From a virus, in the IMG/VR virus record IMGVR_UViG_3300005515_000031, positions 1-33,362 of that record: a stretch of 33,362 nt of DNA; one strand, written 5' to 3'. Positions 1 through 33,362 of the stretch are shown in pieces (within the stretch, counting starts at the first letter, position 1; every line of letters starts with the position of its first letter). The position numbers and the translations under genes are program-made. The notes under the pieces are model-generated. The model had not been told where the DNA came from and did not search any database. It was given only the letters and a program-made list of their open reading frames with translations.

Positions 1-16
1 TAGAATGGGGTTCTAC
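1..16. promoter_or_regulatory. Late-promoter dyad A (divergent terminase/scaffold side)
   Basis: The sequence is (G)TAGA-N7-TCTAC followed by TAGG, cut by the window edge. Read on the minus strand it matches the two plus-strand dyads at 9592-9618 and 14010-14036, including the CCTA flank. It lies about 110 bp before the scaffold start. In P2 the late promoters for P (terminase) and O (scaffold) diverge from this interval. I infer a binding site for the phage's Ogr-type activator serving both directions. Confidence 0.6.
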
Positions 17-118
17 TAGGCCGTCTGCTTGAGAACCGGCGGCCCTTCGTCCCCTTCTCGGCGCCTAAAGCGCGGCCCTGGCCGCGAGCACCGAACCGAT
101 CCGAGGGACCGCACCGCC

Positions 119-952
119 ATGGGCACCAAGAGCCAGTTCTTCCGCGCTTTCGTCGAGGGCCAGACGATCAGCGATGGCCGCACCGTCACGGCTGAGATGA
201 TCGACCAGGCCGTCGAAACCTTCAATGCCGAGACCTACACGCCGGGCATCAACATCGAGCATATTGCCGGGTTCAGCCCCGAACCGCCGTTCAACCGCTA
301 TGGCGACGTGATCGCCACCAAGGCGCAGACCGACACGCTCACGATCGACGGCACCGCCACCCCGCGCCGCGCACTTTACCTACAGGTGGATGCGCACGAT
401 CAGCTCGTGAAGGTGGCCGAGAATGGCCAGAAGCCGTTCCCCTCGGTCGAGCTGACCGGTGACTATGCCGGCACCGGCAAGGTCGGCCTGGTCGGCCTGG
501 CCTTCACGGACAACCCGGCCAGCATCGGCACCGAGAAGCTCAAATTCTCGCGGCGCGCGCCGGGCACCGTCTTCTCCACCGCCGCTGAAGGCGTCGAGCT
601 CAAGTTCGCGGCAAAGCCGGGGGACGGCTCCGGTGTCGCAGAGGCGCTCACCAACGGCTTCGCGAAGCTCGCCGCCATGTTCTCCAGCAAGGAACCGGAC
701 AAGCCGAAGCAGGAAGAACCGAAGCCGGCAAACGACAATGCGTTCGATGCCGCAGCTTTCACCGTCCAGCTCGGCCAGACGATCGCCCCGATCATTGCCG
801 CCGCCGTGAAGCCCGCAAACGACGGTCTATCTGCGCTGCAGGCGGATTTCGCCGCGCTCAAGGGCAAGCTCGAGGAAACGCCCGAGGGCGGGACCAACTA
901 CAGCCGCCCGCTCGCGACCGGCGGCGGCACCCAGCACGTCACCGACTGCTGA
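119..952 (+). CDS. O: Capsid scaffolding protein / maturation protease, P2 GpO-like
   Basis: Internal scaffold of the procapsid, which in P2 also acts as a serine protease that trims the capsid proteins. The ATG at 119 gives 277 aa and an N-terminus that aligns with P2 GpO (SQFFRAFVEG, then NIEHIAGF and RYGDV). With this start, Asp19 and His48 fall at the positions known for the P2 GpO catalytic triad, and Ser109 in PFPSVEL is the likely nucleophile. The C-terminal part is charged and Ala/Lys-rich, as expected for a scaffold. A GAGGGA ribosome site lies at about 103-108. The frame is open upstream to 29, but that extension has no family similarity. It is the first gene of the right-hand late operon. 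Confidence 0.93.
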   Translation: MGTKSQFFRAFVEGQTISDGRTVTAEMIDQAVETFNAETYTPGINIEHIAGFSPEPPFNRYGDVIATKAQTDTLTIDGTATPRRALYLQVDAHDQLVKVAENGQKPFPSVELTGDYAGTGKVGLVGLAFTDNPASIGTEKLKFSRRAPGTVFSTAAEGVELKFAAKPGDGSGVAEALTNGFAKLAAMFSSKEPDKPKQEEPKPANDNAFDAAAFTVQLGQTIAPIIAAAVKPANDGLSALQADFAALKGKLEETPEGGTNYSRPLATGGGTQHVTDC

Positions 953-999
953 CCCTCACGCTCGCCGAACCCTAGACCCCACCCCTCCGGGAGCCTGCC

Positions 1000-2055
1000 A
1001 TGCTTCAGTCCTCCACCCGCATCCTCTTCAACGCCTATGTCGGCCAGGTCGCGCGCCTCAACGGTCTCGACGCGAACTTCACCGCCGTTCCCGGCGAGCT
1101 GAAGAACTTCAACGTCAATCCGGTGATCGAGCAGAAGCTGCAGGCGCGCCTGGCGCTGACCAGCGACTTCATGAGCCGGATCAACGTCATCCCCGTCCCC
1201 GAGCAGCAGGGTGCCCGCGTCGGCATCGGCGCGACCCGCACGATGGCAGGCCGCACCAACACCGCCGGCGGCAACCGCCGCACGCCCGGCAACCCCACCG
1301 GAAGCGGCGGTATCGACCAGTATTTCTGCCGCAAGACCGACTATGATTACGCCTGGCCATACGCCCTGCTCGATGCCTGGGCGCATCGTCCGGAATTCCA
1401 GACGCTGTGCCGCGACGCCGTCGTCACCCAGCGCGGCGCGGACATCATCATGATCGGCTTCAACGGCGTGAACGCGGCCGTGCAGACCGATCGCGCGGCG
1501 TACCCGCTTCTGCAGGACGTCAACCATGGCTGGCTCTACAAGATGCGCACCTATGCGCCGGCGCGCGTCATGGCGCACGGCGGCCTGGACAATCTGAAAG
1601 TCTACGTCTCGGAGACCGGCAACGCCGACTACAAGACGCTCGACGGCCTGGTCTTCGATGCCAAGCAGAACCTGCTGCACGAGCGTCACCGCACCGCGAC
1701 CGACCTGGTCGTGATCGTCGGCAGCGACCTGGTGCATGAGAAGTACTTCAAGATCGTCGAGGAAGCCGGCAGCACGGCGACCGAGCAGGTGGCGCGCGAC
1801 ATCATCATGTCGAGCCGCCAGCTCGGCGGCCTGCCCACCATGCAGGTGCCTTTCTTCCCGCCCAACGCGCTGATGATCACCAGCCTGAAGAACCTCTCCT
1901 ACTACTGGCAGATCGGCAGCGCCCGCCGCCTGATCCGCGAGGAAGCCGATCTCGATCAGGTCGCCAACTATGAGAGCATCAACGACGCTTTCATGGTCGA
2001 GGACTACGACAAGGCCTGCCTGATCGAGAACATCCAGCTTGGTGCGAAGGCGTAA
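1000..2055 (+). CDS. N: Major capsid protein, P2 GpN-like
   Basis: This HK97-fold shell protein of 351 aa is close in length to P2 GpN (357 aa). It aligns with GpN along its whole length: FNAYVGQVARLNG near the start, DFMSRINVIPV, IMIGFNGV, LQDVNHGWL, APARVM, DLVVIVG, NYESINDAFMVEDYD near the end. It follows the scaffold gene by 47 bp. N-terminal trimming by the scaffold protease is expected from the P2 model but cannot be read from sequence alone. Confidence 0.96.
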   Translation: MLQSSTRILFNAYVGQVARLNGLDANFTAVPGELKNFNVNPVIEQKLQARLALTSDFMSRINVIPVPEQQGARVGIGATRTMAGRTNTAGGNRRTPGNPTGSGGIDQYFCRKTDYDYAWPYALLDAWAHRPEFQTLCRDAVVTQRGADIIMIGFNGVNAAVQTDRAAYPLLQDVNHGWLYKMRTYAPARVMAHGGLDNLKVYVSETGNADYKTLDGLVFDAKQNLLHERHRTATDLVVIVGSDLVHEKYFKIVEEAGSTATEQVARDIIMSSRQLGGLPTMQVPFFPPNALMITSLKNLSYYWQIGSARRLIREEADLDQVANYESINDAFMVEDYDKACLIENIQLGAKA

Positions 2056-2104
2056 CAACGCCTCCGCCCAGCCCTGCCCGCCCCCACTCGATAAGGAACG
2101 ATCA

Positions 2105-3046
2105 ATGAGCCCCGCTCAACGCCATCTGGCACGCTTTGCCCTCTCGGCCGCGTCCGCAGGCACCTCCCGGATCGCCCCTGAGAATGAGGGCGGGCAGGTG
2201 ATCATCTCCACCGAACCCCTGTCTGCCTTCCCCACGGATGGCACGATCAGCCCCGCTCGCGCGCACCGAGAGCGTGTCCTCGCTGCCAAGATCGCCGAAG
2301 TGTGGGCAGCTCCCCTTCTCCCCGGTTCCGGCCTTGATGCGGACCAGCTTGCTGGCTCGGCCAACAACGGTGGCGTGTCAGCGCGGCTTCCCGAGCCCAT
2401 CAATCGCGGCACCGATGCCGAGCGGGCTACCGCCCAAATCAACCTGCGCCTGCAGACCGATCTGCGCCGCCTGCGCGATATCCAGTCGATCGAGCTGAAG
2501 ATCGCCGCCAAGCGCGAGATGCTCCCGAACTATGCCGACTTCGTGGACGGCCTGGTCGCGGCGGGCGTCGCCGTCGAAGAGGACGTGCTGCCGACCGTCA
2601 TGATCTGGCGCATCGACACCGGCGACATCGCCGGCGCCATGCCGCTGGTCGAGCATGTGCTCGAGCACAACGTTCCCCTGCCGGCGCGTTACGAGCGCAG
2701 CGCCCCGGCGCTGATCGTCGAGGAAATCGCCACCGCCGCGCTCAAGGTGCAGCTGGCGAACGAGGTGTTCGACTTCGATATCCTCGCGCGCGTCGACATG
2801 CTCACCGCAGACATCGACATGCACGATCAGATCCGCGCCAAGCTCAAGAAGGCGATCGGCGTCGAGCAGATGCGAGGCGCCCTGGACGCGACCGGCGATG
2901 CGCTGGTGAACGCCCCTCTCGCGCGTCTCGCCCTGGAAACCTTCGCCCGCGCCCGCACGCTCGATCAGCGCGTCGGCGTCGCCGATCGCATCAAGAAGCT
3001 GACCAAGCTCCTGCCCACCAACGAAATCCCGGCCCAGGCCGGCTGA
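2105..3046 (+). CDS. M: Terminase small subunit / endonuclease subunit, P2 GpM-like
   Basis: The P2 GpM family acts with the large subunit (left of the window) in cos recognition and DNA packaging. The start at 2105 gives MSPAQRHLARFALSAA, matching the P2 M start (SPAQRH), after an AAGGA site at 2093-2097. Conserved blocks include KREMLPNYADFVDGL, VMIWRIDTGDIAGAMPLVEH and MHDQIRAKLKKAIG. At 313 aa it is longer than P2 M (247 aa). The extra length is an insert at about residues 20-95 between the conserved N-terminus and the first helical block. The open frame extends upstream into the capsid gene, but without family similarity. Confidence 0.93.
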   Translation: MSPAQRHLARFALSAASAGTSRIAPENEGGQVIISTEPLSAFPTDGTISPARAHRERVLAAKIAEVWAAPLLPGSGLDADQLAGSANNGGVSARLPEPINRGTDAERATAQINLRLQTDLRRLRDIQSIELKIAAKREMLPNYADFVDGLVAAGVAVEEDVLPTVMIWRIDTGDIAGAMPLVEHVLEHNVPLPARYERSAPALIVEEIATAALKVQLANEVFDFDILARVDMLTADIDMHDQIRAKLKKAIGVEQMRGALDATGDALVNAPLARLALETFARARTLDQRVGVADRIKKLTKLLPTNEIPAQAG

Positions 3047-3052
3047 CCAGCT

Positions 3053-3074
3053 CGCCCCCCGGCGCTCGGGGGCG
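3053..3074. other. GC-rich hairpin between M and the next gene
   Basis: CGCCCCC (3053-3059) pairs with GGGGGCG (3068-3074) around an 8-nt loop, seven bases after the terminase stop. A 12-bp palindrome, ATCGCGCGCGAT, follows at 3076-3087. No T-run follows, so this is not a classic intrinsic terminator. It could attenuate or protect mRNA in the longest non-coding gap of this operon (3047-3155). Confidence 0.35.
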
Positions 3075-3155
3075 GATCGCGCGCGATGGGAGGGCCTTCG
3101 GGCTGAGGGCCATCGCGATCCCGATCCCCACCCCCGATTTTCTCAGGACCACACC

Positions 3156-3356
3156 ATGTCGCTGCCCGTCGCCCTCGCCCTGCTCGCCGCCGCCGTGCTG
3201 GTAGTTGCCGGTATCGGTGCAACGATCGTGAGCGCCATGGTGCTGGTCTGGGCCGGCGAGAACCGATTGATCCACATCGCTGGCGTTGCGGGCCTCACCG
3301 GCGGCCTGGCCGCATTCATCGCCGGCATGACGATCATCGCGGGCAACCTCGTATGA
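3156..3356 (+). CDS. Small two-helix membrane protein, unknown function
   Basis: A 66-aa protein made almost wholly of two hydrophobic segments (about residues 3-31 and 40-64) joined by a short polar turn (WAGENRLIH). An AGGA site lies before the ATG. Its stop overlaps the start of L by four bases (ATGA), so it is translated with the head-completion gene. P2 has no equivalent between M and L. A holin or antiholin role is possible, but another holin-like gene lies at 4047-4412, so no function is assigned. Confidence 0.75.
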   Translation: MSLPVALALLAAAVLVVAGIGATIVSAMVLVWAGENRLIHIAGVAGLTGGLAAFIAGMTIIAGNLV

Positions 3357-3829
3357 GCGGCTTCGCCTGCGGCCCGTCGCTGGTCCCCCCGCCCGAACCT
3401 GCATCCTCGGCCGCCGTCGTCAACGATGGCTGGTTTCCGGACATTGCACCCGACGATCTGCGAAAGTCGGTGCGGATCCGCGATGCCGTCACCAGCGACC
3501 AGCTCACCGACGCGATCGTTCGGGCAATGCTCTGGGCCAACCCGCAGCTCGAGGCCCTCAAGGAAGCCAACCTCGCCGCCGCGAACCTCGCCGCCGTGCC
3601 CAGCTCGACAATCAACGGCAACAGCCGCCTGGTCATCCTCTACGGCATGGCGATCGCCGCCACGGTCAAGGCCGACCTGGTCGAGCGTCAACGCGATGTG
3701 GATCTAACCGGGGCCGGGCAGCGCAAGGTCGAGGATATCGAGCCAGCGATCCCGGATTTGCGCCGCGATGCGCTGCACGCGATCCGCGACATGCTGGGCG
3801 TTGGGCGAACCACCGTCGAGCTGATCTGA
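3353..3829 (+). CDS. L: Head completion/stabilisation protein, P2 GpL-like
   Basis: P2 GpL closes the filled head and prepares it for tail attachment. This 158-aa product has the family features: GWFPDIAPDDLRKSVRIRD near the N-terminus, SSTINGNSRLVILYGMAIAATVKADLVERQRD in the middle (P2: DQINGKSMLIHLYRRAV) and the exact family ending RTTVELI. It overlaps the gene before it by four bases and shares one base with the next gene (TGATG), typical of this tightly packed late operon. Confidence 0.93.
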   Translation: MSGFACGPSLVPPPEPASSAAVVNDGWFPDIAPDDLRKSVRIRDAVTSDQLTDAIVRAMLWANPQLEALKEANLAAANLAAVPSSTINGNSRLVILYGMAIAATVKADLVERQRDVDLTGAGQRKVEDIEPAIPDLRRDALHAIRDMLGVGRTTVELI

Positions 3830-4044
3830 TGGCGGACACGCTCACCTCCGCCCAGGGCGACAGCCTCGACGATCTTCTGTGGCGCGAGCGCGGCCTCGGT
3901 CCCGACGTGCTCGGCAAGGTACTCGAGGCGAATCCCGGTCTCGCTGACCTGGGCGAGATCCTTCCCCTGGGCACGAAAGTCATCGTGCCGGTGATCGCCA
4001 AACAGGCGGTCGCCACCCGCGAAATCATCCAGCTCTGGAGTTGA
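3829..4044 (+). CDS. X: Tail protein X, LysM-like, P2 GpX-like
   Basis: A 71-aa small tail protein of the GpX/LysM-like family, which in P2 is needed for tail assembly. SAQGDSLDDLLWRERG, VLEANPGLADLGEILPLGTKVIVP and the C-terminal Leu-Trp match P2 GpX (LAANPGLAELGAVLPHGT, NLWE). Its ATG overlaps the L stop. Confidence 0.92.
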   Translation: MADTLTSAQGDSLDDLLWRERGLGPDVLGKVLEANPGLADLGEILPLGTKVIVPVIAKQAVATREIIQLWS

Positions 4045-4046
4045 CG

Positions 4047-4412
4047 ATGGAAGCAAAGCTTCATGCAATCTACGAGGCCTGCGTCACGCTCCTGACCGGC
4101 CTGGCCCCCGGCGCGATCGGCGCGGCCGTCAGCATGGCCTGGCGGCGCGGCCTCACCTGGGGCGAGCGCTTTGTGCAGCTCGCCGTCGGCATCATCGTGA
4201 GCTGGTTCTTCACCCGCGCGATCAGCGCCTTGTGGCCTCTCTGGTTTCACGCCCTGCCCGATCCGTTCGTGATCCAGGCCATCGCCTTCACCCTCGGCAT
4301 GGTCGCCTTCGAAGCGACGCCCCGCTTCATCTCGGCCGCCAGTGACGTGATCGCGGGCCTCCCGGCTCGCCTTGCTGACCGATTCCTCCCCTCGCGAAAG
4401 GACGGCAAATGA
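4047..4412 (+). CDS. Probable holin (three membrane segments)
   Basis: The 121-aa protein has three likely membrane segments (about residues 10-30, 42-62 and 75-92) and a basic C-terminal tail ending RKDGK, the general form of a class I holin. It lies directly before the endolysin gene and overlaps it by four bases (ATGA). The ATG at 4047 is preferred because a TGGAG site sits six bases upstream. A TTG at 4041 is also in frame. Its role, forming membrane lesions or depolarising the membrane to release the SAR endolysin, is inferred from context. I do not recognise the exact family. Confidence 0.7.
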   Translation: MEAKLHAIYEACVTLLTGLAPGAIGAAVSMAWRRGLTWGERFVQLAVGIIVSWFFTRAISALWPLWFHALPDPFVIQAIAFTLGMVAFEATPRFISAASDVIAGLPARLADRFLPSRKDGK

Positions 4413-4969
4413 CCGAGAAGACGCCTCCCCCGCCCCGCAAGTCGCTGATCGCGATCGTCGGCGTGATCGCGGCCATTGGCCTCGGCACCTCGATCCCGCG
4501 CGATGAAAGTGGCCGAACTGTCGAAGCCCGGGTCGCGCCGAGCGGCAAGCTCCAGGTCGATCACAAGGCGGGCTCGCAGCACCTGACCGCCTATCGGGAC
4601 ATCGTCGGCGTCCTGACGATCTGCGATGGCGACACCGCCAATGTGAAGCCTGGCCTGGTAGAAACGCCCGAAGGCTGCTCGAGGCGCCTCGAGCGCCAGC
4701 TGGTCGAACATGCCGAACCGGTAATGGCCTGCATCCCTACGTTGCGGGAGCCGGGTCGGGATTATCAGCGCTGGGCAGTGGTCTCCTTCGCCTACAATGT
4801 CGGTACGGATGCGGTTTGCAAGTCCACGCTTGCCCGATTCATGAAGGCCCGGGAGTGGAAGCGCGGCTGCGACGAGCTGCTCCGCTGGGATCGCGCTGGC
4901 GGGAAGCAGGTGCGCGGGCTCACGCTGCGCCGCCAGCGCGAACGCGCGATCTGCCTGAGGGGGCTTTGA
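4409..4969 (+). CDS. SAR-type endolysin, phage lysozyme family (GH24, R21-like), atypical active site
   Basis: This 186-aa peptidoglycan-cleaving enzyme has an N-terminal Gly/Ala-rich weak membrane segment (about residues 12-29), typical of signal-anchor-release endolysins. The body matches phage 21 endolysin: YRDIVGV, TIC, FAYNVG, and the end WDRAGGKQVRGLTLRRQRERAICL. In the GH24 E-x8-D-x5-T active site, Asp64 and Thr70 are present, but the Glu position (E35 in R21) holds Gly55 in my alignment. Either the Glu is supplied from elsewhere, the alignment shifts, or the enzyme is altered. It overlaps the holin by four bases and Rz by one. Confidence 0.88.
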   Translation: MTEKTPPPPRKSLIAIVGVIAAIGLGTSIPRDESGRTVEARVAPSGKLQVDHKAGSQHLTAYRDIVGVLTICDGDTANVKPGLVETPEGCSRRLERQLVEHAEPVMACIPTLREPGRDYQRWAVVSFAYNVGTDAVCKSTLARFMKAREWKRGCDELLRWDRAGGKQVRGLTLRRQRERAICLRGL

Positions 4970-5466
4970 TGCTGAGGCTCGTCTCGCTCGCGCGGTGGAT
5001 CGGCGACGCGCGCGAATGGCTTATGCTGCTCGCCCTGGCCGGCTTGGCCGCTGGCACCTATGCCTATGCCCGAACGGTCGCCGCCGATCGCGACGCCTGG
5101 GCGGCGTGGGCCAAGCAAGTCTGCGCGTTCGCGGGTACCTCGACCGATCCCGCCACCGTCGAGGTCGCCACCGACAGGGGCAAACGCCGGGTCGCCAAGG
5201 AGCGCGGCCAGCGCTGCAGCGAGGCCGTTCAGGATCTCGTCGCATTCAAGGCGGGCGCCCAGGCGAGCACCGCGAAGGTGCTCAGCGAGGCCGAAAGCGC
5301 CCGCCAGGACAAGACTAACACCGATATCGGCACGGCGGCGGGCAATGCCGCGGATCGGCGCCGAGCGGCCACCAACATGGAGAAACTCGATGCGCAGGTC
5401 GGCGATGATGATCGCGTTGATGGCAACTGGTTCGCTGGCATCAATGACCTTGGCGGGCTGCGCTAG
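4969..5466 (+). CDS. Rz-like inner-membrane spanin
   Basis: The 165-aa product has an N-terminal membrane segment (about residues 17-35, LMLLALAGLAAGTYAYA) followed by a long Ala/Lys/Glu-rich periplasmic helical region, the form of i-spanins. It lies directly after the endolysin (TGATG overlap) and carries a lipoprotein gene inside its 3' end in another frame, the usual Rz/Rz1 signature. With Rz1 it would fuse inner and outer membranes in the last step of lysis. The same frame is open upstream to 4816, inside the endolysin gene, but the 4969 ATG fits the membrane topology. Confidence 0.82.
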   Translation: MLRLVSLARWIGDAREWLMLLALAGLAAGTYAYARTVAADRDAWAAWAKQVCAFAGTSTDPATVEVATDRGKRRVAKERGQRCSEAVQDLVAFKAGAQASTAKVLSEAESARQDKTNTDIGTAAGNAADRRRAATNMEKLDAQVGDDDRVDGNWFAGINDLGGLR

Positions 5467-5719
5467 CCGCGCGGTCCAGCACGTCGCGCCCGAGGTAGTC
5501 GCGGTGCCGGTCAAGGATACGCCGCCGGCGGATCTGCTCGCCTGCCCGCTGCCGGCGCGCGCCTTCCCCACCGACACCATCGCCAGCCTGCCCCGGCAGC
5601 TGCGCGCGCCCCTGCAGGGCCTCGCGATCGACTATCGCGATCTGTTCGATCGCCAAGTGCGGCTGATCAACTGGATCTCGCCCGGCACCTGTCCGGGGCG
5701 CGGGGTCGTAGCGCCGTGA
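5390..5719 (+). CDS. Rz1-like outer-membrane lipoprotein spanin
   Basis: The 109-aa product has a lipoprotein signal peptide (MMIALMATGSLASMT) and lipobox LAGC, which makes Cys24 the lipidated residue. The mature part is Pro-containing (VPVKDTPPADLLACPLP), as in Rz1 proteins. It starts inside the Rz gene in a different frame (77-bp overlap), after GGAG at 5379-5382. It extends well past the Rz end, so the gene pair is overlapping rather than fully embedded. Its stop overlaps the GTG start of R. Confidence 0.85.
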   Translation: MRRSAMMIALMATGSLASMTLAGCASRAVQHVAPEVVAVPVKDTPPADLLACPLPARAFPTDTIASLPRQLRAPLQGLAIDYRDLFDRQVRLINWISPGTCPGRGVVAP

Positions 5720-6204
5720 AGAAGCCCGACGAGCTGCGCCGGGTACTGCTGGCCCATGTGCCGGCGTTGAAAGCGAACCCCGATCGCCTTAGCCTGTTTA
5801 TCGACCAGGGCCGCATTCAGTCGCGCCCCGGCGCGCTGGCGTTCGTCTATGGCTATCGTCTCAACCTGGTAGTCCAGGACTATGCCGGCGAGGTCGATGA
5901 CCTGATCGTGCCGGTGCTCGCCTGGATCGGCGAGGCGCAGCCGGATCTGCTGCAGCGCGCTCCGGGGGAGCCCTTCACCTTCGCGGCCGAGCTGATCGAC
6001 GAGAACTCGGCGGACGTGTCGATCTACATCGACCTGACCGAGGACGTAATCGTCCATATCAACCCCGAGGGCGGCTTCTCCACCGAGCACCTGGCCGAAC
6101 CCGGGGACACCGACATATTCCCCGATGTCGGATGCTCCCTGCTGCGCCAGCTCAAAGCGAATGGCGAGATCATCGCCGAGTCCCAAACCCCGCCCGGCCA
6201 GTGA
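5716..6204 (+). CDS. R: Tail completion protein, P2 GpR-like
   Basis: 162 aa. It aligns with P2 GpR: PDELRRVLLAHVPALKANPDRLSLFIDQGRI at the start (P2: PDSLRRALTDAV...LKTNPDMLRIFVDNGSI), then VQDYAGEVDDLIVPVLAWI..QPDLL and GEPFTFAAELID. GTG start overlapping the Rz1 stop (GTGA). With S it finishes the head-proximal end of the tail. Confidence 0.93.
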   Translation: MKKPDELRRVLLAHVPALKANPDRLSLFIDQGRIQSRPGALAFVYGYRLNLVVQDYAGEVDDLIVPVLAWIGEAQPDLLQRAPGEPFTFAAELIDENSADVSIYIDLTEDVIVHINPEGGFSTEHLAEPGDTDIFPDVGCSLLRQLKANGEIIAESQTPPGQ

Positions 6205-6875
6205 GCGACGATCTGGCCGAGGTCGAGCGCATCGCCGGCGCGCTGCTCCGCCAGATCGGGCCGAGCGAGCGCCGCCGGATCCTGCGCGCCATGGCGCGCG
6301 ACCTGCAGAAGTCGCAGTCCGCGCGTATCGGCCGCCAGCAGAGCCCGGACGGCGCCGCGTACACGCCCCGCCGCCAGAAGAAGCCGCCCCGCCCCGGCAA
6401 CTATGCCGTGAAGTTCCTCTATCCGCGCGGCGCACCGGAGCCGCGCCTGGTTCTCATGAAAAGCTGGGTCCATGAGGGCAATCTGCTTACCGGCTTCGAC
6501 GTCGAGGCTGGCGGCATCCGCAGCTTCTTCTGGGACAAGGTCGATCGCTGGCTACCGCTCGAGCCCGGCGAGCAGAACAAGGGCGCGGGTAAGTTCCGGC
6601 GGGCGGGCAGCATCCGCCGGCAGGCCATGTTCCGAAAGCTGCGCAGTGGCCGCAATCTGCGCGCCGGCGCCACTGACCGGCAGATGTGGGTGGGGTTCAG
6701 TGGCCGTGTCTCGCAGATCGCCAGCGTCCACCAGGATGGCGGCATGGATCGCCCCGCCGCCAGCGCGAAACCTATGCGCTACCCGCAACGTCAGCTGCTC
6801 GGCGACACCGCAGCCGACCGCGACAGGATGCTCGACATGCTGCTCGCGCACATCGTCTCGACGTCCGCGCTCTGA
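6201..6875 (+). CDS. S: Tail completion / virion morphogenesis protein, P2 GpS-like
   Basis: 224 aa from a GTG start that overlaps the R stop (GTGA). The N-terminus SDDLAEVERIAGALLRQIGPSERRRILRAMARDLQKSQSARIGRQ resembles P2 GpS, where basic helices precede the conserved PDG..YTPR block (here SPDGAAYTPRRQKK). It is longer than P2 S (150 aa), because of a middle region with FWDKVDRW and a basic stretch at about residues 130-170. The frame is open upstream to 6132, but that part overlaps R and has no family similarity. Confidence 0.88.
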   Translation: MSDDLAEVERIAGALLRQIGPSERRRILRAMARDLQKSQSARIGRQQSPDGAAYTPRRQKKPPRPGNYAVKFLYPRGAPEPRLVLMKSWVHEGNLLTGFDVEAGGIRSFFWDKVDRWLPLEPGEQNKGAGKFRRAGSIRRQAMFRKLRSGRNLRAGATDRQMWVGFSGRVSQIASVHQDGGMDRPAASAKPMRYPQRQLLGDTAADRDRMLDMLLAHIVSTSAL

Positions 6876-7103
6876 AACTAGCCCCTTCAAACAGACAGGC
6901 AGCAAACGCCCAATTGCTGATATTAGAGACCGACCTAGCAGGCTCAGCTATTGGGCCGGTAGCGGACAAGCAGGCTTTGGCGAACGGACCGTGCAAGCAG
7001 AACATTACACACACCCGATTCCCCCAGAAGTCGATTATCCTCTAGCGGAAACAATCCACCGCTTGCAGGATAGGCAGGGTAAGCCGATCGACAGGAGAGA
7101 ACG
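6876..7103 (+). other. Non-coding junction between S and the inserted defence gene
   Basis: This 228-bp stretch has no credible gene. Base composition falls from the GC-rich phage background toward the AT-richer insert. It ends with a strong AGGAG site (7093-7097) six bases before the TTG start of the SIR2 gene. I see no convincing sigma-70 promoter, no copy of the late dyad and no terminator. The left breakpoint of the moron insertion probably lies here. Confidence 0.5.
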
Positions 7104-9527
7104 TTGGATTTCGAAGAGGCAGCCCGTCGCGTCCATCTCGGCAGATCAATCGCGTTCTTCGGCGCCGGGTTCTCGCCTGATGCCACAAACCTTGAAGGCG
7201 AGGGTATGGCTTCTGCCTCAAAGCTTGCTGCATTTCTTTCAGATAAGCTGAGCGAGGCGGAGCTTCTACCTCTTGATCTCGCATCACAAGAATACGTCCG
7301 GAAAGGTTTAATTCCAGACCTAAGACAGATAATCGTGCAGTCATTTACGACTAAACATGTGGCACCTTATCAAAGTAAATTGGCGCAGCTGCCGTGGCAA
7401 CGAGTTTACACGACTAACTATGATAATATCGTGGAATTTGCGCGACATGCTGCGGGTCAGTCGTCAGATACCGCAACGTCACTTGATCGTCCGGCAGATT
7501 TTTCGGGACGATTTTCGGTCGTCCATCTTCACGGTTCTGTAACAAATGTTTCTAAGGAAAATTGGGATGATGCAACCGTACTGACAAACGAGCAATATGC
7601 ATCCGATATTTTAAGAGAAAGTGGCTGGCTTGAAACATTCCGTAACGATGTAAACTATGCGGACGCAATTTTCTTTTTCGGATATTCGATGGCGGATTTG
7701 GATATCGCCCGCCTCATGTACGAGAATCCAACCCTAGCCGAAAAAACCTTCATCGTTGCGGGAAAGTCCCCAAGTCGAGGCACGGAAATTCGTACACAGG
7801 GCTACGGCAGTCTCGTGAAACTAGACGTAGTAGATGCGGCTGAGGCTTTCCCTGCTACTGATGATCCAAGCGCCGCCAAGCCAGCTCCCTATCTCGTCAA
7901 TCTCCAAGAGATTTCCACGAGCGCAGCTGATACGAGACCATCTCGCGACGACATTGTGAACTTTCTAGTGAAAGGGGATCTCGACTTCCGATACGTCGCG
8001 CGAGATCTAGCAAACGGCACTCATGATTATTTTATATCGCGGGATGCAGTTAATGTGAGGGCAGCGAAACTTGGTTCATCCCCGGAGAGATTACTGCTGC
8101 ACTCACGATTAGGAGGTGGGAAAACCTGCGCCGTGGCAGAAATAAGTCATTATCTCTTGACATCGGGATGGCGTGTACTGTCGTTCAACGGTAACACTGA
8201 AGGCTTCGAATACGACATTGATTTCCTTTCCAGCCTCGGATCGGACGGGCAACGAAGGACTGCCATCATATTCGAGTCTTGCTTCTCTTTTTCCTCGACT
8301 ATCAAAGATTTGATTGAACGGTACCCACTTTTATCCATAATCTGTACCAGCCGCAGCGCGGTGCTTCAAACTCGGATTGGGTCAGTCGATGATTCATTGG
8401 GAGACGCCTTTGAAGTAGTCGACCTTGATGAGATAAGTGACCAAGAGGCCGAAGATCTTGATGACGTCCTCCACGCCAATGGGATGTGGGGGGAGCGCCA
8501 GGGGCATAGCCAGGCAAAACGTCTGGAATATATCAGAAAGAAAGCGCGCGGAGACTTGCCGACAGTATTAGTTGATGTTTGCCGTTCATCAGATATATTT
8601 GCCCGCGTTCAGCAAGAACTGAAATTGATTGAGCAGCTATCTCGCGATTTACGAAAATCCCTTGTTACTACGCTCTGCTTAACATGTGCGGGATCGCGAC
8701 TTAACCTAAACCAGATTTGCGACGTCGTGGAGGCCGATCTATTTAAATACGGCAAGTATCAATCCAATCCAGCCCTCAAGGAATTTATCGATTTTGAACG
8801 TGGCAGAGTCGCCGCGCGGTCATCGACCTTCGCTCAAGCCGTTCTTAAAGACATCGTTCCTGACCACCTTATAATCGATATCCTCCCCAGCGTGATCGCG
8901 CGACTGGACCGGTTGGGGTCGGAACATGACGCGTTCATCGATCCCTTGAAGGGAATGATGCGATTTGGATTCATTGAGTCGATATTCAATGATGAAGGCA
9001 AAGAAGCGAAATTGGTTTCGTTCTACGAAGCTGTTCGGGCGACAGGGGTCGTTGCAGGCAATCCACAATTTTGGCTGCAGTATGCCATCGCGTGCATGTC
9101 GTTCGGCGATTACCCGGCAGCCTCGGATCACTTCAAGTCTGCGTTTGGATTGGCTGGAAGCAAAGGGGGTTACGATCCTTACCAGATTGAAAACCAATAT
9201 GCGAAATTCTTATTGGAAAGCCGATCAAAAACGACGCTCTGGAACGATCAATACGAGGCATTTAGCGAAGCTCATGATATCGTAAGCCGGCAAATGAACA
9301 ATTTTCATGAGGGCTATTACCCATACCGCGTTGCACGACTTTATCTTACCTTTACAGAGGTGAATGAGAAGATATTTACTCACGATCAGCGGATCCGGAT
9401 TTCTAATTGGTGTAGTCAACTCATTAAGCTCGGTAACAACGCTCCCAAATCCGTTCGACGCTCCAATTATTGGCGGCAGGGCATGGCTGCGCTTCAGCAA
9501 ACGATCGAGTTTTTGAAGGAAGAGTGA
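7104..9527 (+). CDS. SIR2 / P-loop NTPase / TPR protein, probable anti-phage defence (moron)
   Basis: An 807-aa protein starting at TTG after AGGAG. Residues 10-240 form a SIR2-like domain: GAGFS (20-24), TTNYDN (103-108), HLHGS with candidate catalytic His143, and GYSMADLDI (193-201). Defence SIR2 domains of this class degrade NAD+ on sensing infection. Residues 325-430 look like a P-loop NTPase: SRLGGGKT (334-341, first Gly of Walker A replaced by Ser), AIIFES as Walker B (387-392), CTSR (414-417). The C-terminal third is helical with a TPR-like motif at about 653-685, a plausible sensor. The SIR2-NTPase-repeat order recalls SIR2-STAND (Avs5-like) systems; the exact family is not assigned. 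It is AT-richer with different codon use, splits the late genes between S and J, and is not needed for the P2 virion. Confidence 0.85.
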   Translation: MDFEEAARRVHLGRSIAFFGAGFSPDATNLEGEGMASASKLAAFLSDKLSEAELLPLDLASQEYVRKGLIPDLRQIIVQSFTTKHVAPYQSKLAQLPWQRVYTTNYDNIVEFARHAAGQSSDTATSLDRPADFSGRFSVVHLHGSVTNVSKENWDDATVLTNEQYASDILRESGWLETFRNDVNYADAIFFFGYSMADLDIARLMYENPTLAEKTFIVAGKSPSRGTEIRTQGYGSLVKLDVVDAAEAFPATDDPSAAKPAPYLVNLQEISTSAADTRPSRDDIVNFLVKGDLDFRYVARDLANGTHDYFISRDAVNVRAAKLGSSPERLLLHSRLGGGKTCAVAEISHYLLTSGWRVLSFNGNTEGFEYDIDFLSSLGSDGQRRTAIIFESCFSFSSTIKDLIERYPLLSIICTSRSAVLQTRIGSVDDSLGDAFEVVDLDEISDQEAEDLDDVLHANGMWGERQGHSQAKRLEYIRKKARGDLPTVLVDVCRSSDIFARVQQELKLIEQLSRDLRKSLVTTLCLTCAGSRLNLNQICDVVEADLFKYGKYQSNPALKEFIDFERGRVAARSSTFAQAVLKDIVPDHLIIDILPSVIARLDRLGSEHDAFIDPLKGMMRFGFIESIFNDEGKEAKLVSFYEAVRATGVVAGNPQFWLQYAIACMSFGDYPAASDHFKSAFGLAGSKGGYDPYQIENQYAKFLLESRSKTTLWNDQYEAFSEAHDIVSRQMNNFHEGYYPYRVARLYLTFTEVNEKIFTHDQRIRISNWCSQLIKLGNNAPKSVRRSNYWRQGMAALQQTIEFLKEE

Positions 9528-9591
9528 TCCCGCGTCGGTGGCCGTGCCTTGCCCCAGCGACGATGCCCAAAGCAGTCATCCGGTAGAACGC

Positions 9592-9618
9592 CCTAGTAGA
9601 ATCCCACTCTACAAGCCC
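9592..9618 (+). promoter_or_regulatory. Late-promoter dyad B, upstream of J
   Basis: GTAGA (9596-9600)-N7-TCTAC (9608-9612) with CCTA before and AAGCCC after. It matches the dyad before V (14010-14036) at 26 of 27 positions. A partial look-alike, GGTAGAACGCCC, sits just upstream at about 9582-9593. The dyad centre (9604) is 56 bp before the J ATG. It restarts late transcription after the inserted SIR2 gene if it is an Ogr-type site, which is inference. Confidence 0.65.
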
Positions 9619-9659
9619 GCGCGCTAGCGGCCCAGCCCGTGCCGCACAGAAGTGGCGGC

Positions 9660-10577
9660 ATGGTCGACACCTCCGCTACCTTCACCGCCGTCGATCTCTC
9701 GCGCTTGCCGGCGCCGAGCGTGATCGAAGAGCTGAGCTACGAGCAAATTCTCGCCGGATGGCTAGCGGATTTCGAGGCCTTGTTCGGCCCGGAAGATCCC
9801 GAGGCGTTCGACGCCCTGGTCGAATCCGATCCTGCCATGCGGGTCCTGCAGGTCGGCGCCTACCGCGAGTTCCTGATGCGCGGGCGGGTCAACGACGCGG
9901 CCAAGGCGGTGATGCCGGCATACGCGGTCGGCGCGGATCTGGACAACCTTGCCGCCCTCATGAGCGTCACGCGCCTGATAATCGATGCGGGCGACCCGGA
10001 AAACGGCGTCCCGCCAACCTACGAGAGCGACACCGATTTGCGTCGGCGCCTGGTGCTAGCCCCCGAGGGCTATTCAGTGGCCGGGCCGGAAGGCGCCTAC
10101 ATCTACCACGCGCTCTCCACCTCGGGCGAAGTGCTCGACGCCTCGGCAATCAGCCCGGCACCCGGCGAAGTCCTGGTCACTGTACTGGCCCGCAGTGGCG
10201 ACGGCACGCCCTCGGCGGAGCTGCTCGAGCTGGTCAATCTGCACGTCTCGGACGAAACGCGGCGGCCGCTTACCGACGCGGTCACCGTCCAGGCGGCTAC
10301 GATCGTTCCCTACGCGATCACCGCCTCGATCACGACCTATGCCGGCCCCGATGGATCGATTGTGCTCGCGGAGGCGATCCGAGGCGCCGAGGCCTATCGC
10401 GAAAAGCAGCACCGGCTCGGCCTGGACGTAACCAGGTCCGGCATTTTCCGCGCCCTTCACTGTGAGGGCGTGCAGAACGTCGTCCTCACCTCGCCGGTGG
10501 CCGACATCGTCATAGATCGCGAAAGCGCGAGCTGGTGCACCGCGATCAACATCACTCATGCGGGCGTCGGCGAGTAA
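9660..10577 (+). CDS. J: Baseplate assembly protein, P2 GpJ-like
   Basis: Baseplate wedge component of the contractile tail. The 305-aa product from ATG 9660 begins MVDTSATFTAVDLSRLPAP, and the family blocks follow: YREFLMRGRVNDAAKAVMPAYAVGADLDNLAAL (P2: LRQRINEAAKANMLAYATGSDLDNLGA), GYSVAGPEGAYIYHALS, DASAISPAPGEVLVTVLARSGDGTPS. A GTG at 9639 is in frame upstream. Neither start has a good Shine-Dalgarno, and the dyad lies close, so a very short leader or leaderless mRNA is possible. The stop overlaps the I start (TAATG). Confidence 0.92.
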   Translation: MVDTSATFTAVDLSRLPAPSVIEELSYEQILAGWLADFEALFGPEDPEAFDALVESDPAMRVLQVGAYREFLMRGRVNDAAKAVMPAYAVGADLDNLAALMSVTRLIIDAGDPENGVPPTYESDTDLRRRLVLAPEGYSVAGPEGAYIYHALSTSGEVLDASAISPAPGEVLVTVLARSGDGTPSAELLELVNLHVSDETRRPLTDAVTVQAATIVPYAITASITTYAGPDGSIVLAEAIRGAEAYREKQHRLGLDVTRSGIFRALHCEGVQNVVLTSPVADIVIDRESASWCTAINITHAGVGE

Positions 10578-11125
10578 TGGCCGCCCTGCTCCCACCGAAT
10601 TCCACCCCGCTCGAGCGCGCGTTGGAAAGGGTGATGGCCCGCATGATGGCCATGCCGGTGCCGCTGCGCGACCTGGTCTCGCCGGACAATTGCCCCCTGC
10701 CCCTGCTGCCCTATCTCGCCTGGGCACTTTCCATCGACAGCTGGTCGAGCGACTGGCCCGAGGCCGTCAAGCGCTCGCGCGTGCGCCGCGCGATGGAGAT
10801 CCAGCGCCGCAAGGGCACTTCTGAATCGGTTCGCGCTGTCGTAGAGAGCTTCGGCGGCGCCGTCGCTTTGCGTGAATGGTGGCAGACCGAGCCTCGCGGC
10901 GCGCCGCACACTTTCGACCTCGCCATCACCCTCTCGGGAGAGGGTGGCACCGAAGCCAGCGCGGCCTTTGCCGACGCGGTCATCGCCGAGGTTCGCCGCA
11001 CCAAGCCGGTGCGCTCTCACTTCACCTACACCCAGGGCGTCAACCTCGCGCGGACGCTTGGCGTCGCCGGCGCCGTTCGCCCCGCCACCTTCGCCCGCCT
11101 TCAGCTCGAAGCCCCTGCGGCCTGA
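10577..11125 (+). CDS. I: Tail protein, P2 GpI-like
   Basis: 182 aa. It matches P2 GpI: LLPPNSTPLERALERV, VPLRDLVSPDNCPLPLLPYLAWALSIDSWSSDWPEAVKRS (P2: VPLRQLWNPDTCPVNLLPYLAWAFSVDRWDEGWPEATKR), RKGTSESVRAVVESFG, LREWWQTEP. It is a baseplate-peripheral protein that connects J and the tail fibre. One-base overlap with J, 12-bp gap to the fibre gene. Confidence 0.93.
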   Translation: MAALLPPNSTPLERALERVMARMMAMPVPLRDLVSPDNCPLPLLPYLAWALSIDSWSSDWPEAVKRSRVRRAMEIQRRKGTSESVRAVVESFGGAVALREWWQTEPRGAPHTFDLAITLSGEGGTEASAAFADAVIAEVRRTKPVRSHFTYTQGVNLARTLGVAGAVRPATFARLQLEAPAA

Positions 11126-11137
11126 CCGGAGACCAGC

Positions 11138-13711
11138 ATGCCGTCGATCCAGTTCATCGTCACCGACGCGGGCCGCGCCGCCCTGGTCAACGCCCAGCAC
11201 AATGGCACCAACGCGGTGACCATTGCCCAGGTCGGCGTGTCCGGCACGCCGATCGTCGCCACCACCGCGACCGCTAACCTTCCCGGCGAGGTGAAGCGCA
11301 TCGCCACGATTAGCGGCGGCGCCGTGGCGGCCGACACCATGCACGTCACCGTGCGCGACGAGAGCGCCGACGTCTTCACTGTGCGGTCGCTCGCCTTCTA
11401 CCTGTCGGACGGAACCCTGTTCGGCGCCTATGGGCAGGCCGGGGTGATCGTCGAGAAATCCGCGCAGTCGATGCTGCTTCTCGCGATCGACGTGATCTTC
11501 GCGGACATCGGCGCCGTGTTGCTCCAGTTCGGTGACGCCAACTTCATCAACCCACCGGCGACTACGGATACCGCCGGCGTCATCAAGATCGCCACCGATG
11601 CCGAAGCCGCCGCCATGGCGACAGCGATCAAGGCACTGAGCCCGCGTGGCATGGCCTTGGCATTCACCGCCGCGAACGTGCTGGCGCGGCTCCTCACCGT
11701 GGATGGCGCGGGCTCGGGCCTCGACGCGGATCTGCTCGATGGCCAAGAGGGCAGCTACTACACGAACATCACCGCCCGCCTGGGCTACACGCCGCTGAAC
11801 GCCACCACCTTTACCGGCGCCGAGATCTTGAACCGCGTGGTCACGGTCGACGGCTCTGGCTCGGGGCTCGACGCCGATCTGCTAGACGGGCGCCACGCGA
11901 GCGAGTTCGCGTTGCTCACCGGCGCCAATTTCACCGGGGCGGTTTCGCTCCTCAACGGTGGCACGCTTTCGACGCTCGGCGCCGGCGGGGGCTGCGAGTT
12001 CGCCTGGCTTGGCGCAACGTCGCGCATCCTCTCCTACGATCGCGTCGCCACCGCCTATCGGCCGCTGCAGATCGCGGGGTCCACGATCGAGCTAGCGCCC
12101 CAGACCAGCGTCAGCGTGACGGGATCGTTGGGCATCAGCGGCGCCCTGACGCGTGCCGGAAACACCGTGTGGGATGCCGCAAATGACGGCGCCGGCTCCG
12201 GCATGGACGCCGATCTGCTCGACGGCCGACAGGCGGCGGAATTCGCCCTTCTCACCGGGGCGGGCTTCACCGGCAACATCGGCATCGGAGTTAGCCCAGC
12301 GTCGCCCTACGGCCGATCGATCCAGCTCGCGCAGGGGCCGGGAACATCGGTGCCGATGATCCTGCACCAGTCGATCAACACCAATGACGAACGGCTGTAC
12401 ATCCTGAACAACCTGCAGCCGCCAAACGGCGCCTATGGGGGAACCTTCACCTACAACAAGGCGAACGCCTCGGGCTCGGCTTACCTGAGCTTCGCCGGCA
12501 CCCACGTCTTCTATTCTGCGGCACCTGGCGCGGCGGGCGCCCAGGCCACGCTGGTGCAGACCGGACGTATCGACGCGGTTGGCAACCACTATGCAGCTGC
12601 GGACTTTTTCGCGAGCGGCGGCAACCTGGTCTGGCACGTCGGCAATGACGGGGCCGGTTCGGGCATGGATGCCGATCTTTTGGACGGCAGACAGGCCGCT
12701 GAGTTTGCCTTGCTCTCCGGCGCGGCATTCACTGGGCCGGTCCAAAGCGCCGGCGGTCTTCGCGCCTTCCCACTCGCGAATCCGACCGCGCCGACCGATG
12801 CGACGCAAATTCAGGTCGGCGAGATCTCGCAGAACGCGGCCTATCGCCTGAGCGTAGGATACTGGCTCAACGGCGCCCAATGGTCTGGCGTCATCAACGC
12901 CCTCGCCAACAACGTTGCAGCACCGCTCAACATCCAGCCCTCTGGCGGCGCTGCTGTGTTCGGCGGCGCCGCATCCATTGCAGGTGCCCTTACCCGTGCC
13001 GGCTCCACCGTGTGGGACGCGGCCAATGACGGCTCCGGCTCGGGTATGGACGCGGATCTGCTCGACGGCCTCCACGCCAGCGCGTTCGCGCAGCTGGCCG
13101 GCGCCGGCTTCACCGGCCCTGTGCAGGCCCAGACGCCCAACGCAGGGACCAGCGGCGGCTTCCGCCTGCTCGGCAACGCCACCTCCGGGTTCGGATACCT
13201 TCAGGTCACCGACCAGAGCGCCGCCACGCAATGGGGCTATCTCCGCTTCAATTCGGCGGGCCAGATGTTCTGGTCGGGAACGCTGTCCCGCAACGGCAAC
13301 CAGGTGTGGGACGCCGCGAACGACGGCTCAGGGTCGGGGATGGATGCTGACCTGCTCGACGGCCTGCACGCCAGCGCGTTTGCCCTGCTCACCGACGCCA
13401 CCCGCGCCGGCTCCAATGCCAATGGCTATTGGGAGAAGCGTCCGAACGGCGTGATCGAGCAATGGGGAACCCTGGCCGGCACCTATGCCGAGGGGCAGAT
13501 CGTCATTACCTTCCCGATCCAGTTCACCGACGTGAACTCGATCGTGATCTCGGCAAACGCGGTGAACACCGCCGGCAGCGACAAGTACGACATTTCGATC
13601 CAGCGCGTCTCGCGAACCGTCGATGGGTGCGTCGTGTTCGCCCAATACTCCGCCGCCGCGTCGAGCATCAACCAGATCAACGGCGTCGATTGGCGCGCTG
13701 TCGGTCGCTGA
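11138..13711 (+). CDS. H: Tail fibre protein, P2 GpH-like N-terminus, repeat shaft and receptor-tip domain
   Basis: The 857-aa receptor-binding fibre has an N-terminal region (about 1-150) typical of P2-type fibres (TDAGRAALVNAQHNGTNAVTIAQVGVSG, VRSLAFYLSDGTLFGAYGQ). The shaft holds six copies of a motif around GSG-(L/M)-DADLLDG, mostly followed by a Phe-Ala-x-Leu...Phe-Thr-Gly strand. The last about 90 residues (GYWEKRPNGVIEQWG to INGVDWRAVGR) resemble the gp53-like C-terminal fibre domain that forms the trimeric tip. Position directly after I fits P2. No separate chaperone gene of the GpG type is obvious next to it; the small gene that follows is unlike GpG. Confidence 0.9.
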   Translation: MPSIQFIVTDAGRAALVNAQHNGTNAVTIAQVGVSGTPIVATTATANLPGEVKRIATISGGAVAADTMHVTVRDESADVFTVRSLAFYLSDGTLFGAYGQAGVIVEKSAQSMLLLAIDVIFADIGAVLLQFGDANFINPPATTDTAGVIKIATDAEAAAMATAIKALSPRGMALAFTAANVLARLLTVDGAGSGLDADLLDGQEGSYYTNITARLGYTPLNATTFTGAEILNRVVTVDGSGSGLDADLLDGRHASEFALLTGANFTGAVSLLNGGTLSTLGAGGGCEFAWLGATSRILSYDRVATAYRPLQIAGSTIELAPQTSVSVTGSLGISGALTRAGNTVWDAANDGAGSGMDADLLDGRQAAEFALLTGAGFTGNIGIGVSPASPYGRSIQLAQGPGTSVPMILHQSINTNDERLYILNNLQPPNGAYGGTFTYNKANASGSAYLSFAGTHVFYSAAPGAAGAQATLVQTGRIDAVGNHYAAADFFASGGNLVWHVGNDGAGSGMDADLLDGRQAAEFALLSGAAFTGPVQSAGGLRAFPLANPTAPTDATQIQVGEISQNAAYRLSVGYWLNGAQWSGVINALANNVAAPLNIQPSGGAAVFGGAASIAGALTRAGSTVWDAANDGSGSGMDADLLDGLHASAFAQLAGAGFTGPVQAQTPNAGTSGGFRLLGNATSGFGYLQVTDQSAATQWGYLRFNSAGQMFWSGTLSRNGNQVWDAANDGSGSGMDADLLDGLHASAFALLTDATRAGSNANGYWEKRPNGVIEQWGTLAGTYAEGQIVITFPIQFTDVNSIVISANAVNTAGSDKYDISIQRVSRTVDGCVVFAQYSAAASSINQINGVDWRAVGR
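11711..13363 (+). repeat. Six in-frame repeats coding GSG(L/M)DADLLDG in the fibre gene
   Basis: Repeat cores of 33 bp lie at 11711-11743, 11858-11890, 12194-12226, 12656-12688, 13037-13069 and 13331-13363. Copies 3-6 also share the upstream AA(C/T)GACGG(C/G) stretch (DANDG). The protein motif is nearly constant, the DNA less so (different synonymous codons), which points to selection on the protein with some recombination. Such repeats favour expansion, contraction or exchange of fibre segments. Confidence 0.85.
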
Positions 13712-13731
13712 GTTTCAACCAGGAGCCCAAC

Positions 13732-14004
13732 ATGCAGATCACCAACAACGGCTTCAATGCCGGAACCCGCACCGTCTCGGCGACCTTCGAACACGCCGGT
13801 GTCACGCACACTCGGGACGTCAACGCGTGCTTCAACGAGGCCGGCGAAGTCGATGAGGAAGCGACCGCAGCTCGCCTCGAGGAGGTCGGCGCGGGCGTCG
13901 CGGTAAAGATCGCAGCGGGTGCCATCACCAACCCACCCCCCGCCGAGGAAGAGACGGCCGAGGATTCGAAGCCGCGCAAGCGCAAGGCGGCACCAGCAGA
14001 ATAG
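13732..14004 (+). CDS. Small acidic protein after the tail fibre, unknown
   Basis: 90 aa from an ATG with AGGAG at 13721-13725. The N-terminal half looks like a small beta domain (NNGFNAGTRTVSATFEHAGVTHTRDVNACF). The C-terminal third is Glu-rich, then basic (PRKRKAAPAE). It lies where P2 has the fibre chaperone G but is much shorter and I see no similarity to G. It could be a fibre-associated or chaperone-like protein, judged by position only. Confidence 0.7.
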   Translation: MQITNNGFNAGTRTVSATFEHAGVTHTRDVNACFNEAGEVDEEATAARLEEVGAGVAVKIAAGAITNPPPAEEETAEDSKPRKRKAAPAE

Positions 14005-14009
14005 CCCGG

Positions 14010-14036
14010 CCTAGTAGAACCCCACTCTACAAGCCC
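14010..14036 (+). promoter_or_regulatory. Late-promoter dyad C, upstream of V
   Basis: GTAGA (14014-14018)-N7-TCTAC (14026-14030), with the same outer bases as the copy before J. It starts only six bases after the previous stop, in a 63-bp gap before V, the first gene of a transcription unit in P2. The arrangement fits a late promoter, not a terminator: no GC-rich stem and no T-run, and a related copy lies between divergent genes at 1-16. Confidence 0.65.
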
Positions 14037-14067
14037 ACTCCCGCGCGGATCGACGACGTGCCCGGCA

Positions 14068-14652
14068 ATGTCCGGCACCATGACCGGGATCGCCGATCCG
14101 CGCCGCACCATCGGCAATATTCTGCAGCTGGGGACGATCGAGCAGGTCGACCTGGGCGAGGCCGTGTGCCGCGTCCGCACCGGTGAGAACGTCACCGGCG
14201 ACATTCCCTGGGCTTCGGTCGCCGCCGGCGCGATGCTTCGCGTGTGGTCGCCGCCCAGCGTCGGCGAACAGGTCCTGCTCTTCTGCCCCGAAGGCGATGC
14301 CGAGGGCGCGATCGCGGTGCTAGGCATCTTCTCCGACGCCAACCCCGCCCCCTCCAGCGAACCCCTGGTGCTTCTCGAGTTCGGCGACGGCAGCCGCTTC
14401 TCCTATGACCCTGAGGGACATGCGCTGAAGATCCAGCTCGCCGCCGGCGCGACGGCCGAGGTCGAGGCACCAGGCGGACTCAAGATCACCGCCGATATCG
14501 AAGTCACGGGCAACATCGCCCTGACCGGCAAGCTCGACGCCACCGACACGATCACCAGCTCGGCGGATGTCGTCGCAGCGGGCAAGAGCCTCAAGGGGCA
14601 CAAGCACACCGCAGTTGCGCCTGGCAGCGGCGTCTCGGGGCCGCCGCAATGA
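14068..14652 (+). CDS. V: Baseplate spike protein, P2 GpV-like
   Basis: Central spike at the tail tip that pierces the host outer membrane. 194 aa. N-terminal OB-type part: ILQLGTIEQVDLGEAVCRVRTGENVTGDIPWASVAAG...WSPPSVGEQVLLFCPEGD (P2: GIIVETDLNAGRCRVQTG...WWAPSVGEQVLIL). Then comes a beta-helix region of short repeats. Near the end GHKH keeps the His-x-His that binds iron at the P2 spike tip. A second in-frame ATG at 14080 is equally possible. Neither has a clear Shine-Dalgarno. Confidence 0.93.
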   Translation: MSGTMTGIADPRRTIGNILQLGTIEQVDLGEAVCRVRTGENVTGDIPWASVAAGAMLRVWSPPSVGEQVLLFCPEGDAEGAIAVLGIFSDANPAPSSEPLVLLEFGDGSRFSYDPEGHALKIQLAAGATAEVEAPGGLKITADIEVTGNIALTGKLDATDTITSSADVVAAGKSLKGHKHTAVAPGSGVSGPPQ

Positions 14653-15020
14653 TCGGCATGGACGCTCGCACCGGCAAGCGCCTCAGCGGAGACGCGCACC
14701 TGGCGCAGTCGATCGGGCGCATCCTGTCCACGCCGCTGGGCACTTGCGTCGCACGCCGTGAGTTCGGCTCGCTGCTAGCCGACCTGATCGACCAGCCCGC
14801 CAACCCTGTCAGCAAGCTCCGGATCTTCGCCGCCACCGCGCTGGCCCTACAGCGCTGGGAACCCCGGATCACGCTCACCCGCGTCGGCCTCGAGCAGACC
14901 GGCGCCGGCACCTTCAACGTCATCGTCGAGGGCAAGCGCACCGGTGGCGCCCAGCCCAACCTCCGCACCCGCCTCACCATCCCGCTCGCCTCCAAGGGCG
15001 GGCTCACCGTCTACGCCTGA
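14649..15020 (+). CDS. W: Baseplate wedge protein, P2 GpW / T4 gp25-like
   Basis: 123 aa. It has the gp25-like signature: LAQSIGRILSTPLGTCVARREFGSLLADLIDQP (family: ...ILtTplGtrvmrpdyGs.l..lid.p), followed by ALALQRWEPRITLTRV. It overlaps V by four bases (ATGA). It starts sheath polymerisation at the baseplate. Confidence 0.94.
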   Translation: MIGMDARTGKRLSGDAHLAQSIGRILSTPLGTCVARREFGSLLADLIDQPANPVSKLRIFAATALALQRWEPRITLTRVGLEQTGAGTFNVIVEGKRTGGAQPNLRTRLTIPLASKGGLTVYA

Positions 15021-15031
15021 AGGAGTCTCAA

Positions 15032-16228
15032 ATGGCCGATCAGTTCATGCATGGCATCACGATTACGGAGGTGAGCGAGGGCGCTCGCAGCCTCGTCACC
15101 GTGGCCACCGCCGTTATCGGGTTGGTCGCGACGGCCACCGCCCCGGCGGGCGACCCGACCAACAAGCTCAATGCCGCCTTCCCGCTCAACAAGGCGGTGC
15201 TGATCAGCGACATGAGCGCCGCGATCGGCGTCGCGGGCACCGGCGGCACCCTGCGCACCTCGCTCGTTGCAATCGCCGACCAGGTGAAATGCCCCGTCGT
15301 CGTCGTGCGGGTAGCGCCCGGTGAGGATGCCGGGGACACCGACGCCAACGTGATCGGGGGCACCGTCGATGGCCTAAAGACGGGCATGCAGGCGCTGCTG
15401 GCCTCCGAGGCGCAGCTCGGCGTCAAGCCCCGCATTCTGGGCGCTCCGGGCCTCGACAGCCAGGCGGTGACCACCGCCCTGGTTGTGGTTGCGCAGAAAC
15501 TCCGCGGCTTCACCTATGCCGCCGCGATCGGCGCCGACGTCGCCGCCGCCAAGCTGTACCGCGCCAACTTCTCGGCTCGCGAGCTGATGCTCCTCTACCC
15601 GGACTTCGTCGCGTTCGACACGGTCGCGGCAGCGAACGCTGTCAGCTTCGGCACGGCCCGCGCGCTGGGCCTGCGCGCCCGCATCGACCAGGAGCAGGGC
15701 TGGCACAAGGTGCTGTCCAACGTGCCCGTGCAGGGCGTCGTCGGCCTCACCAAGGATATCCAGTTCGACGTGCAGGATTCGGGCAGCGAGGCCACGCTGC
15801 TCAATGCCAGCCAGGTCACCGCCCTGGTGCGCGCCGGCGGCGGCTTCCGATTCTGGGGCGATGCGACCTGCTCGGAAGATCCGAACTTCCAGTTCGAGAG
15901 CGCGACGCGCACCGCCCAGGTGCTGATGGACACCATTGCCGAGGGCATGATGTGGGCGATCGACAAGCCGCTGCGCCCCGGCCTGGTGAAGGACATCGTC
16001 GAGACGATCAACGGCAAGATCCGCGAGCTGATCGCCGGCGGTCAGCTGCTGGGCGGAAAGGCCTGGTACGATCCGGCCAAGAACACGCCGGACACGCTGA
16101 AGGCGGGCAAGCTGGCGATCGATTACGATTTCACGCCGGTCCCGCCGCTGCAGCACCTGCAGCTCACCCAGCGCATCACTGACACGTACCTCGCGGACTT
16201 CGCGGGTGCCGTCAGCGCTGTGGGCTGA
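15032..16228 (+). CDS. FI: Tail sheath protein, P2 GpFI-like
   Basis: 398 aa against 396 in P2. Full-length similarity: FMHGITITEVSEGARSLVTVATAVIG (P2: YHHGVQVLEINEGTRVISTVSTAIVG), GVKPRILGAPGLD, RARIDQEQGWHKVLSNV, GFRFWGDATCS, YDFTPVPPLQHLQLTQRITDTYL. An AGGAG site (15021-15025) lies seven bases before the ATG. It forms the contractile outer sheath. Confidence 0.97.
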   Translation: MADQFMHGITITEVSEGARSLVTVATAVIGLVATATAPAGDPTNKLNAAFPLNKAVLISDMSAAIGVAGTGGTLRTSLVAIADQVKCPVVVVRVAPGEDAGDTDANVIGGTVDGLKTGMQALLASEAQLGVKPRILGAPGLDSQAVTTALVVVAQKLRGFTYAAAIGADVAAAKLYRANFSARELMLLYPDFVAFDTVAAANAVSFGTARALGLRARIDQEQGWHKVLSNVPVQGVVGLTKDIQFDVQDSGSEATLLNASQVTALVRAGGGFRFWGDATCSEDPNFQFESATRTAQVLMDTIAEGMMWAIDKPLRPGLVKDIVETINGKIRELIAGGQLLGGKAWYDPAKNTPDTLKAGKLAIDYDFTPVPPLQHLQLTQRITDTYLADFAGAVSAVG

Positions 16229-16263
16229 CCCAAATTTCCCTCACGAGTTCAAGGAGCTGAGCA

Positions 16264-16770
16264 ATGGCGTTTAAGCGCACGCTGAAAAGGATGGACACGT
16301 TCAACGAGGGCCAGAGCTACCTCGGCACCGTGGCCACCGTCACTCTGCCCAAGCTGGCCCGCAAGTTCGAGGAATGGCGCGGCGGCGGTATGGACCGCCC
16401 GGTAAAGATCGATCTGGGCGGCGAAGCGCTCGAGATGGAGTTCGCCCTGGGCGGTCCCGAATTGGGCGTGCTTCGCCAGTATGGCGCTGTGGGCGTCGCC
16501 GCCGTCTACCTCCGCTTCGTCGGAGCCTACCAGGACGATCGCACCGGCGCCGTCGATTCCTACGAGGTCACCGTGCGTGGCCGTCACGAGGAAATCGACA
16601 TGGGCGAAGCCAAGGTCGGCGAGAGCGGCGAGTTCAAGGTGAAGTCGGCGCTCGCCTACTACCGCCTGGACGTCAACGGCGTGACCGAGATCGAGATCGA
16701 CGTGCTGGCCGACACCTTCATCGTCGGCGGTGTCGATCGCAACGCCGAGCTGCGCGCCGCCATCAGCTGA
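16264..16770 (+). CDS. FII: Tail tube protein, P2 GpFII-like
   Basis: 168 aa, similar in length to P2 FII (172 aa). Matches: MDTFNEGQSYLGTVATVTLPKLARKFEEWRGGGMDRPVKIDLGGEALEMEFALGG, YDS-type core GRHEEIDMGEAKVGESGEFKVKSALAYYRLDVNG and NGVTEIEIDVL. A strong AAGGAG site lies at 16250-16255. It forms the inner tube through which DNA passes. Confidence 0.96.
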   Translation: MAFKRTLKRMDTFNEGQSYLGTVATVTLPKLARKFEEWRGGGMDRPVKIDLGGEALEMEFALGGPELGVLRQYGAVGVAAVYLRFVGAYQDDRTGAVDSYEVTVRGRHEEIDMGEAKVGESGEFKVKSALAYYRLDVNGVTEIEIDVLADTFIVGGVDRNAELRAAIS

Positions 16771-16776
16771 TCCCCG

Positions 16777-16806
16777 GGGCCGCCTCAGCCATGCCGATGG
16801 CGGCCC
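16777..16806. other. Hairpin after the tube gene, possible attenuator
   Basis: GGGCCGCC (16777-16784) pairs with GGCGGCCC (16799-16806) around a 14-nt loop that can form an alternative GCCAT/ATGGC stem. A pyrimidine-rich C/T tract follows (to about 16823). There is no pure T-run. It lies between highly expressed sheath/tube genes and the poorly expressed E/T genes, so partial termination or mRNA stabilisation is plausible but unproven. Confidence 0.4.
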
Positions 16807-16838
16807 TCCCCCTTCCCCTTCCTGCATAGGTGACTTTC

Positions 16839-17183
16839 ATGACGACCGTTTCCGAAACCGCAGTCGCGGCCGCCACCGGCCCCGTGTTCAACAGCTTCTT
16901 CCTCGATTTCCCGATCGTCATCGGCGGCGAGGTGAAGATCGCGGCGGGCACCGAGATCAAGGTGCGGAAGCCCGGCGCCGGCGAGCTGCGCGGCCTGACC
17001 ATCCAGAGCCTGTACCAGATGGACGTCGCATCGCTCGAGGTGCTCGCCCCTCGCATCACCAGCCCGGTCATCCACAAGCCGTTCTTTGCCGTCATGGACC
17101 CGGCCGACATCACCCAGCTCGGCGGCGAGGTTCTGGATTTTTTGCTGCCGAAGGCCGCGAAGCCGGTCTCCCAGCCAGCGTAG
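16839..17183 (+). CDS. E: Tail assembly chaperone E, P2 GpE-like
   Basis: 114 aa from ATG 16839 after AGGTGA (a GTG at 16830 is in frame but overlaps that site). It matches the GpE family by IKVRKPGAGELRGLTIQSLYQMDVASLEVLAPRITSP and DITQLGGEVLDFLLPKA. It carries the slippery site near its 3' end that links it to E'. The pair chaperones the tape measure during tail assembly, as in P2 and (by analogy) lambda G/GT. Confidence 0.92.
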   Translation: MTTVSETAVAAATGPVFNSFFLDFPIVIGGEVKIAAGTEIKVRKPGAGELRGLTIQSLYQMDVASLEVLAPRITSPVIHKPFFAVMDPADITQLGGEVLDFLLPKAAKPVSQPA

Positions 17184-17320
17184 AGGAGGTCATGGCGGAT
17201 TTGGCGGCGGTGTTCCACTGGCCGCCCGCCGCCATGGACGAGATGACCGTGCCCGAGCTGATGGGCTGGCACGGCCGCGCGATCGACCGCCTGAAGGCGA
17301 TGAAGGGCATCCAGGACTGA
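16839..17320 (+). CDS. E+E': E+E' frameshift fusion, tail assembly chaperone
   Basis: Predicted product of the -1 shift: join of 16839-17144 and 17144-17320, about 160 aa. After the slip the frame reads AAEGREAGLPASVEEV and then the E' part. Such long/short chaperone pairs regulate tail length assembly together with the tape measure encoded immediately downstream. Confidence 0.85.
17138..17144 (+). other. -1 frameshift site T TTT TTG between E and E'
   Basis: In the E frame the codons are GAT TTT TTG, giving the heptamer T-TTT-TTG at 17138-17144. The E' frame is exactly the -1 frame and stays open from here to 17320. P2 uses a -1 shift at the same place in its FETUD operon. The downstream GC-rich stretch may pause the ribosome; I did not identify a specific pseudoknot. 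Confidence 0.88.
17192..17320 (+). CDS. E': E' reading frame (GpE-family extension)
   Basis: A 42-aa frame, MADLAAVFHWPPAAMDEMTV then ELMGWHGRAIDRLKAM, that matches the small GpE'-type family (P2: VFHWPPSEMWPMTVTELMRWRDRA). It is mainly the C-terminal extension reached by frameshift. Unexpectedly, a strong GAGGAGGT site (17183-17190) precedes its ATG, so it may also be made as a free protein. Its stop is one base before the T start. Confidence 0.8.
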   Translation: MADLAAVFHWPPAAMDEMTVPELMGWHGRAIDRLKAMKGIQD

Positions 17321-17321
17321 T

Positions 17322-19955
17322 ATGGACCGCAACCTGCGCATTCGTATGCTGCTCGAGGCGGGCGACCGCGCCTCCCGGCCGCTGCGAGATATCGCCACCA
17401 GCAGCAGCCGTGCCGGGCGCGCCCTCGCGCAATCGCGCGAGCGCCTCCAGCAGTTTCAGCGTACCCAGGCGGATATCTCCTCCTTCCGCACCCTTCGCAT
17501 GGGCCTGCGCGGGACAGAGGACCAGATGGGCCAAGCCCGCCAGCGCGTCGCAGCGCTGGCGCGCCAGATGCGCGAGACGAGCAACCCCTCCCGCGCCCTG
17601 ACCCGCGAATTCGAGGCAGCCAAGCGCGCGGCCGCCGCGCTGAAGCTGCAACACGAACGAGAGACCGCCGAGCTGCAGCGCCTCCGCGATCGCCTGCGCG
17701 CCGCTGGTATGGGTACGCGCGACCTGGCCCGCCACGAACGCGACTTGCGAACCCAGATCGAGGGCACGAACCGCGAGATCCAGGAGCAGACCCGCCGCCT
17801 GCAGCAGGCCGATGCCAGGGCCCGCCGCTTTGCCGACGCGCGCGGGCGGTTCGATCGCGTGCAGAGCCGCGCCACCGGCCTAGCCGCCGGAGGCTTTGCG
17901 GCGCTTTCCACCGGCCAGGCCATCGGCCGCCCGGTGCTGGGCACGATCGAGGCCGCCCAGACCTATCAGTCATCGATGACGGACATCGCCCAGAAGGCGA
18001 ACCTGAGCCGCGCCGCCGGCGATGCGCTCGGGCGCACGTTGCTCGCCGCTGCCCAGGCCGCCAATCGCCTGCCCGAGGAGATGCAGGCGGGGGTTGATAC
18101 CCTGTCAGGCTTTGGCCTGGATCCACGCCAGGCGATGAAGATGATCACGCCGATCGGCCGCGCCGCCACCGCGTACAAGGCCGAGATGGCGGATCTCGCC
18201 TCCGCGTCGTTCGCGGTGAGCGATAACCTTAAGGTGCCGGTCGAGCAGACCGCGCGCGTCATCGACGTCATGGCCGCCGCCGGGAAGGCGGGCGCCTTCG
18301 AGATGAAGGACATGGCGCAGTACTTCCCGACCCTCACCGCCGGCTATCAGGCGCTGGGCCAAAAGGGCGTCGGCGCGGTCGCGGATCTCGCCGCCGCCCT
18401 GCAGATCGCGCGCAAGGGCGCGGGTGACTCGGCGACGGCCGCGACCAACGTCTCGAACGTGCTGCAAAAGATCGCGTCGCCGGCGACGATCAAGGCATTC
18501 AGCAAGTTCGGCGTCGATCTGCCGAACGCATTGAAGAAGGCCTATGCGGAGGGGAAGACGCCGCTCGAGGCCATCGCCGAGCTGACCAACAAGGCCCTCG
18601 GCGGCGACATGTCGAAGATCGGCTTCCTGTTCGAGGATGCCCAGGTGCAGCAGGGCCTGCGCCCCCTGATCGCCAACCTCGAGGAGTACCGGCGAATCCG
18701 CGCAGAGGCGATGAAATCGAAGGGCGTCACCGACACCGACTTCGCCCAGCGCATGCAGGATTCGAAAGCACAGTCGGACGCGTTCAAGGCGAGCGCGTCG
18801 GTACTGGCGATCACGCTGGGTTCCCGGCTGCTGCCAGCCTGGAATAGCATCGCCGGGACGGCGACGAAGTGGGCCCGCTGGCTCACCGTCATGGCGCAGC
18901 GCCATCCCACTCTCACCAGTGCGATCGCGCTCACCGCCGGAGGCCTGGCCGCGCTATTCATCGTGCTGGGGGGCGGCGCGATCGCTATCGCGGGGGTGCT
19001 CGCTCCGTTCGCCGCCCTCACCTTCGTCGCCGGCGCGTTCAATATCGCCATGCTTCCCCTGGTCGGCACCGTCGCAGCCGTCGTGCTCGGCATCGCCGCG
19101 CTCGCCGGTGCCGTGTACCTCATTTACTCCAAATGGGGACCGATCAGCGGGTGGTTTCAGAAGCTGTGGACCGGCATCCTTCGCTTCTTCTCGGCAGTGT
19201 GGAGCGACCTGAAGACAGCGTTCAACGGCGGGTTGCTCGGCGTTCTGGCGCTGCTTTTCCGCTGGGGCGCTACGCTGCTGCAGGCGTTCTGGTCGGTCGG
19301 ATCGGCCGTTATCCCGAAGCTTTGGGGCGCGATCACCGCCGGCGTCGGCTGGGCGATCGGTGTCGCGCCCGCCGTCCTGGGCGGCCTGGTTGCCGTCATC
19401 AAGAACGTCATCTGGAACGGCCTGCTCTTGTTGCCGCGTCTCGCCTTGCAGTTCGGCGTGAACACGATTCAGGGTTTCATCAACGGCATCACGTCGATGC
19501 TTGGCCAGTTGAAATCTACCATCGTCAACGCGGCATCGTCCGCGGCGACCTGGTTCAAGCAGAAGATGGGCATCCATTCGCCCTCGCGCGTCTTCGCCGG
19601 CTTTGGCGGCTACATGATGCAGGGCCTCGATCAAGGCATCACCCGGAACCAACAGGCCCCAATCCAGCGGATCACTGAGCTTTCGCAGCAGGTGAAGGCG
19701 GCGTTGACCGTGGGCGCGGCGGCCGCCGTCGTGCCTGGCGTGGCTATCGCTGCGCCTGCTCCCGTCGTGGCGACCGCATCGGCGCCGCCAGCGCCCCTAT
19801 TCGGCAAGGTGGAGATCCATATTCACGCCGAGAAGGGCCAGTCGGCCGACGACATCGCGAAGGCGGTGGAGCAGGCGCTCGAGCGGCTTGAGCGCGATCG
19901 CCTGGCCGCTCGTCGGTCCTCGATGCGCGACGAGGGCGATGGAGCGGACGCATGA
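17322..19955 (+). CDS. T: Tail tape measure protein, P2 GpT-like
   Basis: 877 aa (P2 T: 815). The N-terminal third is strongly coiled-coil (residues about 25-190, Arg/Glu/Gln-rich). The middle has the phage tape-measure core (YQSSMTDIAQKANLSRAAGDALGRTLLAAA, ...FPTLTAGYQALGQKG). Hydrophobic segments at about residues 532-602 may enter the host membrane during DNA injection. The conserved motif SPSRVFAGFGGYMMQGLDQGI lies near the C-terminus. Its length sets tail length. Its stop overlaps the U start by four bases. Confidence 0.95.
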   Translation: MDRNLRIRMLLEAGDRASRPLRDIATSSSRAGRALAQSRERLQQFQRTQADISSFRTLRMGLRGTEDQMGQARQRVAALARQMRETSNPSRALTREFEAAKRAAAALKLQHERETAELQRLRDRLRAAGMGTRDLARHERDLRTQIEGTNREIQEQTRRLQQADARARRFADARGRFDRVQSRATGLAAGGFAALSTGQAIGRPVLGTIEAAQTYQSSMTDIAQKANLSRAAGDALGRTLLAAAQAANRLPEEMQAGVDTLSGFGLDPRQAMKMITPIGRAATAYKAEMADLASASFAVSDNLKVPVEQTARVIDVMAAAGKAGAFEMKDMAQYFPTLTAGYQALGQKGVGAVADLAAALQIARKGAGDSATAATNVSNVLQKIASPATIKAFSKFGVDLPNALKKAYAEGKTPLEAIAELTNKALGGDMSKIGFLFEDAQVQQGLRPLIANLEEYRRIRAEAMKSKGVTDTDFAQRMQDSKAQSDAFKASASVLAITLGSRLLPAWNSIAGTATKWARWLTVMAQRHPTLTSAIALTAGGLAALFIVLGGGAIAIAGVLAPFAALTFVAGAFNIAMLPLVGTVAAVVLGIAALAGAVYLIYSKWGPISGWFQKLWTGILRFFSAVWSDLKTAFNGGLLGVLALLFRWGATLLQAFWSVGSAVIPKLWGAITAGVGWAIGVAPAVLGGLVAVIKNVIWNGLLLLPRLALQFGVNTIQGFINGITSMLGQLKSTIVNAASSAATWFKQKMGIHSPSRVFAGFGGYMMQGLDQGITRNQQAPIQRITELSQQVKAALTVGAAAAVVPGVAIAAPAPVVATASAPPAPLFGKVEIHIHAEKGQSADDIAKAVEQALERLERDRLAARRSSMRDEGDGADA

Positions 19956-20374
19956 GCACTACCCTGATGTCTCTCGGCATGGCGATCTTCTCGATCCCGA
20001 CCATCGCCTATAACGAGCTGCAGCGGCGTCGATCATGGCGATACGCTCGAAACTCTCGCGTTGGCGCGCCCGATGCGCTTCAGTTTCTCGGCGAGGATCT
20101 TTCGACCGTTTCGCTATCGGGTAGCGCTCACATCGAGCTTAGCGATCCGCGCACCGCTCTCGATCAGCTCGGCGAGATGGCGCGCGATGGCGAAGCCTAT
20201 CCGCTGGTTGACGGCGCCGGCAATGTGCTCGGCACCTATGTGATCGTCGGCTTGGACGAACGGCAGGGGTATTTCCTGCCCGACGGCACCGCGCGCAAGA
20301 TCGACTTCGCTATCGACATGCTCGAGGCGCCCGATCAATCCACCACCTCGGATACGGCGGGAGCCGCCGGCTGA
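19952..20374 (+). CDS. U: Tail terminator/tail protein, P2 GpU-like
   Basis: 140 aa. Family pattern MSLGMAIFSIPTIAYNELQRRRSWRYARNSRVGAPDALQFLGED (P2: MLTLGMFVF...YRWPSNSRIGKRDAFQFLG), EAYPLVDGAGNVLGTYVIVGLDE and GTARKIDFAI. It overlaps T by four bases and D by one. Confidence 0.93.
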   Translation: MSTTLMSLGMAIFSIPTIAYNELQRRRSWRYARNSRVGAPDALQFLGEDLSTVSLSGSAHIELSDPRTALDQLGEMARDGEAYPLVDGAGNVLGTYVIVGLDERQGYFLPDGTARKIDFAIDMLEAPDQSTTSDTAGAAG

Positions 20375-21378
20375 TGGGCATCAATGTACCGAATTGGCGC
20401 GTCGTAGTCGCCGGCACCGATGTTACGGGCACTATGCGCCCCCGTCTGATTTCCCTTCGGCTGACGGAGAAGAGGGGCAGCGAGGCTGACCAGCTCGACA
20501 TTGTGCTCGATGACAGCGACGGGCGCCTCGCGCTGCCCCAGGACGGCGCGGAGATCGAACTGCAGCTGGGCTGGGCCCGGGGCGGCGAGGTGCAGATTGG
20601 TCTAGTCGATAAGGGCCGGTTTAAGGTGGACAGCATCAACCATTCGGGGCCACCGGACGCCCTCACGATCCGAGCCCGGGCAGTCGACTTCACCAGCAAA
20701 ATCAGCACCCGCCGAAACCGCAGCTGGCACGATACGACCCTCGGAGCGATCGTCCGCGATATCGCGAACGCGAACGGCCTCACGCCGCGCGTGGAGGGCA
20801 AGATCGCGTCGATCGCCGTCCAGGCCCTTTCCCAGAGCCGGGAGAGCGACGTCGCCTTCTTGCGCCGCCTGGGCAAGGAGCACGACGCCCTGGCCACCAT
20901 CAAGCGCGGGTTTCTCGTCTTCGCCCCGATCGGGTCCGGCCAGACTGCCTCGGGCAAGGATTTGCCAGCAGCCATCATCTCTCGACGCCATGGCGATCGA
21001 CATGATTTCGGTATCGAAGCCCGCGAAAGCACCAGCGCGGTCAATGCCGAATGGCATGATCGCAAGGAGGCGAAAAAGAAAAAGGTGACGGTCGGCAGCG
21101 GCGCCGGCGCCGAGCGAACGCTCACCCGGGTCTACTCGACCGAGGCGGCGGCCAAGAAGGCGGCCGAGGCCGAGGCAAGCCGATCGAAGCGGGCGCCTCG
21201 CAAACTCAGCCTGGGCCTCGCCCTCGCCCGCGTAGATCTCTACCCTGAGCAAAAGGTGACGGCCGCCGGATTCAAGGCGGAAATCGACGCGACCAAGTGG
21301 CTGCTCGCCGAAGTCGAACATTCCCTGGACGCCAACGGCGGCTTCACGAGCAGGCTGCAGCTCGAGTTGGCGCCCTGA
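20374..21378 (+). CDS. D: Late control protein D / baseplate hub, P2 GpD-like
   Basis: The 334-aa GpD family protein is a baseplate hub equivalent to T4 gp27. Diagnostic stretches: DQLDIVLDDSDGRLALPQDGAEIELQLGW, TIRARAVDFTSKISTRRNRSWHDTTLGAIVRDIANANGL, SQSRESDVAFLRRLGKEHDALATIKRG. A Lys/Ala-rich insert lies at about 225-270. It is the last gene of the late block; its stop is one base from the stop of the convergent lipoprotein gene. Confidence 0.95.
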   Translation: MGINVPNWRVVVAGTDVTGTMRPRLISLRLTEKRGSEADQLDIVLDDSDGRLALPQDGAEIELQLGWARGGEVQIGLVDKGRFKVDSINHSGPPDALTIRARAVDFTSKISTRRNRSWHDTTLGAIVRDIANANGLTPRVEGKIASIAVQALSQSRESDVAFLRRLGKEHDALATIKRGFLVFAPIGSGQTASGKDLPAAIISRRHGDRHDFGIEARESTSAVNAEWHDRKEAKKKKVTVGSGAGAERTLTRVYSTEAAAKKAAEAEASRSKRAPRKLSLGLALARVDLYPEQKVTAAGFKAEIDATKWLLAEVEHSLDANGGFTSRLQLELAP

Positions 21379-21379
21379 C

Positions 21380-21868
21380 CTAGTTGGTGTCGAGCCCCGC
21401 GAGCACCTTCCGGTATTCGTCAACCTCGCTGGGTAGCGCCTCCTTGTCGAAACGTACCAAGGCACGGCCTTGCCGCAGCTGATACTGCAGGAGCATCGGC
21501 ACTCCCTTGGTCACCTGGTCGATATAGTCGTGGCGAGCCTTCGCATCAGCGTCGGTCCCGAACACTTCGACCGTGTTCTCCCCTTGCCCTTCAGCGGCGG
21601 ATTTGGGGTGGCGCGCGTCATAGAAAAACACCTTGCTGGTGTATTGGCCAGGGCGGCCGAGCAACTGATTATCATCGGTCTTGTCGGTGACGACGGTGAC
21701 ATCGGTGACCTTCAGTCCGGCCTTGGCGAACGCCGCCGTCACGTCCTCTGCTTTCGTCACTCGTGGCTTCGCCGGCGCCTCGGGTGTGTTCGTCGCCGCG
21801 CCGCCGCAATTGGCGAGCGCGAGCGCAAATGCGGACAATGACAGGCGGCGCAAAATATCATTTGGCAC
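21380..21868 (-). CDS. Predicted lipoprotein, candidate lysogenic-conversion moron
   Basis: 162 aa from GTG 21868 (frame open further upstream). A basic start (LRR) is followed by a hydrophobic stretch and LANC, making Cys21 the likely lipidated residue; Asn at -1 is unusual but allowed. The mature protein begins Gly-rich/Pro-rich and has a compact alpha/beta domain (VTAAFAKAGLKVTDVTVVTD, KVFFYDARHP, VEVFGTDADAKARHDYIDQV). It is convergent with D and in the same direction as the repressor, so it may be expressed in the lysogen. I do not recognise the family. Confidence 0.75.
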   Translation of the reverse strand: MPNDILRRLSLSAFALALANCGGAATNTPEAPAKPRVTKAEDVTAAFAKAGLKVTDVTVVTDKTDDNQLLGRPGQYTSKVFFYDARHPKSAAEGQGENTVEVFGTDADAKARHDYIDQVTKGVPMLLQYQLRQGRALVRFDKEALPSEVDEYRKVLAGLDTN

Positions 21869-21985
21869 TGTAGGAAAATTCCTGCGAGCTAGAACGTAAC
21901 AAGAACGCGAATCGGAACGAGTCGTTGAGCGAACCAGTCTTTCGACACACACCCGGATGCGAGCAGTCCTGCCCGCGCTGTGATG

Positions 21986-22480
21986 TCATGTGCGCGGTTT
22001 TGGCTGCGACGCGCGACCACCTTTGGCGGGAACTGGAAGAGCTTCACCGCTTGCGTGCCACGCGCCCTGCGCGTGTTCAGGCACCAGATCTCGCAGCTGC
22101 CCGAGACCGATTGGCAGCCGCTGAGCAAGAATTTGAGCAAGCTCGCCCACCGGCATTTGACGGTCCAGTGGTCGAAGCAGCCCTTCGAACATGCGCGCAA
22201 GCGCGGCTTCACTAGGAAGCAAAACCGGCATCACGACGACCTGAGGCGAGGGCGCCGGCGGGACTGGCGCGCCATCCTCGGGATCATCCGTTTCCCCGAG
22301 CAGATAGGCTGCGGTGGTTCGCAACTCTCGCGCGATCGCATGCAGATGCCGCGACGACTGCGTTTCGCCGCGAACCAGCGCGTTAATCGAGCTTTGGCGG
22401 ATCCCGACGCGTCGAGCCAACTCGGCCTCCGACATGCCCAGCACGCGCAGCCTTTCTTTGATCCGGTCGCCGATTGCCAT
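21986..22480 (-). CDS. CI-like XRE-family repressor without protease domain
   Basis: 164 aa. An N-terminal helix-turn-helix (about residues 5-60): IKERLRVLGMSEAELARRVGIRQSSINALVRGETQSSRHLHAIARELRTTAAYLLGETDD. The C-terminal part (LLPSEAALARMFEGLLRPLD, ELAQILAQRLP) lacks a LexA-type Ser/Lys protease, so induction cannot be by RecA-stimulated self-cleavage of this protein. An AAGGA site lies before the ATG. It is divergent from the Cro-like gene across the operators, and operator O1 abuts its own ribosome site, which implies autoregulation. Confidence 0.9.
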   Translation of the reverse strand: MAIGDRIKERLRVLGMSEAELARRVGIRQSSINALVRGETQSSRHLHAIARELRTTAAYLLGETDDPEDGAPVPPAPSPQVVVMPVLLPSEAALARMFEGLLRPLDRQMPVGELAQILAQRLPIGLGQLRDLVPEHAQGAWHASGEALPVPAKGGRASQPKPRT

Positions 22481-22490
22481 GCCGTTCCTT

Positions 22491-22508
22491 CTAACGGCGC
22501 ACCGTTAG
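22491..22508. promoter_or_regulatory. Repressor operator O1
   Basis: Perfect inverted repeat CTAACGG-N4-CCGTTAG, 10 bp upstream of the repressor ATG on the minus strand. Bound repressor here would block its own transcription. Identical arms occur at 22538-22555. Confidence 0.82.
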
Positions 22509-22514
22509 CTTGCG

Positions 22515-22532
22515 ATAACGTTTTGCCTGTTG
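22515..22532. promoter_or_regulatory. Degenerate middle operator
   Basis: ATAACGT-N4-CCTGTTG matches the operator arms at 9 of 14 positions, and TAACGTTTTGCC matches the O2 copy TAACGGTTTGCC at 11 of 12. It lies 24 bp from O1 and 23 bp from O2, so the three sites are evenly spaced, about 2.2 helical turns apart, as in lambda OR. Confidence 0.5.
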
Positions 22533-22558
22533 ACTGCCTAACGGTTTGCCGTTAGCTC
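22530..22558 (+). promoter_or_regulatory. Possible early rightward promoter
   Basis: TTGACT at 22530-22535 is a good -35 element, with a poor -10 candidate (TAGCTC) 17 bp later at 22553-22558. O2 sits between them. If this is right, transcription would start within the last bases before the Cro-like ATG, giving a very short leader or none. Confidence 0.4.
22538..22555. promoter_or_regulatory. Repressor/Cro operator O2
   Basis: Perfect inverted repeat CTAACGG-N4-CCGTTAG, ending 9 bp before the Cro-like start. It overlaps the likely early rightward promoter, so binding would shut off the early operon. Confidence 0.82.
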
Positions 22559-22564
22559 GCTCTT

Positions 22565-22945
22565 ATGAGTTTGGAATCAAACCTCGATACGCCACTCGCC
22601 GCCGCCGTCCGCGTCGCTGGTTCGCAGTCTGCGTTCGGCCGCCTGATCGGCCGCCGGCAGTCGACGGTTCGGGATTGGCTGCGCCTCGGCAAGCCGCTTC
22701 CCGGGGAATACGTGCTCGACGTTGAGAGGCAGACGGGCGTGTCGCGGCACGCGCTGCGCCCGGACCTCTACCCGGTCTCGGAGGTTGACCAGGCGTCCGT
22801 CGCTGACGCCAACCAGCCCGATCTCTTTGCGTGCGACGGCGTCGCCCCGGTGCCCCCTGTTCATGACGCCGTCGTATCCGCAGCCGCTCCGATCGTCGCG
22901 TGCGATCGGAGCGGCATTTTGCACCCGGAGGCCGACCATGGCTGA
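22565..22945 (+). CDS. Cro/YdaS-like DNA-binding protein
   Basis: 126 aa. The N-terminal half is a small helix-turn-helix of the Cro/YdaS type: AAAVRVAGSQSAFGRLIGRRQSTVRDWLRLGKPLPGEYVLDVERQTGVSRHALRPDLYP. The C-terminal half is of low complexity and may be unstructured. First gene of the early operon and divergent from the repressor, so it probably plays the Cro role of repressing the repressor. Its 3' end overlaps the next gene by 8 bp. Confidence 0.85.
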   Translation: MSLESNLDTPLAAAVRVAGSQSAFGRLIGRRQSTVRDWLRLGKPLPGEYVLDVERQTGVSRHALRPDLYPVSEVDQASVADANQPDLFACDGVAPVPPVHDAVVSAAAPIVACDRSGILHPEADHG

Positions 22946-30690: not shown

Positions 30691-31694
30691 TGCCGATCTC
30701 GCCAGAGAACCGCGCCCGCTATCCCGCCGATTGGCCGGTGATCAGCCTGCAGATCCGCAAGGACCGCGCCGGCGACCGCTGCGAGTGCCAGGGCGAATGC
30801 GGCTTCGAGCACGAAGGCCGCTGCCCCGAGGTGAACGGCCAGGCCCATAGCGTCACCAGCTCTACCGTGGTGCTCACCGTCGCGCACCTGGACGACACGC
30901 CCGAGAACTGCGAGCCCGAGAACCTGCGCGCAATGTGCCAGCGCTGCCACCTTGGTTACGATCGCGGCATCCACGCGCACAATATGCGGCTGACCATGTC
31001 GCGCCGGCGCATCGAGGCCGCCGCCAACCATGAGCTTTTCGCAGGCGACTTGGGCACCCCGACTCGTCCCGAGCGGCCCGAGGTGGCACCGCCGCCGACA
31101 CCCGCATCGCCGGCGTGGCCTTTCGGCGAGCTGCAGCCGGGCAAATATGGCGTGATCTACGCGGACCCGCCCTGGCGCTTCTCCAACTTCTCCGCGAACG
31201 GCGAGGCCAAGAACCCGGTCGCGCACTATCCGTGCATGAAGATCGAGGATCTCGCGCGCCTGCCCGTCTCGCGGCTCGCCGCGCCAGACTGCGCGCTGAT
31301 CATGTGGGCAACAGCGCCGCTGCTCGACCGCGCGATCGAGCTGCTCAAGGAGTGGGGCTTCACCTTCAAAAGCGCCGGCGCCTGGGCGAAACAGACATCG
31401 ACCGGCTCGGCCTGGGCATTTGGCACCGGCTATGTCTTCCGCTCGGCCGCCGAGTTCTACCTGGTCGGTACGATCGGCAAGCCGCGCGTGCTGTCGCGCT
31501 CGGTTCGCAACCTGGTGGTGGCGCCGACGCGCGAGCACAGCCGCAAGCCCGATCAAATGCTCGCCGATGTCGAGGCGCTCTATGGCGGCCCCTATGCCGA
31601 GCTGTTCGCCCGCCAGCGCCGCCCAGGCTGGGATAGCTGGGGGAATGACGTGGACCGGTTCCCGGAAGGGGAGGTGCAATGCCCGACCAGTTGA
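30690..31694 (+). CDS. HNH-like domain fused to MT-A70 adenine methyltransferase
   Basis: 334 aa from ATG 30690 (GTG 30687 also possible; GGGGAG precedes both). Residues 1-100 form an HNH-like zinc-binding domain: Cys31, Cys33, Cys37, Cys45, VAHLDDTPENCEPENLRAMCQRCH (His66, Cys83, Cys86, His87). This unit is often a separate small phage protein. A Pro-rich linker (120-145) leads to an MT-A70 N6-adenine methyltransferase with YADPPWRF (DPPW 159-162) and the C-terminal block HSRKPDQMLADVEALYGGPYAELFARQRRPGWDSWGND. It could methylate phage DNA to evade restriction; the fused HNH may guide or cut DNA. Confidence 0.88.
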   Translation: MPISPENRARYPADWPVISLQIRKDRAGDRCECQGECGFEHEGRCPEVNGQAHSVTSSTVVLTVAHLDDTPENCEPENLRAMCQRCHLGYDRGIHAHNMRLTMSRRRIEAAANHELFAGDLGTPTRPERPEVAPPPTPASPAWPFGELQPGKYGVIYADPPWRFSNFSANGEAKNPVAHYPCMKIEDLARLPVSRLAAPDCALIMWATAPLLDRAIELLKEWGFTFKSAGAWAKQTSTGSAWAFGTGYVFRSAAEFYLVGTIGKPRVLSRSVRNLVVAPTREHSRKPDQMLADVEALYGGPYAELFARQRRPGWDSWGNDVDRFPEGEVQCPTS

Positions 31695-32059
31695 TGACCG
31701 GCGTGCTAAAGCGCCTGCGCCGGTCGGCGCGCAATGGCGAAAAGCTGCACCTCACCGCCGTCGAGGCGCGTGTCTTGTTGGAACCGCGGATCTATGCGGT
31801 GATGTGTGAAATCGAATCGGAAGAGCTGAGGGCAGAATGGCAAGAGGAAAGCGAGGAACCGGAGCCGCCGGCGCCGGCGCCGCCAAAGCCTCGAACGATT
31901 CCGCCCAGCGGTTCGGTCTCGGGCCGTTCTGGCTCTGGTATCGGCGCGACCGCGACGACTGGAATATCTGCTGGCTCGATGGCCGCGTCACTCGGCGCGC
32001 ATCGACGGGTATTGGCGGTGACGCAGGAGATCCGCCAGAAGAGGCGAAGCTCACGCTGA
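31679..32059 (+). CDS. Hypothetical protein overlapping the integrase start
   Basis: 126 aa. The first 55 residues (MTGVLKRLRRSARNGEKLHLTAVEARVLLEPRIYAVMCEIESEELRAEW) look like a genuine helical domain. The remainder is low-complexity (Pro/Ser/Gly) and lies in the region shared with the integrase gene in another frame (31837-32059). A small protein just before int could be an excisionase or a regulator, but it has no clear winged-helix signature. The low-complexity tail may be a by-product of the overlap. Confidence 0.55.
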   Translation: MPDQLMTGVLKRLRRSARNGEKLHLTAVEARVLLEPRIYAVMCEIESEELRAEWQEESEEPEPPAPAPPKPRTIPPSGSVSGRSGSGIGATATTGISAGSMAASLGAHRRVLAVTQEIRQKRRSSR

Positions 32060-33240
32060 TCGACCACTATACCGCCTGGAAGGCGAAGGCCGAGGCGATC
32101 GAGGCCACCGGCCCCCTGCCTCCCGGCGAGGTGCTGCTCGCGGACCTCACAGCCGCCTGGCTGGAGGAACACGTCGCCCAGCTCGACGCGCCGGAGCGCT
32201 ATCTCGACTCTGTCGAACGACTCGAGATGTTCTGGGCCGAGTTGCGCGGCGAGCGCCTGCTGCCAGAGCCGTTTACCGTGTCGAAGGTCAGCAACGGCTT
32301 GGTCGACCAGTTTATCGCATGGCGCGCCGCTCAAGGCGTATCCGCTCCCACCATATCCCGCGACCTGGCTGCGCTTCGCGGTCCCATCAATTGGGGCCTC
32401 AAGCCTGAGATCGGCCGCCTGACCAGCGCACCCCGCGTCAAGGACGTGAAGGGTCGCAAGCGGCCGAAGGATCTTGAGTGGACCCCAGAGCAGATTGCGG
32501 TGCTGCTCGAGACGGCGCGCTCGAGCGCCGATCGCCGGCACATTCATTTGTTCGCGATGATCATGCTCAGCACCCACGCCCGCGCCGAAGCGACGCTCGA
32601 GCTGGATGCCGACACGCAGATCAAGCGGGGCATGATCCATTTCCTTCGCCCCGGCGAGGATCAGACGCGCAAGCGGCGCACCATCGTTCCGATCTGCCCG
32701 ACGCTGGCGCCCTGGCTCGAGGGCGCTACCGGCAAGGTTATTCGGTATCGGGTTCCGACATCCGACAAGGCGCGCGCCGCCGGCGCTGCAGACTTCGCCG
32801 AGAAGGCGACCAACAGCATCAAGGTTGGGTTCGCAGGCTTGCTGCGGGCAGCGCACGAGGCGCGGCCGGACCTCGGATTTGCGGCCCATGAGCGTGACAA
32901 CGCCGGCGAGCTGATATGGCTTCCCGCACGCAAGAAGCTGGGCGAGACCGCCCCTCGGCCGAAGATGAAGGCGATCGGTTCGCCCAACACCCTGCGCCAC
33001 AGCATCCACACCTGGCATAAACGCTTCGGGGTGCCCGACGCTCAGATTGATGCCGCCGCCGGTCATAGCGAGCAGGGCACCGGTGCCAACTACACCCACC
33101 TCCGACCGGAATATCTGCGCGAGTTCATCGCTTCGACCGAGGCCTTCTGGGAGGCCGTTGGCGAGCATACCGACGCCCACTTGCGATACCAGCGCGATAC
33201 CAAACTAGTGGAGTTGGCCGCCGCTCGAGTCCGTCGATGA
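31837..33240 (+). CDS. int: Tyrosine-family integrase
   Basis: 467 aa. An N-terminal arm/core-binding part is followed by the catalytic domain: Arg249 (STHARAEATLEL), Lys279 (TRKRRTIVP), Arg387 (NTLRHS), His410 (AAGHS) and Tyr419 (NYTHLRPEYL). The His of the usual HxLR box is Asn384 here, a known kind of variation in tyrosine recombinases. It should cut at the tRNA-Ala attachment site, whose gene starts 32 bp after its stop. It is the last gene of the early operon, same strand, unlike P2 where int lies next to the repressor. The first 20 residues are Gly/Ala-rich and the start could be later. Confidence 0.92.
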   Translation: MARGKRGTGAAGAGAAKASNDSAQRFGLGPFWLWYRRDRDDWNICWLDGRVTRRASTGIGGDAGDPPEEAKLTLIDHYTAWKAKAEAIEATGPLPPGEVLLADLTAAWLEEHVAQLDAPERYLDSVERLEMFWAELRGERLLPEPFTVSKVSNGLVDQFIAWRAAQGVSAPTISRDLAALRGPINWGLKPEIGRLTSAPRVKDVKGRKRPKDLEWTPEQIAVLLETARSSADRRHIHLFAMIMLSTHARAEATLELDADTQIKRGMIHFLRPGEDQTRKRRTIVPICPTLAPWLEGATGKVIRYRVPTSDKARAAGAADFAEKATNSIKVGFAGLLRAAHEARPDLGFAAHERDNAGELIWLPARKKLGETAPRPKMKAIGSPNTLRHSIHTWHKRFGVPDAQIDAAAGHSEQGTGANYTHLRPEYLREFIASTEAFWEAVGEHTDAHLRYQRDTKLVELAAARVRR

Positions 33241-33249
33241 TATTGAAAT

Positions 33250-33263
33250 CGCAGAATTCTGCG
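33250..33263. other. 14-bp palindrome between int and tRNA
   Basis: CGCAGAATTCTGCG is a perfect palindrome, 9 bp after the int stop and 9 bp before the tRNA 3' end. It may be a weak terminator or an integrase/accessory-protein site in the attachment region. Too short to decide. Confidence 0.4.
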
Positions 33264-33310
33264 GTTTGGCGGTGGTGGAGCTGAGGGGAATCGAACCCCT
33301 GACCTCTGCA
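33264..33310. other. Probable right attachment site at the tRNA 3' half
   Basis: The prophage abuts the 3' end of tRNA-Ala on the integrase side, the classic pattern where the phage att site restores the tRNA 3' end. The exact core cannot be set because the other att site, a partial tRNA copy, lies left of the window. Confidence 0.45.
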
Positions 33311-33348
33311 GTGCGATTGCAGCGCTCTCCCATCTGAGCTACAGCCCC
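33273..33348 (-). tRNA. tRNA-Ala(CGC)
   Basis: 76-nt cloverleaf on the minus strand, including encoded CCA (33273-33275). Acceptor GGGGCTG/CAGCTCC with the G3-U70 wobble that marks alanine tRNAs, D arm GCTC/GAGC, anticodon stem CTGCA/TGCAG with loop ATCGCAC (anticodon CGC, reads GCG), T arm AGGGG/CCCCT with TTCGATT loop. It is host DNA and the prophage integration target. Confidence 0.96.
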
Positions 33349-33362
33349 GCCGCCTGTCCCGG

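Follow-up and report, generated by a model that had tools for sequence, protein, structure and literature searches.

The locus between S and J

The window, which is the whole stretch of DNA analysed here, is a virus record of 33,362 bases. It holds a P2-type gene set comprising the O scaffold protease, N capsid, M terminase, L, lysozyme, R, S, J, I, tail fibre, V and W genes, with an integrase at the end of the record. The phage lineage of the window has V and W after the tail fibre block and not before J. An uninterrupted open reading frame of 807 codons lies between S and J, beginning with a TTG codon that is preceded by a Shine-Dalgarno-like sequence (Table 1). The GC content of this gene is 0.48-0.50, compared to 0.66-0.69 on both flanks, confirming the observation of an earlier sequence-only reading that the gene is AT-richer than its neighbours. 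No sigma-70-like promoter was found in 6876-7103, which is a weak pointer if the host is alphaproteobacterial. A possible host group is suggested by related prophages on Sphingomonadaceae chromosomes, with up to 67% identity in J, and by the closest relative of the 807-residue protein, which is from Sphingomonas. Based on these features and on the comparisons described below, the gene is a probable single-gene, horizontally acquired defence cargo of a P2-like phage.

Table 1. Positions in the window of the cargo gene, the parts of its product and the flanking elements
Feature	Position	Strand	Evidence
Gene S (tail completion), left border; true start maybe downstream of 6132	6132..6875	+	phrog_26 E 5e-30
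Shine-Dalgarno-like AGGAGAG, ending 4 nt 5' of TTG	7093..7099	+	Sequence
avs5-like gene (SIR2-STAND-helical repeat), 807 aa	7104..9527	+	ORF, domain, homology and fold searches
SIR2 effector domain, ~residues 1-255	7104..7868	+	PF13289 E 4e-12; fold match to SIR2 NADases
GAGFS, NAD-binding motif, residues 20-24	7161..7175	+	Motif inspection and alignment
TTNYD motif with Asn105 and Asp107, residues 103-107	7410..7424	+	N105 and D107 invariant in 78 homologues
Catalytic His143-Gly144 (HG form)	7530..7535	+	Homologue alignment
STAND-type P-loop NTPase domain, ~residues 290-460	7971..8483	+	AF2 model; nSTAND3/nSTAND_NTPase5 matches of homologues
Walker A SRLGGGKT, residues 334-341	8103..8126	+	G339 and K340 invariant in 78 homologues
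C-terminal helical repeat region, putative sensor, ~residues 631-807	8994..9524	+	AF2 pLDDT mostly >90
Trp657-x-Gln659, Avs5 repeat-domain hallmark	9072..9080	+	Invariant in 78 homologues
Conserved dyad CTAGTAGA-N7-TCTACAAG before J, right cargo border	9593..9615	+	Comparison of relatives
Gene J (baseplate); ATG 9660 likelier start	9639..10577	+	phrog_4226/phrog_6
Second dyad copy, before V	14011..14033	+	Motif scan

Domain architecture of the encoded protein

The AF2 model of the 807-residue protein has a mean pLDDT of 90.3 and a pTM of 0.80 and shows a three-part layout. The N-terminal part carries a significant Pfam match to SIR2_2 (PF13289) and superposes on SIR2 NADases with an rmsd of 2.5-3.4 A over ~235 residues. 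With GAGFS, TTNYD and H143-G144 all in place, the SIR2 domain does have the intact NAD-site motifs that had been read from the sequence. The central NTPase domain is below significance for Pfam nSTAND3 in the window protein itself, and nSTAND3/nSTAND_NTPase5 matches were obtained in all five of the homologues that were scanned. Its Walker A motif, with Lys340, lies where the sequence-only reading had placed it, although the description of this motif as degenerate singles out nothing special, as a serine is common in the family: the first position is Ser rather than Gly in 51 of 78 homologues, a pattern that includes the window protein. Residues 574 to 806 of the model are all-helical and the C terminus consists of helical repeats, which agrees with the proposed repeat sensor; its TPR-like nature is no more than hinted at by Pfam, where the TPR_14 match (E 0.21) falls under the cut-off.

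Identification as a divergent member of Avs5

A sequence search against solved structures matched the window protein to 9JAP over residues 3-775 (E 2e-68), and a profile built from the 78 homologues matched the same entry with an E value of 2e-223. This entry is titled "Helical structure of EfAvs5(SIR2-STAND)" and was also matched by fold (Foldseek, VIA-align), with a Z score of 29.4 over 773 aligned residues. The other near full-length bacterial fold match was 9NC9, "Helical assembly of AVAST5 filament" (Z 21.4, 671 residues). The full-length superposition on 9JAP has an rmsd of 21.8 A, a large value indicating that the order and folds of the domains agree and that their arrangement does not. 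Human SAMD9 was also among the fold matches, and a resemblance to SAMD9 has been reported for PaAvs5 (PMC12931631). A search of the viral structure library with the window protein gave generic ATPase matches only.

The published hallmarks of Avs5 are GAGxS, TTNxD, H/N-G, Walker A, and a Trp with an invariant Gln in the repeat domain (PMC12931631). The window protein has a SIR2 domain with these motifs, a Walker A NTPase, helical repeats with the Trp/Gln pair and full-length similarity to EfAvs5; these features make it a new, divergent member of Avs5 (AVAST type 5, SIR2-STAND). This is the outcome of the structure prediction and HMM searches against Avs, DSR and SIR2 families that the sequence-only reading had put forward as a check, and it replaces the suggestion made there of a new SIR2-NTPase family. 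A family separate from Avs5 would be in keeping with an identity of only ~24% to the EfAvs5-like protein, with the lack of a match to any curated Avs5 model and with the lack of relatives among 50,697 phage records. However, the homology to EfAvs5 extends over the full length in sequence, profile and fold, the hallmark residues are held in common, and identity between the Avs5 clades studied so far is itself only 18-21% (PMC12931631), so that ~24% falls within the range of the family. A separate family is thus very unlikely. As for the curated models, neither PADLOC nor NCBIfam placed an Avs5 label on the window protein. PADLOC-DB 2.0.0 also leaves two EfAvs5-like proteins unflagged as Avs5 (L004 and the E. 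coli plasmid protein L003, which is nearly identical to 9JAP); since L003 is missed as well, the absent label reflects a gap in the library, and surveys based on PADLOC-DB 2.0.0 may overlook the EfAvs5-like clade.

The SIR2 part was also compared with other NAD-directed effectors. DSR2, Thoeris ThsA and KomC share the SIR2 fold and NAD-site motifs with the window protein, but their sequence homology to it ends at the SIR2 domain. Thoeris and Kongming require partner genes. Reading the protein as a DSR2- or ThsA-like SIR2 effector, and not as a STAND receptor, would draw on PADLOC matches of the SIR2 part to ThsA (E 4e-10) and Dsr2 (E 8e-5) and on the superposition of the SIR2 folds. These sequence matches end at about residue 210, whereas the remainder of the chain matches EfAvs5, and the NCBIfam Dsr2 model, which stands for an architecture of ~1000 residues or longer, scores 20.2 bits against a cut-off of 1400, covering residues 5-145 only. 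This makes an effector of the DSR2 or ThsA kind extremely unlikely. Thoeris ThsA itself was rejected as an identity: its match ends at about residue 202 of the 807 in the protein and 202 of the 478 in the model, and so falls short of the whole ThsA chain with its SIR2 part and C-terminal ligand domain.

Within Avs5, the closest characterized counterpart is EfAvs5 of Escherichia fergusonii (PDB 9JAP), which shares the three-part layout, the SIR2 and P-loop residues and the Trp-x-Gln motif. The two proteins differ in the form of the catalytic pair, HG here and NG in 9JAP and L003, and in setting, an enterobacterial plasmid for EfAvs5 and a P2-like phage with alphaproteobacterial relatives for the window protein. 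PaAvs5-1, -2 and -3 of Pseudomonas aeruginosa, likened here by their published motifs, have the same PF13289 SIR2 domain, STAND NTPase and C-terminal repeats, along with GAGxS, TTNxD and the repeat-domain Trp/Gln (PMC12931631). W657 and Q659 correspond to W675 and Q677 of PaAvs5-1, in which the Walker A motif is GPAGSGKT as opposed to SRLGGGKT (PMC12931631).

Conservation and spread of Avs5 relatives

A scan of GTDB genomes yielded 158 relatives; 80 of these were retained, and 78 sequences were aligned. Across the alignment N105, D107, G144, G193, D198, G339, K340, W657 and Q659 are invariant. The catalytic position is Asn in 65 of the 78 sequences, His in 12 and Tyr in one, placing the His of the window protein in the minority. 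The kept relatives come from Pseudomonadota, Bacteroidota, Bacillota, Acidobacteriota, Verrucomicrobiota, Chloroflexota and other phyla; this spread is patchy, on plasmids (some of them conjugative) and islands, showing that the family moves among many types of element.

The closest relative, at 50% identity, is a gene of Sphingomonas sp. BN140010 (L087). It lies on an island, where its neighbours encode an integrase, a primase-type AAA protein, T5orf172, HEPN-like and PLD proteins and an Eco57I-type methylase, and no P2-like structural genes were found near it. Around the 80 cellular Avs5 relatives, tail genes were found in one case only, L157, where a Pseudomonas fulva relative (9001-11298) lies ~3.4 kb from the P2-like genes D and T. 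This relative may also be carried by a prophage, though not at the same site. In IMG/VR the only match was an identical contig (L002), meaning that the same gene was not seen in other phages.

Cargo at the S-J interval in related phages

The survey of related phages covered 79 further J-bearing contigs, and both S and J were found in 49 of them, the contig of the window itself excluded. The junction is empty in 17 of these 49 IMG/VR relatives (~60-90 bp) and loaded in the other 32 (at least 0.5 kb), with interval lengths taken from the ends of tblastn matches and therefore over-long in a few contigs with partial S matches. Lineages with the classical order S-V-W-J carry the insert between S and V, while in the lineage of the window it lies between S and J. 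The same was seen on Sphingomonadaceae chromosomes, where the site is empty in L189 and L206 and loaded in L192, L193 and L204, with a GC content of 0.52-0.54 in L193 and L204 compared to 0.67-0.73 around it. The comparison of related prophages proposed in the sequence-only reading thus finds the interval either empty (~60-110 bp across all relatives) or holding unrelated genes, as expected of a variable site.

Several of the genes at this site are of defence types, namely Dazbog DzbA/DzbB (L011), an AbiU-type protein (L059), PDC-S19 (L050), a type III-A retron-like PRTase with RT (L078) and Septu PtuA/PtuB (L082), in agreement with the earlier expectation that P2-type prophages carry defence cargo at variable spots. 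The S-V cargo of L070 (6418-7923) encodes an AAA/STAND-like domain with a C-terminal TIR domain; in P4 satellites, the opposite TIR-NLR order has been described. Much of the site cargo had no match in any library used, and no Pfam or PADLOC match was obtained for L017 6543-7685, L020 8080-8907, L071 6893-7924, L061 6830-7891, L192 1230-2315 and L193 979-1797, all at the same site. Such unmatched genes are candidates for undescribed defence genes or other lysogen genes. Cargo occurs on either strand, which argues for its independent expression. The DNA around the cargo was also searched for flanking direct repeats or shared sequences as possible traces of an insertion mechanism, and nothing convincing emerged.

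The orf30 gene of P2 is flanked by S and V, and foreign genes are common in P2-like phages at orf30, Z/fun and the TO region (PMC3091744). The S-J site occupies the same place in the late region as orf30 and, like it, holds variable, horizontally acquired genes (PMC3091744); it differs in that the next gene is J, since V and W come only after the tail fibre genes. The proposal of a cargo hotspot at the S/J junction holds with respect to the variable content in relatives and does not hold as a new locus. Systematic defence surveys have covered the gpA-gpQ locus and the fun locus (PMC9122126, PMC9519451). With orf30 already described and these surveys directed at other loci, the hotspot is known in kind, and the defence content found at the orf30-type site is a modest extension of it. 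As both the family and the site were already known, the window offers a good but ordinary example.

Alternatively, the gene could be degenerate or inactive, a passenger that at present does nothing. Turnover of cargo at this site is rapid, and the S-J interval of one Sphingomonadaceae chromosome (L195) holds mainly a transposase, as might be expected for such a passenger. However, the frame is open over all 807 codons with a good ribosome site, the predicted fold is confident, and the catalytic, P-loop and hallmark residues are all retained, making loss of function extremely unlikely.

A conserved dyad at the right edge of the site

In the empty sites of L013, L018 and L021, the stop codon of S is followed almost directly by a TTGTRRA-N-TYYACAAG dyad, and in loaded sites the same dyad is found just 5' of J. 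The two copies in the window each match 15 of 16 positions, whereas chance alone would give the window about one site with at least 13 matches. In P2, an activator dyad precedes the late promoters, and by analogy the conserved dyad is probably a late-promoter activator site of the J and V operons. Bounded by the stop codon of S and by the dyad, the cargo apparently lies between two operons, where it would not disturb late control. The sequence-only reading had described the gene as splitting S from J just before a late dyad. The dyad is real and conserved, and what had been taken as a split within an operon is more probably an operon boundary.

Proposed mode of action

Taken together, these results make it very probable that the P2-like phage carries Avs5 as cargo at the locus corresponding to P2 orf30, and this protein probably defends by phage-triggered assembly and NAD+ hydrolysis. 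The NADase activity, the activation by filament formation and the defence itself are predicted from homologues. The immunity of PaAvs5 requires intact SIR2, ATPase and C-terminal repeats (PMC12931631), and the trigger of PaAvs5-1 is JADA of jumbo phages (PMC12931631). EfAvs5 is described as broadly protective against phages (PMC12931631) and Avs5 SIR2 activity as dependent on filament assembly (PMC12700824). By analogy, the Avs5-like protein would rest in a closed state until its C-terminal helical repeats detect a product of an incoming phage, either a protein or a structure, upon which the STAND NTPase would open in an NTP-dependent manner. The molecules would then assemble, possibly into a filament as in EfAvs5, and the SIR2 domains would hydrolyse NAD+, so that infection may be halted and the lysogen population survive along with the prophage. 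A receptor encoded by a prophage would have to be blind to the late proteins of its own phage, or not be expressed together with them.

A further idea, which we put forward tentatively and regard as possible rather than likely, is that the fixed edges may allow defence cargo to be swapped through recombination in the conserved flanks, and that the minority HG form may belong to an Avs5 that differs from the known ones in its trigger and is blind to its own phage. If true, P2-like phages of many lineages would swap cargo without disturbing late gene control.

With these findings, a broad receptor family known mainly from work on Escherichia and Pseudomonas members gains a phage-borne Avs5, and the HG and NG forms, together with the 50% identical Sphingomonas sister, provide a useful pair for comparison. 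The orf30-type site can likewise be viewed as a defence cargo slot with clear edges across several P2-like lineages.

Other open frames in the window

Two further regions of the window were noted. A gene with a PAPS-reductase domain adjoins an MT-A70 methyltransferase gene at 29276-31694, before the integrase, and the two are possibly a second cargo or a DNA modification pair. In addition, Pfam gave no match for an open frame of 523 codons on the minus strand (27218-28789), possibly a shadow frame of GC-rich coding DNA.
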